This document shows positions 1 to 64,000 of a stretch of 64,000 bases of DNA, piece by piece (positions within the stretch are counted from its first letter, which is position 1; the number at the start of each line of letters is the position of its first letter). A model generated the notes under the pieces. The model was not told the DNA's origin. It saw only the letters and a program-made list of their open reading frames with translations, and searched no databases. Source of the DNA: Leifsonia sp. C5G2 (GTDB lineage: Bacteria; Actinomycetota; Actinomycetes; Actinomycetales; Microbacteriaceae); NCBI RefSeq assembly GCF_013359685.1, contig NZ_JABFMV010000011.1:62001-126000 (forward strand), written 5' to 3'. The position numbers were made by a program, and so were the translations under genes.

Positions 1-180
1 TAGAGAACTTGCTTCTGCGTTGAGCATCAGGGCGCAGAGGGACTTCCACTGATACTGGGCCCGTCGGAGCAGGTGCCAGCGACAAGCTCCGGGGCCGAGA
101 AAGCGATTTCACTGGCTACGCCCGTAGAAGGCACATGACCACAGCAGTGGACGGGGGTTCGATTCCCCCCATCTCCACCA
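1..180 (+). ncRNA. ssrA: tmRNA (ssrA), 3' part only
   Basis: This is the 3' portion of transfer-messenger RNA, which rescues stalled ribosomes and tags nascent peptides for proteolysis. The end is clear: a T-arm (GGGGGTTCGATTCCCCCC at about 152-169) followed by an acceptor strand and an encoded CCA at 178-180. Upstream, GC-rich paired segments fit the pseudoknot region. The window opens with TAG, which could be the stop of the tag reading frame, but the 5' half, including the tag codons, is outside the window, so this is inference. Only the T-arm/acceptor part is recognised directly. Confidence 0.88.
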
Positions 181-251
181 TGGTCGCTGTCACGCGTTGT
201 TCGAGTCCGGAGACACTTCCGGCGATCGGTGGCGCGTGCTTGACTGCACGC

Positions 252-779
252 ATGCCGATTGCTCTCGTCTTCAACGGGGACGCCCTCGTTGCTGAGCTGG
301 ACGCCCGCCGGGTGCGGTTCGCGCTGGGCTGGCCGGCTCTGGCGGAGGAGCTGACGCAACAGTCGGGCGAGCTGAGAGCCGCGCTGAACGACCATGCTGT
401 GTGCTCGGGAGCGCTTGTCCGCACCGTGAGACGCGGCTCGATGTCCTGCCAGTACGCGCTGATGCTGCTGCAATGGCTGGAACGGTCTCCCGAGGACTTC
501 CTCTTCGGGGAGGGGCGAGAGGTCGGGGACACGCGCCTGCCGTCGGTCGGGACCGACGCCCGCCTGCGCTGGGACCTTCCCGAACTCCACGGGGCCGTGA
601 ACGACGAGCGGCGCCGACGCGGACTCACCTGGGCGGCTCTGGCCGAACAGCTGGGCTGCACCCCGAGCCGTCTGACCAACCTGCGCACCGCACGCCTTGC
701 GGACATGGATCTCGCGATGCGCCTCACGCAGTGGCTGGGCCGGCCCGCGGCGGATTTCGTGCACCCCGCCACCTGGTGA
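252..779 (+). CDS. HTH (XRE-like) protein with two related helix-turn-helix units
   Basis: The protein has 175 residues and I do not recognise its exact family. It holds two similar segments of about 60 residues. The first, around residues 20-80, has WPALAEEL and ends LLQWLERSPEDFL. The second, around 115-172, has WAALAEQLGCTPSRLTNL and ends LTQWLGRPAADFV. The second looks like an XRE-type helix-turn-helix and the first is a diverged copy, so a DNA-binding role is likely. The frame is open upstream to 135, but that would overlap tmRNA, so ATG 252 (MPIALVFNGD) is the sensible start. A hairpin follows the stop. Confidence 0.72.
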   Translation: MPIALVFNGDALVAELDARRVRFALGWPALAEELTQQSGELRAALNDHAVCSGALVRTVRRGSMSCQYALMLLQWLERSPEDFLFGEGREVGDTRLPSVGTDARLRWDLPELHGAVNDERRRRGLTWAALAEQLGCTPSRLTNLRTARLADMDLAMRLTQWLGRPAADFVHPATW

Positions 780-782
780 GCA

Positions 783-807
783 GGTGCCGTCTAGCCACGA
801 CGGCACC
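783..807 (+). terminator. Hairpin downstream of the HTH gene
   Basis: A perfect 9-bp stem (GGTGCCGTC with GACGGCACC) has a 7-nt loop and starts 4 nt after the stop of the HTH gene. It has no T tract, so it is at best a weak or factor-assisted terminator. Confidence 0.4.
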
Positions 808-868
808 CCCGGACGTACCGTCTGGCCACGCGAAGCGATGGGCGCTTGGCGGTAGGAAGGGAGCCGTC

Positions 869-1255
869 ATGACTTTCTGGGATTTCCTCGTCTGGGCGTT
901 CTGGTTCTACATCGTGATCGTCTGCATCACGATCTTCATCCGCATCCTCATCGATATCTTCCGCGACCCCGAGCTGAACGGGTGGGCGAAGGCGCTGTGG
1001 GTGCTATTCATCGTCGTGGTGCCCTTCCTCGCCGCGCTCATCTACCTGATCGCCCGCGGCAGGAAGATGGCGCAGCGGAGCATGGCGGGCGCGGCCGAGG
1101 CGCAGCAGGCGAACGACCAGTACATCCGGTCGGTCGCGGGGTCCGGCTCGGCGGCCGGTGAGATCGAGTCCGCGAAGCGGCTGCTCGACAGCGGCGCCAT
1201 CACCCCGGCCGAATTCGACACGCTGAAGGCGAAGGCGCTCGCCACGGCGGGCTGA
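869..1255 (+). CDS. SHOCT domain-containing membrane protein with PLDc_N-like helices
   Basis: The protein has 128 residues and two hydrophobic helices, roughly residues 5-30 and 42-64, with a short polar link RDPELNGWAK. This arrangement is typical of the PLDc_N-type membrane module. A soluble C-terminus follows, ending in a SHOCT motif (residues about 98-126, ESAKRLLDSGAITPAEFD). SHOCT domains are short oligomerisation or anchoring modules common in Actinobacteria and the function is not established. GGAAGGGAG lies just upstream of ATG 869 and fixes the start. Confidence 0.82.
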   Translation: MTFWDFLVWAFWFYIVIVCITIFIRILIDIFRDPELNGWAKALWVLFIVVVPFLAALIYLIARGRKMAQRSMAGAAEAQQANDQYIRSVAGSGSAAGEIESAKRLLDSGAITPAEFDTLKAKALATAG

Positions 1256-1263
1256 CGACGCGG

Positions 1264-1322
1264 GCGATTCGTGCCGAATGTGCGTTCTGCGGTGGGCGAA
1301 GCGCACATTCGGCACGAATCGC
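1264..1322. repeat. Intergenic inverted repeat A (21-bp perfect arms)
   Basis: A left arm at 1264-1284 and a right arm at 1302-1322 are perfect reverse complements over 21 bp with a 17-nt loop. The arm core is ATTCGTGCCGAATG. It sits between the convergent SHOCT and MMPL genes, so it could act as a bidirectional terminator. The arms are longer than usual and share their core with elements at 4391 and 43979. Confidence 0.85.
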
Positions 1323-1335
1323 TGTGCGGGTGGGG

Positions 1336-3726
1336 TCAGGCGTGGTGGCGGCGCTCCAGGGCGGCGCCCTCCACATCCACGTTCGGGAGGATGCGGTCGA
1401 GCCAGCGCGGGATCCACCAGGCCGAGCGTCCCAGCAGGTGCATGAGCGCGGGCATGAGCAGCATCCGCACGGCGAACGCGTCGACCAGGACGCCGAACGC
1501 CAGTCCGAAGCCGAACGAGCGGATCATCGTGGAGTCGCTGAACACGAACCCGCCGAAGACGGAGACCATGATGAGCGCGGCAGCGACGACCACCGTACGG
1601 CCGGCGCGGAAGCCGCGGGCGACCGCGAGCCGCGCGGGCGCTCCGTGGACGTACGCCTCGCGCATCCCGGAGGCCAGGAACAGCTGGTAGTCCATGGCCA
1701 GGCCGAACAGGATCCCGACGAGGATCACCGGCAGGAAGCTGAGCACCGGTCCGGTGTGGATGCCGAGCGCGTCGGCGCCCCAGCCCCACTGGAACAGGGC
1801 CGTGACGGCGCCGTAGGTGGCGAACAGCGACAGGATGAAGCCTCCCGTCGCGATCAGCGGCACCAGGAGCGACCGGAACACCAGGATCATGATGATCAGC
1901 GACAGCCCCACCACGACGAGCAGGTAGAGCGGCAGCACGGCGGCGAGGTTGGCGGAGATGTCCTGGTTGATCGCCGTCTGCCCGGAGACACCGAGCCGGA
2001 TGCCGCCGTCGAGCGGGCCGAGGTCGCGCAGCCCGTTCACGAGCTTCTCGGTGGAGACCGCGTTGGGGCCCTCCTTCGGCACCACCTGGAAGGCGAGCAG
2101 CTCGCGGTCCTTCGAGACCGCGATCGGCGCGACCGCGGCGACATCGTGCTGGTCGGCGAGGGTCTTCGCCACCTGAAGCTGCGTGGCGGTCACGTTCGCC
2201 TCGTCTACTCCTCCCGAGACAGTGGCGGTGACGAGCAGGGGACCGGTGGACCCGGCGCCGAACGCGTCGGCGGTCTCGGTGAACGCGTCGTACGTGGTCG
2301 AGCCGACCGGCTCGGAAGAACCGTCGGGCAGGCCGACCCGCATCGACAGGGCGGGGATGGCGACGATGAGCAACGCCACGGCGGTGACGACCACCGTGAG
2401 CACCGCGCGCCACGTGCGCATCGGGCGGACGTTCGGGTCGGAGTGCCGCTCGGTGCCGATCCTGGCACGGGCCTTCCGGCTCAGCAGGCGCGTCCCGAGC
2501 AGTCCGAGGAGCGCGGGCGTCAGGGTCACCGCGATGAGCACTGCGAGGATCACGGCCACCGCCCCGACCGTGCCCATCAGCCCGAGGAACGGCACGCCGG
2601 TGATGTTGAGCGCGAGGAGGGCCACGACCACGGTCGTGCCGGCGAAGACGACGGCGTTGCCCGAGGTGCCGTTGGCGAGGCCGATCGACTCGTGCACCTC
2701 GGCGCCCTCGAGCAGCTGGCGGCGGTGCCGGTTCACGATGAAGAGGGAGTAGTCGATGCCGACCGCGAGTCCGAGCATGATCGCCAGCACCGGGGTCACC
2801 GAGGCCATGTCGACGACGCCGGAGAAGGCGAGGGAGCCGAGCGCGGCGACGGCGACGCCGAACAGCGCGGTGACGAGGGGCAGCGCGGCGGCGACGAGGG
2901 AGCCGAGCACGACGACGAGCACGATCGCGGCGAACACGACGCCGACCGCTTCGCCGACGCCGACGATCTGCGGAACGCCCTGCGCGATGTCGGTGGAGAA
3001 GGAGACCCGCACGCCGTCGACGGGCTTCGACTCGAAGTGGAGGATGGCGGCCTGCTTCGCGCCCTCCGACAGCTCCAGCCGGGGCTTGGTGAAGGCGATG
3101 TTGACGAGGGCGGTCGAGCCGTCCTTCGAGACGACGCGGATGCCGTCGGAGAGCGACAGCAGCTCGGAGCCCTGCTCGAGCTCCGTGCGCTTCTCGGCGA
3201 GCTGCGTACGGCCCTGGTCGATGGTCTGCTGCTGCGCGTCGAGCGCCGTCGTGGGTGCGCCCGCGGCCTGCAGCTGCGCCTTGGCGGCATCCAGCTGCGT
3301 CTGCCCTGCGTCGAGCTGCGCTGCCGCGGCATCCAGCTGGGTCCGGCCGTCGGCGACCTGCTGCCGGGCCTGCGCACGCTGCGCCTCGGTGGCGAACGGG
3401 TCGACGACCTTGGAGACGTCCGGCAGGGTGTCCGCGTCCTTCACGAGCGCGCTGATCGCGGCCCGCTGGCCGGCGTCGAGCTTGGAGCCGTCCTTCGTCT
3501 GAAAGACGACGGTGCCCGACGCTCCCGCATAGTCCGGGAGCTTCTCGGTGAGCTCGTCGACGACCTTGCCGGAGGCGGTGTTCGGCACGTCGAAGCTGCT
3601 CGCGAGGCCCTTGAAGCCGATCAGGAACCCGCCGACGGCGATGCCGAGCACGAGCAGCCACGCGACGATCACCTGCCAGCCGCGGCGCGCGGAGAACTTC
3701 CCGATCCGGTACAGCAGCTCGGCCAT
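1336..3726 (-). CDS. MMPL family RND transporter
   Basis: This is a 796-residue inner-membrane exporter of the MMPL/RND type, which moves lipids or hydrophobic drugs using the proton gradient. TM1 is at about residues 14-36. A large extracellular loop follows with an alanine/glutamine-rich coiled coil (repeats of QLDAAAAQLDAG type, about 115-185). The first MMPL membrane block comes next (about 265-440), then a second loop and a second membrane block ending WWIPRWLDRILPNVD. The signature GLAVGIDYSLFIVNRHRRQ lies in the first block and GLAMDYQLFLASGMREAY in the second. ATG 3726 is preceded by AAGGGA. It is divergent from a TetR gene across a 77-bp region with an operator, so repression by that TetR is likely. 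The substrate is unknown. Confidence 0.93.
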   Translation of the reverse strand: MAELLYRIGKFSARRGWQVIVAWLLVLGIAVGGFLIGFKGLASSFDVPNTASGKVVDELTEKLPDYAGASGTVVFQTKDGSKLDAGQRAAISALVKDADTLPDVSKVVDPFATEAQRAQARQQVADGRTQLDAAAAQLDAGQTQLDAAKAQLQAAGAPTTALDAQQQTIDQGRTQLAEKRTELEQGSELLSLSDGIRVVSKDGSTALVNIAFTKPRLELSEGAKQAAILHFESKPVDGVRVSFSTDIAQGVPQIVGVGEAVGVVFAAIVLVVVLGSLVAAALPLVTALFGVAVAALGSLAFSGVVDMASVTPVLAIMLGLAVGIDYSLFIVNRHRRQLLEGAEVHESIGLANGTSGNAVVFAGTTVVVALLALNITGVPFLGLMGTVGAVAVILAVLIAVTLTPALLGLLGTRLLSRKARARIGTERHSDPNVRPMRTWRAVLTVVVTAVALLIVAIPALSMRVGLPDGSSEPVGSTTYDAFTETADAFGAGSTGPLLVTATVSGGVDEANVTATQLQVAKTLADQHDVAAVAPIAVSKDRELLAFQVVPKEGPNAVSTEKLVNGLRDLGPLDGGIRLGVSGQTAINQDISANLAAVLPLYLLVVVGLSLIIMILVFRSLLVPLIATGGFILSLFATYGAVTALFQWGWGADALGIHTGPVLSFLPVILVGILFGLAMDYQLFLASGMREAYVHGAPARLAVARGFRAGRTVVVAAALIMVSVFGGFVFSDSTMIRSFGFGLAFGVLVDAFAVRMLLMPALMHLLGRSAWWIPRWLDRILPNVDVEGAALERRHHA

Positions 3727-3760
3727 GACGTCCCTTCGTGTGGCTTGGGTCGGTTCATAA

Positions 3761-3781
3761 TACGCAACGGTCCGTCTCGTA
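3761..3781. promoter_or_regulatory. Probable TetR operator between MMPL and tetR genes
   Basis: TACGCAACGGTCCGT continues into CTCGTA. It reads as an interrupted palindrome, TACG-nn-ACGG-n-CCGT-nn-CGTA, 21 bp long. It overlaps a TATTAT -10 candidate for the MMPL gene (minus strand, 3757-3762) and lies just upstream of TAGGCT (3791-3796), the -10 candidate of tetR. One site could therefore repress both promoters. The binding protein is inferred from position. Confidence 0.62.
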
Positions 3782-3803
3782 AAGTGACGATAGGCTGGGA
3801 GCC

Positions 3804-4382
3804 ATGGCCGGACGACGGGGTGCTCCGCGCAGCGAGGCCGCGCGCGTGGCGATCCTCGACGCCACCGCCGCCCTGTTCGCCGAGCGCGGCTACGACCACC
3901 TGAGCATCGAGGGCATCGCCGCGCGCGCGGGCGTCGGAAAGCAGACCGTCTACCGCTGGTGGTCCGGCAAGAGCGCCCTGATCGCGGACTGCCTGCTCGA
4001 GGGGATGCTGCTGCCCGGCACCCTCGATTTCCCGGACACCGGCGACCTGCGAGCCGACCTGACCTCCTGGCTGCGAACGGCACAGGGGATCATCGAGAGT
4101 CCGACGGGCGAGGGCCTGTTTCGCTCGCTGATCGCCGCGGCCACCGAGAACGAAGATGTCGGGCGCCGGCTGCGCGAGAGCCTCGCGGACCCGCGGCTCT
4201 TCGCGTCCCGGCTGCGCGAGGCGCGCGAATCCGGCGACCTGAGCGCCGACCTCCCGATCGAGGACGTGAGCGAGACCATCATCGGCGCGCTCGTCTTCCG
4301 CGCCCTCGCCCGCACCCCCGCCGATCCCGGCTACGCCGAGCGGCTGGTCGACCTCGTGCTCGGGCCGCGCACCGCCTCCTGA
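3804..4382 (+). CDS. TetR/AcrR family transcriptional regulator
   Basis: This 192-residue repressor has an N-terminal TetR helix-turn-helix (residues about 15-60) with the hallmark GVGKQTVYRWWSGKSAL. The C-terminal helical ligand domain resembles the TetR_C family seen beside exporters. It is divergent from the MMPL gene, and the shared intergenic region holds a 21-bp imperfect palindrome. The -10 candidate TAGGCT ends 7 nt before the ATG, so the mRNA is probably leaderless. Ligand unknown. Confidence 0.92.
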   Translation: MAGRRGAPRSEAARVAILDATAALFAERGYDHLSIEGIAARAGVGKQTVYRWWSGKSALIADCLLEGMLLPGTLDFPDTGDLRADLTSWLRTAQGIIESPTGEGLFRSLIAAATENEDVGRRLRESLADPRLFASRLREARESGDLSADLPIEDVSETIIGALVFRALARTPADPGYAERLVDLVLGPRTAS

Positions 4383-4390
4383 GCGCCCGC

Positions 4391-4444
4391 GATTCGTGCA
4401 GAATGAGCGCTATTCGTCACGAATTGCGCTCATTCGGCACGAAC
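4391..4444. repeat. Intergenic inverted repeat B with nested palindrome
   Basis: The arm GATTCGTGCAGAATGAGCGC (4391-4410) pairs with 4426-4443 over 18 positions with one mismatch. The loop contains a second palindrome, ATTCG-TCA-CGAAT. It lies between the convergent tetR and hydrolase genes. The right arm overlaps the last codons of the hydrolase: its stop codon is read from within the arm (4430-4432). It shares its core with elements A and C. Confidence 0.78.
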
Positions 4445-5263
4445 GGTGCGGGCCCAGTCGAGGGCGACGCCGAGGGCAGTGAGTACCGAGACGTGACCCT
4501 CGCGCGGGCGGATCCACAGTTCGGCGTTCGGGAGCCGCTCCAGCAGGGCTGCGGCGTGCGGGGCGGGGACGACGCGGTCGGCGCCGCCCTGGATGAGGAG
4601 CACGGGCGTGCGCACCGCGCGCAGCTCGACGCCCCACGGGGCGACGTAGGCCAGGTCGTCGTCGGCCTCGCCCACCGGCCCCTCCGCCGCTCCGGCGCCA
4701 GCGTTCGCGCCGAGCGCGCCCCAGACCCCCTTCAGCGTCTCGTAGTCGCGCGACGTGAACGACTCCGGGTCGAACTCCGCCGTCTCCGCGTAGGCCAGCC
4801 GGGCGTCGCGTCCGGCCAGCGCGGCGCGCAGGGCGTCGGGCGACGCCATCCCGGAGAACCAGTCGGGGGAGTGGTCGAAGGGGGCGAGCCCCGCGAGGGT
4901 GACCGCCGCCGTCGCCCGCTCGCCCGCGAGGGCGGCGAGAGCGAGGGCATGCGGTCCGCCTCCGGACGCGCCGACGGTGACGAAGCGGTCGACGCCGAGC
5001 GCGTCCGCGATCGCCAGCACGTCCGCCGCCGCGTCGGCGACGGAGCGGCCGGGCAGCGCGTCGGAGCCGGGATAGCCGGGCCGTGCCGCCGAGACGACGC
5101 GGAGGCCCCGCGTCGCGGCTTCCGCGGCGACGGGTGCGATCACGGCGCCGGTCTGGGGCGTCCCGTGATGCCAGATGAGCACGGGCGTGGCCGGGTCGCC
5201 GCCGGTGTCGAAGTACCGGACGGCGCGGCCGTCGGCGGTGACGAAGGTGCGCGGGTCGCTCAT
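4430..5263 (-). CDS. Alpha/beta hydrolase
   Basis: This 277-residue alpha/beta-fold hydrolase has a complete triad: nucleophile serine in VGASGGGPHALAL (about residue 97), an acid in IQGGADRVVP (about 240) and a histidine in REGHVSVL (about 262). The oxyanion segment is WHHGTPQTGA. The substrate cannot be told from sequence. Its ATG overlaps the stop of the upstream deaminase gene by 4 nt (ATGA), so the two are translationally coupled. The C-terminus (VRAE) is encoded inside inverted repeat B. Confidence 0.88.
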   Translation of the reverse strand: MSDPRTFVTADGRAVRYFDTGGDPATPVLIWHHGTPQTGAVIAPVAAEAATRGLRVVSAARPGYPGSDALPGRSVADAAADVLAIADALGVDRFVTVGASGGGPHALALAALAGERATAAVTLAGLAPFDHSPDWFSGMASPDALRAALAGRDARLAYAETAEFDPESFTSRDYETLKGVWGALGANAGAGAAEGPVGEADDDLAYVAPWGVELRAVRTPVLLIQGGADRVVPAPHAAALLERLPNAELWIRPREGHVSVLTALGVALDWARTVRAE

Positions 5264-6273
5264 GGCCGCCAGGCCTCCAGTTCCTCGAGCAGCTGCGCCT
5301 TGCGGTCCTCCGACGCGAACGACGCCTCGATCGACGTGCGGGCGAACCGGCGCGCCTGGTCCGCGGTGACGCCCAGCGCATCCCGGATCGCTTCGAAGTT
5401 GCGACCCACGTAGCCGCCGAAGTACGCCGGGTCGTCCGAGTTGACCGTCACCTGCACGCCCGCGGCGTCGAGCCGGAGCAGCGGATGGTCGCGCAGGTCG
5501 GGCGTCGCCTGCAGGCGCACGTTGGACAGCGGGCACACGGTCAGCGGGATGCGCTCGGCGGCGAGCCGGGCGACCAGCTCGTCGTCCTCGATCGAGCGGA
5601 TGCCGTGGTCGATGCGCTCCACCTTCAGCAGGTCGAGCGCCTCCCACACGTACGCGGGCGGCCCTTCCTCGCCGGCGTGGGCCACCACGTGCAGGCCCGC
5701 CTCCCTGGCCCGGGCGTAGACGCCCTCGAACAGCGACGGCGGGTAGCCGACCTCGGCGGAGTCGAGCCCGACGCCGACGATGCGGTCCGTCCGTGCGAGA
5801 CCCGCGGTGAGTGCCTCCTCGGCCGATGCGACCGGCTGGTCGCGGAGGAAGCACAGGATGAGGCCGCCCGACATCCCGAGCTCGCGCTCCGCCTCGTCGA
5901 GGGCGTCGCCGATCCCGTCGACCACATCGTCGAACGCGACTCCGCGCGCGGTGTGCGCCTGCGGGTCGAAGAACAGCTCCGCGTGCCGCACGCCCTGCGC
6001 GTGAGCGCGACGCAGGTAGCGGCGGGTCAGTTCGGCGAAGTCGTCGCGGGTGCGCAGCACCGCCATCGTCGCGTAGTAGAGGTCGAGGAACGACTGGAGG
6101 TCGTCGAAGTCGTACTGCGCGGCGAGCTCCGCCACATCCGCGTACGGCAGCTCGACGCCGTTGCGGCCGGCCAGTTCGAAGGCCAGGTCCGGCTCGAGCG
6201 TTCCCTCGATGTGGAGGTGCAGCTCGGCCTTCGGCAGACGGGACAGCGCGTCGTCGGTGGGGGCGTCGGTCAT
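5260..6273 (-). CDS. Adenine/adenosine deaminase (probably adenine deaminase)
   Basis: This 337-residue zinc amidohydrolase of the adenosine/AMP deaminase superfamily deaminates a purine in salvage. Metal and catalytic motifs are visible: KAELHLHIEG near the start, HAGEEG (about residue 196), DHGIRSIED (about 222) and VNSDDPAYFGGY (about 281). The last motif, with ELFFDPQAHTARG, is typical of the adenine deaminase (Aah1-like) branch; true adenosine deaminases usually read NTDDP. I therefore favour adenine to hypoxanthine, from family knowledge. It forms a coupled pair with the hydrolase gene. Confidence 0.82.
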   Translation of the reverse strand: MTDAPTDDALSRLPKAELHLHIEGTLEPDLAFELAGRNGVELPYADVAELAAQYDFDDLQSFLDLYYATMAVLRTRDDFAELTRRYLRRAHAQGVRHAELFFDPQAHTARGVAFDDVVDGIGDALDEAERELGMSGGLILCFLRDQPVASAEEALTAGLARTDRIVGVGLDSAEVGYPPSLFEGVYARAREAGLHVVAHAGEEGPPAYVWEALDLLKVERIDHGIRSIEDDELVARLAAERIPLTVCPLSNVRLQATPDLRDHPLLRLDAAGVQVTVNSDDPAYFGGYVGRNFEAIRDALGVTADQARRFARTSIEASFASEDRKAQLLEELEAWRP

Positions 6274-6353
6274 GCCTACGATCCTCCCACCGGAGGACGC
6301 GTCTGCGCCGCAGGAGGGACGCGCGGCCGCCGGGACGACCGTAGCGTTGAGCC

Positions 6354-6812
6354 ATGCCTCCCGTCCGCGGTCGCCGAGTCGCCCTGGTCGTCGCAGCCGT
6401 TCTGATGGTCCCCGCCGGCCTTCTGGTGGCGCGCGGGCTGGACGGCCCGGCCGCGGCGTTCGCCGGTGACGCCCTCTACGCGGCCCTGATCTACGTCGTG
6501 GTCGCGGCCGTCTCCGTGCGGGCCCGGTCCGCCGTGGTCGCCGCCGTCGCGACCGCGATCTGCGCCGCGATCGAGGCCTTCCAGCTCACCGGCATCCCGG
6601 CCGCGCTCGCGCAGAGCGTCCCGGCCGCGGCGCTGGTGCTCGGGACCACGTTCCAGTGGACGGATCTGCTCGCCTACCTGCTCGGCGCCGTCTCGGCCGC
6701 CCTGGTGGATGCGGTCACCCGACGCGCAGCAGGATCTTCCCGCGGTGCGCCGAACTCTCCATCCTCCGGTGCGCGGCCGCCGCATCCTCCAGGGGGAACA
6801 CCGAGTCGATGA
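6354..6812 (+). CDS. DUF2809 family membrane protein
   Basis: The protein has 152 residues and four or five hydrophobic helices. The pattern FAGDALYAALIYVVV followed by a helix with IEAFQ and a final QWTDLLAYLLG helix matches DUF2809 proteins, small actinobacterial membrane proteins of unknown function. The membrane part ends near residue 125. The last 27 residues are a Ser/Pro/Gly-rich tail that overlaps the 3' end of the convergent quinone oxidoreductase gene by 98 nt. The tail may be a recent extension after loss of an earlier stop. Confidence 0.72.
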   Translation: MPPVRGRRVALVVAAVLMVPAGLLVARGLDGPAAAFAGDALYAALIYVVVAAVSVRARSAVVAAVATAICAAIEAFQLTGIPAALAQSVPAAALVLGTTFQWTDLLAYLLGAVSAALVDAVTRRAAGSSRGAPNSPSSGARPPHPPGGTPSR

Positions 6813-7695
6813 CCGGCCGGACCCGCCCCTCGGCGAGCAGCGGCCAGACCGCCGCCCGCACCCCGGCGATGACGGCCGTGCGCTCGGCGAGGGGACGTGC
6901 GCGCAGCGTGGTGCCGTGGATGCTTGCCCGCTTCCGCATGAGCAGTCCCATGTCGACCGACGCGGGCTCCCGTTCGCGCACCGCGATGGACAGGATGCGA
7001 CCGCCCACGGCGAGCGCCTCCAGGTCGCGGGCGATGTACGACCCGCCGACGATGTCGAGCACCACATCCACGCCGCGTCCGTCGGTGAACGCGAGCGCAG
7101 CCTCCACGAAGTCCTGCGAGCGGTAGTCCACCGCCGCGTGCGCGCCGAGCTCGCGGCAGAACGCCGCTTTGTCGGCGCTGCCCGCGGTCGCGATGACGTC
7201 GGCGCCGAACGCCCGGCCGAGCTGGATGGCCATGCTGCCGATCCCGCTCGACCCGCCGTGCACCAGCAGCGTCTCGCCGGCGACGAGCCGGCCGAGCCGG
7301 AACACGTTCGACCAGACCGTCGCCGCCACCTCGGGGAGACCGGCCGCCTCGACCAGGTCCACCGACTCCGGCACCGGCAGGGCGAGCCCGGCGTCGACCG
7401 TGACCAGCTCGGCGTAGCCCCCGCCCGGCAGCAGCGCGCACACCCGGTCGCCGACGCTCCAGCCGTCGACGCCGGGGCCGACCGCGTCGACCGTGCCGGA
7501 GACCTCGAGTCCCGGCCAGTCGGGAGCGCCCGCCGGGGCGGGGTAGAACCCGCGGCGCTGACTGAGGTCGGCCCCGTTGAGCCCGGCGGCGGCGACGCGG
7601 ATGCGCAACTCGTGCTCGCCGGCGACCGGATCGGGCCGCTCGGCGAGCGACAGCACCTCCGGCCCGCCCGGCTGCGTCACGACGACGGCGCGCAT
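6715..7695 (-). CDS. NAD(P)H-quinone oxidoreductase (zinc-independent MDR family)
   Basis: This 326-residue medium-chain dehydrogenase/reductase is of the quinone oxidoreductase/PIG3 type. It has an N-terminal GroES-like domain, PDWPGLEVSGTVDAVGPGV, and a Rossmann motif LVHGGSSGIGSMAIQLGR at about residues 142-159. It lacks zinc-ligand cysteines, as expected for NADPH-dependent quinone or enone reductases. Its ATG overlaps the stop of the upstream ABC permease by 1 nt (TGATG), so it is probably the third gene of the NatAB-type operon. Confidence 0.88.
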   Translation of the reverse strand: MRAVVVTQPGGPEVLSLAERPDPVAGEHELRIRVAAAGLNGADLSQRRGFYPAPAGAPDWPGLEVSGTVDAVGPGVDGWSVGDRVCALLPGGGYAELVTVDAGLALPVPESVDLVEAAGLPEVAATVWSNVFRLGRLVAGETLLVHGGSSGIGSMAIQLGRAFGADVIATAGSADKAAFCRELGAHAAVDYRSQDFVEAALAFTDGRGVDVVLDIVGGSYIARDLEALAVGGRILSIAVREREPASVDMGLLMRKRASIHGTTLRARPLAERTAVIAGVRAAVWPLLAEGRVRPVIDSVFPLEDAAAAHRRMESSAHRGKILLRVG

Positions 7696-8948
7696 CAGGC
7701 GCCCGTCCGCTGCGTCGGCTGGGCGCGCTCGGGACGGCGGCCGAGCACATCCCGGATCCGCACCTTGCTGGTGTACTCGATCGAGCCGTAGCGGAACAGC
7801 CGCACCGCGATGCGCAGCACGACCACCGACAGCGCGAACAGCTCCACGATGATGACGATCGCCTGCCACAGCGGCAGCGAGCCGAACGCGTTCAGGATGA
7901 GGGCCGTGATCGGCGCGGTGTACGGGAAGTAGGCGAGCAGCTGCACGATCGGCGCCTGCGGCGAGCTGATCGCGAAGCCGGACGCGTACAGCGGGATGAC
8001 GACGGCGAAGATCACCACCGAGAACACCGGTGCTGCGTCCTTCGCCGTCGGCATCACCGCGCCGACGGCGACGAGCGTCCCGGTGAACAGCGCGAACCCG
8101 CCGATCAGGATCAGGGCGCCGACGATCATCTTCTGCGGCTCGAACACCAGCCCGCTGAGGTCGAAGTTCGGCAGTTGCAGCTGGTCGCGGAAGAACAGAT
8201 ACCCGACCAGCATCGGCAGCGCGAAGACGGCCAATTGGATGATGCCGATGGCGAACAGCGAGATCACCTTCCCGAGCAGCAGGTTCGTCGGGTTGATCGT
8301 CGTCAGGATCATCTCCGTGACGCGGTTCTCCTTCTCCTCCAGGGTGGAGTTCAGCATCTGGTTGCCGAGGAACACGATCACGATGAAGAACGCCGCGAGG
8401 AAGACCAGAGCGGGCAGGATGGCCTCGAAGCCGGGCGCGACCTTCCCGTCCTTGAACGTGGTGGTCGACGTGCTGACGTCTCCGCGCAGCACCGCGACGT
8501 CGGTCGGATCGCCGACCTTCCTCTCCACGCTCGCCGCCAGCAGCGACTGTGCCACGGCGGAGTACCGGCTGTTCTGGAACACCCCCGCGTCCTCGCCCCA
8601 CACCTTGACGGTCTGCTTGGCCGGGTCGGCCGGGTAGGAGAAGTACGCCGGGGTCCCGCCGATCTGCACCTCCTCGACGCCCTCCGCCTCCGAGGCGATC
8701 TCCGTGCCGCCGTACTCCTTGGCGATGCCCGCGTCGACGAGGCCGGAGGCGTCGGTGTACAGGAACTCGAAGCGCGCGTTCTTCTGCTGGTCGGCCGTGT
8801 TCGCCGTGGACACGTTGGACGCGATGATGAGCCCGCCCAGCCCGAACACCAGGATCGGGAGGATGAGCGTGATCGCCCAGAACCGCCGCTTGGTGACGGT
8901 GCGGCGGAACTCGAAGGCGATGACGGTGCTGAGGTTGTGGCGGGCCAT
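7695..8948 (-). CDS. ABC-2 type transporter permease (NatB-like)
   Basis: This 417-residue permease has one N-terminal helix (residues about 24-46), a large extracytoplasmic domain (about 47-185) and five or six C-terminal helices. This is the NatB/ABC2_membrane_3 layout. The segment NSTLEEKENRVTEMILTT between the first and second C-terminal helices is a hallmark of this subfamily. It pairs with the ATPase encoded 3 nt upstream. The exported substrate is unknown; NatAB relatives export sodium or antibiotics. Confidence 0.9.
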   Translation of the reverse strand: MARHNLSTVIAFEFRRTVTKRRFWAITLILPILVFGLGGLIIASNVSTANTADQQKNARFEFLYTDASGLVDAGIAKEYGGTEIASEAEGVEEVQIGGTPAYFSYPADPAKQTVKVWGEDAGVFQNSRYSAVAQSLLAASVERKVGDPTDVAVLRGDVSTSTTTFKDGKVAPGFEAILPALVFLAAFFIVIVFLGNQMLNSTLEEKENRVTEMILTTINPTNLLLGKVISLFAIGIIQLAVFALPMLVGYLFFRDQLQLPNFDLSGLVFEPQKMIVGALILIGGFALFTGTLVAVGAVMPTAKDAAPVFSVVIFAVVIPLYASGFAISSPQAPIVQLLAYFPYTAPITALILNAFGSLPLWQAIVIIVELFALSVVVLRIAVRLFRYGSIEYTSKVRIRDVLGRRPERAQPTQRTGA

Positions 8949-8951
8949 GTG

Positions 8952-9875
8952 TCAGTCCTCCTGGCTCTCGGCGCCGTAGACCTCGACGAAGATGTCGTCG
9001 AGCGACTTGCGGGTGGGGGCGAAGCGGGACACGCGCACGCCCGCATCCACGAGTCCCTGCAGGATCGCGGCGGGGTCGGCGCCGTCCGCCACCTCCAGCT
9101 CGGCGTGGCCGTCGTCGTCGGTGAGCAGCCGGTAGGCGGGGGAGTCCGGGATGGCGCCCGCGTGGTCGACGTGCACGATCGTGCCGCCGAACTGGTCCTG
9201 CACCTCCTCGACCGTGCCGTAGGCGCGTGCGGTGCCGTCCTTCAGCAGGATGACGCGGTCGCACAGGCGCTCCACCTCCTCCATCTGGTGGGTCACCATC
9301 ATGACCGTGGACCCTGCGCGCTTCTGGTCGTCGATGATGTCCATGAGCAGGCGCCGGTTGACCGGGTCGAAGCCCTTGGTCGGCTCGTCGAGGATGAGCA
9401 GCTCCGGGTCGTTCATGATGGTCACGCCCAGCTGCACCTTCTGCTGCTGTCCGCCGGAGAGCTTGTCGAGCCGCACCTTCTCCTTCTCGCCGATGCCGAC
9501 GCGTTCCAGGTAGGAGCGCGACCAGCGGCGCGCCTGCTCGGCGCCAAGGCCCTTCAGCCGGCCGAAGTAGACCATGACGTCGATCACGGACTCCTTCTTG
9601 TACAGCCCGCGTTCCTCCGGGAGGTAGCCGAGCCGTTCGCCGGCCTCCGGGCTGAACGGGCGGCCGTCGATGTGCAGCACGCCCGCGGTCGGCTGGTAGA
9701 TGCCGAGCAGGGCGCGGATCGTCGTCGTCTTGCCCGAGCCGTTGCTGCCGAGGAACCCGAACGTCTCACCGCGCCGGATGTCGAAGGACAGGTCGCGGAT
9801 CACGGTGGTGCGGCCGAAGTCCATCCGGAAGTTCGCGATGTGGACCAGCGGCTCCGTCGTCGTCGTTGCGTTCAC
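8952..9875 (-). CDS. ABC transporter ATP-binding protein (NatA-like)
   Basis: This 307-residue ATPase has Walker A GSNGSGKTT (about residues 43-51), Q-loop YLPEERGLY, signature LSGGQQQKVQ, Walker B LLILDEPTKGFDP and the H-loop MVTHQMEEVE. A C-terminal DUF4162-like extension (KSLDDIFVEVYG) is typical of NatA-type exporters. It forms an operon with the permease and the quinone oxidoreductase. Confidence 0.93.
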   Translation of the reverse strand: MNATTTTEPLVHIANFRMDFGRTTVIRDLSFDIRRGETFGFLGSNGSGKTTTIRALLGIYQPTAGVLHIDGRPFSPEAGERLGYLPEERGLYKKESVIDVMVYFGRLKGLGAEQARRWSRSYLERVGIGEKEKVRLDKLSGGQQQKVQLGVTIMNDPELLILDEPTKGFDPVNRRLLMDIIDDQKRAGSTVMMVTHQMEEVERLCDRVILLKDGTARAYGTVEEVQDQFGGTIVHVDHAGAIPDSPAYRLLTDDDGHAELEVADGADPAAILQGLVDAGVRVSRFAPTRKSLDDIFVEVYGAESQED

Positions 9876-9911
9876 CCGGCCAGCCTAGGGGGTCGGGGAA
9901 GGGCCGCGCGG

Positions 9912-10730
9912 CTAGCGGTCGGCGGGCCCTCCGGAGAGCGCGTCGAGCAGCGCGGGGTGGAGCAGCCCGTTCGACGCGAGGGAGGAGCCGTTGCCCGGCC
10001 CCGGCGTCCCGTCGACCGACGTGAAGGTGCCGCCCGCCTCCTCCACGATCGGGATGAGCGCCGCCAGGTCATAGGTCTTCACGTCGAACTCGGCCACGGC
10101 GTCCAGCACCCCCTCCGCCAGCAGCATGTAGGACCACATGTCGCCGTAGGCCCGGTCGCGCCAGATGCGCCGGGTCAGGTCAATGAGCCGGTCGAGGTAG
10201 CCGGCCTGGTCCCACTGGGCGATGCTCTGGAAGCTGAGCGAGGCGTGCTCGAGGTCGGAGACGCCCGAGACGTGAAGCGGGCGCGGCTGGGCGCCGGGCG
10301 CATCCGTCGTCCAGGCCCCGCCGCCGGACGTCGCCCACCAACGGCGGCCGAGGGCGGGGGAGCTGACGACGCCGACGCGGGGGGTGCCGTCGACGGCGAG
10401 CGCGATGAGCGTGCCCCACACCGGGACGCCGCGCAGGTAGTTCGCGGTGCCGTCGATCGGGTCGACGATCCACTGCCGGGTGCTGTCGCCCTCGGTGCCG
10501 TACTCCTCGCCCAGGATGCCGTCGCCCGGGCGCTCGGCCGCGATGGCGTCGCGGATCGCGCGCTCCACCGCCAGGTCGGCCTCGGTGACGGGGGAGCGGT
10601 CGGGCTTGGTCTCGACGTGCAGGTCGAGGTCGCGGAACCGGCGGAGCGAGATCGCGTCGGCGGTATCGGCCAGCCGCAGGGCCAGCGCGAGGTCGCCGTC
10701 GAGCGGGCGGGAGTCGGCGGTGTTCGTCAC
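9912..10730 (-). CDS. hisN: Histidinol-phosphatase, inositol monophosphatase family (HisN)
   Basis: This 272-residue Mg-dependent phosphatase of the IMPase fold would remove phosphate from L-histidinol phosphate in histidine biosynthesis. Metal motifs are present: GEEYGTEG (about residue 75), WIVDPIDGTANYLRGVPVWG (about 86-105) and DVKTYDLAALIPIVEEAGG near the C-terminus. The RGVPVWGTLIAL segment is typical of the actinobacterial HisN branch rather than SuhB or CysQ. GTG 10730 is chosen; GTG 10736 is an in-frame alternative. It is not in a his operon here, which is usual for hisN. Confidence 0.8.
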   Translation of the reverse strand: MTNTADSRPLDGDLALALRLADTADAISLRRFRDLDLHVETKPDRSPVTEADLAVERAIRDAIAAERPGDGILGEEYGTEGDSTRQWIVDPIDGTANYLRGVPVWGTLIALAVDGTPRVGVVSSPALGRRWWATSGGGAWTTDAPGAQPRPLHVSGVSDLEHASLSFQSIAQWDQAGYLDRLIDLTRRIWRDRAYGDMWSYMLLAEGVLDAVAEFDVKTYDLAALIPIVEEAGGTFTSVDGTPGPGNGSSLASNGLLHPALLDALSGGPADR

Positions 10731-10792
10731 AGCCACGAGCCTAGCCGGGTACGGGGTTGGCAGCCCGGGCCGCGAAGCGTACGTGTGGAGGT

Positions 10793-11131
10793 ATGCGACG
10801 GATCGTGTATGCGGGAACGGCGTTCTACACCGGGGATGCCCTGGCGGAGGCGTTGATGGAGTACGCACGCGCACTGGCCAGGCATGGCATCGCGGACACG
10901 GTGTTCGTCCCGGGCCGGACGCTGCAGGGGGACCGAGACCGCATCGAGGTGCTCGTCGGCCCGGCCAGCCAGATCCTCAGCGAGGCCGCCCACCTCGAGG
11001 GCGTCGTCGAGATCGAGGACGCCGGCCTGGTGCGCAGCCTCGCAGAGAAGACCGCGGAGCTCGCGCCGCTCACGCCCGCCCCGGAGCCGGGGGACCCGGG
11101 CGCACTCGAGTCGTTCGATGACGTCGGCTGA
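10793..11131 (+). CDS. Conserved hypothetical protein
   Basis: This is a 112-residue protein with no family I can name. The first 70 residues look like a small alpha/beta domain (RRIVYAGTAFYTGDALAEAL, then IEVLVGPASQ) and the C-terminus is acidic and proline-rich. GGAGG lies immediately before ATG 10793. It is divergent from hisN. The start MRRIVYAGTAFYTGD fits small actinobacterial proteins found near general metabolic genes, but no function can be assigned. Confidence 0.65.
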   Translation: MRRIVYAGTAFYTGDALAEALMEYARALARHGIADTVFVPGRTLQGDRDRIEVLVGPASQILSEAAHLEGVVEIEDAGLVRSLAEKTAELAPLTPAPEPGDPGALESFDDVG

Positions 11132-11211
11132 CCGCCGGCGAAAGATAGCCTCGCCGGGCGGATTGCCAATACAGTCCAGGTAGCCCGTCCCGGGCGTCGA
11201 GCGGAGGCAGC

Positions 11212-12327
11212 ATGCGATTCATCCGGCGACCTGTCAGCCGAGGCCGCGACGGCGGCGGTCCCGCGCGCACGTCCTCCGCCGAGCCGCTCATCCGCCGCAG
11301 CCCGCTGCTGTTCGGCTACCTCGCCGCGCTCGGCGCGATCGGGGCCGTCGCCACCGGCTTCATGCTGTACGGCCTGCGGTCGATCATCTTCTCGGTGTTC
11401 CTGGCGATGTTCGCCACCGTCGGGCTCGATCCGCTGATCCGCTGGTTCCAGCGCCGGGGGATGACCCGCGTGTGGGCGATCGTGACCGTCATCCTTCTCA
11501 TCGTCGCGCTGCTCGTGGCCATCATCTGGGTCGTGGTGCCGCTGATCGTGCAGCAGATCGCGAACCTGGCCACCCAGGTGCCGAAGGAGATCGCGGCCCT
11601 GCGGGCGGAGGGCTGGTTCGACTCGGTAAACGAGACCACCAACGGCGTCCTCGGGCAAGTGTTCACCTGGATCTCGGACCAGGCGAAGGACCCGAACACG
11701 TGGGCCACGATCGGCAACGGCCTACTCGGCTTCGGCCTCTCGGTGCTGAACGCCGTGACGACCGGCTTCTTCATCGCGATCCTGACCATCTACTTCATCG
11801 CCTCGTACGACAGCACGAAGCAGGCCGCCTACCGGCTCGTGCGCCGCTCCAACCGGGCCCGATTCGAGAGCTACGCCGAGCGCATCCTGCAGAACTTCGG
11901 GAAGTACCTCAGCGGGATGGTGATCCTCGCCTTCTGCAACTCGGTGTACAGCCTCATCCTGCTGCTGGCGACCGGAGTTCCCGGCGCCTTCCTGATCGCG
12001 CTCGCCGCCTTCTTCATCACGCTCATCCCGCTCATCGGCACGGTGCTGACCACGGCGGTCATGTCGGTGCTCGCGTTCATCCACTCGCCGGTGAGCGGCG
12101 TGGTCGTGCTGGTGCTGATGCTCGTGTACATGCAGGTGGAGGCGTACATCCTGACGCCGCGGGTGATGGGGAAGGCCGTTCAGGTACCCGGATCGGTGGT
12201 GCTGATCTCCGCGCTGGCCGGATCGACGCTGTTCGGCCTGCCGGGCGCGCTGGTCGCCATCCCGATCTCGGCGGGGATCATCCTGATCATCAAAGAGATC
12301 GTGATGCCGAGGAAAGACCTCCGCTGA
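11212..12327 (+). CDS. AI-2E family transporter (TqsA/PerM-like)
   Basis: This 371-residue membrane protein has about seven helices: a pair near residues 38-90, one near 95-120, then 175-200 and a dense block at 235-360. The motifs YFIASYDS, GTVLTTAVMSVLAFI and QVEAYILTPRVMGKAVQVPG are diagnostic of the AI-2E transporter family (PF01594). Members export signalling molecules, or act as Na+/H+ or other permeases, so the substrate is open. GGAGG precedes ATG 11212. It lies upstream of tRNA-Lys. Confidence 0.9.
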   Translation: MRFIRRPVSRGRDGGGPARTSSAEPLIRRSPLLFGYLAALGAIGAVATGFMLYGLRSIIFSVFLAMFATVGLDPLIRWFQRRGMTRVWAIVTVILLIVALLVAIIWVVVPLIVQQIANLATQVPKEIAALRAEGWFDSVNETTNGVLGQVFTWISDQAKDPNTWATIGNGLLGFGLSVLNAVTTGFFIAILTIYFIASYDSTKQAAYRLVRRSNRARFESYAERILQNFGKYLSGMVILAFCNSVYSLILLLATGVPGAFLIALAAFFITLIPLIGTVLTTAVMSVLAFIHSPVSGVVVLVLMLVYMQVEAYILTPRVMGKAVQVPGSVVLISALAGSTLFGLPGALVAIPISAGIILIIKEIVMPRKDLR

Positions 12328-12368
12328 CACGAGCGATCCTCGATTGGCGGGATGGCCGAAACGGATGC

Positions 12369-12374
12369 TAGTGT
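12369..12374 (+). promoter_or_regulatory. -10 element for tRNA-Lys
   Basis: TAGTGT lies 30 nt before the tRNA, with TTGGCG (12344-12349) upstream as a -35 candidate at 19-bp spacing. This is a pattern match only. Confidence 0.4.
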
Positions 12375-12404
12375 TGAGCCTCGGTTCGGGTCACCGAGCC
12401 GGAT

Positions 12405-12480
12405 GCGCCTCTAGCTCAATCGGCAGAGCAATTGACTCTTAATCAATGGGTTCAGGGTTCAAGTCCCTGGGGGCGCACCA
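12405..12480 (+). tRNA. tRNA-Lys(CTT)
   Basis: A complete cloverleaf can be folded: acceptor GCGCCTC pairs with GGGGCGC, the anticodon stem ATTGA/TCAAT encloses loop CTCTTAA with anticodon CTT, and the T-loop is GTTCAAGTC. CCA is encoded at 12478-12480. An intrinsic terminator follows. tRNA genes are common integration sites, but I see no repeat of its 3' end downstream. Confidence 0.96.
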
Positions 12481-12485
12481 CCCTG

Positions 12486-12522
12486 AAGGCCCCCGCAGCT
12501 GGAGACAGCGGCGGGGGCCTTT
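12486..12522 (+). terminator. Intrinsic terminator after tRNA-Lys
   Basis: AAGGCCCCCGC pairs with GCGGGGGCCTT (11 bp, loop of about 14 nt) and is followed by TTTCGCTT. It begins 6 nt after the tRNA. Confidence 0.85.
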
Positions 12523-12591
12523 CGCTTGTCCGCAGGTGATTGCGGCCACCTGGCCTCCGGCGCTGTCGCTGCCATGGCAGCATCATCCCCC

Positions 12592-13695
12592 ATGAGTATC
12601 TTCGACCCCCGGCGCAACAGCATGGGGTTTTTACGCCTCTTCCTCGCTGCAGCGGTGATCGTGACGCACGCCGTCCCGCTCGGTGGCTACGGCTACGCGT
12701 TGGCCCGGCAGAACAACCACCTCGGGTTCCTCGCAGTGCAGGGGTTCTTCGCGCTCTCGGGCTTCCTGATCACGCGCAGCGCAGAGCGTCACTCGGTCGG
12801 GCGATACCTGTGGCATCGGCTGGTCCGGATCATGCCCGCCTACTGGGTGTGCCTGGTCGTGATCGCACTGGTGTTCGCACCCGTCGTGTGGCGTCATTCC
12901 CACGGACTGACCGAGTACCCGACCGCCCAGCCGTCACCGTGGGGCTTCGTTTTGAACAACTTCCTCTTGGCGAACAACCAGCAGCAGATCGGCGACACTC
13001 TTGCCTCCAACCCGTACCCCACCCTCTGGGACGGCTCGATCTACACGCTTCCGTATGAGTTCGCCTGCTACCTCATCGTCATGGCGCTCGCAGCCATGAA
13101 GGTGCTCAACCGTCGCGTCGTCTCTGTCCTCCTGATTGCCGCGTGGGTCTGGCAGCAGATCGCGTTGTCCGCGGTGCTCGGCGCGTCGGACACGCGCCAG
13201 GCCACCCTGACCGTCTGCTTCCTGCTCGGCTCCGTGATCTACCTCTGGCGGGATGTGCTGCTCGCGCCGCGCCTCTCCTGGTGGTTGTTCGGGATCTGCC
13301 TCATCGTGGCGGTGGTCACCTATGTGACGGTCGGGTTCCGTCCGATCGGCCTACCGGCGTACCTCTACGTGGTGGTCTGGGCCGGTGCCCGGTTGCCGTC
13401 CCCGTTCACACGGATCGGCGTCAAGCGCGACTTCTCCTACGGGCTCTACATCTACAGCTGGCCCGTGCAGCAGCTCTGTTCCTTCTACGGGCTCGCTGCG
13501 CTGGGGTTCCCCCTGTATGCGGCGATCGGGCTGGTCGCGACCACCGGATTCGCGGCGGCGTCGTGGTACCTCGTCGAGTCGCGCGCCCTCCGATTGAAGA
13601 ACATCTCGGTGCCCGCGTGGCTGGGCGGTCGCCGTGCGAACGGCGAGTCGGCGGTGGACGGACGCATCGCGGAGGCGACCGACTCCCGAGCGTGA
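12592..13695 (+). CDS. Acyltransferase 3 family membrane protein (OafA/YrhL-like)
   Basis: This 367-residue protein of about ten helices is of the acyltransferase-3 type, which O-acetylates surface polysaccharides or other envelope molecules. Family motifs: FLAAAVIVTHAVPLGG (catalytic-type His near residue 27), GFFALSGFLITRS, YLWHRLVRIMPAYW and DFSYGLYIYSWPVQQ. ATG 12592 (MSIFDPRRNSMGFLRLF) gives the normal family start; an in-frame TTG at 12526 would begin inside the terminator tail. Base composition looks somewhat lower in GC than neighbours, in keeping with an accessory surface gene. Confidence 0.88.
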   Translation: MSIFDPRRNSMGFLRLFLAAAVIVTHAVPLGGYGYALARQNNHLGFLAVQGFFALSGFLITRSAERHSVGRYLWHRLVRIMPAYWVCLVVIALVFAPVVWRHSHGLTEYPTAQPSPWGFVLNNFLLANNQQQIGDTLASNPYPTLWDGSIYTLPYEFACYLIVMALAAMKVLNRRVVSVLLIAAWVWQQIALSAVLGASDTRQATLTVCFLLGSVIYLWRDVLLAPRLSWWLFGICLIVAVVTYVTVGFRPIGLPAYLYVVVWAGARLPSPFTRIGVKRDFSYGLYIYSWPVQQLCSFYGLAALGFPLYAAIGLVATTGFAAASWYLVESRALRLKNISVPAWLGGRRANGESAVDGRIAEATDSRA

Positions 13696-13703
13696 GCGAG
13701 CCG

Positions 13704-13749
13704 TCAGCGGTCGCGCGCGATCACCGAGAAGTCCTCCTCGCCGTGGCCG
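13704..13749 (-). pseudogene. Remnant 3' end of a 6-phosphogluconate dehydrogenase-like gene
   Basis: Read on the minus strand this stretch encodes HGEEDFSVIARDR and a stop. The intact dehydrogenase gene at 17091 ends HGEEDFSIIARDR. The two DNA stretches (13704-13749 and 17091-17136) match at 42 of 46 positions in the same orientation. Most differences are silent, so this was coding sequence. Homology stops abruptly upstream. It is either the trace of a deleted paralogue or a target duplication at the edge of an inserted segment. Confidence 0.72.
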
Positions 13750-13835
13750 TGGCGAGCGCGCCGCATGAGCCAGCACTTGCTCAGTACTTTCTGGCGTGCG
13801 CCCTGGCGACGCGGCCCGCGTGGGATGATCTCGCC

Positions 13836-14141
13836 ATGATCACCGCGGTGCCCGTCGACCTCGAGGCGATCGCGCGTGCGTGCGAAGCGTACGGAGTCGA
13901 ACGGCTCCGCATATTCGGTTCGGTGCTCGGCGATGACTTCGATCGCGCGACGAGCGATGTCGACTTCCTCGTCGACTTCTTGCCCGGACGCGGGGCGCTC
14001 TTCCACGACTACTTCGAACTGAAGCAGGAGCTGGAGCGGATCGTCGGTCGAGGCGTGGACCTGGTCGATGCCGGGGCGGTCCGCAATCCGTACTTCGCGC
14101 GGTCGGCGTTCGGCAGTGCCGAGGACGTCTATGCTGCGTGA
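13836..14141 (+). CDS. MNT-type nucleotidyltransferase (MntA antitoxin-like)
   Basis: This is a 101-residue minimal nucleotidyltransferase with the core motif IFGSVLGDDFDRATSDVDF (about residues 27-45) and a third acidic position near VDLVDAG. Proteins of this size paired with a HEPN protein are the antitoxin of the MntA/HepT system. There the enzyme AMPylates and silences the HEPN RNase (family knowledge). The next gene overlaps by 11 nt and is HEPN-like, which supports the assignment. No clear ribosome site is seen. Confidence 0.82.
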   Translation: MITAVPVDLEAIARACEAYGVERLRIFGSVLGDDFDRATSDVDFLVDFLPGRGALFHDYFELKQELERIVGRGVDLVDAGAVRNPYFARSAFGSAEDVYAA

Positions 14142-14415
14142 GTCGCCGGCCTTCCTCTGGGATGCGCGCGAGGCCGCGATGAAGGCTGCGTCCGTCGCCG
14201 AAGGTCGCGAGCGCGAGAGTTATCTCGCCGATTGGGTGCTTCAAGCGGCCGTGGAGCGCCAACTCGAGATCCTCGGCGAGGCGCTCAAGAATCTCCGCTC
14301 GGCTGATCCTGCGACAGCGAGCAGGGTTCCGGACGTTCACGCGATCATCGCGACCCGGAACATCCCACGGCGCATGAAGCTGCGCCAGGTGCAGGATTCG
14401 ACGCCGCCCAGCTGA
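14131..14415 (+). CDS. HEPN/DUF86 (HepT-like) protein, C-terminus degenerate
   Basis: This 94-residue protein starts inside the end of the nucleotidyltransferase gene. Its middle, LQAAVERQLEILGEALKNL, and VPDVHAIIATRN are typical of HepT HEPN toxins. In that family RN is followed by a conserved His and Tyr (Rx4-6HxY), the RNase site. Here the sequence reads RNIPRRMKLRQVQ, with no His, and ends early. Other frames after position 14360 encode CAC GGC or FDAAQL, which hints that one or more indels shifted the frame. The RNase is probably inactive; the pair may be decaying. Confidence 0.66.
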   Translation: MLRESPAFLWDAREAAMKAASVAEGRERESYLADWVLQAAVERQLEILGEALKNLRSADPATASRVPDVHAIIATRNIPRRMKLRQVQDSTPPS

Positions 14416-14455
14416 GGAGTCGAACGGTTGAATCTCCGTCCGGGCAGACAGCCGT

Positions 14456-14489
14456 CGGAGATCCGGGCGGAAAGTCGCCCGGATCTCCG
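14456..14489. terminator. Hairpin between HEPN gene and CWB2 gene
   Basis: CGGAGATCCGGGCG pairs perfectly with CGCCCGGATCTCCG around a 6-nt loop (GAAAGT). It lies between convergent genes and could terminate both. There is no long T tract on either side. Confidence 0.65.
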
Positions 14490-14523
14490 GCGGCGGCTGG
14501 CGGCGTGGCCGGTGCGGTGGGTG

Positions 14524-16422
14524 CTATACCCCGCAGGGCTTGAGAGCCGCCACGGACGCCGTCAGCGTCGCGGTGCCCCCGATCAGGACGAGGTTCTGAA
14601 CCCCGTACCCGTAGATCGCCTGGAGCGTGCTCTGATCGACGCAGTCGGCCCGGGACAGGAACAGCGGAGCAGCATTCTTGCCCGAGAGCAGCGCCGCGCT
14701 CATGCCGTCCGCGTAGTTGACGCCGGAGACGATGTAGGCAGTGGTCTTGCCCGTCGACCCGTACGTGCGCCGGGCAGCCTCGACGGCCGTGGTGAACCGG
14801 TCGGACCCGCTGACACGGAGGGTGTTCGACACCAGCTGGCCCAGCGCCGCGAGGGTCGCGTCGCTCACCCCGGCCGGGCCGCCGACGACACGGATGGCGC
14901 CCGGCGCGAGATCACGGATCAGCGTCGTCGTGGCGGCGTCGATGGTTCCGCTCGGGCCGTTCACGATGAGCACCGGCTCGCCGTTGAACGCCGCCATGTT
15001 GCCCGCCGGGAGGCCATCGGTCCACGCGTTCGAATCGACCACGAAGAGCACGGGCGTGCTCGTGAAGGCCGAACGGATCACGTTGCGCGACGTCTCGAAC
15101 CTGTCGGTGCCGCCGAGCCGGGTGACGGTCGCGCCGGGAACAAGGGCCTGCGCAGCGGCGATCACAGAGTCGGGCATCGTCGACGCGCCGCCGACGAAGT
15201 AGACGCGCGACGGGCTCAGACGCTGCAGCTCCGTCTGCGTCGCGGGCTGGAGGCCCGTGCCGTCGTTCAGGAGCAGCGGGCCGCCGGCCTTCGCCGCCGC
15301 CGAGCTCGCGGAGATGACGTCGACCGCGCTCTGCCCGCTGGCGATGTAGACGGCCGGTGCGGTGCCCGGGAAGGCGCTGCGCGAGATGGCCGCGGCGGTC
15401 TCGTACCTGTCCGAGCCCTCGACCCGTGTCGCGGTGGGTGCAGAGCCGGTCACGGTCACGGTTCGCGACCCGAGCGGCTGCTCGGCACCGGTGGAGGTGT
15501 CGATGGCGGAGATCGCCACGGTGTGGCTGCCCGGACTTGCCGCGAGGGTGACGGCGAAGCCGTTGTTCCCACTGAGCTGCGGGTAGATCCGCTTCACATC
15601 GCTGCGGTAAAGGTTCGCCGGCGTCACGGAGACGCGCACCCCGTCGAGGGAGGCCGCCACGTTGACCGACTGAGCGGGAGTGTCGAAGTCCGCCGCCCAT
15701 CCGGAGGCGACGATGCTGTTCGCGGACGGGCTCGAGATGCCCTCGTAGTTGCCCGTCGGGGCGGAGTTCGGGGCGGGAAGGTTCAGGGGCGACGGCGTGC
15801 CGCGGTAGTCGATGTGGTGGTGGTCGCAGCCGGCGCCCGAGACGAAGAACTGGTGCATGTACGGCGAAACGGCCGCTTCACCGCAGAGCGCTTCCGTCCA
15901 CGCGCCGCTCGTGACCTGCGGGACGAAGGTGGCGATGAAGGAGAAGAGCGCCGACGCCGACGACGCACTCGGCCCCCCGAGGCCGCCGATGGATCCGAAG
16001 TCGATCGCGCTGGTCGGCACTCCGCCGTTGCCTTCGACGCAGTGCACCGGGCTTCCGGGGCAGGTGGCATCGGTGCCGCCCGAGCAGTCCCGGTTGAGGT
16101 CGGTGATCGTGGCCGACCCGAACTTCTTGATTACGATCAGGATGGTCTGGAGGGCGCGGATGTCGACGTCGCACGTCGGCGTGACGGTGTTGTTGGCGAT
16201 CGCGGCGATCTCGTTCGGGAAGATGCCCGGGTATGCCGCCGGGATGACGAGCGAGCCGGCGCTGTGGGCGTTGACCAGCTGCGCGGCGACGGCCTGCTTG
16301 CTGGTCGGGATGCCCGCGCAGGCGGCATCGCCGCAGGTGGCGGCGCTCGCCGGCGCCGCGCCGACGGTCAGTCCCGTGACGATGAGAAGGGCCGCAGCGA
16401 CGGCCGCAAAGAATCTACGCAA
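14524..16422 (-). CDS. Secreted cell wall-binding repeat 2 (CWB2) protein with possible peptidase domain
   Basis: This 632-residue protein has a Sec signal peptide (MRRFFAAVAAALLIVTGL, cleavage near APASA-AT). Residues about 30-215 are a cysteine-containing domain with VHCVEGNGG...AIDF and GCDHHHIDY. The spacing resembles the H-x-D and HxH zinc sites of M15-type peptidoglycan peptidases, but this is inference. Residues about 220-335 look like a beta-rich Ig-like domain. The last 300 residues are three CWB2 repeats (for example RVEGSDRYETAAAISR, RLGGTDRFETSRNVIR, RVSGSDRFTTAVEAAR), which bind cell-wall polymers. A wall-anchored hydrolase is the best guess. Confidence 0.84.
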   Translation of the reverse strand: MRRFFAAVAAALLIVTGLTVGAAPASAATCGDAACAGIPTSKQAVAAQLVNAHSAGSLVIPAAYPGIFPNEIAAIANNTVTPTCDVDIRALQTILIVIKKFGSATITDLNRDCSGGTDATCPGSPVHCVEGNGGVPTSAIDFGSIGGLGGPSASSASALFSFIATFVPQVTSGAWTEALCGEAAVSPYMHQFFVSGAGCDHHHIDYRGTPSPLNLPAPNSAPTGNYEGISSPSANSIVASGWAADFDTPAQSVNVAASLDGVRVSVTPANLYRSDVKRIYPQLSGNNGFAVTLAASPGSHTVAISAIDTSTGAEQPLGSRTVTVTGSAPTATRVEGSDRYETAAAISRSAFPGTAPAVYIASGQSAVDVISASSAAAKAGGPLLLNDGTGLQPATQTELQRLSPSRVYFVGGASTMPDSVIAAAQALVPGATVTRLGGTDRFETSRNVIRSAFTSTPVLFVVDSNAWTDGLPAGNMAAFNGEPVLIVNGPSGTIDAATTTLIRDLAPGAIRVVGGPAGVSDATLAALGQLVSNTLRVSGSDRFTTAVEAARRTYGSTGKTTAYIVSGVNYADGMSAALLSGKNAAPLFLSRADCVDQSTLQAIYGYGVQNLVLIGGTATLTASVAALKPCGV

Positions 16423-16514
16423 TTTCCCCCCTGAAAGTTTGCGCTTCTGTAGCGTTGGGCAAAGAATGCCAGAAGACGACTCGAATCGGAAGAGTCGACA
16501 TGAGGGGGGATCTC

Positions 16515-16997
16515 ATGCGAGAGAAGGTGCTTTCCACGGCGCTCGTCGTGGCCCTGAGCGCGGTGCTGACGGGGTGCGTCGGAGCGCCTCCGCCGCTTCG
16601 GACGTCGTCACCGGCGGGTACCACGCAGAAGTCGACCGGTGGCGGAGGCGCATCCTCGCCGACGCCGGCGCGAACGCCGTCGCAACCGTCCGCCGGTTCG
16701 TCGTCGGCGCCGCGGGCCGGAGAGAGCGACGCTCGCCAGGCCTGTCAGATCGTGAGCACCGGGCTGGCGAGCGGCTCCATCGGCGTGCCCGCGGACCCGG
16801 CGGCGCTGGCACCGGCGACCGAGGCGGCCCAGCGAGCAGTGAAGGCGGACCCGTCATGGAGCTCACTGGCCAGTGCGCTGTCGAGCTTCGTCGAGGGGGC
16901 GACGGCTGCGCAGCCGGAGGTCCAGAAGGTCAATCGCGACCTGGCCGCGCTCGACACGCAGTGCTCGCCGATCGGGGCGCCGATGCCCGCCAACTGA
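16515..16997 (+). CDS. Putative lipoprotein
   Basis: This is a 160-residue protein with a lipoprotein signal peptide: a hydrophobic stretch STALVVALSAVL then lipobox LTGC at about residue 20. A Ser/Thr/Pro/Gly-rich linker (about 24-70) leads to a small helical domain (about 75-160) with two cysteines. It resembles no family I can name. AGGGGGGA precedes ATG 16515; the in-frame ATG at 16500 is less well placed. It is divergent from the CWB2 gene, 92 bp away, so both may be surface proteins under common control. Confidence 0.72.
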   Translation: MREKVLSTALVVALSAVLTGCVGAPPPLRTSSPAGTTQKSTGGGGASSPTPARTPSQPSAGSSSAPRAGESDARQACQIVSTGLASGSIGVPADPAALAPATEAAQRAVKADPSWSSLASALSSFVEGATAAQPEVQKVNRDLAALDTQCSPIGAPMPAN

Positions 16998-17021
16998 GGT
17001 CCCGACCGACCAACCGACAGC

Positions 17022-17070
17022 TCCTGAGTTCTTCCGCCTCTACTCGTCGTGTCGCCCGATCAACTCAGGA
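17022..17070. repeat. Loose inverted repeat between convergent genes
   Basis: TCCTGAGTT (17022-17030) is the reverse complement of AACTCAGGA (17062-17070), with 31 nt between. It sits between the convergent lipoprotein and dehydrogenase genes. The large loop makes a terminator role doubtful. Confidence 0.35.
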
Positions 17071-17090
17071 ACTATTGGCGAGCGGACGGG

Positions 17091-17933
17091 TCAGCGGTCT
17101 CGGGCGATGATCGAGAAGTCCTCCTCGCCGTGGCCGGCGTCCACGGCGCGCTGCAGTTCGGCGGCCACGAGGGCGGCGGCGGGAAGCGGGGTGTCGGCGG
17201 TCGCCAGCATGAGGCGCAGGTCCTTGGCGAGCAGGGCGGCGGAGAACTGCGTGTCGCCGAAGTCGCCGGAGGCCACGACCAGGCCCTTCATCGAGGCGAT
17301 CGGGGCGATCGTGGTGAGGGGCAGCAGCGACAGCACCTCGTCGGTCGACAGGCCTCCCGCCGTGCCCAGCCGCAGCGTCTCGCTCAGCGCCTCCATCGAG
17401 ATCGCGAGCGCGAGGTTCGCGACGAGCTTGGCCGATGCGGCCTTCGCCGGGGAGTCGAACGTGCGGATCTTGTCGGGGTCGGCCCACAGGCTGACCACCG
17501 ACCGGGCCTCGCGGGCGGCGTCGTGCTCGCCGCCGATGAGCACGGCCAGGCCGCCGGCCCGGGCCGGCGCGAGCGACCCGACGACGGGCGAGTGGACGTA
17601 GCGCACTCCCGCCCGCTCGGCCCACCCCGCGAAGTCGCCGGCGTCGGACGGGGCGACCGTGGTGACATCGATCCACAGCGCGCCGGAGGGGATCGGCAGC
17701 GACGGGTCGAGCACGGTCTCGCGGACGGCGTCCGGGCCGAACAGCACGGTGACGACGACCTCGGCGCCTTCCACGGCGTCGGCGGCCGACGATGCGATGC
17801 GCGCACCGCGGCGGCCGATGGTCTCCGCAGGTCCCGGGGAGCGGTTCCAGGCGGTCACGCGATGGCCGGCGTCGATCAGGTGCGGCACGAGTTCGCGGCC
17901 CATACGGCCGAGTCCGAGGAAGGCGATGTCCAT
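17091..17933 (-). CDS. NAD(P)-dependent oxidoreductase, 6-phosphogluconate dehydrogenase/HIBADH family
   Basis: This 280-residue protein has an N-terminal Rossmann motif AFLGLGRMGRELVPHL, then VTVLFGPDAVRETVL, and a C-terminal all-helical domain with a conserved KLVANLALAISMEALSE (lysine in the catalytic position). These features define the beta-hydroxyacid dehydrogenase family, such as 3-hydroxyisobutyrate or tartronate semialdehyde dehydrogenase. The specific substrate is open. ATG 17933 begins right at the Rossmann strand and has a purine-rich GTGGGG upstream. Its last 46 bp recur at 13704. Confidence 0.85.
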   Translation of the reverse strand: MDIAFLGLGRMGRELVPHLIDAGHRVTAWNRSPGPAETIGRRGARIASSAADAVEGAEVVVTVLFGPDAVRETVLDPSLPIPSGALWIDVTTVAPSDAGDFAGWAERAGVRYVHSPVVGSLAPARAGGLAVLIGGEHDAAREARSVVSLWADPDKIRTFDSPAKAASAKLVANLALAISMEALSETLRLGTAGGLSTDEVLSLLPLTTIAPIASMKGLVVASGDFGDTQFSAALLAKDLRLMLATADTPLPAAALVAAELQRAVDAGHGEEDFSIIARDR

Positions 17934-17979
17934 GACCCCACTCTGCGCCTGACCGGACACCGGGGGAAGGGGCGGAGGC

Positions 17980-19203
17980 TCAGCCGGTGAGCGCCGCGCG
18001 GCGACCCAGGAGGAAGGCGCGCTCCGCCTCGCCGGTGCAGAGGGCGGCGGCGGCCTCGTACTCGTCGGCCGCCTCCTCGAGCCGACCGGCGCGGGCGAGC
18101 AGTCCGGCGCGGATGCCGTGCAGCAGGTAGAAGCTCGCCAGCCGCTCGCGCAGCGGTTCGACCGCGTCCAGCGCGGCGACCGGACCCTCCACTTCGGCGA
18201 CCGCGACCGCGCGATTGAGGGCGACGACCGGTGTGGAAGCGACGCGCAGCAGCTGGTCGTACAGCAGCACGATCTGCCGCCAGTCGGTCGCGCCGGCCGA
18301 CGGCGCGTCGTCGTGCACCGCCTGGATGGCCGCCTGCAGCTGGTACGGGCCGGGGCGGCCGCGGCGCAGGCACTCCCGCACGATGTCGTGCCCCTCGGCG
18401 ATCAGCGCCGCGTTCCAGAGGGAGCGGTCCTGCTCCGGCAGCGGGACCATCAGTCCTGCGGCGTCGACCCGCGCCGCGCGCCGCGCATCCACGAGCAGCA
18501 GCAGGGCGAGCAGCCCCTGCACCTCCTCCTCGTCGGGCAGCAGCGACCGCAGCACGCGTGCGAGCCGGACCGCCTCGTCGCACAGCTCCTCGCGCACCAG
18601 CCGGTCGCCGGCGCTCGCCGCGTAGCCCTCGCTGAAGATGAGGTACAGCACCGACAGCACCGACCGGAGCCGCTGCGCAAGGTCGGCGGAGGACGGGATT
18701 CGGTACGGGATGCGCGCATCCCGGATCTTGGCCTTCGCCCGCGACAGGCGCTGCCCCATCGTGGCCTCGGGCACGAGGAACGCCCGCGCGATCTCGGCCG
18801 TGCTCAGGCCGCCCAGCAGCCGCAGGGTGAGGGCGACGCGCGCCTCCGGCGACAGGGAGGGGTGGCAGCAGGTGAAGATCAGCCGCAGCCGGTCGTCGGG
18901 GATGTCGTCGGGCGCGGAGTCCGGTTCGGACAACGCGGCGAGCTGCACGGCCTCGGCCTCCCGTGACCGTCCGACCCCCTCCCGGCGCAGCCGGTCGATC
19001 GCCCGCCGCCGGGCGGTGGTGATGATCCATCCGGCGGGCGCAGGCGGGATGCCGTCGCGCGGCCAGCGCTCGACGGCGACCGCGAACGCCTCCTGCACCG
19101 CGTCCTCGGCGCGGTCGAGATCGCCGAGGACGCGGTACAGCACGGAGACGGCGCGGCCGTATTCATGGCGGAAGATCCGCTCGATGCGGGCATCGTCTTC
19201 CAT
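17980..19203 (-). CDS. ECF42 group RNA polymerase sigma factor
   Basis: This 407-residue sigma-70 family regulator has sigma region 2 at about residues 10-75 (RAEDAVQEAFAVAVERWP) and region 4 at about 110-165 (GLSTAEIARAFLVPEATMGQRLSRAK). It has a long C-terminal extension of about 230 residues rich in helical repeats (LLLLVDARRAARVD, ALNRAVAVAEVEG). This architecture, with a DGPF protein gene 6 nt upstream, defines group ECF42. These lack an anti-sigma factor and appear to be controlled through the extension. Targets are usually the linked DGPF genes. The role is unknown, though stress is suggested for relatives. Confidence 0.92.
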   Translation of the reverse strand: MEDDARIERIFRHEYGRAVSVLYRVLGDLDRAEDAVQEAFAVAVERWPRDGIPPAPAGWIITTARRRAIDRLRREGVGRSREAEAVQLAALSEPDSAPDDIPDDRLRLIFTCCHPSLSPEARVALTLRLLGGLSTAEIARAFLVPEATMGQRLSRAKAKIRDARIPYRIPSSADLAQRLRSVLSVLYLIFSEGYAASAGDRLVREELCDEAVRLARVLRSLLPDEEEVQGLLALLLLVDARRAARVDAAGLMVPLPEQDRSLWNAALIAEGHDIVRECLRRGRPGPYQLQAAIQAVHDDAPSAGATDWRQIVLLYDQLLRVASTPVVALNRAVAVAEVEGPVAALDAVEPLRERLASFYLLHGIRAGLLARAGRLEEAADEYEAAAALCTGEAERAFLLGRRAALTG

Positions 19204-19209
19204 CGGGGT

Positions 19210-19551
19210 TCAGCCGCGGAAGGGCCGCACCTCGATGGGGAGGGTGGTCGCCAGGGCGAGGCGGCGGCCCCACTCGAGCGCCGCATCCAGGTCGGGCACG
19301 TCGACGATCGAGAACCCGCCGAGGTGCTCCTTGCCCTCCGCGAACGGGCCGTCGGTGACGAGCACCTCGCCGTCGCCGGGGCGCAGGACGGTCGCGGAGG
19401 ACGGCGGCAGCAGCCCGTTCGAGAACACCCACACGCCGGAGGTGCGCATGTCGGAGTCCACGGCGGTGACGTCGCGGTCGATCCGCGCCATCACGTCGGG
19501 CGCGGGCATCGGGCCGTCGGGCTCGATGACGCTGAGGAGATACTGGGTCAT
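19210..19551 (-). CDS. DGPF (YCII-related) domain protein
   Basis: This is a 113-residue protein of the YCII fold with the family hallmark TDGPFAEGKEHLGGFSIVD (about residues 66-84). DGPF proteins are the standard genomic partners of ECF42 sigma factors and are their likely regulon members. Biochemical function is not known. GGAAGGA precedes ATG 19551. A promoter with a TGTCGA -35 element lies upstream, matching the motif I recall for ECF42 targets, so the operon is likely autoregulated. Confidence 0.92.
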   Translation of the reverse strand: MTQYLLSVIEPDGPMPAPDVMARIDRDVTAVDSDMRTSGVWVFSNGLLPPSSATVLRPGDGEVLVTDGPFAEGKEHLGGFSIVDVPDLDAALEWGRRLALATTLPIEVRPFRG

Positions 19552-19607
19552 GATGGTGATCCTTCCCGAGCGCCCGGGTCGGTGGGAAGGGGCGCTCTCA
19601 CCGTCTA

Positions 19608-19634
19608 TACGAACGTCCCACCCCTATTTCGACA
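19608..19634 (-). promoter_or_regulatory. Putative ECF42-type promoter of the DGPF-sigma operon
   Basis: On the minus strand TGTCGA (19634-19629) is followed 17 nt later by CGTA (19611-19608), about 57 nt before the DGPF start. ECF42 targets are reported, from memory, to carry TGTCGA at -35 and a CGTC/CGAC-like -10. The match at -35 is exact; the -10 is approximate. Confidence 0.5.
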
Positions 19635-19757
19635 CGTCGCGCTCCAGCGACGCCACACCGATCTTGGAGTAAGTCGACGCCGGTCTTGTGGAGCCCCCGC
19701 GGTCAGACAAGACTGGGCGGCACGCGATCACGCCATCGCCGGGTGAGAGGAGCTCTC

Positions 19758-20879
19758 GTGGAGTACAAGGACGTTCCCACCAAAGCCGACGTGGAGCGCA
19801 TCGCCGCCTTCCGTCAGCCCGGATGCGTGAGCATCTACCTGCCGACGGGCACCACGCCTCCGGAAGCCGACCGGGCCAGGATCGAGCTCAAGAACCACCT
19901 CGCCTCGGCGGTCCGCGCTCTCGAAGCCCTCGAGGTTCCGCGGGCGCGCATCCAGGCCGCGCACGCGGAAGGCGAGCGCATCCTCGACGACCGCGACTTC
20001 TGGCGCTACCAGTCCCGGTCCCTCGCGGTGTTCCTCGACGGGGAGCTGGCCGAGACGTTCCGGCTGCCGAACCGCCTCGGGACGTCCTGCGAGGTCACCG
20101 ACCGCTTCTACGTGAAGCCGCTGCTGCGGGCGCTGACGTTCCCGCAGACCGCGCTCATCCTGGCGCTGGCCGGCAACTCGGTGCGGCTGCTGCAGCTGAC
20201 GCCCGACCGGCCGCCGGAGCGGATCGACGTGCCGGGCATGCCGAAGGACGTCGCCGACGCCGTCGGGCTGGCCTCGGTGAGCGGCCGGTCGCCGGACGGC
20301 CGCATCCAGGGCTCGGAGGGGCAGAAGGTGCGGTACCTGGAGTATGTGCAGGCGATCGAGCGCGCCCTGCACCCGCTGCTCGCGAACTCGACCGAGCCGC
20401 TCATCCTCGCCGCCGCCGAGCCGCTGATCGGCATCTTCCGCGGGGCGGGGGAGCACCCGCGGCTCGTGCCGGAGGTCATCGCCGGCAACCCGGAGGACAA
20501 GACCGACGAGGAACTCGCGACGGCCGCCCGCGGCGTGCTCGACCGGCTCTACGCGGGCAAGGTCGCCGAGTTGCGCGAGACGTACGAGAGCCGGATCGCT
20601 GCGGGCACGGCGCTGGTCGACCTGAGCGACATCGCCCGCGCCGCCACGTTCGGCGCGGTGGAGTCGCTCATCATCGACATCGATCGCCGGGTGCCCGGGA
20701 CGGTCGACGAGACGACGGGCGCGATCACGCTCGCGCCGGAGGACGAGCCGGGCGACTACGGCGTCGTCGACGAGATCCTTCGCCGCGCGCTGGCCTCCAA
20801 GGCGAAGGTCTACGCCCTCCGCGCGGAGGATGTGCCGGGCGGAGGACCGGCGGCGGCCGCCATCCGCTTCCCCGTCTGA
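19758..20879 (+). CDS. baeRF3-like protein (bacterial archaeo-eukaryotic release factor family)
   Basis: This is a 373-residue protein. The N-terminal segment CVSIYLPTGTTPPEADRARIELKN, the middle domain ALILALAGNSVRLLQL and the motif IQGSEGQKVRYLEYVQAIERAL match bacterial homologues of the archaeal/eukaryotic eRF1 fold (baeRF family 3). Such proteins are thought to act in translation rescue or ribosome-linked stress, but no bacterial function is settled. GTG 19758 follows AGAGGAG. Its stop abuts the stop of the convergent DUF2017 gene (TGATCA at 20877-20882). Confidence 0.78.
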   Translation: MEYKDVPTKADVERIAAFRQPGCVSIYLPTGTTPPEADRARIELKNHLASAVRALEALEVPRARIQAAHAEGERILDDRDFWRYQSRSLAVFLDGELAETFRLPNRLGTSCEVTDRFYVKPLLRALTFPQTALILALAGNSVRLLQLTPDRPPERIDVPGMPKDVADAVGLASVSGRSPDGRIQGSEGQKVRYLEYVQAIERALHPLLANSTEPLILAAAEPLIGIFRGAGEHPRLVPEVIAGNPEDKTDEELATAARGVLDRLYAGKVAELRETYESRIAAGTALVDLSDIARAATFGAVESLIIDIDRRVPGTVDETTGAITLAPEDEPGDYGVVDEILRRALASKAKVYALRAEDVPGGGPAAAAIRFPV

Positions 20880-21386
20880 TCAGCGGCGGGGCCGCAGCGC
20901 CAGCACCAGGAACTCCTGGACCGCGGCGAGCCAGTCGTAGACGGCCCGCTGCATCGCCGACTCCTCGTCGTGGACATCGCCCTCGTCGCCGTCCTGCCGG
21001 ATCCCGAGCCGCGCCGCCAGCACCAGGCGCACGTCCGTGATCGTCCGCAGCCACGCGGTCGCCTGCACGTCGTCCAGCACCACCTCCACCCGGGAACTCC
21101 CGGCCGAGCCAGCCAGGGTGTCCACCACCGTGAGCGCGGCGGCCTCCTTGCGATCGGCCAGCCCCGGCGCAGTGAACCGCCGGAACTCGGCCGACGCCTC
21201 CGGGTCGTCCGGGTAGGCGTCCGGCAGCAGCCGGCCGAGCGCGGGGTCGGCGATCGCGTTCTCCGGGGAGGCGGCAGCCCGGGCGAGCTCGACGGCCTCC
21301 TCGGCGAGCGACAGCAGCAACTGCGCCTCGCCCGGCTCGAAGCGCGCCGAGACGCGGCCGTCCCTGCGGCGGCGGAACGGGATCAC
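20880..21386 (-). CDS. DUF2017 family protein
   Basis: This 168-residue helical protein is of the DUF2017 family. It is almost always encoded directly after clpS in Actinobacteria, and its function is unknown. Features: a basic start ([20 protein letters not shown]), [19 protein letters not shown] and a C-terminal [15 protein letters not shown] helix. Its GTG overlaps the clpS stop by 4 nt (GTGA), so it is translationally coupled. Confidence 0.85.
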
Positions 21387-21685
21387 GCGTCCGCCTTCGT
21401 CAGCGTCGCCCAGAGGCCGTAGTCGTGCATGGCCTCCACGTGCCGCTCCATCTCCTCGCGCGTGCCCGTCGCGACGACCGCGCGGCCCTCGGTGTGCACC
21501 AGCATCATCAGCCGCTCCGCCTCCTTCCGCGGGAACCCGAAGTAGGTCTGGAAGACGTAGGTGACGTAGCTCATCAGGTTGACCGGGTCGTTCCACACGA
21601 TCGTGACCCACGGCGACCCGAGCTGCAGCAGCTCGTCCGTGCCGGTCTCCTCGAGCGTGCCTGCGGCCGTCGAGGTGCCGGTCAC
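21383..21685 (-). CDS. clpS: ATP-dependent Clp protease adaptor ClpS
   Basis: This 100-residue adaptor delivers N-degron substrates to ClpC/ClpP. The family core is visible: [20 protein letters not shown] (N-degron pocket), [20 protein letters not shown] and HDYGLWATL. Its GTG overlaps the stop of the upstream GH15 gene by 4 nt and its own stop overlaps DUF2017 by 4 nt, so three genes form one coupled unit. Confidence 0.95.
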
Positions 21686-23457
21686 AGCGGGACGCCCCCG
21701 ATCGCGTCCGCGGCGCGCACCAGCGCCAGATGGGTGAGCGCCTGCGGGGTGTTGCCGGCGTGCGACCGCCCGTCGACGTCGTATTCCTCGGAGAGCATGC
21801 CGACGTCGTTGGCCAGCCCGACCAGCCGGTCCATCAGCCGGGTCGCGTCCTCCAGCCGTCCGGAGGCGGCGTACTGCTCGGCGAGCCAGAACGAGCAGGC
21901 GAGGAAGGGATGCTCGCCGGGCGGCAGGCCGTCCACCCCGCTCTCCGTGCGGTAGCGCAGCAGCAGGCCGTCGCGGAGCAGATCCTCCTCGAGCGCCCGC
22001 ACGGTGCCCAGCATCCGCGGGTCGTCGGGCGAGACGTAGCCCACCTGCGCCAGCTGCAGCAGGGAGGCGTCCACCTCGGTGCTGCCGTAGTGCTGCACGT
22101 AGGTGCCGCGGTGCTGGTCCCAGCCGTTCGTCTCGATGTCGGCGCGGATGGCGTCCCGCTCGCGCTTCCAGCGCTCCGCCGGGCCGTCGAGGCCGTACTC
22201 CTCGACGGCGCGCACGGCGCAGTCGAAGGCGGCCCACACCAGCGCGCGGGAGTGCGTGAACTGTCGCGGCTTGTCGCGGATCTCCCAGATCCCGTGGTCC
22301 GGGTCGCGCCAGTGCTGCTCCAGGTAGCCCATCAGGGCGCGCTGCAGCGCCCACGAGAAGCGGGTCTCGGCGACGCCGGCGCGGCGGCCGCGGTCGAGGC
22401 CGAGCATGACCTCGCCGATCACATCGGCCTGGAACTGGTTGGATGCGTCGTTGCCGAGCCGCACCGGGCTCGCGCCCTGGTAGCCGGGCAGGCTGTCGAT
22501 GATCCGCTCGGAGAGATCCCGCTCGCCGGCCAGGCCGTACATGATCTGCACCTCGCCCGGGTCGCCCGCGATCGCACGGAGCAGCCAGTCGCGCCAGTGG
22601 TCGACGTAGTCGATGTAGCCGTGGGCGAGGAGGACGCCGATCGTGAGGGAGGCGTCCCGCAGCCAGACGTAGCGGTAGTCCCAGTTGCGCTCGCCGCCGA
22701 ACGACTCCGGCAGCGAGGTCGTGGCCGCGGCGACGATGCCGCCGGTCTCCAGGTGAGACAGGGCGCGCAGCAGGAGCAGCGAGCGCACCACCTCGTCGCG
22801 GTAGGGCCCCTGGTGGCTCGCACGGCTCGCCCAGTCGGTCCACCACTCGCGGGTGTGCTGCAGGGCGGCCTCCACATCCAGGTGCTCCGGCGGCTCGCGG
22901 TGCGACGGGTACCAGGTGAGGGTCAGGTCGACGGTCTGTCCCGCACGAACGGTGAAGTCGCCCTCGTGCGTGTGGTCGGCCGGGTGCAGCTCGGCGCCGC
23001 GCACGACGATCGCGTCCGGGCCGGCGACGGCGACGAGCGCATGCGGCCGCTCCGACTTCTCCTGCCGCACCCACGGGATCGCCGTGGCGTACCCGAACCG
23101 GATGCGCAGGTCCTGGTGCATCCGCACGGTGCCGCGGACGCCGCGCACGCGCCGGATGACGTCCGCCCGGTGGTCGCCCATCGGCATGAGGTCGGTGACC
23201 TCCACCTCGCCGTCGGCCGTGCGCCAGCGGGTGACGAGGATCATGGTGTCCTTCTCGTACCGGCGGGTGCTCGTGGCGGACGGGTCCGCGGGCGCGACCA
23301 GCCAGCGGCCGTGGTCCTCGGTGCCGAGCAGGGAGCCGAACATCGAGCGGGAGTCGTAGCGCGGAAGGCACAGCCAGTCGATGCTGCCGTCCTTGCCGAC
23401 GAGGGCCCCGGTGAAGCAGTCACTGATCAGGGCGTAATCCTCGATAGGGAGCGACAT
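21682..23457 (-). CDS. Glycoside hydrolase family 15 protein (trehalase/glucoamylase-like)
   Basis: This 591-residue protein has an N-terminal beta-sandwich ([33 protein letters not shown]) and a C-terminal alpha/alpha barrel with [16 protein letters not shown] (acid residue region) and [15 protein letters not shown]. These are hallmarks of GH15. Mycobacterial members with this layout are trehalases. Since otsAB lies in the same window, trehalose breakdown is a reasonable guess, but maltose or dextrin cannot be excluded. It has no signal peptide, so it is cytoplasmic. ATG 23457 lies only 29 bp from the divergent zwf-like gene. Confidence 0.88.
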
Positions 23458-23473
23458 ATTCCCAGTATGGACG

Positions 23474-23479
23474 TACTGT
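23474..23479 (+). promoter_or_regulatory. -10 element of the zwf-like gene (leaderless)
   Basis: TACTGT ends 7 nt before ATG 23487, placing the start of transcription at or next to the start codon. The element lies inside the 29-bp divergent gap, within the imperfect palindrome AGTATGGACGTACT. Confidence 0.45.
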
Positions 23480-23486
23480 GATCGAC

Positions 23487-24863
23487 ATGACGCAGTCCGT
23501 GGACACTCTGGTGATTCTCGGAGCATCCGGCGATCTCACGTCGAGGCTCCTCCTCCCTGCCATCGGACAGCTGCTCACCGACCAGCCCGAGCGCACCTTC
23601 ACGCTGATCGGGTCGAGCAGCGACGACCTCGACGACGACGCCTGGCGGAAGATCGTCGCGACGTCGTTCTCGACGGTGGACGCGAAGGGGCCGACGGTCG
23701 ACAAGCTGCTGAAGGAGACCCGCTACGTGAAGGCGGACGCCACGAGCGCGGACGACCTGAAAGGCCTGCTCGCCGACGCGGACGGCGTGCCCGCGCTCTA
23801 CTTCGCGCTGCCGCCGGCCGTCGCCGCGAAGGCGTGCGAGGCGCTCGGGACGTTCGACCTGCCCGAGGGTCTGACGCTCGCGCTGGAGAAGCCCTTCGGC
23901 ACCGACCGGGAGAGCGCCATCCGCCTGAACGCGACGCTGGCGAAGCTGGTGCCCGAGGACCGGATCCACCGGGTGGACCACTTCCTCGGCCGGTCCAGCG
24001 TGTTCAACATCCTCGGTGTGCGGTTCGCCAACAGCATCCTGGAGCCGCTGTGGAACGGCCTCCACATCGAGCGCGTCGACGTGATCTACGACGAGACGCT
24101 GGCGCTGGAGGGCCGCGCCCGCTACTACGACGGCGCCGGCGCGCTGATGGACATGATCCAGAGCCATCTGCTGCAGGTGATGGCGGTGCTCGCGATGGAG
24201 CCGCCGTCGACCCTGGGGGAGGCCGACCTCCGCGACGCCAAGGAGATCGTGCTGCGGGCGACCCGGGTGTGGGGCGACGACCCGGAGAAGGCGAGCCGGC
24301 GTGCGCGCTACGCCGCGGGGGAGGTCGACGGCAAGAAGCTGCCCGCGTACGCCGACGAGCAGGGCGTCGACCCGTCGCGCGAGACGGAGACGCTCGCCGA
24401 GCTCACGCTGCAGATCGACACCTGGCGTTGGAAGGGCGTGCCGTTCACGCTGCGATCGGGCAAGGCCCTCGGCGGCAGGCGGCGCGAGATGGTCATCACC
24501 TTCACGCCCGCGCAGCACATCCCGACGGGACTGAAGGGCACGATGGAGCCGGCCAAGCTGCGGCTGCTGTTCGCGCCGGACTCGATGTCGTTCGAGATCA
24601 ACATCAACGGCAGCGACGACCCGTTCGAGCTGGAGCGCGCATCGCTCACGGCGGACTTCGGCCCGGGCGCGCTCCTGGCCTACGGCGAGGTGCTGGAGGG
24701 CATCCTCGACGGCGACCCGTCGCTGTCGGTCCGCGCCGACACGGCCGTGGAGTGCTGGCGGATCGTGGAGCCGGTGCTGAAGGCCTGGCGCGAAGGCCGC
24801 GTGCCGCTGCAGGAGTACCCGGCGGGATCGGAAGGGCCGGAGGACTGGAAGCAGCTCGGCTGA
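23487..24863 (+). CDS. zwf: Glucose-6-phosphate dehydrogenase family protein
   Basis: This is a 458-residue NADP-dependent dehydrogenase. Nucleotide motif GASGDLTSRLLLP is at residues about 10-22. The substrate/catalytic segment RIHRVDHFLG replaces the more common RIDHYLGK but keeps the key D and H. EKPFGTDRESA and GVPFTLRSGKAL are also present. It is shorter than typical Zwf (about 500) and may be the second isoform found in many Actinobacteria. It is not next to pgl, opcA, tal or tkt here, so a specialised role is possible. ATG 23487 is favoured over GTG 23478 because a -10 element ends 7 nt upstream. Confidence 0.87.
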   Translation: MTQSVDTLVILGASGDLTSRLLLPAIGQLLTDQPERTFTLIGSSSDDLDDDAWRKIVATSFSTVDAKGPTVDKLLKETRYVKADATSADDLKGLLADADGVPALYFALPPAVAAKACEALGTFDLPEGLTLALEKPFGTDRESAIRLNATLAKLVPEDRIHRVDHFLGRSSVFNILGVRFANSILEPLWNGLHIERVDVIYDETLALEGRARYYDGAGALMDMIQSHLLQVMAVLAMEPPSTLGEADLRDAKEIVLRATRVWGDDPEKASRRARYAAGEVDGKKLPAYADEQGVDPSRETETLAELTLQIDTWRWKGVPFTLRSGKALGGRRREMVITFTPAQHIPTGLKGTMEPAKLRLLFAPDSMSFEININGSDDPFELERASLTADFGPGALLAYGEVLEGILDGDPSLSVRADTAVECWRIVEPVLKAWREGRVPLQEYPAGSEGPEDWKQLG

Positions 24864-24937
24864 CTTTCGTCACGATCCGGTGGAGGGCCAGTCTCTACCT
24901 GAGTGGAGATCGCTCGCCACGACGAAAGGACGCGCCC

Positions 24938-25276
24938 ATGAACACTTCAGCTGCACCCCCGGCTCCGGTCTCATCCCCGGCCCAGAAGACCAACGTGCTC
25001 GCCATCGTGGCGCTGGCGACCTCCTTCGTCGTCGGCCTGGCGGGCATCGTCTGCGGCGCCATCGCGCTCGGCCAGATCAAGCGCCGCGGCGAAGGGGGCC
25101 GTGGCCTCGCGATCGCCGGTATCGTCGTCGGGTCGGTGACGACGTTCCTGTCGGTCCTCGGCGTCGTGGCGATCATCCTCGCGTTCGCGGGCCTGTTCGG
25201 CGGCATCGCGGCGACCTGCGCGGAACTCGGACCCGGGGTGCATGAGGTCGGCGGCGTGACGTACACCTGCGGCTGA
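24938..25276 (+). CDS. DUF4190 domain membrane protein
   Basis: This is a 112-residue protein. A Pro/Ala/Ser-rich cytoplasmic N-terminus leads to a helix (about 20-42) ending in the DUF4190 signature GIVCGAIALGQIKRRGEGGRG. A second helix follows (about 58-85) and a short cysteine-containing C-terminus, GVTYTCG. Function unknown. GAAAGGA precedes ATG 24938. Confidence 0.82.
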   Translation: MNTSAAPPAPVSSPAQKTNVLAIVALATSFVVGLAGIVCGAIALGQIKRRGEGGRGLAIAGIVVGSVTTFLSVLGVVAIILAFAGLFGGIAATCAELGPGVHEVGGVTYTCG

Positions 25277-25328
25277 GACCAGCGGCGTCGTGTTGCCGAG
25301 GTGCTGCGGCGGTGACTCGCTTCGGGCC

Positions 25329-25847
25329 TCAGGCCGCGGAGCGGTGCGAGACCAGCGGGAACTCGCCGGTCACGGGCTTGCGGAGGTCGGTCCACTGGGT
25401 GATCGGCGCGGGCTCCCAGCCGAAAGCGGCGGGCTCGGCCTCGGCGGCGGGGGCGGCCTCGACAGCGGGAGCGGGGGCGTCGTTCGCTTCGACCGCGGCG
25501 GCCGGTGCCTCGGCGGCGACGTGCGCGGCGGGCTGCTCGGCGGTCGCGGTCGGCGCGTCTGCGACGGTGGCGGCGAGGTGCTGCGGCTCGGAGAGCGACT
25601 CGCCGGCATCGAGGCGGCGACGTGCCTCCGCGATGGCCGCGGCGATGCCCACCGAGACGGACTGCGCGAGGATCGAGTGGAAGATCGTGTCGGTGTCGTC
25701 CTGAGCGCGGCGAACGACCGTCCACTCGCCGTCCTCTCCGATCAGCTCGGCGACCTTGGCGTGGACGAGCTCAAGGATCTGCGCATCCGTCAGCTGGGGT
25801 ACCGGCGCCGCCGGAACCACGGCAACGTGCCGCCTACGACCAAACAT
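25329..25847 (-). CDS. Hypothetical protein with alanine-rich C-terminus
   Basis: The protein has 172 residues and no family I recognise. Residues about 18-85 form a helical domain (QLTDAQILELVHAKVAELIG, then DTIFHSILAQSVSVGIAAAI). Residues about 95-150 are an Ala/Glu/Pro low-complexity segment. The end, APITQWTDLRKPVTGEF, looks structured again. No signal peptide or membrane helix. Confidence 0.6.
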   Translation of the reverse strand: MFGRRRHVAVVPAAPVPQLTDAQILELVHAKVAELIGEDGEWTVVRRAQDDTDTIFHSILAQSVSVGIAAAIAEARRRLDAGESLSEPQHLAATVADAPTATAEQPAAHVAAEAPAAAVEANDAPAPAVEAAPAAEAEPAAFGWEPAPITQWTDLRKPVTGEFPLVSHRSAA

Positions 25848-25972
25848 CGCGCACCCCTTCCAGGTTCACCTGAATACAAGTGTCCTGGACGTTCGCCGCG
25901 TGTTCCTGCTGGACACGCCGGGAAAGTTGCGGAAATCCGCGGGTCAGCGGCCCTTTCGTGCGCCCACGCGGG

Positions 25973-26161
25973 CTAATCGCGCTCGGACGCCTCCTTCGAC
26001 TCCTCGAGCACGGCCCCGACGGCCAGGACGAGCGAGATCCCGGCGTTGATCCACATGAGCGGGATCCGCCAGTCCCGCGGGCCGTTCTTCGACGACTGGA
26101 CCGTGGTCCACAGGCCGATGACCGCGCTGATGATGGCGCCGTTGAAGAGGTACTTGCGCAT
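25973..26161 (-). CDS. Small membrane protein
   Basis: This 62-residue protein has two hydrophobic helices (about residues 6-22 and 33-52) and a charged tail EESKEASERD. AAGGA lies 6 nt before ATG 26161, which supports it as a real gene. Function unknown. It is divergent from the transporter gene at 26224. Confidence 0.68.
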   Translation of the reverse strand: MRKYLFNGAIISAVIGLWTTVQSSKNGPRDWRIPLMWINAGISLVLAVGAVLEESKEASERD

Positions 26162-26223
26162 CCCGTTCCTTTCGGTGTCGTCCCGTAGCGTACGCTTCCT
26201 TAGTCGGGACCGGGAGGAGTGGG

Positions 26224-27378
26224 ATGCGCACCGCGATCGTGGGCGCCGTGCTGCTCGTCCTCGGAGGGGTCGCCGTCGCGACCGGCCTGCTGCCCGTCCC
26301 CGAGGTGGTCGAGCTGTGGGACCGGGTCTGGCCCATCCTGCTCTTCGTCATCGCGATCACGGTCGTCACCGAGCTCGCCGCCGAGGCCGGCGTCTTCACC
26401 GTCCTGGCCCAGCAGACCGCACGCTGGGGCCGAGGCCGCGCCTGGCTGCTCTGGCTGCTGGTGGTGCTGGTCGCAGCGCTCAGCACGATCTTCCTCTCGC
26501 TCGACACCACCGCCGTGCTGCTCACGCCCGTGGTCATCGTGCTGGCTCGCCATGCCGGGCTGAACCCGCTGCCGTTCGCCCTGACGACCGTGTGGATGGC
26601 GAACGCCGGCTCCCTGCTGCTCCCGGTGTCCAACCTGACGAACCTGCTGGCCCAGCACTCGATGGGCGACCCGTCACCCGCCGCCTTCGCCGCACTCATG
26701 TTCGCCCCCGCGATCGTGGCGATGGTGGTGCCGATGGTCGTCGTCTTCGTCATCGCCCGGCGCTCGCTGCTCGTCCGCTACGAGACGGGGGAGGAGGACG
26801 GCATCGAGGATCCCGTGCTGTTCTGGGTGTCCGGCGCGGTCGTGGTCGTGCTGGTGCCGCTCCTCGTCTCCGGCCTGCCGGTGTGGCTGCCGACGACCGT
26901 CGCGGCCGTCGTGCTCGCCGTGCTGTTCCTGGTCCGTCGCCGCAGCGTCGTGCGCTTCGGGCTGCTGCCGTGGCAGCTGGTGCTGCTCGCCTCCGGCCTG
27001 TTCCTGTTCATCGAGGCGCTGCACGCGGCCGGGCTCGGGACGCTGCTGGCCAGCGTCTCCGGGACCGGCGAGTCGCCGCTCGCGCTGCTCCGGCTGTCGC
27101 TCACCGGGCTCGTCGGCGCGAACGCGATCGACAACCTGCCCGCCTACCTCGCGCTGGAGCCGGTCGCCCAGAGCCCCGTCCGGCTCGCGGCGCTGCTCAT
27201 CGGCGTGAACGCCGGGCCGCTGATCACGCCGTGGGCGTCGCTGGCGACGCTGCTCTGGCACCAGCGGCTGACCAGCTTCGACGTCGAGATCCGCTGGAGC
27301 CGCTATGTGCTCCTCGGCCTGCTCGTCGCCCCGGTCACCGTCGTCCTGGCGACGCTGGCCCTCGCCTACCTGGGCTGA
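26224..27378 (+). CDS. SLC13/ArsB-type anion permease
   Basis: This 384-residue protein of about ten to twelve helices belongs to the ArsB/NhaD ion transporter superfamily. Motifs seen: FLSLDTTAVLLTPVVI, MANAGSLLLPVSNLTNLLA and VGANAIDNLPAYLALEPV, the two re-entrant loops with the paired SN/DN signatures. Relatives move arsenite, carboxylates or Na+/H+. No arsR or arsC gene is nearby, so arsenite is not supported by context. GGGAGG precedes ATG 26224. Confidence 0.82.
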   Translation: MRTAIVGAVLLVLGGVAVATGLLPVPEVVELWDRVWPILLFVIAITVVTELAAEAGVFTVLAQQTARWGRGRAWLLWLLVVLVAALSTIFLSLDTTAVLLTPVVIVLARHAGLNPLPFALTTVWMANAGSLLLPVSNLTNLLAQHSMGDPSPAAFAALMFAPAIVAMVVPMVVVFVIARRSLLVRYETGEEDGIEDPVLFWVSGAVVVVLVPLLVSGLPVWLPTTVAAVVLAVLFLVRRRSVVRFGLLPWQLVLLASGLFLFIEALHAAGLGTLLASVSGTGESPLALLRLSLTGLVGANAIDNLPAYLALEPVAQSPVRLAALLIGVNAGPLITPWASLATLLWHQRLTSFDVEIRWSRYVLLGLLVAPVTVVLATLALAYLG

Positions 27379-27389
27379 CCGACGGATAC

Positions 27390-27443
27390 ATGGGACGCGA
27401 CACGCCGTAGACGGTGTCGCGTCTGCGGCGTGTCGCGTCCCAT
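27390..27443. repeat. Intergenic inverted repeat D (23-bp arms)
   Basis: The arms 27390-27412 and 27421-27443 are reverse complements with one mismatch in 23 bp and an 8-nt loop. The sequence (ATGGGACGCGACACGCCG) is unrelated to elements A-C but the architecture is the same. It lies between the convergent permease and YhgE genes and probably terminates both. Confidence 0.8.
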
Positions 27444-27451
27444 CGATGCGG

Positions 27452-29422
27452 CTATTCGGCGGGGAGAAGCTGCGCGGCGTTGATGACGCGGCGCCGCGCC
27501 ACCGCGATCAGCGCCAGGGCGAAGCCGAACGCCGCCCACAGCAGTAGTCCGCCGAGGCCGCGCCAGGCGTCCGTCGTGCCCTCGACGGCGCCTTGCATGG
27601 CGGTGATCGCGGGGGAGGTGGGCAGCCAGGGCAGCGCCGCGTCGAAGAAGGTCGGCGCGGTCGACACGATGCCGGAGGCGAGCGTCACCACCACGACGAG
27701 CATCGAGACGAACCGCCCGACCCCGCCGAACAGCGCGGCGAGACCGTGGTTGACCGCGGCGAACGCGACCCCGGCCGCGGCGGCCAGCCCGGCGAACCCG
27801 AACCAGTGGCCGACATCGAGGCCGAGCGCCGGCGTCATCACGGCCGCGACCAGGACGCCCTGCACCACGCCGAGCGCCGCGGCGGGCACGAAGCCGTCGA
27901 GCGCGATCCGTCCGGCGGCGCGGGAGGTCAGCAGGGCCCGGCGCGAGAGCGCCTGGAGCACCAGGAAGGTCGCCAGTGCCCCCAGCCACAGGGCGACGGA
28001 CGCGAACAGCGGGATGCTGGACGTGCCGAACGCCTGATCGCCCGAGGTCTTCTGCGTGACGGGCTCGGCGGCGACGGAGGCCAGGCTGGTCCGCTCGCCC
28101 TTGTCGTACGCCGGCAGCTGCTTGACCGCCGTGTGGAGTCCGGTGGCCAGCGAGGCGGCGCCCGCGGCCGACTGGTCGGCGGCGGAGGCGAGCGCCGGGA
28201 TCCCGTCGCTCAGCTGCTGCGCACCGGTCGCCAGCTGCTGCGCGCCGTCCGCGGACTGCGACGCGCCGGAGGCGAGGGCCGACGCCCCCGATGCCGACTG
28301 CGCGGCGCCGCTGGAGAGTTGCGAGGCGGCGCCGGCCGCCTGTCCGAGGCCGGTCACCAGCTGATCCGTCTTGCCCGCGACCGTGTCGACGCCGACTTGC
28401 GCGATCGTCGCGTTCGTGATGCCGTCCTTCAGCGTCGGGATCTGCCCCTGCACCGCCTGGCACAGGCTGCCGAGCTCGGGGCTCGTCGCGATCGCCGCCG
28501 GGGTGCACGAGGAGGACAGGGCCGCACCGATCTTCGTCGTCGCACTCGTGACGTCGCTCGCCGCGGTGCCGGCATTCCCGCTCAGCGAGCGAAGACCGCC
28601 GGGCAGCGCCGCCGTCTCGTCGGCGGTCTGCTGCAACCCCGACGCCAGCGACGATGCCCCGCCGGACAGTTGCTGCACCCCCTCCGACAGCCGTGACGCC
28701 CCGGTCGACAGCTGCGACACCCCGGTCGCGAGCGAGGAGGCGCCGCTCGCGAGGGGCGCGGCGCCGTCCGCGAGCTGGTGCGTGCCGCTCGCGAGCTGGG
28801 TGAGACCGCTCGCCAGCTGGTCGGCGCCGGTCGCGGCCTTCCCCAGCTGTTCTCCGAGCGTGTTGAAGCCGACGTAGACGTTCTCGATGTAGGTCGAGGT
28901 GAGCTGCTTGTTGAGCACCGAGGTCGCCGTCGTCGTGACGGCCTGGCTGATCGCCGGGTCGACAAGCTTCGACTCCGCGCTCGTGCGCACGTCGATCGTC
29001 GCCTGCGTCGCGTCCGACGGCGCCCCCGCGGTCGAGGTGGCCGCCTTCGAGAAGTTCTCCGGGATGGTCACGACCGACACGTACTCGCCGCTCGCGAGCC
29101 CCTTCGACGCGTCCTTCTGATCGGTCAGCACCCAGGTGAAGTTGTCGTGCGTGCTGTCGAGCAGTCCGGCGCTGAGCTGGCGCCCGAGCGGGACGGTCTG
29201 GCCGTTGAGCTTCACCGGCTGGTCGAGGTTCACGACGGCGGCCTTCACCTCGCCGAGCCGCTCGGTCGGGTTCCACAGCGCCCACACGAGCAGGCCGCCG
29301 ACGACGATCGGCACCAGCAGGATGCCGACGATGGTCAGCCAGGTGACGCGCTTGTCCGAGCGCATCCGCTCCAGTGAGAAGAGCGAGCCGGGGCGGCGGA
29401 GCGGGGAAGTGGGGGTGGTCAT
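27452..29422 (-). CDS. YhgE/Pip family membrane protein
   Basis: This is a 656-residue protein with one helix near residues 26-48, a large extracytoplasmic region and five or six C-terminal helices (about 475-645). The extracytoplasmic part has two long runs of heptad-like repeats of the form QLASGxxxLxxG (about 195-275 and 375-440). These are diagnostic of YhgE/Pip proteins such as phage infection protein and the ESX-linked EsaA. Its ATG overlaps the stop of the upstream MMPL gene by 4 nt, so the two are made together. A joint export complex is likely, with substrate unknown. Confidence 0.9.
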   Translation of the reverse strand: MTTPTSPLRRPGSLFSLERMRSDKRVTWLTIVGILLVPIVVGGLLVWALWNPTERLGEVKAAVVNLDQPVKLNGQTVPLGRQLSAGLLDSTHDNFTWVLTDQKDASKGLASGEYVSVVTIPENFSKAATSTAGAPSDATQATIDVRTSAESKLVDPAISQAVTTTATSVLNKQLTSTYIENVYVGFNTLGEQLGKAATGADQLASGLTQLASGTHQLADGAAPLASGASSLATGVSQLSTGASRLSEGVQQLSGGASSLASGLQQTADETAALPGGLRSLSGNAGTAASDVTSATTKIGAALSSSCTPAAIATSPELGSLCQAVQGQIPTLKDGITNATIAQVGVDTVAGKTDQLVTGLGQAAGAASQLSSGAAQSASGASALASGASQSADGAQQLATGAQQLSDGIPALASAADQSAAGAASLATGLHTAVKQLPAYDKGERTSLASVAAEPVTQKTSGDQAFGTSSIPLFASVALWLGALATFLVLQALSRRALLTSRAAGRIALDGFVPAAALGVVQGVLVAAVMTPALGLDVGHWFGFAGLAAAAGVAFAAVNHGLAALFGGVGRFVSMLVVVVTLASGIVSTAPTFFDAALPWLPTSPAITAMQGAVEGTTDAWRGLGGLLLWAAFGFALALIAVARRRVINAAQLLPAE

Positions 29423-32301
29423 CGGGCGTCGGCCTTCTCGAGGTGGGCGCCGTGCTGGGCGCGGTCGGGTTCGGGGAGTTCGGGGAGCGCGGTCGCCGCC
29501 GGGGGAGCGGCGGCGAGGTCGACCTCGGTCGGCTCGGCCGCATCCGGGAGCAGATCGTCCAGGCCGGCGGGGTCGACGCAGCTGACGACGAGCGCGAACG
29601 GCCGCTGCTCCACGCGGGCGCGGCTGAGCGCCGCCGTGAGCTCGGCGTGGATGCGGCGGCGCTCGACCGGGTCGGTCACGGCGTCCGCCGCGTCGAGTGC
29701 CAGGAGCTGCGGCCGGCCGGCGAGCGCGTGCCGCACGTCGTCGACGGGCGTCTCGGCGGAGCCCAGCCGCACGATGGCTGTCCTCGACCGCACCGCCGCG
29801 CCGCGGGTCGGCAGGACGAAGCCCGCCGCCTTCACGGTGCCGGCGTCGACCTTCGTGCGGCCGGTGACCGCCATGAGCAGCGCGAGCGCGGCGGTGCGGT
29901 CGTCTCCGTGCACGACCAGCACCTCGCCGTCGTGCAGCCGGAACGACACGTCGCCGACGAGGCGCTGCCGGCGGGTGCTGACGCCCAGGCCGTCGGCGGC
30001 CGCGATCACGCCCTCGCCGTCCTCGGGCCAATCCGCGAGCTCCAGCTCCTTCTGCAAGCCGTCCCCCTCGACGTCGAACGACGGGAGGATGCGGTCGAGC
30101 CAGCGCGGCATCCACCAGGCCTTGTCGCCGAGCAGTTGCAGAACGGCGGGCACGAGCGTCATCCGGACGAGGAACGCGTCGACGAACACGCCGACCGCGA
30201 GGCCCAGGGCGATCGGCTTGATCGAGGTGTCGCCCTCCGGCACGAAGGCCGCGAACACCGAGATCATGATGATCGCGGCGGCGGTGACGACCTTGGCCGA
30301 CCCGACGAACCCGCTCTGGATGGCGCGGCGGGCGTCGCCGCCGTGCACGTAGTCCTCGCGGATGCGGCTGACGAGGAACACCTCGTAGTCCATGGCGAGG
30401 CCGAACAGCACGCCCATCAGGATGATCGGCATGAACGAGATGATCGGCCCGGTCTTGTCGACGTGCAGGGCGTCGGCCAGCCAGCCCCACTCGAACACCA
30501 CCGTCACGGCACCGAACGCGGCACCGACCGACAGCAGGTAGCCGAGGGCGGCCTTGATCGGCACCGCGATGGAGCGGAAGACCATGGTGAGCAGGATGAG
30601 CGACAGGCCGACCACCAGGATCCCGAACGGCAACAGCGCGCCGCCCAGCCGCGAGGAGACGTCGATCTGCGCCGCCGTGTTGCCGGTGACCTTGAGGTCG
30701 ACGCCGTACTCGTCGAGGAAGTGCTGGTGCTTCGAGCGGATCTCGGAGACGAGGTCGGCCGTCTTCTGGTCGTCCGGTCCGGTGGTCGGGACGACCTGGA
30801 CGATCCCGGTGTCCGCCGTCTGGTTCGGCGTCGCGAGCGGCACGGAGGCGACGCCGGGGAGCTGCGCGATCTCGTCGCCGATCTTGGTCATCAGGCCGAC
30901 CGGGTCCGTGCTGGAGATGATCGATCCGGTGACGATGAGCGGGCCGTTGTAGCCGGGTCCGAAGTGCTCGGAGACGAGGTCGTAGGCGACCCGGGCGGGC
31001 GCGCCCTGCGGCTGGGAACCCGCGTCGGGCAGCGCGAGGCGCAGCTGCAGCGCGGGGAGGGCGGCGATGCCGAGCGCCACGATCACGGCGACGACGGTGA
31101 CGATGGGGAAGCGGATGACGGTCCGCACCCAGCCGCGGAAGAACCCGGGCGGGATGTCGGCCTTTGCGGCGTGGGCGAAGGTGTGCGCGGCGGGTGCGGT
31201 GGCCGCCGCCGCCGGTGCGTCGGAGCCGTCGGCCTTCGCGGCCTTCGCGGCCTTCTCCGCCTTCCGCGCGGCCCGCCGTCCCGGCGTCAGGCGGGCTCCG
31301 GCGAAGCCGAGCATCGCCGGCGTCAAGGTCAGCGCGACCAGCACGGCGACGCCGACCGCGACGGACGCGGCGATGCCCATGGTCGTGAGGAACGGGATCC
31401 CGGCGACCGCGAGCCCGGCGAGCGCGATGATGACGGTGATGCCGGCGAACAGCACTGCCGAGCCCGCGGTCGCCACCGAGCGTGCGGCGGACTCCTCCGG
31501 CGGCACCCCCGCCTTCAGCTGACTCTGATGCCGGGAGATGATGAACAGCGAGTAGTCGATGCCGACGGCGAGGCCGAGCATGAGGGCGAGCATCGGCGTC
31601 GTCGACGAGATGGACCCGAACAGCGTCGCGATGAAGATCAGGCACATCGAGATCGCGACCCCGAGGATCGCCGTGAGCAGCGGCATCCCGGCGGCCAGGA
31701 ACGAGCCGAACGTGAGGATGAGGACGATGAGGGCGATTCCGACGCCGATCAGCTCGATGGCCGAGAGCGTCGGCAGGCTCTGCGAGAACAGCTGTCCGCC
31801 GACGGCGGACTTGGAGCCCTCCGGCAGCTGCTTCTCGAGGTCGGCCCCCGCCTTCTTCAAGGCGTCCTTGGTCTCGGTGGAGACCGTGGTCGTCTGGCCC
31901 TTCAGCTGCACCTGCACGATCGCGGCGGAGCGGTCGTTCGAGATGAGGTCCTTGACCTGGTTCGAGTAGGGGGAGGTGGTGCCGGAGACGCCCGGGATGT
32001 CTTTGATCGCAGCGACCGCGTCCTCCACCGGCTGCTTCACGTCGGCGCTGTCGACGGCCTGTCCCTCCGGTGCGACGACGACGATCTGCGCCGTCGTGCC
32101 GCTGATCTGCGGGAACGTGCGGCTGAGCGTGTCGAGCGCCTCCTGCGACTCGGTTCCGGGGATGCTGAAGCTGTTGTCGGTGCCCTGGTTGAACAGCAGG
32201 GCGCCGCCGCCGAGGAGGGCGAGCAGGCCGATCCAGACGATGACGACCAGCTTCCGGGCGCGGTAGGCCCAGCGGCCGATCGAATACAGCAGCGAGGACA
32301 C
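29419..32301 (-). CDS. MMPL family transporter fused to a degenerate ABC-ATPase-like domain
   Basis: This 960-residue protein starts at GTG 32301 after GGGAGA. Residues about 1-755 are a standard MMPL/RND exporter with two membrane blocks (signatures GLAVGIDYSLFIISRHQ and GLAMDYEVFLVSRIREDY, ending WWMPRWLDRILPSFD). Residues about 758-925 are extra. They read like an ABC nucleotide-binding domain without its catalytic residues: LVGDVSFRLHDGEVLVVHG, then GDDRTAALALL where Walker A should be, RPQLLALDAADAVTDP for Walker B, and ALVVSCVDPAGLDDLLPD for the H-loop. It is followed by coupled yhgE and is divergent from a TetR gene. Confidence 0.9.
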   Translation of the reverse strand: MSSLLYSIGRWAYRARKLVVIVWIGLLALLGGGALLFNQGTDNSFSIPGTESQEALDTLSRTFPQISGTTAQIVVVAPEGQAVDSADVKQPVEDAVAAIKDIPGVSGTTSPYSNQVKDLISNDRSAAIVQVQLKGQTTTVSTETKDALKKAGADLEKQLPEGSKSAVGGQLFSQSLPTLSAIELIGVGIALIVLILTFGSFLAAGMPLLTAILGVAISMCLIFIATLFGSISSTTPMLALMLGLAVGIDYSLFIISRHQSQLKAGVPPEESAARSVATAGSAVLFAGITVIIALAGLAVAGIPFLTTMGIAASVAVGVAVLVALTLTPAMLGFAGARLTPGRRAARKAEKAAKAAKADGSDAPAAAATAPAAHTFAHAAKADIPPGFFRGWVRTVIRFPIVTVVAVIVALGIAALPALQLRLALPDAGSQPQGAPARVAYDLVSEHFGPGYNGPLIVTGSIISSTDPVGLMTKIGDEIAQLPGVASVPLATPNQTADTGIVQVVPTTGPDDQKTADLVSEIRSKHQHFLDEYGVDLKVTGNTAAQIDVSSRLGGALLPFGILVVGLSLILLTMVFRSIAVPIKAALGYLLSVGAAFGAVTVVFEWGWLADALHVDKTGPIISFMPIILMGVLFGLAMDYEVFLVSRIREDYVHGGDARRAIQSGFVGSAKVVTAAAIIMISVFAAFVPEGDTSIKPIALGLAVGVFVDAFLVRMTLVPAVLQLLGDKAWWMPRWLDRILPSFDVEGDGLQKELELADWPEDGEGVIAAADGLGVSTRRQRLVGDVSFRLHDGEVLVVHGDDRTAALALLMAVTGRTKVDAGTVKAAGFVLPTRGAAVRSRTAIVRLGSAETPVDDVRHALAGRPQLLALDAADAVTDPVERRRIHAELTAALSRARVEQRPFALVVSCVDPAGLDDLLPDAAEPTEVDLAAAPPAATALPELPEPDRAQHGAHLEKADAR

Positions 32302-32344
32302 GCGTTCTCCCGGTATGAGTAGCGAAGACGACGGATGAGGTTTC

Positions 32345-32393
32345 GATACACCGTTGTATCCGTACAGAACCGTATCGGATACACTCTTGTATC
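32345..32393. promoter_or_regulatory. Two TetR-type operators, GATACA-N4-TGTATC
   Basis: Two perfect copies of the palindrome GATACA-N4-TGTATC occur at 32345-32360 and 32378-32393, with centres 33 bp apart (about three helical turns). The second overlaps TACACT (32380-32385), a -10 candidate for the TetR gene. They lie between the divergent MMPL and tetR genes. The regulator at 32421 is the likely ligand-controlled repressor of both. Confidence 0.78.
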
Positions 32394-32420
32394 GGACCTC
32401 GGTTTCAGGAAGGTTTCAGC

Positions 32421-33119
32421 TTGGACACCACGACTCTCAGAGACGAGCCGCAGAGCGGGCACGACGCTGACGAGCGCGACGACGCGCCCGCCGAATCCGC
32501 CCGCCGCCGTCGCACCCGCGCACGGCTGCTCGACGCCGCGTTCGAAGTGTTCGCCGAGCAGGGCGTGCGCGCCGCCAGCGTCGAGACCATCGTGGAGCGG
32601 GCGGGCTTCACGCGCGGCGCGTTCTACTCCAACTTCTCTAGCAAAGAGGAGCTCTTCTTCGCCCTGATGGAGCGCGAGAAGGAGATGCGGCTCGAGCAGC
32701 TCGAGACCGGCGTCGCCCAGTTCCTGCGGCCGCTCGTCGGCGAGCAGGGGGCCGAGCTCGGCGACGACGACGTCGTGCGCACGGTCACGCGCATCCTGGA
32801 GCTGCAGTCCGACGACCCGCGCTGGTGGCTGGTGCAGGCGGAGTTCCGGCTGCTCGCCCTGCGCGACCACACCATCGCCGCCGACTACCTCCGCTACCAG
32901 GACGAGTTCTTCGCCGACCTCACCCAGACCGTGGTCGCGGCGCTCACCAGCGCGCGGCGCCGGTTCACGATCGCGCCGGAGGAGGCCGTGCGCGTCATCG
33001 CCGAGCTGTGCGCGAACGGGGAGGCGCGGGCCGTGCTCGCCGGCGACGAGCGCACCTTCCCCGAGCGGCTCTCCGAGTCCGTCCCGGCGATCCTGCTCGC
33101 TCTCACCGAGCGCGTCTGA
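32421..33119 (+). CDS. TetR/AcrR family transcriptional regulator
   Basis: This is a 232-residue regulator. A charged N-terminal extension (residues 1-30) precedes a TetR helix-turn-helix with GFTRGAFYSNFSSKEELFFA (about 61-80). A C-terminal ligand domain follows. The start is TTG 32421, supported by AGGAAGG at a 7-nt distance; no ATG occurs before the HTH. It is divergent from the MMPL/YhgE operon with two matching operators between them. Confidence 0.9.
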   Translation: MDTTTLRDEPQSGHDADERDDAPAESARRRRTRARLLDAAFEVFAEQGVRAASVETIVERAGFTRGAFYSNFSSKEELFFALMEREKEMRLEQLETGVAQFLRPLVGEQGAELGDDDVVRTVTRILELQSDDPRWWLVQAEFRLLALRDHTIAADYLRYQDEFFADLTQTVVAALTSARRRFTIAPEEAVRVIAELCANGEARAVLAGDERTFPERLSESVPAILLALTERV

Positions 33120-33141
33120 GCGTTCGCCAAGGCTTCACCGG

Positions 33142-33147
33142 TACGCT
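33142..33147 (+). promoter_or_regulatory. -10 element of the SGNH lipoprotein gene
   Basis: TACGCT ends 7 nt before ATG 33155, which would give a leaderless mRNA. Confidence 0.38.
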
Positions 33148-33154
33148 CGGTCGG

Positions 33155-34068
33155 ATGCGACCCGAAGCACGACGGCACCCGCGCGGCATGGCCGCGCCCG
33201 CGCGGTCGCGCGTGCTCCGCGCCGCCGTCGCGCTGCTGGCGGTCGCGGCCGTCGCGACGCTGAGCGCCTGCTCCGGTGCGCCCACCGGTGCCGCGCCGCA
33301 GCAGCCCGCGGCGACGGGCGCGCCGACGCCGAGTGCGACGCCGGACCCGTTCCCCAAGCAGCCGCTCACCGCGTCGACGCGCTACGTCGCGCTCGGGGAC
33401 TCGTTCGCGGCCGGCATGGGCGCGGGCAACGAGAAGGGCAAGTGCCGGCTGAGCTCCGCCGCCTACCCGACGGTGTTCGCGCGGACATCAGGCGTCGACC
33501 TGGTCGTGAACGCCGCGTGCGCCGGAGCGACCACCTCCGACCTCCTGAAACACCAGCTGATCGCCCTCGACGACCGCACCGACCTCGTCACCGTGAGCGT
33601 GGGCGGCAACGACCTCGGGGTGGCGCAGATCGCGGGCGACTGCGCAGCCGGAAAGGTGACGGCCTGCCGTAACGAGGTGACCGCCGCGCTGTCGCTGCTC
33701 AACGTGCTGCCCGACCGTCTGCGCACCACATACTCCGCGATCGCCCAGGCGGCCCCCATGCGCGCATCGTCGTCACGAGCTACGTGCTCCTGTACGACTC
33801 GTCCGACCCGAGCGCGAAGGACTTCCAGACCTCCGCCGCGATCAACGCCGCGGCCATCGGCCTGAACGAGGTCATCCGGCAGGCGGTGGAGGAGCAGCGT
33901 GCCAAGGGGGTCGCCATGACCTACCTGCCCGTCGACTTCACGGGGCATGCGTTCGGCGACCCGCATCCCTGGCTCAACACCTCGGGCGCCGACATCTTCC
34001 ACCCGACGGCGGCCGGGTACGCGCAGTACGCCAAGCGGCTGACGCAGCTGCTCGGCACGGCGAAGTAG
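33155..34068 (+). pseudogene. SGNH/GDSL hydrolase lipoprotein, interrupted by a frameshift
   Basis: The first part (33155 to about 33757) encodes a lipoprotein signal (lipobox LSAC near residue 36) and the SGNH blocks YVALGDSFAAG and VSVGGNDLG. The second part (to 34068) continues one frame over with IVVTSYVLLYDSSD and the terminal block ADIFHPTAAGYAQYA, which holds the catalytic Asp and His. The switch falls at a run of five C at 33753-33757. One extra C restores AAPHARIVVTSY. All catalytic blocks are present once the frame is repaired. This may be a recent mutation, phase variation or a sequence error. The intact product would be an exported lipase or esterase. Confidence 0.82.
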
Positions 34069-34149
34069 CCGGGCGGCACGAAGGGGCCTTGGAGGACGCT
34101 GGTACCCTGGCTGGTGTCCACCGCGACCCCTCGAGGGAGTTGACCGACC

Positions 34150-35697
34150 ATCAGCACGACGCCCCAACCGACGACCGGATCCACGACAGAGAAGACGCAC
34201 CAGGAGACCTACGACCTGGTCATCGTGTCCAACCGACTGCCCGTCGACCGGGTGGTCGACGACCGGGGCGAGGCCGACTGGCGACCGTCGCCGGGTGGGC
34301 TCGTCGCAGCGCTGGAGCCGATGATGCGCTCCCAGGACGGCGTGTGGATCGGCTGGGCCGGCGTCGCGGGGGAGGACGTCGAGCCGTTCGAGGCCGGCGG
34401 GATCAACATCCACCCGGTCCCGCTCTCCGACCAGGAGCTGCAGGAGTACTACGAGGGCTTCTCCAACGACACCCTCTGGCCGCTCTACCACGACGTGATC
34501 GCGCAGCCGAGCTACCACCGCGAGTGGTGGGAGAGCTACGTGAGGGTCAACCGCCGGTTCGCGCAAGCGGCCGCGGCGGTCTCCGCGCCCGGCGCCGTCG
34601 TCTGGGTGCACGACTACCAGCTGCAGCTGGTGCCCGCGATGCTGCGCGAGGAGCGGCCGGACCTGGTGATCGGCTTCTTCAACCACATCCCGTTCCCGCC
34701 CTACGGCATCTACTCTCAGCTTCCCTGGCGCCGGCAGATCATCGACGGGCTGCTCGGCGCCGACGTGATCGGGTTCCAGCGCGTCGCCGACGCCGGCAAC
34801 TTCTCGCGCGCGGTCCGGCGGCTCAAGGGCTACGAGACCCGCGGTCCGATCATCGAGGTGCCGATCGACACGGACGACCCGAAGGCAGGGTCGCACCGCC
34901 ACGTCACCACCGACCGGCGCGGCGGGCTCGTCCGCACGGTGCTCGCGCGGGCCTTCCCGATCTCCATCGACGCCGACCAGTACCAGGACCTCGCCCGCCG
35001 ACCCGAGATCCAGGCGCGGGCGCGCGAGATCCGCGAGGAGCTGGGCAACCCCGAGAAGATCATGCTCGGCGTCGATCGGCTCGACTACACCAAGGGCATC
35101 GGTCACCGGCTGAAGGCGTTCGGCGAGCTGCTGGAGGAGGGCCGGCTGAGCGTCGAGGACGTCACCCTCGTGCAGGTCGCCAGCCCCAGCCGCGAGCGGG
35201 TCGAGACGTACCGCCAGCTGCGGGACGAGATCGAGCTGACCGTCGGCCGGATCAACGGCGACTACTCCACCCTCGGCCACACCGCCATCGCCTACCTGCA
35301 TCACGGCTACCCGCGCGAGGAGATGGTCGCCCTCTACCTCGCCGCCGACGTGATGCTGGTGACCGCCCTGCGCGACGGCATGAACCTGGTCGCGAAGGAG
35401 TACGTCGCCACGCGCGTCGACGAGGACGGCGTGCTCGTCCTCAGCGAGTTCGCCGGCGCCTCCGACGAACTGCGGCAGGCGCTGCTGATCAACCCGCACG
35501 ACATCGAGGGCCTGAAGGACACCGTCATGCAGGCGCTGGCGATGCCCAAGCGCGACCGCACCCGCCGGATGCGCGCGCTGCGCAAGAAGGTGCTGACCAA
35601 CGACGTCGCGCGCTGGTCCGCGTCGTTCCTCGACGCCCTGACGCGGAGCGCCCACGGCGACCACCCGCTGCAGAACCCGCCGGTCAACCGGCGCTGA
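34150..35697 (+). CDS. otsA: Alpha,alpha-trehalose-phosphate synthase (OtsA)
   Basis: This GT20 enzyme makes trehalose-6-phosphate from UDP-glucose and glucose-6-phosphate. Motifs: VIVSNRLPVDR (first strand), SPGGLVAALEP, VWVHDYQLQLVPAML, GVDRLDYTKGIGHRL and ALRDGMNLVAKEY. The first strand needs residues before GTG 34225, yet no ATG, GTG or TTG exists between the in-frame stop at 34141 and that GTG. ATC at 34150 sits 10 nt after GAGGGAG and opens a natural N-terminus (STTPQPTTGSTTEK). I place the start there (515 residues) as a probable ATG-to-ATC change. GTG 34225 would give 490 residues lacking the first strand. Confidence 0.9.
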   Translation: MSTTPQPTTGSTTEKTHQETYDLVIVSNRLPVDRVVDDRGEADWRPSPGGLVAALEPMMRSQDGVWIGWAGVAGEDVEPFEAGGINIHPVPLSDQELQEYYEGFSNDTLWPLYHDVIAQPSYHREWWESYVRVNRRFAQAAAAVSAPGAVVWVHDYQLQLVPAMLREERPDLVIGFFNHIPFPPYGIYSQLPWRRQIIDGLLGADVIGFQRVADAGNFSRAVRRLKGYETRGPIIEVPIDTDDPKAGSHRHVTTDRRGGLVRTVLARAFPISIDADQYQDLARRPEIQARAREIREELGNPEKIMLGVDRLDYTKGIGHRLKAFGELLEEGRLSVEDVTLVQVASPSRERVETYRQLRDEIELTVGRINGDYSTLGHTAIAYLHHGYPREEMVALYLAADVMLVTALRDGMNLVAKEYVATRVDEDGVLVLSEFAGASDELRQALLINPHDIEGLKDTVMQALAMPKRDRTRRMRALRKKVLTNDVARWSASFLDALTRSAHGDHPLQNPPVNRR

Positions 35698-35723
35698 ACC
35701 ACCCGATCCTCTCCGGAAGACGA

Positions 35724-36548
35724 ATGACGAACACCGCATCCCCGCTGCCTCCTGCCTCCGCCGTCGCGCTCGCGAGCGCGCTGCAGCGGCTGGCCCGCGC
35801 CGACCGCCTCCTGCTCGCCCTCGACTTCGACGGGACGCTCGCCCCATTCGTCGACGTTCCCCGCGGCGCGCGGGCGCTGCCGGAGGCGAAGGCCGCGCTC
35901 GACCGCCTGGAGCACCTCCCGGACACCTGGGTCGCCTACGTCTCCGGGCGGCCGTTGTCGAGCCTGGAGACCGTGACGGAGGCCGACGAGGACGCGTTGC
36001 TGATCGGCTCGCACGGCGTGGAGATCCGCTTCGGCCGCGACGGGGTCTCGCTCGACCTGACAGCCGAGGAGCAGGACCGGCTCGCGCGCCTGGGGGAGGC
36101 GCTGCAGGAGCTCGTCGACGACATCCCGTCGACCAAGCTCGAGACCAAGCCCGTGGGCTACGGGGTGCACTACCGGCTCGTGGCGGCGGAGCGCGGACCC
36201 GAGGTGGTCGCCCGGGCGCGGGAGGCCGCTGCCGCGATCGGCGACGACCTCACCATCCGCGACGGGAAGGACATCATCGAGTTCTCGGTGCGCGAGGCCC
36301 ACAAGGGCGACGGCGTCGAGCGGCTGCGCGAGTACACCCAGGCGACCGCCGTCCTCTTCGCGGGCGACGACGTGACCGACGAGGACGGCTTCCGCGTCCT
36401 CGACCCGTCCCGCGGCGACGTCGGCATCAAGGTCGGGCGCGGGGAGACTCTCGCGCAGTACCGCGTCGCGGACGAGCGCGCGATCGCGACGCTGCTGACG
36501 CTGCTGGCGGAGGCGCGCGCGGCGCACGTGAAGCCGTCCACAGCCTGA
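35724..36548 (+). CDS. otsB: Trehalose-6-phosphate phosphatase (OtsB)
   Basis: This 274-residue HAD-superfamily phosphatase converts trehalose-6-phosphate to trehalose. HAD motif I is LLALDFDGTLAPF (residues about 30-42), motif II is VAYVSGRP, the lysine region is VREAHKGDGVERL and motif IV is FAGDDVTDEDGF. It lies 26 nt after otsA and completes the pathway used for osmotic and desiccation protection. Confidence 0.95.
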   Translation: MTNTASPLPPASAVALASALQRLARADRLLLALDFDGTLAPFVDVPRGARALPEAKAALDRLEHLPDTWVAYVSGRPLSSLETVTEADEDALLIGSHGVEIRFGRDGVSLDLTAEEQDRLARLGEALQELVDDIPSTKLETKPVGYGVHYRLVAAERGPEVVARAREAAAAIGDDLTIRDGKDIIEFSVREAHKGDGVERLREYTQATAVLFAGDDVTDEDGFRVLDPSRGDVGIKVGRGETLAQYRVADERAIATLLTLLAEARAAHVKPSTA

Positions 36549-36608
36549 CGCCGCGGGCCGCTGTCCACAGGTCCCGGGCACATGGTCCGAGCGGCATTCG
36601 AGACGTCC

Positions 36609-36614
36609 TAGAGT
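36609..36614 (+). promoter_or_regulatory. -10 element of ilvD (leaderless)
   Basis: TAGAGT ends 6 nt before ATG 36621. Transcription would start at the A of the start codon. No leader peptide or attenuator can fit between otsB and ilvD. Confidence 0.5.
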
Positions 36615-36620
36615 TGTCAC

Positions 36621-38315
36621 ATGCCAGAAGTCGATTGGAAGCCGCGTTCGCGCGTCGTCACGGACGGGATCGAAGCCACCACCAGCCGCGGGATGCTCCG
36701 CGCCGTCGGAATGGGCGATGAAGACTGGGAGAAGCCGCAGATCGGCATCGCCTCGTCCTGGAACGAGATCACCCCGTGCAACCTCTCGCTCGACCGCCTC
36801 GCGCAGGGCGCGAAGGAGGGCGTGCACGCCGGCGGCGGGTATCCGCTCCAGTTCGGCACCATCTCCGTCTCCGACGGCATCTCGATGGGCCACGAGGGCA
36901 TGCACTTCTCGCTCGTCTCGCGTGAGGTCATCGCCGACTCCGTCGAGACGGTGATGATGGCCGAGCGCCTCGACGGCACCGTCCTGCTCGCCGGCTGCGA
37001 CAAGTCGCTCCCCGGCATGCTCATGGCGGCCGCGCGGCTCGACCTCTCGGCCGTCTTCCTCTACGCCGGCTCGATCGCGCCGGGCTGGGTGAAGCTCTCC
37101 GACGGTACGGAGAAAGACGTGACGATCATCGACTCGTTCGAGGCGGTCGGCGCGTGCAAGGCCGGCAAGATGAGCGAAGAAGACCTCAAGCGCATCGAGT
37201 GCGCGATCGCCCCCGGCGAGGGCGCCTGCGGCGGCATGTACACCGCCAACACGATGGCCTCCGTCGCCGAGGCGCTCGGCATGAGCCTCCCCGGCTCCGC
37301 CGCTCCGCCCTCGGCCGACCGCCGCCGCGACTACTACGCGCACCGTTCGGGCGAGGCCGTGGTGAACCTGCTCAAGAAGGGCATCACCGCGCGCGACATC
37401 CTCACCAAGGAGGCGTTCGAGAACGCCATCGCCGTCGCCATGGCGTTCGGCGGCTCCACCAACGTCGTGCTGCACCTGCTCGCGATCGCGCACGAGGCCG
37501 AGGTCGACCTGACGATCGACGACTTCAACCGGATCGGCGACAAGGTGCCGCACATCGGCGACCTGAAGCCGTTCGGCAAGTACGTGATGAACGACGTCGA
37601 CCGTCACGGCGGCGTCCCCGTCGTCATGAAGGCGCTGCTCGACGCGGGCCTGCTGCACGGCGACTGCCTCACGGTCACCGGCAAGACGGTCGCCGAGAAC
37701 CTGGCCGAGATCAACCCGCCCGCGCCGGACGGCGAGGTCATGCGGTCGCTCGACAACCCGATCCACCCGACCGGCGGCATCACCATCCTCAAGGGCTCCA
37801 TGGCTCCGGAGGGCGCGGTCGTCAAGACGGCCGGCTTCGACGCCTCGGTATTCGAGGGCCCCGCACGCGTGTTCGAGCGCGAGCGCGCGGCGATGGACGC
37901 CCTCACCGAGGGCACCATCAAGGCCGGCGACGTGGTGGTCATCCGCTACGAGGGCCCCAAGGGCGGCCCGGGAATGCGCGAGATGCTGGCCATCACCGCC
38001 GCCATCAAGGGCGCAGGCCTCGGCAAGGATGTACTACTATTGACGGACGGACGATTCTCAGGCGGCACAACCGGCCTGTGCATCGGCCACATAGCACCCG
38101 AAGCGGTGGACGCAGGTCCCATCGCCTTCGTGCGCGATGGTGATCTGATACGGGTCGATATCGCGGCTCGCTCCCTCGACCTACTTGTCGACGAGTCCGA
38201 GCTGACCGCCCGCCGTGAAGGCTGGGCGCCTCTTCCTCCGCGCTATACCCGTGGCGTTCTCGCGAAGTTCTCCAAACTCGTGCGCTCCGCAGCCGAAGGA
38301 GCCGTCACCGGCTGA
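36621..38315 (+). CDS. ilvD: Dihydroxy-acid dehydratase
   Basis: This 564-residue Fe-S enzyme forms the 2-keto acids of valine and isoleucine synthesis. Cluster cysteines are in [16 protein letters not shown] (about residue 121) and [13 protein letters not shown] (about 194). [16 protein letters not shown] near the C-terminus carries the catalytic-region residues. It is followed by ilvBNC in the same direction. The stretch around 38030-38200 (ACTATTGACGGACGG and onwards) uses more A/T in third positions than the rest of the gene, which may reflect local recombination. Confidence 0.97.
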
Positions 38316-38360
38316 GGCGCGGCTTCCGCACCCCAATCCACCGTTCGTACGTAAGGACTG

Positions 38361-41751
<3,391 letters not shown>

Positions 41752-41778
41752 GCCCGACCGTCACGGTCACCGTGCCCT

Positions 41779-41823
41779 GATCTCCGGGGTGCCGCACGCG
41801 TCGCGCGCGGCACCCCGGAGATC
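41779..41823. terminator. Strong hairpin after ilvC
   Basis: GATCTCCGGGGTGCCGC pairs perfectly over 17 bp with its complement at 41807-41823; the loop is 11 nt. It lies between convergent ilvC and the DoxX gene, ending 22 nt before the DoxX stop, so it likely ends both transcripts. No T tract. Confidence 0.78.
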
Positions 41824-41845
41824 GCGCCACACGCGCTGGGCGTTG

Positions 41846-42226
41846 CTACAGCGCGCACACCACGCACAGGGCGATCAGCACCACCTGCAGGAGCGCCCGC
41901 GGCACCAGCGGTGTGGCGAACACTCCGAACCGCTCCGTCTTGCCCGCGGCGTACGCGTTCGCCGGGAAGACGGCGACGAGGAACACGACAAGGCAGACCG
42001 CGGCGGCCACCCGCGTCGCCGGGACCAGCAGCCCGATCCCTCCCGCCACCTCGCAGACGCCCGTGAACGCCACGAGCGCGCGCGGCGGGACCACCCGCAC
42101 GGCCGGCGGGATCATCGCGGCCATGCCGCGCGCCGGACCCGGGACGAAGTGCAGGACCCCCATCCCCACGAAGACGAGGGCGAGCGCGATGCGCAGGACG
42201 AGCTGGACGATCTCGAACGGGGTCAC
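41846..42226 (-). CDS. DoxX family membrane protein
   Basis: This is a 126-residue protein with four helices. VFVGMGVLHFVPGPARGM and FTGVCEVAGGIGLLVP are typical of the DoxX/YphA group, small membrane proteins linked in some species to redox or quinone balance. It starts with GTG 42226. It is convergent with ilvC and divergent from serA. Confidence 0.85.
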   Translation of the reverse strand: MTPFEIVQLVLRIALALVFVGMGVLHFVPGPARGMAAMIPPAVRVVPPRALVAFTGVCEVAGGIGLLVPATRVAAAVCLVVFLVAVFPANAYAAGKTERFGVFATPLVPRALLQVVLIALCVVCAL

Positions 42227-42379
42227 CCGTCCATCCTCTCCCGGCCCGTCCGCCTCCGCTCCCGTAACGCGGCGAAAAGCCCGCTTGACGCCCCGCTAGA
42301 GTTAAGCCGTTCGGCGCCCCACCGACCGTGGCGCACTTCATCCCAAGCCAGCCCTCGCACCACCGTAAGGATCTGCCAC

Positions 42380-43972
42380 GTGACAAAGCCGGTCGTCCTG
42401 ATCGCCGAAGAACTCTCGCCCGCCACCGTCGACGCCCTCGGGCCCGACTTCGAGATCCGCTCGGTGGACGGCACCGACCGGCCGGCGCTGCTCTCCGCCG
42501 TCGCCGACGCGGACGCCATCCTGGTGCGGTCCGCCACGAAGGTCGACGCCGAGGTCATCGCCGCCGCACCCGTGCTCAAGGTCATCGCCCGCGCCGGTGT
42601 CGGACTCGACAACGTCGACATCAAGGCGGCGACCAACGCCGGGGTCATGGTCGTGAACGCGCCGACCTCCAACATCATCTCGGCCGCCGAGCTCACGGTC
42701 GGCCACATCCTGAGCCTCGCCCGCCACATCCCGGCCGCGCACAACGCGCTCGCGCAGGGGCAGTGGAAGCGGTCGAAGTACACCGGCGTCGAGCTGTACG
42801 AGAAGACCGTCGGCATCATCGGCCTGGGCCGCATCGGCGCGCTCATCACGGCGCGGCTGCAGTCGTTCGGCACCAATGTCATCGCCTACGACCCGTACGT
42901 GACCAGCGCCCGCGCGCAGCAGCTCGGCGTCCAGCTGGTGACGCTCGATGAGCTGCTCGCGCAGGCCGACTTCGTCACCATCCACATGCCGAAGACGCCG
43001 GAGACGACCGGCATGATCTCCGACGACCAGCTGGCGCTGATGAAGGACACCGCGTTCATCGTGAACGTCGCGCGCGGCGGCCTCATCGACGAGGACGCGC
43101 TCTACCGTGCCCTCACCACCGGCACGATCGCGGGCGCCGGACTCGACGTGTTCGTCTCCGAGCCGCCGCAGGACTCGCCGCTGCTCGCCCTCGAGAACGT
43201 CGTGGTCACCCCGCACCTCGGCGCCTCCACCGACGAGGCGCAGGAGAAGGCGGGCGTCTCGGTCGCGCGCTCGGTGCGGCTCGCCCTCTCCGGCGAGCTC
43301 GTTCCGGACGCGGTCAACGTCGCGGGCGGCGTGATCGACCCCTACGTGCGTCCCGGCATCCCGCTCGTCGAGAAGCTCGGCCAGGTGTTCTCCGGCCTCG
43401 CCGCCAGCCCGGTCACCAGCGTCGACGTCGAGGTGCGCGGCGAGCTCGCCGACTACGACGTCAGCGTGCTGAAGCTCGCGGCGCTGAAGGGCATCTTCAC
43501 CAACATCGTCAGCGAGACCGTCTCGTACGTGAACGCGCCGCTGCTCGCCGAGCAGCGCGGCGTCGAGGTCCGCCTCATCACCGACTCGGTCAGCGAGGAG
43601 TACCGCAACCTGATCACCCTGCGCGGCGCGCTGAGCGACGGCTCGCAGATCTCGGTGTCCGGCACGCTCACCGGACCGAAGCAGATCGAGAAGATCGTCG
43701 GCATCAACGGCTACGACGTGGAGGTCCCGGTCGCCGAGCACCTCGTCGTCATGGTCTACGACGACCGCCCCGGTATCGTCGCGGTGTACGGCCGCGAGTT
43801 CGGCGAGGCCGACATCAACATTGCCGGCATGCAGGTCGCCCGCACCTCCGCCGGCGGCAAGGCGCTCAGCGTCCTCACGGTCGATTCCCGCGTGCCGGAC
43901 GGCCTGCTCGAGAAGGTGCGCCTGGCGATCGACGCCGACCTCATGCAGGAGATCGACATCACCGAGTCCTGA
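42380..43972 (+). CDS. serA: D-3-phosphoglycerate dehydrogenase
   Basis: This 530-residue type I enzyme catalyses the first step of serine synthesis. The substrate domain has VIARAGVGLDNVDIKAAT; the NAD motif is GIIGLGRIGALITARL. Catalytic residues fall in NVARGGLIDE (Arg), SEPPQDSPLL (Glu) and TPHLGASTDEAQ (His). An allosteric substrate-binding domain (about 320-450) and a C-terminal ACT domain (about 455-530, VMVYDDRPGIVAVYG) follow. GTG 42380 has AAGGA upstream. A TAGAGT at 42297-42302 may be its -10, giving a leader of about 70 nt. Confidence 0.96.
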   Translation: MTKPVVLIAEELSPATVDALGPDFEIRSVDGTDRPALLSAVADADAILVRSATKVDAEVIAAAPVLKVIARAGVGLDNVDIKAATNAGVMVVNAPTSNIISAAELTVGHILSLARHIPAAHNALAQGQWKRSKYTGVELYEKTVGIIGLGRIGALITARLQSFGTNVIAYDPYVTSARAQQLGVQLVTLDELLAQADFVTIHMPKTPETTGMISDDQLALMKDTAFIVNVARGGLIDEDALYRALTTGTIAGAGLDVFVSEPPQDSPLLALENVVVTPHLGASTDEAQEKAGVSVARSVRLALSGELVPDAVNVAGGVIDPYVRPGIPLVEKLGQVFSGLAASPVTSVDVEVRGELADYDVSVLKLAALKGIFTNIVSETVSYVNAPLLAEQRGVEVRLITDSVSEEYRNLITLRGALSDGSQISVSGTLTGPKQIEKIVGINGYDVEVPVAEHLVVMVYDDRPGIVAVYGREFGEADINIAGMQVARTSAGGKALSVLTVDSRVPDGLLEKVRLAIDADLMQEIDITES

Positions 43973-43978
43973 CCCGCG

Positions 43979-44035
43979 ACATTCCTGCCGAATGAGCGGA
44001 ATGGCGCCGCCGTTCCGCACATTCGGCAGGAATGT
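43979..44035. repeat. Intergenic inverted repeat C (23-bp arms)
   Basis: Arms 43979-44001 and 44013-44035 match with one mismatch in 23 bp; the loop is 11 nt. The core TGCCGAATGAGCG is shared with elements A and B. It lies between convergent serA and a TetR gene, ending 6 nt before the TetR stop. Confidence 0.85.
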
Positions 44036-44041
44036 GCGGGG

Positions 44042-44638
44042 TCAGCGGCCTTCCGCGAAGCGGCGGATGAGGGTCACGAGGTCGTCGATGTCGGTCTCGT
44101 CGCGCAGCACGTTGTTGGCGGCGGGCAGCAGGGCCGTGTTGTAGTACATCCCGTCGCCGATGAGCATGATGGTGCGCGCCACCAGCGGGTCGCCGACGGC
44201 CTCCTGGAGCACCTCCAGCCAGCGGCGCTGTGCGCTCGCGAGGGCGTCCCGCGCACGCGGGTCGGCAGCCTGCGCCAGCCGCGCGATGGCGACGATCGCC
44301 CGCTCGAACCGCGAATCGGTCGGGATGGACGTGCGCAGGAAGTAGTCCACCGGCCCGTCCTCGGCTTCCCGCATGCGGCGGATGTCGTCCTCGATCAGGT
44401 CAGAGAACCGGTCGAGGACACCGGAGGCGAGCGCCTCCTTCGACGCGAAGTGGTAGAGCAGGCCGCCCTTGGAGACGCCGGCCCGCGCGGCGACGGCGTC
44501 GAGGGTGGCGGCCCGCTCGCTCTGCTCCGCCAGGAGCTCCTCGTAGGCGTCGAGCACGCGGTCGCGCGCGGAGCTCTGGGCCGCACCCGGGGCGGGGGAG
44601 GAGGAGGGCGTGGACGCGGCGGGCGGCATGACGCCCAT
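44042..44638 (-). CDS. TetR/AcrR family transcriptional regulator
   Basis: This is a 198-residue regulator. A Ser/Ala/Pro-rich start (residues 1-23) precedes the HTH with GVSKGGLLYHFASKEALASG (about 54-73). The C-terminus, with YYNTALLP, fits the TetR_C family common beside MFS exporters. It is divergent from the MFS gene with a perfect 28-bp palindrome between. ATG 44629 is an alternative start. Confidence 0.9.
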   Translation of the reverse strand: MGVMPPAASTPSSSPAPGAAQSSARDRVLDAYEELLAEQSERAATLDAVAARAGVSKGGLLYHFASKEALASGVLDRFSDLIEDDIRRMREAEDGPVDYFLRTSIPTDSRFERAIVAIARLAQAADPRARDALASAQRRWLEVLQEAVGDPLVARTIMLIGDGMYYNTALLPAANNVLRDETDIDDLVTLIRRFAEGR

Positions 44639-44656
44639 GGTAGCCGTATTCGCTTG

Positions 44657-44684
44657 CTACTGTACCGTCCAGACGGTACAGTAG
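44657..44684. promoter_or_regulatory. Perfect 28-bp operator between tetR and MFS genes
   Basis: CTACTGTACCGTC, two bases, then GACGGTACAGTAG: a perfect palindrome with 13-bp arms. TACAGT occurs in both arms. On the plus strand it (44677-44682) ends 7 nt before the MFS ATG, and its mirror image is placed to serve the minus-strand tetR. A repressor bound here would cover both -10 elements. Confidence 0.82.
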
Positions 44685-44689
44685 TGCTC

Positions 44690-46216
44690 ATGTCCTCGAC
44701 CAGCACGCTCCCCGTCCCCGCCGTCGCCCGCGCCGGCGCCCGCGGCTGGGCGGCGCTGGCCGTTCTCATGCTCCCGACGCTGCTGGTGTCGGTCGACAAC
44801 ACGGTGCTGAGCTTCGCGCTGCCGTCCATCTCCGAAGCGCTGCGGCCCACCGCGATCGGGATGCTGTGGATCGTCGACGTGTACCCGCTCGTGCTCGCCG
44901 GGCTGCTCGTGGCGATGGGCAGCCTCGGCGACCGCATCGGCCGCCGCCGGCTGCTGCTCGTCGGCGCCACCGGGTTCGCCGCCGTGTCGGCCCTCGCCGC
45001 GTTCGCGCCGACCGCCGAGTGGCTCGTCGGCGCCCGCGCCGCTCTCGGTGTGTTCGGCGCGATGCTCATGCCCTCGACCCTGTCGCTGCTGCGCAGCGTC
45101 TTCCTCGACCGGGAGCAGCGGCGGCTCGCGATCGCCATCTGGGCCTCCGGATTCGCGGCCGGGTCGGCGCTCGGCCCGATCGTCGGCGGCGTGCTGCTCG
45201 AGCACTTCTGGTGGGGGTCGGTGTTCCTGCTCGCGGTGCCCGTCCTCATCCCGCTGCTGGTGCTGGCGCCGCTGCTGGTGAAGGAGTCGCGCGACCCGGC
45301 TCCCGGCCCGGTGGATGCCGTGGGCATCCTGCTCTCGCTGCTCACGATGGCGCCCGTCGTCTACGGGATCAAGGTGCTGGCGGTCGACGGCTTCTCGCCG
45401 GTCGCGGTGGCGGCTATCGTGCTGGGCGTCGCGTCGGGCGCTCTGTTCGTCCGGCGGCAGCTGCGCAGGCCCCAGCCCATGCTCGACATGCGCCTGTTCA
45501 CGCGGCCGGCCTTCAGCGGGGCGATCGTGGTCAACCTGCTGAGCGTGATCTCGCTGGTGGGCTTCCTGTTCTTCGTGTCGCAGCACCTGCAGCTGGTGAT
45601 AGGGCTGTCGCCCCTCCAGTCCGGCCTCGTGCTGCTGCCCGGGCTCGCCACGATGATCGTGGCCGGGCTCGTGGTGGTGCCCGTCGCACGGCGCATCCGG
45701 CCCGGTGTGGTCATCGCCGGAGGCCTGATGCTCTCGGCCGCCGGTTACCTCCTCGTGGCGCTGACCGGCGGCGGGGCGCCGTGGGCCGTCCTGCTCGCGT
45801 CGTTCGTGCTCCTGGGCGCGGGCATCGGGGCTGCGGAGACGGTCTCGAACGAGCTCGTCATCTCGACCGCCCCCGCGGCGAAGGCCGGTGCAGCGTCCGC
45901 CGTCTCCGAGACGGCCTACGAGCTGGGTGCGGTGCTCGGGACGGCGATCCTCGGCACCATCATCACCGCCTCCTACCGGGCGGCGCTCGTCGTGCCCGCG
46001 GGCCTTTCTGCCGGGCAGGCGGACGCCGCGGGGGAGACCCTGGGCGGCGCCGTGACGGTGGCGGGCTCGCTGCCCGGGCCGCTCGCGGAGCAGCTGCTGG
46101 AGTCGGCGCGGGCCGCGTTCGACAGCGGCGTCGGCGTCACGGCCGTGATCGGTGTGGGGCTGGTCGCGACGGCGGCGATCGTGGCGCTCGTCACGCTGCG
46201 GCACGTGCGCTCCTGA
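44690..46216 (+). CDS. MFS transporter, DHA2 (14-TM) drug exporter type
   Basis: This 508-residue exporter has 14 predicted helices. Family motifs: DNTVLSFALPSISEAL in helix 1, LGDRIGRRRLLLVG (motif A) after helix 2, and a motif-C-like GFAAGSALGPIVGGVLLE in helix 5. It resembles SmvA/QacA-type multidrug exporters of quaternary ammonium compounds and dyes. Expression is probably controlled by the divergent TetR through the 28-bp palindrome that overlaps its promoter. Confidence 0.92.
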   Translation: MSSTSTLPVPAVARAGARGWAALAVLMLPTLLVSVDNTVLSFALPSISEALRPTAIGMLWIVDVYPLVLAGLLVAMGSLGDRIGRRRLLLVGATGFAAVSALAAFAPTAEWLVGARAALGVFGAMLMPSTLSLLRSVFLDREQRRLAIAIWASGFAAGSALGPIVGGVLLEHFWWGSVFLLAVPVLIPLLVLAPLLVKESRDPAPGPVDAVGILLSLLTMAPVVYGIKVLAVDGFSPVAVAAIVLGVASGALFVRRQLRRPQPMLDMRLFTRPAFSGAIVVNLLSVISLVGFLFFVSQHLQLVIGLSPLQSGLVLLPGLATMIVAGLVVVPVARRIRPGVVIAGGLMLSAAGYLLVALTGGGAPWAVLLASFVLLGAGIGAAETVSNELVISTAPAAKAGAASAVSETAYELGAVLGTAILGTIITASYRAALVVPAGLSAGQADAAGETLGGAVTVAGSLPGPLAEQLLESARAAFDSGVGVTAVIGVGLVATAAIVALVTLRHVRS

Positions 46217-46286
46217 CGCCGCGGCGTCGTGTGCGCGGCGATAGGGTTGCTGTACCGAATCGATCGCCGACCACCGCAGGAGTGCC

Positions 46287-47342
46287 ATGTCCCGTTCCGT
46301 CAAGCTCGCCGTCATCCCGGGCGACGGGATCGGTCCAGAGGTCATCGCCGAAGCGGTCAAGGTGCTCGACGCGGCGACGTCAGGCAGCGGCCTGTCGTTC
46401 GAGAAGACGCACTTCTCGCTCGGCGCCGACCGCTACCTCGCCACCGGCGACGTGCTGACCGACGACGACCTGGCGGCGATCGCCGGCCACGACGCCATCC
46501 TGCTCGGCGCCGTCGGCGGCAAGCCCGGCGACCCGCGCCTCGCGGGCGCGAACATCGAGCGCGGGCTGCTGCTGAAGCTCCGGTTCTCCCTCGACCACTA
46601 CGTCAACCTGCGGCCGACCACGCTCTTCCCGGGCATCGCGAGCCCGCTCGCCGCTCCGGGCGAGGTCGACTTCGTCGTGGTGCGCGAGGGCACGGAGGGG
46701 CCGTACGTCGGCAACGGCGGCGCCATCCGGCAGGGCACCCCCCACGAGATCGCCAACGAGGTCTCGGTCAACACCGCCTTCGGCGTCGAGCGCGTGGTCC
46801 GGTACGCCTTCGAGCAGGCCGAGCAGCGGCGCAAGAAGCTGACCCTCGTGCACAAGACCAACGTGCTGACCTTCGCCGGCGGGCTCTGGAAGCGGATCGT
46901 GGATGCGGTGGCGGCCGAGCACCCCGATGTGGCGGTCGACTACCTCCACGTCGATGCGGCGACGATCTTCCTGGTGACGGATCCTGCTAGATTCGATGTG
47001 ATCGTCACGGACAACCTCTTCGGCGACATCCTCACCGACCTCGCGGCCGCGATCAGCGGCGGCATCGGGCTGGCGGCCTCGGGCAACATCAACCCGGCCG
47101 GGGCCTTCCCGAGCATGTTCGAGCCGGTTCACGGATCGGCTCCGGACATCGCCGGCCAGCAGAAGGCCGACCCCACCGCCGCGATCCTCTCCACGGCCCT
47201 CCTCCTCCGCCACCTCGGCGAGAGGGAGCTCGCCGGGCGGGTCGAGCAGGCGGTGACCGCCGACCTCGCCGCCCGCACGGGCGCGTCCCGCTCCACCTCG
47301 GAGATCGGGGACGCGATCGCCGCCCGGGTGGCGCAGAATTGA
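46287..47342 (+). CDS. leuB: 3-isopropylmalate dehydrogenase
   Basis: This 351-residue NAD-dependent decarboxylating dehydrogenase is the third step of leucine synthesis. Motifs: [18 protein letters not shown] at the start, [13 protein letters not shown], the lysine in VHKTNVLTF, the metal site [20 protein letters not shown] and the NAD loop [19 protein letters not shown] at 46242-46247 could be its -10. ilvE follows 24 nt downstream, so the two form a small operon. Confidence 0.96.
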
Positions 47343-47366
47343 TTCACCGTCGCGCAAAGGACTGAC

Positions 47367-48497
47367 ATGACCTCGACCAGCATCAACCTCACCACCGGAC
47401 CCACCGAGACCTCGGGCCTGCTCTGGAACGTCACCCGCAACGAGGCGGCGCGCGATGCCGCCGCCCGGGCGGAGATCCTCGCCAACCCCGGTTTCGGCAA
47501 CTACTTCACCGACCACATGGTCGACATCTGCTGGTCCGCGAAGGGCGGGTGGCACCGCCCTCGCGTCTCGCCGTACGGCCCGATCCAGCTCGAGCCCTCG
47601 GCCGCGGTGTTCCACTACGCGCAGGAGATCTTCGAGGGCCTCAAGGCGTACCGGCACGAGGACGGCTCGATCCGCACCTTCCGCCCGGAGGCCAACGCCG
47701 CCCGCATGCAGCGGTCGGCGTACCGCCTCGCGCTGCCCGAGCTGCCGGTCGAGCACTTCCTCGACTCGCTGAAGCAGCTCATCGCGGTCGACGGCGACTG
47801 GGTGCCGGAGGCGCCCGAGACGAGCCTCTACCTGCGCCCGTTCATGTTCGCCAAGGAGGCCTTCCTGGGGGTCCGCCCGGCCAATAAGGTCGCGTACTAC
47901 CTCATCGCGAGCCCGGCGGGCGCCTACTTCCCGAGCGGCGTGGCCCCGGTGTCCATCTGGCTCTCCGACCGCTGGTCGCGCGCGGGCAAGGGCGGCACCG
48001 GCGCCGCCAAGACCGGCGGGAACTACGCGTCGAGCCTGCTGCCGCAGGCGGAGGCGTACGAGCACGGCTGCGCCCAGGTGCTCTTCCTCGACTCGGTGGA
48101 GGGCAAGTACCTCGAAGAGCTCGGCGGCATGAACGTCGTGCTCGTCTACAAGGACGGCACCCTCGTGACCCCGGAGTCGGACAGCATCCTCGAGGGCATC
48201 ACGCTCGACTCCGTGCTGCAGCTCGCCCGCGACCGCGGCCACAAGGTCGAGCGCCGCAAGGTGACGATCGACGAGTGGCGCGACGGGGTGGAGTCCGGGG
48301 ACATCGTCGAGGTGTTCGCCTGCGGCACCGCCGCGGTGATCACGCCGATCGGCGAGCTGAAGTCCGACACTTTCACGGTCGGCGACATCACCGCCCCTCC
48401 GGGCGAGCTCACCATGTCGCTGCGCCAGGAGCTGACCGACATCCAGTACGGCCGCGCCCACGACCGCCACAACTGGATGTACCGCCTCGACGCGTAG
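47367..48497 (+). CDS. ilvE: Branched-chain amino acid aminotransferase
   Basis: This 376-residue class IV aminotransferase uses PLP to make the last step of valine, leucine and isoleucine synthesis. Motifs: [16 protein letters not shown], the PLP lysine region in [16 protein letters not shown], and [15 protein letters not shown] for cofactor phosphate binding. AAAGGA precedes ATG 47367. It is the last gene of the branched-chain block. Confidence 0.96.
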
Positions 48498-48504
48498 CCC
48501 GCGC

Positions 48505-48560
48505 GAGGTGCTCGTCGTTGCGCCCGACACCGCGCAGGGCGGAACAACGACGAGCACCTC
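48505..48560. repeat. Intergenic inverted repeat E (16-bp perfect arms)
   Basis: GAGGTGCTCGTCGTTG (48505-48520) pairs perfectly with 48545-48560. An inner CGCCC/GGGCG extends the stem after a small bulge. Unlike A-D it lies between two genes of the same direction (ilvE and the ketopantoate reductase gene), so it probably ends the leuB-ilvE transcript. Confidence 0.75.
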
Positions 48561-48604
48561 GGCGGCGAACGCCGTGAGGCGCACGGGAGCGAGAGGAGCG
48601 ACCG

Positions 48605-49486
48605 GTGACGGACGAGGATGACGAAGTGTTCGCGGTCGTCGGCCCGGGGGCGGTCGGCGGTCTGTTCGCCTGGCTGCTGCAGCGGGCCGGGCACGAGGTC
48701 GTCGCGGTGGGGAGGCCGGGCACCGTGGAGGCCATTCGCCGCGACGGCATCGAGGTGCGCAGCGAGCAATTCGGCGACGGCGTGCAGCGCATCCGGGCCG
48801 AGACCGAGGTGCCGGCGGGTGCACATGTGATCGTCGCGACCAAGGCCTACGGGCTGGCCGACGTGCTTCCCGGGATCGCCGCCGCACGGCCGGCGGAGGT
48901 CGTGTCGTTCCTCAACGGGATCGAGCACATGGCGCCGCTGCGCGACGCGCTTCCCGGGGTCCCGGTGGCGGGCGCGTCGGTCGCGGTGTCGGCGCTGCGC
49001 GCCTCCGCGACGGTGATCGACCACCGCAGCCCGTTCGTCCGGATCGAGGCGCCGGAGATTGCGGCGGAGTCCGCCGCCGTCCGAGCTCTGGCCGATGCCG
49101 GTCCGAGCGTGCGCATCGGCGGGACCGAGGCGGAGGTGCTCTGGGCCAAGTTCCGGCTGCTCGCCGCGCTCGCCCTGCTGACGTCGTATTGGCGTCAGCC
49201 GGCCGGTGCCGCCCTCAGCGAGGATCCCGAGCTCACCGAGGCGGTCGTGTCAGAGATCGTCGCCTGCTCGGCGGCCGAGGGCGTCCCCGTTGCGGAGCTC
49301 GACCTGGTGCGCGCGCTCCGCAGCGTCCCCGGCGGGATGCGCACGTCGCTGCAGGAGGACCTGGCCGCAGGCGCACCGAGCGAGCTCGACGCGCTCGGCG
49401 GCGCGCTGCTGCGCGTCGGGGAGCGGCACGGCATCCCGACCCCGGCCATCGCCCGGATCGTCGCGGCGCTGAGCGCGGCCGACTGA
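48605..49486 (+). CDS. Ketopantoate reductase (2-dehydropantoate 2-reductase) family protein
   Basis: This is a 293-residue NADPH enzyme. The nucleotide motif is VVGPGAVGGLFAWLLQRAGH; the catalytic-type lysine lies in WAKFRLLAALALLTSY and the segment VVSFLNGIEHMAPLRD matches the ApbA/PanE family. Several paralogues often occur, so a role in pantothenate synthesis is not certain. GTG 48605 follows GAGAGGAGCG. The last 14 bp and stop are tandemly duplicated. Confidence 0.82.
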   Translation: MTDEDDEVFAVVGPGAVGGLFAWLLQRAGHEVVAVGRPGTVEAIRRDGIEVRSEQFGDGVQRIRAETEVPAGAHVIVATKAYGLADVLPGIAAARPAEVVSFLNGIEHMAPLRDALPGVPVAGASVAVSALRASATVIDHRSPFVRIEAPEIAAESAAVRALADAGPSVRIGGTEAEVLWAKFRLLAALALLTSYWRQPAGAALSEDPELTEAVVSEIVACSAAEGVPVAELDLVRALRSVPGGMRTSLQEDLAAGAPSELDALGGALLRVGERHGIPTPAIARIVAALSAAD

Positions 49487-49498
49487 GCGCGGCCGACT
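49471..49498 (+). repeat. 14-bp tandem duplication across the stop codon
   Basis: GAGCGCGGCCGACT occurs twice in a row, at 49471-49484 and 49485-49498. The first copy encodes the end of the ketopantoate reductase (SAAD) and contributes the first base of its stop. The second is non-coding and lies just before the promoter of the next gene. Confidence 0.8.
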
Positions 49499-49517
49499 GA
49501 CCCCGCACCCGCAGCGG

Positions 49518-49523
49518 TAGGCT
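49518..49523 (+). promoter_or_regulatory. -10 element of the FAH-family gene (leaderless)
   Basis: TAGGCT ends 7 nt before GTG 49531, which predicts a leaderless transcript. Confidence 0.4.
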
Positions 49524-49530
49524 CGGACGC

Positions 49531-50316
49531 GTGAAGATCGCACGATTCAGCCACACCCGCGACGGCCAGTCCACCCCCGCCATCGACTACGGCATCGTCG
49601 ACGAGGACGCCCTCGTCGTCCTCGCGGGCGACCCGATGTTCACCGGTTTCGACACGACGGGGGAGCGCATCCCGCTCGGCAAGGTCGGCTCGCTGCTCGC
49701 GCCGGTCATCCCGCGGTCGAAGGTCGTCGCGGTCGGCAAGAACTACCGCGAGCACGCCGCCGAGATGGGCGGCGAGGCGCCGGGGGAGCCGCTGCTGTTC
49801 CTGAAGCCGAACACCGCGGTCATCGGCCTTGGCGACGCGATCGTCGTCCCGCCGCAGTCCGAGCGGGTCGACTACGAGGGCGAGCTCGCCGTCGTCATCG
49901 GGAAGATCGCCCGCAACGTGCGGGCGGAGGACGCCGCGGAGCACATCTTCGGCTACACCGTCGCCAACGACGTCACCGCGCGCGACCTGCAGGAGAAGGA
50001 CGGCCAGTGGACGCGCGCGAAGGGCTTCGACACCTTCTGCCCGCTCGGCCCCGTGATCGAGACCGAGCTCTCGCCCAGCGCGGTGCTCCGCACCCGCCTG
50101 AACGGCGAGCTCAAGCAGGAGGCGCCGATCTCGGACATGGTGCACGACATCCCGTCGATCATCGCCTACGCCTCCAGCGTCTTCACGCTGCTGCCGGGGG
50201 ACGTCATCCTGACCGGGACGCCGTCCGGGATCGGCCCGATGAAGGCGGGCGACACGGTGGAGGTCGAGGTGGACGGCGTCGGCTCACTCGTCAACCCGGT
50301 GCGCGCCCCGAAGTAG
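49531..50316 (+). CDS. Fumarylacetoacetate hydrolase family protein
   Basis: This 261-residue protein has an N-terminal cap and a C-terminal FAH barrel. Metal ligands are seen in DYEGELAVVIGK (E-x-E) and FGYTVANDVTARDLQ (D). KNYREHAAEMG and ILTGTPSGIGPMKAGD are also hallmarks. Members hydrolyse or decarboxylate beta-keto acids, for example oxaloacetate decarboxylase FAHD1-like. The exact substrate is unknown. GTG 49531 is preceded by a -10 element and no ribosome site. Confidence 0.88.
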   Translation: MKIARFSHTRDGQSTPAIDYGIVDEDALVVLAGDPMFTGFDTTGERIPLGKVGSLLAPVIPRSKVVAVGKNYREHAAEMGGEAPGEPLLFLKPNTAVIGLGDAIVVPPQSERVDYEGELAVVIGKIARNVRAEDAAEHIFGYTVANDVTARDLQEKDGQWTRAKGFDTFCPLGPVIETELSPSAVLRTRLNGELKQEAPISDMVHDIPSIIAYASSVFTLLPGDVILTGTPSGIGPMKAGDTVEVEVDGVGSLVNPVRAPK

Positions 50317-50340
50317 TCCGGCCGGGAGCATCCCGGCCGG

Positions 50341-50346
50341 TAGAAT
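50341..50346 (+). promoter_or_regulatory. -10 element of gltX
   Basis: TAGAAT ends 9 nt before ATG 50356, giving a leader of at most a few nucleotides. Confidence 0.45.
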
Positions 50347-50355
50347 CGCGGATGT

Positions 50356-51873
50356 ATGTCTGACTCGATCGCTCATCCCTTCTCCACCGCCACGGGCGCC
50401 GACGTGCGCGTGCGGTTCTGCCCGTCCCCGACCGGCACGCCCCACGTCGGCCTGATCCGCACGGCGCTGTTCAACTGGGCGTACGCCCGGCACACCGGCG
50501 GCAAGCTGATCTTCCGCATCGAGGACACCGACGCCGCGCGTGACAGCGAGGAGAGCTACGAGATGATCCTCGACGCCCTCCGCTGGCTGCGGCTCGACTG
50601 GGACGAGGGCATCGACGTCGGCGGCCCCGACGGCCCGTATCGGCAGTCGCAGCGCTACGACATCTACCGCGCCCTGATCGCGCGGCTGGTCGAGTCGGGC
50701 CACATCTACGAGAGCTTCGCGACGGCCGAGGAGATCGAGGCGCGCAACGTCTCGCTCGGCCGCGACCCGAAGCTCGGCTACGACAACTTCGAGCGCGACC
50801 TGACCGACGAGCAGAAGGCCGCGTACCGCGCCGAGGGCCGACAGCCGGCGCTGCGCCTGCGCGTGCCGGACGACGACCTGAGCTTCGACGACCTCGTGCG
50901 CGGCGAGATCACCTTCAAGGCCGGGTCGTTCAGCGACTTCGTCGTGGTGCGCCCGAACGGTCACCCGCTGTACACGTTCGTGAACCCGGTCGACGATGCC
51001 CTCATGGGCATCACGCACGTGCTCCGCGGCGAGGACCTGCTGTCCTCCACCCCCCGGCAGATCGCGCTGTACCACGCGCTGATCGACGCCGGCGTGACCA
51101 CGTTCGTGCCGCGCTTCGGCCACCTCCCGTACGTCATGGGCGAGGGCAACAAGAAGCTGTCGAAGCGCGACCCCGAGTCGAACCTGTTCCATCACCGCGA
51201 CCGCGGGTTCATCCCCGAGGGCCTGGTGAACTACCTGGCCCTGCTCGGCTGGTCGCTCACCCACGACCGCGACATCTTCTCGCTGCCGGAGATGGTGGCC
51301 GCGTTCGACGTGAAGGATGTGAACCCCAACCCGGCGCGCTTCGACCTGAAGAAGGCGGAGTCGATCAACGGCGACCACATCCGGTTGCTGGATGTCGCCG
51401 ACTTCGCCGAGCGCACCATCCCGTACCTGACCAGGGCCGGTGTGGTGCAGGAGCCGCTGACGCCCGCACAGCGCGAGGTGTTGGCGAAGGCCGCACCGCT
51501 GGTGCAGGAGCGTGTGCAACTGCTCGGCGAGACGCCGGGGATGCTCGGCTTCCTGTTCACCGACGCCGCCTCGCTGGTCGTCGAGGACGACGCGCGCGCG
51601 TCCCTGCCCGCGAACGCGGGCGAGGTGCTCGCCGCCTCCCTCGGCGCGCTCGAGCTCGTGCCCGAGTCGGAGTGGACGCACGACGCCATCGAGACCGCGC
51701 TGCGGGAGGCGCTCGTGGAGGGCCTCGGGCTGAAGCCGCGGGTCGCGTTCGGGCCGCTCCGGGTGGCGCTGTCGGGCCGCCGCGTGTCGCCTCCGCTGTT
51801 CGAGTCGATGGAGATCCTCGGCAAGCCCGAGACCATCGCCCGCCTCGACCGCCTGTCGGCGTCGCTCGGGTAA
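50356..51873 (+). CDS. gltX: Glutamyl-tRNA synthetase
   Basis: This 505-residue class I aminoacyl-tRNA synthetase has the HIGH-like motif [18 protein letters not shown] near residue 20, [15 protein letters not shown], and the KMSKS-like loop [11 protein letters not shown] near residue 266. The C-terminal anticodon-binding helical domain is complete ([20 protein letters not shown]). Actinobacteria usually lack GlnRS, so this enzyme probably also charges tRNA-Gln with Glu for the GatCAB route. A tRNA-Gln gene lies 1 kb downstream. Confidence 0.96.
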
Positions 51874-51878
51874 CGGCC

Positions 51879-52838
51879 ATGACCGGGGAGGCGTCGCCGC
51901 TGGACGCATCGTACGAGGTGGTCGTCGTCGGCGGGGGTCCCGCCGGGCTGTCGACCGCGCTGAACCTGGCCAGGGCCCGCCGGCGCGTGCTCGTCGTAGA
52001 CGGCAACCGCCCCCGGCACGCGGCCACGCTGCGCGCGCACGGGTTCCTCACGCGCGACGGGGTGTCCCCGCTCGACCTGCGCCGGATGGGCCGGGAGGAG
52101 GTCGACGCGTACGACAACGCGACCGTGGTGTTCGCCCAGGTCTCCGGGCTGGCCGTCGAGGGCTCCGGCTTCCGGGTGACCGGCCGCGGCGTGCGCGGCG
52201 GCGCCGACATCGACGTCACCGCCGACACCGTGGTCATCGCGACCGGCGTGACCGAGGCGATGCCCGCTATCCCGAGCCTGCGCGCGTACTACGGCACCCA
52301 GCTGCACAGCTGTGTCGAGTGCGACGGCTACGAGGAGGCCGGCCGGCCTCTCGCGCTGATCGGCGAGACCGACGACCTCGCCGAGCGGGCACTGCTGCTG
52401 ACCCAGTGGACGGACGACCTGATCGTCTTCACGAACGGCGCCGGTCGTGTGACGGAGGACGAGGAGCGCGCCCTCGGCCGGCTCGGTGTCGGCGTCGAGC
52501 GCCGCCGCATCGACGACGTCGTGGGCGAGAAAGGCGTCATGACCGGCGTCCGGCTCGACGACGGGACGGTCGTCCCGCGCGCCGGCGGTTTCCTCCGTCC
52601 GGTGTGGTCGCCGGCCCTCGGCTTCGCCGACGCCCTCGACCTCGACCGCGACGAGGAGGGCTACCTCGTGACCGACCGGCACGGCCGCACGTCCCTCCCC
52701 GGCGTGTACGCGGCGGGGGAGACCACGGCACCCGGACCGCAGCAGCTCATCGTCGCCGCGGGCGCCGGAGCGACGGTCGCCGCCGCGGTCAACCGGGACC
52801 TGATCGGGCTTGCTCTGGACGACGCCGCCGTTTTGTAG
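51879..52838 (+). CDS. Thioredoxin reductase-like FAD/NAD(P) oxidoreductase
   Basis: This is a 319-residue flavoprotein. FAD motif VVVVGGGPAGLSTALNLARA is at residues about 13-32; a redox-type CVECDGY is at about 146-152, in the place of the TrxR CxxC. The C-terminal FAD motif is LPGVYAAGETTAPGPQQL. The NADPH motif (ALIGETDDLAERALLL) departs from the usual GGGDSA, so cofactor use may differ. It is one of the NAD(P)/FAD oxidoreductases of the TrxB superfamily, not necessarily thioredoxin-specific. Starts 5 nt after gltX. Confidence 0.85.
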   Translation: MTGEASPLDASYEVVVVGGGPAGLSTALNLARARRRVLVVDGNRPRHAATLRAHGFLTRDGVSPLDLRRMGREEVDAYDNATVVFAQVSGLAVEGSGFRVTGRGVRGGADIDVTADTVVIATGVTEAMPAIPSLRAYYGTQLHSCVECDGYEEAGRPLALIGETDDLAERALLLTQWTDDLIVFTNGAGRVTEDEERALGRLGVGVERRRIDDVVGEKGVMTGVRLDDGTVVPRAGGFLRPVWSPALGFADALDLDRDEEGYLVTDRHGRTSLPGVYAAGETTAPGPQQLIVAAGAGATVAAAVNRDLIGLALDDAAVL

Positions 52839-52856
52839 TCCGGCCTGCGGGTAGGC

Positions 52857-52862
52857 TAGAGT
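52857..52862 (+). promoter_or_regulatory. -10 element for tRNA-Gln
   Basis: TAGAGT, with TTGTAG (52833-52838) 18 bp upstream as a -35. The -35 overlaps the stop of the preceding gene. Predicted start about 27 nt before the tRNA. Confidence 0.5.
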
Positions 52863-52895
52863 TGGTTCTCGTGCCCGGGCCGCGGTTCGGAGCAG

Positions 52896-52967
52896 TGGGG
52901 TATGGTGTAATTGGCAACACGGCTGATTCTGGTTCAGTTGTTCTTGGTTCGAGTCCAGGTACCCCAG
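52896..52967 (+). tRNA. tRNA-Gln(CTG)
   Basis: Acceptor TGGGGTA pairs with TACCCCA; the anticodon loop TTCTGGT gives anticodon CTG; the T-loop is GTTCGAGTC. Discriminator base G at 52967. CCA is not encoded (the genome reads CAG). Confidence 0.95.
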
Positions 52968-53164
52968 CAGTAAAAGCATCGGAGATCTGACGCTCTCAGC
53001 CGTCGGATCCGGGCAGTCCCGGCATCGTGCGGTCGTGCGGCGGCTGTCGTTCTGCGTACAAGAACGATCGAGTCGCGACCGGAAGGATGCGCGGCCCAGT
53101 ACGGTAGACGCGTGATACCGAGCCAGCGATGGTCGAGTCCTGCAACCGCCGGAGGAGCCGCCTG

Positions 53165-55435
53165 ATGCAGCCGAAGAGGCTCGCGACATCCGTGACGATG
53201 GTCACCTCCATGGTTGTCGTCGTCGTGGCCGCCGCCCTTGCTGCGTGCACCGGTACGGCCGACCGCGTGCGCGCCGACGCCCCGAGCCCTCCGCCCACGA
53301 CGAGCGGACCGGACGCGGCGGGCACTCCGGCGCCGTCGCCGACCGCTCCGGCCACGAGCCCGTCGACCCCGGCCGCGCAGCCGCCCGACCCGTCGACCCT
53401 GCCCGACGGGTTGAAGACGGCGATCTCCCGGGACCTCCACATCACGCCGCAGCAGTACCTTGCGGGTGCGCAGGCCGCCGCCGCTGCTCCGGCCACCATC
53501 GCCTCGCTTCAGAAGGCGGGAATCGACCCGGCGCGGGTGTGGCTCGACGGCAGCGTCCTCAAGGTGCACACCACCGACTCGCACGAGCGGGAGGTCGCCC
53601 GCGCGCTCGGGGCGGAGCCTTCCGCCTCCGCACCTCCGGCCGCGCCCGCCGTGTCCACGGCCACATCCTACGAGGACCTGGTCGACGGATCGGGATGGTA
53701 CCTGCCGGTCGGCGGCGGCTACATCTCGATCTGCTCTACGGGGTTCAACGGGTGGAACGCGTCCGGGGCAGCGAGCGTCGCGACCGCGGGGCACTGCCTG
53801 CTCGGCAACTCCCCGGTTCCCGCTGCTCCCGTGACCGCCACGCGGTACGTCCAGACCCAGCCGAACCAGACCGGGACGTCCGGCTCGACGATCGGCAACC
53901 TCGACTACAACTCGTTCCAGTTCGGCGGGGGCTACGACTCCGGGCTGATCGGCGTGAGCAACCCGGCCGTCGCCCCGCGACCACTGGTCTCGACCTGGGA
54001 CGGGAACGCCATCCCCGTGCGCGGCACGATCACCGCCACCGTCGGAGCGTATGTCTGTAAGTCCGGCCGGACGACCGGCTGGACGTGCGGAACGGTCCAG
54101 CGCGTCAACTACGCGCAGGGCATCAGCGGCGGCCAGACCGTCAACTCCGTGCAGACGAGCATGTGCATGTACCACGGCGACTCGGGCGGTCCGGCGATGA
54201 TCGGCTTCTACGCGGTCGGGGTCAACTCCAGCGGGACCTGGTCGAGCGCGGCGTGCACCGACAGCGTAGGCTACTCGGCGATCTACCCGATCCAGGGGAA
54301 CGCCGCCAGCGTCCTCAGCCAGCACACCGGGTGGGAGCCCATGGTGGCGGTGGATGCACCCGCGGTCACCCAGGTGACGCCGGGGACGACGACCGTCCTC
54401 ACGGGTACGCTGCCGAATGCGGCGACGGGCAACTCCGTCTCGGTCTACCTGGATGGCGGCACCACGGCCGCCGGGACCGCCTCCGTCGACGTTGCATCCG
54501 GCGCCTGGAGCGTGTCGGTGCCAGGGCAGTCGGCCGGCTCCCACACCTACCGCGTCGTGGCCGGGTGGGGGGCTCACAGCCGCTCCGCGGCGGCCGCGGG
54601 CGGCTACACGGTCACAGCGACGCCGACCCCGACACCGACGCCGTCGGTCATTCCGACGCAGACCCCCGCCGCCACGGCGACCCCGACCCCGACTCCGACG
54701 TCCACGCCGTCGCCGTCGCCCGGGACGCCCGCTCCCACTCCCGCCCCGCTGCTTCCCGGCTACCCCACCGGCTCCTTCATCAAGTCCCCGAGCTCTGGGA
54801 CGGTCTACATCGTCGGCCCGACCGACATCAAGCCCGTCTCGTCGTGGGGAGCGCTCCTGGCTCTCACCCCCAAGGGACAGAGCCCCGTGATCCGCGTCGT
54901 GCCGGCCTCCGTCATCGCTGGTCTGCCGATCGGGCCGATCGCCCTCACGTCGGGGACGCTGGTCCGCAGTGCCGCCGACGCGACGGTGTACCTCGTCAAC
55001 GGCCTCACCAACAAGATCCCGTTCTCGACATTCGACATCCCCGCCTCCATCGGGATCACAGGATTCTCGTTCGTCAACAGCGCCGTCCTCGCCGGCTACC
55101 CGGCCGCCAAATCGGTCATGGGCTACGGCATCACGTGTGGAGGCACGGACTACGTCGCAGCGGCCGGTACGCTCCGGTCGCTGGATGCGACGACGAAGCC
55201 GCTCTACCCGCTGGTGTTCACGCCCCTCGACTCCTACACCTGCGCCCTGCTCCGCGTGGGGGCGCCCGCCACCAAGTTCCTCCGGACGCCGGACGGCTCC
55301 ATCTACCTGCTCGACTCCGGAACGAAGCGGCCCATCTCCTCGATGGCGCGCTTCGCGCAACTGGGCGGCTCGGTCGGCTACGTCGACGTCACCGCGGGCC
55401 TCGCAGCCACGATCCCGTCGGGGCCGGCGGCCTAG
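53165..55435 (+). CDS. Secreted S1 (streptogrisin-like) serine protease with Ig-like domain and C-terminal repeats
   Basis: This is a 756-residue exported protein. Signal peptide with lipobox-like LAAC near residue 28, then a Pro/Ser-rich linker. Residues about 70-140 resemble the prosegment of S1E proteases. The protease domain (about 165-395) has VATAGHCLLG (His), GGYDSGLIGV (Asp) and MYHGDSGGPAM (Ser), with paired cysteines. A beta domain (about 400-475) and a TPTPTPS linker follow. Three C-terminal repeats of about 50 residues contain SSGTVYIVG, ADATVYLVN and PDGSIYLLD and may bind the cell surface. GGAGGAG precedes ATG 53165. Confidence 0.88.
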   Translation: MQPKRLATSVTMVTSMVVVVVAAALAACTGTADRVRADAPSPPPTTSGPDAAGTPAPSPTAPATSPSTPAAQPPDPSTLPDGLKTAISRDLHITPQQYLAGAQAAAAAPATIASLQKAGIDPARVWLDGSVLKVHTTDSHEREVARALGAEPSASAPPAAPAVSTATSYEDLVDGSGWYLPVGGGYISICSTGFNGWNASGAASVATAGHCLLGNSPVPAAPVTATRYVQTQPNQTGTSGSTIGNLDYNSFQFGGGYDSGLIGVSNPAVAPRPLVSTWDGNAIPVRGTITATVGAYVCKSGRTTGWTCGTVQRVNYAQGISGGQTVNSVQTSMCMYHGDSGGPAMIGFYAVGVNSSGTWSSAACTDSVGYSAIYPIQGNAASVLSQHTGWEPMVAVDAPAVTQVTPGTTTVLTGTLPNAATGNSVSVYLDGGTTAAGTASVDVASGAWSVSVPGQSAGSHTYRVVAGWGAHSRSAAAAGGYTVTATPTPTPTPSVIPTQTPAATATPTPTPTSTPSPSPGTPAPTPAPLLPGYPTGSFIKSPSSGTVYIVGPTDIKPVSSWGALLALTPKGQSPVIRVVPASVIAGLPIGPIALTSGTLVRSAADATVYLVNGLTNKIPFSTFDIPASIGITGFSFVNSAVLAGYPAAKSVMGYGITCGGTDYVAAAGTLRSLDATTKPLYPLVFTPLDSYTCALLRVGAPATKFLRTPDGSIYLLDSGTKRPISSMARFAQLGGSVGYVDVTAGLAATIPSGPAA

Positions 55436-55584
55436 CAGCCGCTCCCCGCCGGAACACCTTCCGCGCATCGGCGGCCTCCCGGAACGTCTGCGGGTGCGCG
55501 CCGCGCCGCGGTCGTTCCGCACCGCCGCAGTCGCGGGGGCGGGCGGGGCTTCCCGCGCGCGCGTGCCTGCGGCATCATGGGCGC

Positions 55585-55974
55585 GTGGCAGACCCGGAAG
55601 GACCCGGCATCGTCGGCGTCGGAACCATCGGCATCCCCGTGAGCGACCAGGATCGCGCGCTCGCCTTCTACCGCGACGTGCTCGGCTTCGAGGTGCGTGT
55701 CGACGCACCGCTGCCGCAGCTCGGGACGCGGTGGATCATGCTCGCGCCGCCGGGTTCCGCGGTGTCGGTGTCGCTGGTGCCGGAGAGCGACGACGCGCCC
55801 GCGGGCGTGGAGACCGGCATCCGCTTCGAGACGGAGGATGCCGAACGCGCCCATCGGAGCCTGAGCGAGCGCGGCGTGGACGTCGGCGAGCTGCTGCGCT
55901 GGCCCGGCGTGCCGGCGATGTTCGCGGTGCACGATGCGGAGGGCAACCGGTTCGAGATCGTCGAGCGCGGGTAG
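55585..55974 (+). CDS. VOC superfamily (glyoxalase/bleomycin resistance-like) protein
   Basis: This 129-residue protein is one VOC unit: GIPVSDQDRALAFYRDVLGFEV in the first beta-alpha-beta-beta-beta module, and VPAMFAVHDAEGNRFEIVER at the end. The terminal E is a likely metal ligand. The substrate is unknown; relatives include glyoxalases and antibiotic-binding proteins. GTG 55585 is the best start. Confidence 0.85.
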   Translation: MADPEGPGIVGVGTIGIPVSDQDRALAFYRDVLGFEVRVDAPLPQLGTRWIMLAPPGSAVSVSLVPESDDAPAGVETGIRFETEDAERAHRSLSERGVDVGELLRWPGVPAMFAVHDAEGNRFEIVERG

Positions 55975-56038
55975 CGCCGGCGTCCTGGTCCCGGTCGGTG
56001 GGAGCAGTCGCTATGCTTCAGGACAGGGGGTGGTCACG

Positions 56039-56377
56039 ATGAGCGCACTGCTTGCGGGACTCGAGAACGATGAGCGCCGGCGGCGGCGGGTGGCGCTGCT
56101 GTGGGTGGTGGCCTGCATCACCGGCGCCGGCACGTGGCTGACGGCGCCGTTCGGGATCGCGTTGGTCGCCCGCGGCGAGACGATCGGCTGGGCGCTGATC
56201 GCGGCCGGGGTGGCGCTGCTCGCGGCGACGGTGGTCGCGGTGCTGTTCGCCCGCCGCATGCACCGGCGCCCGGAGAGCCTCCCGGGCAAAGCGAACCCGC
56301 GGTTCGACGAGCCGGAGCCGTCGCCCGACCCGCGGGGCGGCTACTCGATGAACGGCTCCATGCTCGGCTCCCGCTGA
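56039..56377 (+). CDS. Small two-helix membrane protein
   Basis: This is a 112-residue protein. A charged N-terminus (LENDERRRRR) is followed by two helices (about residues 20-42 and 47-72) and a soluble Pro/Arg-rich tail. No family recognised. A G-run upstream of ATG 56039 may be its ribosome site; GTG codons shortly upstream are alternatives. Confidence 0.62.
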   Translation: MSALLAGLENDERRRRRVALLWVVACITGAGTWLTAPFGIALVARGETIGWALIAAGVALLAATVVAVLFARRMHRRPESLPGKANPRFDEPEPSPDPRGGYSMNGSMLGSR

Positions 56378-56412
56378 ACCGACTCCGGACTAACGGAGCC
56401 TGCCTCCCGCGG

Positions 56413-56426
56413 GGGCCTTTCGTCCC
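56413..56426. promoter_or_regulatory. DosR/DevR-like box upstream of the P-type ATPase gene
   Basis: GGGCCTTTCGTCCC matches the mycobacterial DosR core GGGACTWWAGTCCC at 12 of 14 positions and keeps the GGGNC-N4-GNCCC frame. It lies about 98 nt before the chosen start and about 47 nt before a start of transcription predicted from TAGGAG (56455-56460). The regulator itself is not in the window. Confidence 0.5.
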
Positions 56427-56510
56427 TGCCGCGCCGGCCGCGGACCTGACTCCATAGGAGTGAGCGGGTCGCGCGCTCCGGAGGACGTCCGCGGCCGGGG
56501 AGGAGGCGCG

Positions 56511-59291
56511 GTGGCGCCGCAGCCGGACGAACGGCCCACACGGGAGCCCATCGACACCCTGCTCCGCGACCTCAAGACCGGACGGGACGGGCTCGGCAGC
56601 AGGGAGGCCGCCCGGCGGCTCACCATTCACGGCCCCAACACACTGCCGACGGGGCGGCGGGCGAGCTGGCTGCGCGAGCTGGTGCGGCAGTTCACGCACC
56701 CGCTCGCGCTGCTGCTGTGGGTTGCGGCCGCGCTGGCGTGGGTGGCCGGGACGCCCGTCCTGTGCTGGGCCATCCTCGCGGTCATCGTCATCAACGCGAT
56801 CGTGGCCTATCTGCAGGGGAGGCAGGCGGAGCGGGCGATCGAGGCGCTGTCCCGCTACCTCCCGCAGCAGGCGACGGTGGTCCGCGACGGCGTCGCCTCG
56901 GAGGTGCCGGCGGTCGACCTGGTGCCCGGCGACGTCATCCTGGTGACCGAGGGCGACCGGGTCTCCGCCGACGCACGGCTGATCGAGGGGAGCGTCGAGA
57001 TGGACCTCTCCACGCTGACGGGCGAGTCGGCTCCCGTCACCCGGTCGGCCGGTGCCGAGGACACGGCGGACCGGTTGATCGACGCCCCGGACGCGGTCTT
57101 CTCGGGCGCGCAGTGCACGTCCGGGCAGGCGCGGGCCGTCGCGTTCGCCACGGGAGCGACGACGGAGCTCGGCCGGATCGCCACCCTCTCCCGTCAGGCG
57201 ACGCCGCAGCTCAGCCCGCTGGAGCGGCAGGTCCGGCGCTCCACCTGGCTGATCGCGGGAGTGGCGGTCGGGGTCGGCGCGCTCTTCCTCCCGCTGGGCC
57301 TGCTGGCGGGGCTGTCGCTGCCGGAGGCCGCCGTGTTCGCGATCGGGCTGCTGGTCGCCAACGTTCCCGAGGGGCTCCTGCCGACCATCACCCTGGCGCT
57401 CGCGGTGGGCGTGCGGGTGCTGGCGCGTCAGGGTGCGCTGGTGAAGCAGCTCTCCGCGGTGGAGACGCTGGGCTCGACGACCGTGATCTGCACGGACAAG
57501 ACGGGGACGCTGACCCGCAACGCGATGACGGTCACGGCCGTGTGGAGCGCGAGACGGGCGATCGACCCGACGGCGCCGGACCCCGCGCTCGGCCCGCTCG
57601 CCGAGGTGATGGTGGACTGCAACCAGCTGGAGCGCCTGTCCGACCCGATGGAGACGGCCCTGCGGGAGGCGGGGGAGCGGCTCGGCGCCCGCGTGGCGCT
57701 TCGGGTCGCGACCTTCCCGTTCGACGCGGAGCGGAAGCGGATGAGCGTGGTGAGCCGCCGCGGCGACCGCCTGCTCGTCGCGGTGAAGGGAGCCCCGGAG
57801 CTGCTGCTCCCGCTGTGCGTCTCGGTCTTCGACGGCACGCGTGCGCGGCCGGCGACGGACTCCGATCGCAGGGAGGTGCTCGACGCGGTGGATGGGTTCG
57901 CCCGGCACGGCCTCCGGGTGCTGGCGCTCGCATCCCGGGAGGCGTCGGCTCCGCCCGAGGATGCGGCCGCGGCCGAGTCCGGCCTCTGTCTCCTCGGGCT
58001 GGTCGCCCTGCTCGATCCGCCGCGGCCCGAGGTGCCCGAGGCGGTCGCCGCCTGCCACAGCGCCGGGATCACCATCCACGTCGTCACCGGCGACAACGGG
58101 ACGACCGCGAGCGAGGTCGCGCGTCAGGTCGGCATCGCGACGGACCGGGTCATCACGGGAAGCGAGGCGGACGCGCTCTCGGAGCCCGAGCTGGATGCGC
58201 TGCTCGCCCAGCCGGGCGAGTTCGTCTTCGCCCGCAGCACGCCGGAGGGGAAGCTCCGGATCGCCGAGGCGCTGCAGCAGGAGGGCCAGACGGTGGCGAT
58301 GACCGGCGACGGGGTGAACGACGCCCCGGCCCTCCACCGGGCCGACATCGGCGTCGCGATGGGCCGCTCGGGGACGGATGTCGCCCGGCAGGCGGCGACG
58401 ATGGTCCTCACCGACGACAACTTCGCGACCATCGTGACGGCGATCCGGGAGGGGCGGCGCGCGTACGACAACCTGCGCAAGTTCGTGCTCTACATCTTCG
58501 TTCACGCGGTGCCGGAGGTCGTGCCGTTCATGCTGTTCGCGCTGTCCGGCGGCGCGATCCCGCTCCCGCTCACCGTGCTGCAGATCCTCGCGATCGACCT
58601 GGGGACGGAGATCCTCCCCGCCCTCGCACTCGGCCGGGAGAAGGCGGAGCCGGACGTGATGTCGCGGCGCCCGCGCCCCCGCTCGGAGCCGCTCATCACG
58701 CGCCGCCTGCTGCTCCGGGCGTGGGGCCTGATGGGGGTGCTCTCCGCCGCGCTGGCCCTCGGCGCGTTCTTCGCGGTGCTCGTCGCCGGTGGCTGGACGC
58801 CGGGGGCGCCCGTGGGGCCCGGCGACCCCCTCCACGGCGTCTATCTGCAGGCGACCACGGCGACGTTCCTCACGATCGTCGCCTGCCAGGTCGGCACGGC
58901 CTTCGCGGCGCGCACCGAGCGAACCTCGCTCCGCCGGCTCGGCGTCCTGAGCAACCCGCCGCTGCTCGCGGCCATCGGCGTGGAGCTGCTCTTCGCCGCC
59001 GCCCTCTGCTCCGTGCCCGTGCTGCAGACGGTGTTCGGCACGGCGCCGCCTCCCGCGTGGCTGATCCTGCTCTTGCTGCCGTGCCCGGTCATCGTCTGGG
59101 GCGCCGACGAGGCGGCGCGCTGGTTCAGCCGGCGGCGAGCCGATCGGCGGTCGGCAAGTGCTGCTCGAACCATCCGGCCGCCAGCTGCGCGACCGTCTCC
59201 AGAGCTCCCGGCTCCTCGAACAGGTGACCGGCGTCCGGGACGACCTCCAGCCGGGTCGGGCACCGCATCCGGGAGAGGGCGAGCCGGTTGA
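56511..59291 (+). CDS. Cation-transporting P-type ATPase (CtpF/PMA1-like)
   Basis: This ATPase has 926 residues from GTG 56511, which follows GGGGAGGAGG. An upstream in-frame GTG at 56460 is less well placed. Domains: cation ATPase N-terminal domain, actuator with LTGESAPV, phosphorylation motif [12 protein letters not shown], nucleotide domain with KGAPELL, hinge [13 protein letters not shown], and about ten helices. It belongs to the P2-type branch with mycobacterial CtpF. The ion is uncertain (Ca, Na or H). The last 50 residues or so are Arg/Pro-rich and overlap the convergent gene by 167 nt; they may be a read-through tail. Confidence 0.92.
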
Positions 59292-60435
59292 GGTCGAGCA
59301 CCTCCGGATCGTTCCCGCCCACGATGAGGAGGGTCGGCGCGGTGACGCGCTCGAGCGCGCCGGCGCCGGCCAGGTCGGGGCGGCCGCCGCGGGAGACGAC
59401 GGCGACGACGCCTTCCTGCTCCTGAGCCGCCGCGGTCAGCGCGGCACCGGCCCCGGTGCTCGCACCGAAGTAGGCGAGCGGGAGCCCGGCCGTCGTCTCG
59501 TCCTGTCGCGCCCACCGGGTCGCGAAGCCGAGCCGCTCGGCGAGCAGCTCGATGTCGAAGACCAGCCGGCGGTCGTGCTCCTCGCCGGGCGTCAGCAGGT
59601 CGAGGAGGAGTGTGGCGATGCCCCGGGCGTTGAGCACAGCGGCCACAAAGCGGTTGCGCGGGCTGTGCCGGGAGCTGCCGCTGCCGTGGGCGAACAGGAC
59701 GAGGCCGGTTGCCTGATCCGGCACGGCGAGCGATCCGGCGAGCGTCACGCGTCCCGCCGGGATCTCGACCTCCGGGTCCAGGTCGGCGGGCGCTCCCGTC
59801 GGCCGGAGGGCCGCGCGTGCGAGAACGCTCGCGACCTCGTCGTCGGTCGTCTGGGTGAAGTCGCGGTACGCCTGGCCGACGGCGAAGTAGGGCACCGGCT
59901 CCTCCAGGCACACGACATCGTCGGCGTCCGGGATCAGCCGGGAGGCGGCCTCCGCAGGACCGACGGGTGCCGCGACGACGACGCGGGAAGCGCCGAGCGC
60001 CCGGGCGACGCGGCAGGCGGCGCGCGCCGTCGACCCGGTGGCGATGCCGTCGTCGACGATGATGACCGTCCGACCGGCGAGGGATACGCGCTCGCGATCG
60101 CCGCGGAACGGGCGGACGCGCCGCTCCAGCTCGGCCCGCTCCCGGTGCTCGACCTCGGCCAGGTCGGCGTCGGTGAGACCGGCCATCCGGACCACGTCGT
60201 CGTCCACGACCCGGACGCCGCCCTCGCCGATGGCGCCCATCGCCAGCTCCGGCTGATACGGCACCCCGAGCTTCCGGACGACGATCACATCCAGGGGAGC
60301 GTGCAGGGCCTTCGCCACCTCGTCCGCCACCGGGACGCCGCCGCGCGGGAGGCCGAGCACGACCGGGTCGTGGACCGCGAGGAACTGCAGGCTGTCGGCG
60401 AGTTCGCGACCCGCCTCGATTCTGTCCGCGTACAT
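59125..60435 (-). CDS. Phosphoribosyltransferase fused to alpha/beta (dienelactone hydrolase-like) hydrolase
   Basis: This 436-residue two-domain protein. Residues about 1-215 are a type I phosphoribosyltransferase with the PRPP loop [17 protein letters not shown] (about 123-139). Residues about 225-430 are an alpha/beta hydrolase with [17 protein letters not shown], nucleophile in [12 protein letters not shown], acid in VGGNDPEVL and histidine in [12 protein letters not shown]. The same fusion occurs in the mycobacterial DosR-regulated gene Rv0571c (family knowledge). The reaction is unknown. GGAGG precedes ATG 60435. Confidence 0.88.
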
Positions 60436-60485
60436 CCGCTCGCCTCCCACCCGGTCGATCCTCCTCGCCGGCGGGCCGCACGGGC

Positions 60486-60499
60486 GGGACCTAGGGCCC
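60486..60499. promoter_or_regulatory. DosR/DevR-like box in the divergent pfkB region
   Basis: GGGACCTAGGGCCC is an almost perfect palindrome (GGGNCCTAGGNCCC) and matches the DosR core at 11 of 14 positions. It is about 42 nt upstream of the pfkB start of transcription predicted from TACAGT (60522-60527). In the other direction GAGGAT (60463-60458) is spaced equally for the fusion gene. Confidence 0.52.
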
Positions 60500-60576
60500 G
60501 CGGCACCCGTCCGCCGGCCGCTACAGTCGGCGCCACCGCGGCTGAGCGCGGCGTACCCGAGAAGGAGGCCGCCACG

Positions 60577-61539
60577 ATGGAGCAGCATCCCGTCGACGCC
60601 CGCCCGGTCCGGCAGATCCTCACCGTGACCCTGAATCCCGCCCTCGACATCAGCGCGTCCACGCAGGAGGTGGTCAGGGAGCACAAGCTGCGCTGCAGCG
60701 GGAGCCGCCTGGACCCCGGCGGGGGCGGCGTCAACGTGTCGCGGGTCATCCACCGCCTGGGCGGCCGGAGCCTCGCCCTGTACACCGCGGGAGGCCCGAT
60801 CGGCGAGGCCTACCGGCGCCTCGTCGACGCCGAGCGCGTGCCGAGCGTGGTCGTGCCGATCGCCGGGCAGACCCGGCAGAGCCTCAGCGTGGAGGAGCGG
60901 GCGACGGGAGCGCAGTACCGCTTCGTGCTCGAGGGGCCGACCCTCAGCGTGGAGGAGTGGGGCGCGTGCCTCGATGTGATCGGGCAGACCGTCGCTCCCG
61001 GCGGCTTCCTGGTGGCGAGCGGGAGCCTCCCGCCGGGCGTCCCGGCGGACTTCTACGCGAGGGCCGTGCGGCTGGCGCGGGAGGCGGGGGCGGAGTGCGT
61101 CGTCGACGCGTCCGGGCCCGCGCTCGGCGCGGCTCTGGCCGAGGGGGTCTTCGCGGTCGCGCCGAGCGGGCGGGAGCTCGAACAGCTCGCCGGCGCCCCG
61201 CTGCCGACCCTCGACGACCGGATCGACGCGGCCACCGCACTGGTCGCGGACGGCTCGGCGCGCTATGTCGCCCTCACGCTCGGCGCCGAGGGTGCCGTCC
61301 TCGTCTCGGCGGAAGGCGTTCTGCGGCTCGCGGCGCCCGTGGTGGACGTCGTCAGCGCCGTCGGCGCCGGCGACGCCTTCGTCGCGGGCTTCGTCCTCCG
61401 GCTCGCCCAGTCGCGGCCGGTGGAGGCGGCGTTCCGCGCGGCCGTGGCGGCCGGAACCGCCGCCGTCATCACCCCGGCGACCGCGCTCTGCGACCGCGCC
61501 GACGTCGAACGGTTCGAGGTGATGCTCGACCGGGCCTGA
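60577..61539 (+). CDS. pfkB: PfkB-family sugar kinase (phosphofructokinase type)
   Basis: This 320-residue kinase of the ribokinase fold has TVTLNPALDISAS at the start (1-phosphofructokinase/PfkB subfamily), the substrate motif DPGGGGVNVSRVIHRLGG, and the ATP/anion-hole motif VVSAVGAGDAFVAGFV with catalytic Asp. It would phosphorylate fructose-6-phosphate, fructose-1-phosphate or tagatose-6-phosphate. There is no fru PTS here, so 6-phosphofructokinase II is plausible. A PfkB (Rv2029c) belongs to the mycobacterial DosR regulon. GAAGGAGG precedes ATG 60577. Confidence 0.87.
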   Translation: MEQHPVDARPVRQILTVTLNPALDISASTQEVVREHKLRCSGSRLDPGGGGVNVSRVIHRLGGRSLALYTAGGPIGEAYRRLVDAERVPSVVVPIAGQTRQSLSVEERATGAQYRFVLEGPTLSVEEWGACLDVIGQTVAPGGFLVASGSLPPGVPADFYARAVRLAREAGAECVVDASGPALGAALAEGVFAVAPSGRELEQLAGAPLPTLDDRIDAATALVADGSARYVALTLGAEGAVLVSAEGVLRLAAPVVDVVSAVGAGDAFVAGFVLRLAQSRPVEAAFRAAVAAGTAAVITPATALCDRADVERFEVMLDRA

Positions 61540-61557
61540 CCGCCCGGCCGCGACGGC

Positions 61558-61571
61558 GGGCCGAAAGCCCC
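61558..61571. promoter_or_regulatory. DosR/DevR-like box upstream of the PEP synthase gene
   Basis: GGGCCGAAAGCCCC keeps the GGGNC-N4-GNCCC frame and matches the DosR core at 11 of 14 positions. It lies about 43 nt upstream of a transcription start predicted from TACCGT (61596-61601). On its own this is weak in GC-rich DNA; its value is the repeated spacing at three promoters. Confidence 0.42.
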
Positions 61572-61654
61572 TGTGCCGGCCGTCGCGGCGGGACGTACCG
61601 TCGCCCCGACGCGTGGGCGCCACCGGCGGCGCCACGGCGGATCGGAGGAGACCG

Positions 61655-64000
61655 GTGGACGGGTTCGTCTTGTGGTTCGACGAGGTCGGGATGGACGATG
61701 TTCCGCGGGTGGGCGGCAAGAACGCCTCCCTCGGAGAGATGACCGGATCGTTGACGCCGGAGGGCATCCGCGTCCCGGACGGGTTCGCGACGACGGCCTC
61801 CGCGTACCGCGCGTTCGTCGCAGAGAACGGGATCGAGCCGGCCCTGCGCGAGCAGCTCGAGCGCTACCGCTCCGGTGCCGTGACGCTGCGGGAGGCCGGG
61901 CAGGAGTTGCGCAGGCTGTTCCTGTCGGCGGAGTTCCCTCCCGCCATCGCGGACGCCGTCCTCCGCGCCTACCGGCGGCTCGGCGAGCGGACCGGCACGC
62001 CGACGCCCGCCGTCGCCGTGCGCTCCAGCGCGACGGCGGAAGACCTCCCGGAGGCGAGCTTCGCCGGAGCCCAGGAGACCTTCCTCAACGTCGCGGGCGA
62101 GCAGGCCGTGCTGACGGCCTGCCGTCGCTGTTACGCATCCCTCTTCACCGACCGGGCGATCGCGTACCGCGAGGCGCAAGGGTTCGACCACCTGGCAGTG
62201 GCGCTCTCGATCGGCGTCCAGTCGATGGTTCGCTCCGACCTCGGCGCGTCGGGGGTCATGTTCACCATCGACACGGAGACAGGCTTCCCGGACGTCGTGG
62301 TCATCAGCGCCGCGTGGGGCCTCGGGGAGCTCGTGGTGCAGGGCGCGGTCGACCCGGACCGGTACCAGGTGTTCACGCCGTTGCTCGACCGGCCCGGCGC
62401 CGAGCCCATCATCGAGAAGGCCCTCGGCGCGAAGGCCCGCATGATGGTCTACGGCGAGGGCGGCACCGCACGCACCCGGACGCTCGACACCCCGGCCCGC
62501 CGCCGCGCCGCGTTCACGCTGACCGACGACGAGATCCTCCAGCTGGCGCGCTGGGGGCGGTCGGTGCAGAAGCACTACGGCCGGCCGATGGATGTGGAGT
62601 GGGCGCGCGACGGGATGACCGGCGAGCTCTTCCTGGTGCAGGCGCGGCCGGAGACCGTGCAGTCGGTGAAGACGCGTCCCGTGTTCGTGGAGCACCACCT
62701 GACCGAGACGGGTCCGCTGCTGCTCTCCGGCGCCGCGATCGGCGATGCGATCGCGGCCGGGACCGTGTGCGTCATCCGCGACCCGTCGCAGATCGCGCGC
62801 TTCACGGACGGCGCGATCCTCGTGGCCGAGATGACCGACCCCGACTGGGTGGCCGTGATCGCGCGGGCCTCCGGGATCGTCACGGATCACGGAGGATCCA
62901 CCAGCCACGCGGCGATCGTCGCCCGCGAATTGGGCATCCCGGCGGTGGTGGGCACAGGATCCGGAACGGAGACCCTGCGCGACGGCCAGCCCGTGACTCT
63001 CTCCTGCGCCGAGGGCGATGTCGGTCACGTCTACGGCGGTGAGCTCGCGTTCGAGACCACTGAGGTCGACCTGAGCCGCGTCCCGGCGACGCGGACCCGC
63101 GTGAACGTCAACGTGGCGAGCCCGAGCGCCGCCTTCCGCTGGTGGCGCCTCCCCGCCGCCGGTGTGGGTCTCGCCCGGATGGAGTTCATCGTCAACAACG
63201 TGATCGGCGTGCACCCGATGGCGCTCGTGCATCCCGACCGGGTGGACGCGGACGCGCGCGCGAGGATCCGGGAGCTGACGGCCGGGTTCGACGACCCGAA
63301 GGACTTCTTCGTCGAGAAGCTGGCCCGCGGGATCGCCAAGCTCGCCGCGCCGTACCACCCGCACGACGTGGTCGTGCGCCTCAGCGACTTCAAGGCGAGC
63401 GAGTACGCGCACCTGCTCGGCGGGGAGGCGTTCGAGGAGCCGGAGGAGAACCCGATGCTGGGCTTCCGCGGCGCCTCCCGCTACTACCACCCGCGCTACC
63501 GCGAGGGGTTCGCGCTGGAGTGCGCCGCCCTGAAGCGCGCACGGGAGCTGCTCGGGTTCGCCAACATCATCCCGATGGTGCCGTTCTGCCGCACACCCGG
63601 CGAGGCCGACCGCGTGCTGGAGGAGATGGCCGCCAACGGGCTGGTGCGCGGCGAGCAGGGCCTTCGCGTCTACATGATGTGCGAGATCCCCTCGAACGTT
63701 ATCCGCGCGTCCGAGTTCGCGCGCCGCTTCGACGGCTTCTCGATCGGGTCGAACGACCTCACGCAGCTGGTGCTCGGCGTCGACCGCGACTCCGAGCTGC
63801 TGGCGCCGCTGTTCGACGAGCGCGACGCGGCGGTCGAGTGGATGATCGCCGAGGCGATCCGGCGGGCGCACGAGGCGGGGATCACGATCGGGATCTGCGG
63901 CCAGGCGCCGAGCGACCACCCCGACTTCGCCGCCTTCTTGGTCGAGCAGGGCATCGACTCCATCTCGCTCAACCCGGACAGCCTGCTGCGGACCATCGGA
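61655..64000 (+). CDS. ppsA: Phosphoenolpyruvate synthase, truncated by the window edge
   Basis: The frame is open from GTG 61655, after GGAGGAG, to the last base (782 codons). This enzyme converts pyruvate and ATP to PEP, AMP and phosphate. The N-terminal ATP-grasp domain has VGGKNASLGEM and AVRSSATAEDLPEASFAGAQ. The central swivelling domain has the phospho-histidine in DHGGSTSHAAIVAREL (Ser where many have Cys before His, as in several archaeal and actinobacterial members). The C-terminal PEP domain has MCEIPSNVIRASEFA and SIGSNDLTQLVLGVDRD. Judged by family length only about ten residues are missing. Confidence 0.94.
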   Translation, partial: MDGFVLWFDEVGMDDVPRVGGKNASLGEMTGSLTPEGIRVPDGFATTASAYRAFVAENGIEPALREQLERYRSGAVTLREAGQELRRLFLSAEFPPAIADAVLRAYRRLGERTGTPTPAVAVRSSATAEDLPEASFAGAQETFLNVAGEQAVLTACRRCYASLFTDRAIAYREAQGFDHLAVALSIGVQSMVRSDLGASGVMFTIDTETGFPDVVVISAAWGLGELVVQGAVDPDRYQVFTPLLDRPGAEPIIEKALGAKARMMVYGEGGTARTRTLDTPARRRAAFTLTDDEILQLARWGRSVQKHYGRPMDVEWARDGMTGELFLVQARPETVQSVKTRPVFVEHHLTETGPLLLSGAAIGDAIAAGTVCVIRDPSQIARFTDGAILVAEMTDPDWVAVIARASGIVTDHGGSTSHAAIVARELGIPAVVGTGSGTETLRDGQPVTLSCAEGDVGHVYGGELAFETTEVDLSRVPATRTRVNVNVASPSAAFRWWRLPAAGVGLARMEFIVNNVIGVHPMALVHPDRVDADARARIRELTAGFDDPKDFFVEKLARGIAKLAAPYHPHDVVVRLSDFKASEYAHLLGGEAFEEPEENPMLGFRGASRYYHPRYREGFALECAALKRARELLGFANIIPMVPFCRTPGEADRVLEEMAANGLVRGEQGLRVYMMCEIPSNVIRASEFARRFDGFSIGSNDLTQLVLGVDRDSELLAPLFDERDAAVEWMIAEAIRRAHEAGITIGICGQAPSDHPDFAAFLVEQGIDSISLNPDSLLRTIG

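Follow-up and report, generated by a model that had tools for sequence, protein, structure and literature searches.

The last part of the 64,000-nucleotide stretch of Leifsonia sp. C5G2 DNA analysed here (the window) very probably belongs, as an accessory module, to a DevR/DosR-type regulon of Leifsonia, driven by a DevR relative through three palindromic sites. This reading agrees with the DosR/DevR-like island proposed in an earlier note on the sequence, and it is supported by a DevR-like regulator and a DevS-like kinase encoded in the same genome, by a box shared with the devRS island, by a concentration of sites across the genus, and by the spacing of the sites to −10-like hexamers and their conservation. 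The four genes of the module would probably be turned on together in low oxygen by the DevR relative. Profile and domain searches confirmed them to be of the four kinds previously named:

56511..59291, plus strand, type II P-type ATPase (domain and profile matches), CtpF-like by the label of the earlier note
59125..60435, minus strand, phosphoribosyltransferase-alpha/beta-hydrolase fusion, Rv0571c-like by the same label
60577..61539, plus strand, PfkB-family sugar (phosphate) kinase (profile and domain matches)
61655..64000, plus strand, PEP synthase (pyruvate, water dikinase), running 84 nt beyond the window end

The start of the CtpF-like gene was placed at GTG 56511 in preference to GTG 56460 because GGAGG stands ahead of the former. 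The best solved relatives of its product were Na,K-ATPase alpha chains, with Ca-ATPases ranking lower, and none of the ion-specific profile models passed its cut-off. The phosphoribosyltransferase start was set at ATG 60435, where our codon-usage gene-calling script took GTG 60450. PEP synthase scored above cut-off with NF005057 and TIGR01418 and far below it with the PPDK model TIGR01828. For PfkB the sole model above cut-off was the broad hexose-kinase model TIGR03168, which does not support its designation as a proven phosphofructokinase. Elsewhere in the window, positions 53165-55435 encode a predicted secreted protein with a signal-like start, a GDSGGP serine-protease motif and a proline/threonine-rich linker.

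A pattern scan revealed three Dev-box-like palindromes in the window, all of them GGGNC-N4-GNCCC 14-mers and each found where it had been claimed to lie (56413, 60486 and 61558):

56413..56426, palindrome GGGCCTTTCGTCCC, before the CtpF-like ATPase gene
60486..60499, palindrome GGGACCTAGGGCCC, between the divergent phosphoribosyltransferase and pfkB genes
61558..61571, palindrome GGGCCGAAAGCCCC, before the PEP synthase gene

A recount against the M. tuberculosis DosR core, which we take to be GGGACTWWAGTCCC, returned the same 12, 11 and 11 matches of 14 that had been given for these sites. The palindrome centres stand 91.5 nt from GTG 56511 of the CtpF-like gene, 84.5 nt from ATG 60577 of pfkB and 90.5 nt from GTG 61655 of the PEP synthase gene. 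Analysis of the sequence following the sites revealed these −10-like hexamers:

60522..60527, plus strand, TACAGT of pfkB, 22 nt after the palindrome and kept in L. virtsii
61596..61601, plus strand, TACCGT of the PEP synthase gene, 24 nt after the palindrome
60458..60463, minus strand, GAGGAT, a possible −10 for phosphoribosyltransferase, at 22 nt from the palindrome shared with pfkB

The first two had been predicted in the earlier note and were retained. The TAGGAG proposed there for the CtpF-like gene was discarded: it lies 28 nt from the site, outside the common 22-24 nt register, and it is not conserved, L. virtsii having TTGGAG at this place. No −10 at 22-24 nt was found after the 56413 palindrome. 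Taking transcription to start 7 nt after the hexamer, the box centres fall at about −41.5 to −43.5, and the box would overlap the −35 position of the predicted promoters of the PfkB, phosphoribosyltransferase and PEP synthase genes but not of the CtpF-like gene. These positions agree with the overlap of the DevR box and the −35 region in M. tuberculosis, as described in excerpts of PMC3029386.

The same register was observed in a larger set of 51 oriented sites, which comprised those facing a reference-set gene at 45-130 nt, the others being dropped. In 31 of these 51, the motif nAnnnT begins 22, 23 or 24 nt downstream of the site, compared with a control rate of 234/3480 (7%); each of the remaining offsets between 10 and 35 has it in at most 3 of them. 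It has to be noted that many of the 51 sites are orthologous, and that a binomial p for the spacing therefore overstates their independence. Genes were called with the script mentioned above, which missed pfkB of the C5G2 genome; the window pfkB and phosphoribosyltransferase sites are absent from the 51, the latter lying 42 nt from the called start and thus outside the 45-130 nt range.

Conservation was examined in the genomes of the genus, of which G000 is that of C5G2 and G001 that of L. virtsii. The PEP-synthase box GGGNCGAAAGNCCC is common to G000, L. virtsii, G017 and G024, and in all four, which are the genus genomes with PEP synthase, it is followed by tgt and, at a distance of exactly 24 nt from the site, by TAnCGT, with many base differences between box and hexamer in G017 and G024. 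L. virtsii has an identical CtpF box, placed about as far from its gene as in C5G2, and the pfkB box at 60486 has one mismatch there. In G017 and G024 only one-mismatch sites were found before CtpF or before the small gene ahead of it; sites with at most one mismatch also occur in 14 of 197 control upstream regions, a set that includes loci fetched for holding a site. In L. virtsii (L101:5901-6020) the phosphoribosyltransferase-hydrolase gene has been lost between PfkB and CtpF, leaving a 23-residue remnant.

These data bear on the membership of the CtpF-like gene. The regulon might be real for PEP synthase, PfkB and phosphoribosyltransferase and not extend to the window CtpF, as the missing in-register −10 and the unconserved TAGGAG would suggest. 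We consider this unlikely, given that the exact palindrome stands some 90 nt ahead of the start in G000 as well as in L. virtsii and that the CtpF orthologue of G024 shares a stretch with devRS.

The C5G2 genome was also found to contain a DevR/DevS-Usp island outside the window, at C30:213-231 kb, reached through HisKA_3 and Usp searches. The regulator and the kinase are encoded there as follows:

C30:217612-218256, DevR-like response regulator
C30:218253-219944, DevS-like kinase

A DevR homologue, for which the earlier note had asked the genome to be checked, is therefore present, together with a DevS/DosT-type kinase. The best match of the regulator is the M. tuberculosis DevR structure 3c3w (E 3.6e-64, 219 bits), followed by VraR (8.1e-43, 150 bits); its recognition-helix stretch LAEKTVKNYVS is identical to that of M. 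tuberculosis DevR, and it is the one DevR match at E<=1e-70 in the genome, which has 12 HisKA_3 matches. The kinase contains GAF, GAF_2, HisKA_3 and HATPase_c domains, and its GAF-A matches the DosT/DevS haem GAF structures 2vzw, 2y8h and 2w3d (E 2e-44 to 9e-41). No NCBIfam model scored above its cut-off, either among the 25 shown for DevR or among the 8 shown for DevS. A histidine of DevS is aligned within GFPxxHPPM of the matching GAF stretch, and would be the same residue as the proximal haem histidine of DosS, given as His149 in a part of PMC4082495.

The genes ADH1, UspD, DevS and DevR follow one another with gaps of 12 and 104 nt and then an overlap, and are likely to form one operon. 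Besides Usp genes, the island holds what we take to be two pyridoxamine-oxidase-like genes, alcohol dehydrogenases, a P-type ATPase and a BON-domain-like gene. When A/T was required at the two centre bases of the palindrome, four of the 27 sites of the genome fell in this island: a tandem pair lies between uspE and ADH1, ahead of the gene run ending in devS-devR, and a second pair before ADH2. The box looked for before Usp genes is thus there, and before alcohol dehydrogenase genes as well. In the same island, a presumably metallo-beta-lactamase-fold-like gene (C30:228108-229518) is in two pieces in different frames, which may be an assembly error or a true break; in G024 and G017 it is one long frame. 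The tandem palindromes before uspE (C30:221974-222003) have their centres 16 nt apart, and tandem palindromes of this type occur in 10 of the 17 DevR-positive genomes of the genus. They resemble the paired, cooperatively bound Dev boxes of M. tuberculosis reported in the relevant part of PMC3029386.

Sites were further collected from 25 stretches (513 kb), comprising 20 devR neighbourhoods (15 from the genus and 5 from the family), the two C5G2 loci and three more, namely the locus in L. virtsii and those of the module in G017 and G024; apart from the stretch of the finding itself, all had been chosen by devR, a Usp/HisKA_3 cluster or a phosphoribosyltransferase gene and not by motif. They carry 71 A/T-centred sites, 3 of them being the finding itself, and 70 of the 71 are outside genes (a definition that tolerates 20 nt inside gene ends); the reversed pattern gave 3 hits. 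In the 20 kb around devR of G004 no A/T-centred site was found. DevR is present (E<=1e-70) in 17 of 28 genus genomes, those scored negative having no such match among the best 20 candidates per genome. Counted with the slightly narrower pattern GGGNCBWWVGNCCC, the mean number of sites was 16.3 in DevR-positive and 9.5 in DevR-negative genomes, a modest difference among related genomes (one-sided p 0.025; 0.037 without the C5G2 genome), and counts of the reversed pattern did not differ between the two groups. Seven of the 17 DevR-positive genomes have counts within the DevR-negative range (maximum 12).

Genuine sites might instead be recognised by a NarL/LuxR-type regulator other than the DevR homologue. 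Related palindromes can serve as targets for members of the NarL family, and the 12 HisKA_3 matches of the genome and the seven DevR-positive genomes without site excess would be compatible with this possibility. Nevertheless, it is very unlikely, as the sites cluster around devR and also stand before the ADH1-UspD-DevS-DevR run, no more than 12 sites occur in any of the 11 genomes of the genus that lack a DevR match, and the recognition-helix stretch is that of M. tuberculosis DevR. Outside the genus, 29 loose sites were counted against 31 for the control in 21 chosen stretches around phosphoribosyltransferase relatives. Among 57 named phosphoribosyltransferase loci, intergenic A/T-centred sites were found only at the L. 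virtsii locus. With no enrichment in the 21 stretches and this single locus among the 57, the idea that the box accompanies this gene throughout Actinobacteria was abandoned. In G131 the phosphoribosyltransferase gene is preceded, at 42 and 66 nt, by two boxes of the loose pattern.

The reading of the sites as DevR boxes does not draw on their raw number. The loose GGGNC-N4-GNCCC pattern occurs 6 times in the window compared with 6.63 expected (65 of 100 shuffled windows carry at least 6) and 147 times in the genome compared with 279 for the reversed control pattern, without excess in either case, and raw excess was dropped as an argument. The earlier note had held a motif frequency no higher than chance to count against its proposal; the raw count is indeed at that level, but it is outweighed by placement, the enrichment of the sites being a local one. 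The 27 A/T-centred sites of the genome (20 for the control) are distributed as 17 outside called genes, one of them in a stretch that we take to resemble 23S rRNA, and 10 inside. Three of the 27 fall within 5.2 kb at the finding, each in a pre-gene gap, a clustering with a Poisson probability of 6e-6 (2e-4 after multiplying by the 27 sites), so that placement, rather than raw number, is what is improbable. Raw counts equal to or below chance and the 10 sites inside genes might suggest that, in a genome of 71% GC, the palindromes arose by chance and the genes are grouped by coincidence. This is scarcely credible and was rejected on placement, since sites stand before the genes of the devRS island and of the module, 70 of 71 are extragenic against 3 control hits, and site and −10 are conserved at fixed spacing in four species.

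Regarding the distribution of the module, the same four of the 28 genomes of the genus, each of them DevR-positive, were found to encode PEP synthase (E<=1e-150) and PfkB (E<=1e-40), and three of these four the phosphoribosyltransferase-hydrolase (E<=1e-40); data on CtpF cover the fetched stretches only. The module occupies three places. In G000 and L. virtsii it is at one and the same chromosomal place, where L. virtsii lacks the phosphoribosyltransferase gene and has those for CtpF, PfkB and PEP synthase. In G024, PEP synthase, PfkB, CtpF and phosphoribosyltransferase genes lie with devRS on one 40 kb stretch. In G017 the module genes are together with ADH2 at a third place, separated from devRS of the same contig by hundreds of kb even if that contig is circular, and their neighbours resemble, by first residues, the acetate-CoA ligase and GH65 genes of C5G2. 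Up to 20 kb after gltX were compared in ten genomes (2.3 kb only in G015). In G025, G019, G013 and G014 the right flank is in place (g_127935 onward, 95% identical) and no module genes turned up within the stretch; the left neighbour HYP116 is kept in G025 and G013 (60%). In G009, G017, G023 and G024 the right-hand flank was not seen within 20 kb after gltX. GltX identity to C5G2 was 98% for L. virtsii, 95% for G009 and G025, 94% for G019, 93% for G013 and G014, and 91% for G017 and G024, so that the four genomes in which the module is missing from the C5G2 place are nearer to C5G2 by this measure than G017 and G024, which carry it. In L033 (C2:114000-133999) a single tRNA gene was found, located before the module. 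Presence and absence of the module may reflect gain or loss. It is conceivable, and we propose it tentatively, that the module is a portable, pre-wired regulon cassette whose genes take their Dev boxes along when they move and join the resident DevR network.

Sites were also found before other genes of the C5G2 genome, which are likely to be further members of the regulon:

C35:62657, acetate-CoA ligase gene, with a site 43 nt before its ATG
C35:113546, GH65/beta-phosphoglucomutase-like fusion, preceded at 333 nt by a site that is also 83 nt ahead of a small upstream gene
C11:493104, DUF1269-like gene (DUF1269 match below cut-off), with a site 67 nt before it

In two species (L115:9608-9660; G017:C1:126264-126313, where the gene was assigned by resemblance), the centre of the acetate-CoA ligase palindrome stands 42-43 nt ahead of the ATG, a position that would fit a leaderless transcript.

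From these elements we infer the following course of events. On a fall in oxygen or a rise in NO, the DevS-like kinase, with its haem-type GAF, would phosphorylate the DevR-like regulator, which would then bind the sites at 56413, 60486 and 61558, overlapping the −35 place, and recruit RNA polymerase for transcription of the CtpF-like ATPase, phosphoribosyltransferase-hydrolase, PfkB and PEP synthase genes, the 60486 site probably serving two divergent promoters. Through their products, the cell would adjust its ion gradients, the entry of sugar phosphates and the PEP-pyruvate node, and the switch in carbon flow at the PEP node suggested in the earlier note may be one result. Control of a PEP-node enzyme by a DevR-type regulator has a precedent, since OsdR of Streptomyces coelicolor binds before the pyruvate phosphate dikinase gene SCO0208, one of the targets named in a part of PMC5069765.

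A search of the literature under CC0, CC BY and CC BY-SA licences found no paper on DosR in Microbacteriaceae, and, judged by titles, none of the papers retrieved for Leifsonia and DevR concerns such a system. The kind of system, DevR/DosR, is already known, and the Leifsonia example is new: it extends to this genus, with a defined box and spacing, a dormancy network known from mycobacteria and Streptomyces. Furthermore, module-bearing and module-free genomes offer a natural comparison for the roles of PEP synthase, PfkB and the ion pump in low oxygen.

The M. tuberculosis box has the centre CTWWAG, whereas that of Leifsonia is often GAAG, CTTC or CTAG. The regulator and the haem-type GAF kinase are homologous to those of the M. 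tuberculosis DosR/DevR system (DevR-DevS/DosT), whose regulon includes Usp, CtpF, PfkB and phosphoribosyltransferase genes according to excerpts of PMC5309233 and PMC4090907; Leifsonia differs from it by PEP synthase and by a separable accessory module. The OsdR/OsdK system of S. coelicolor, as far as it is described in the portion of PMC5069765 considered here, shares with Leifsonia a GGGCC-type box (consensus AGGGCCGATCGGCCCT), Usp and alcohol dehydrogenase genes and a PEP-node enzyme. On the other hand, the Leifsonia box is A/T-centred, and the regulon has PEP synthase instead of PPDK, plus PfkB.
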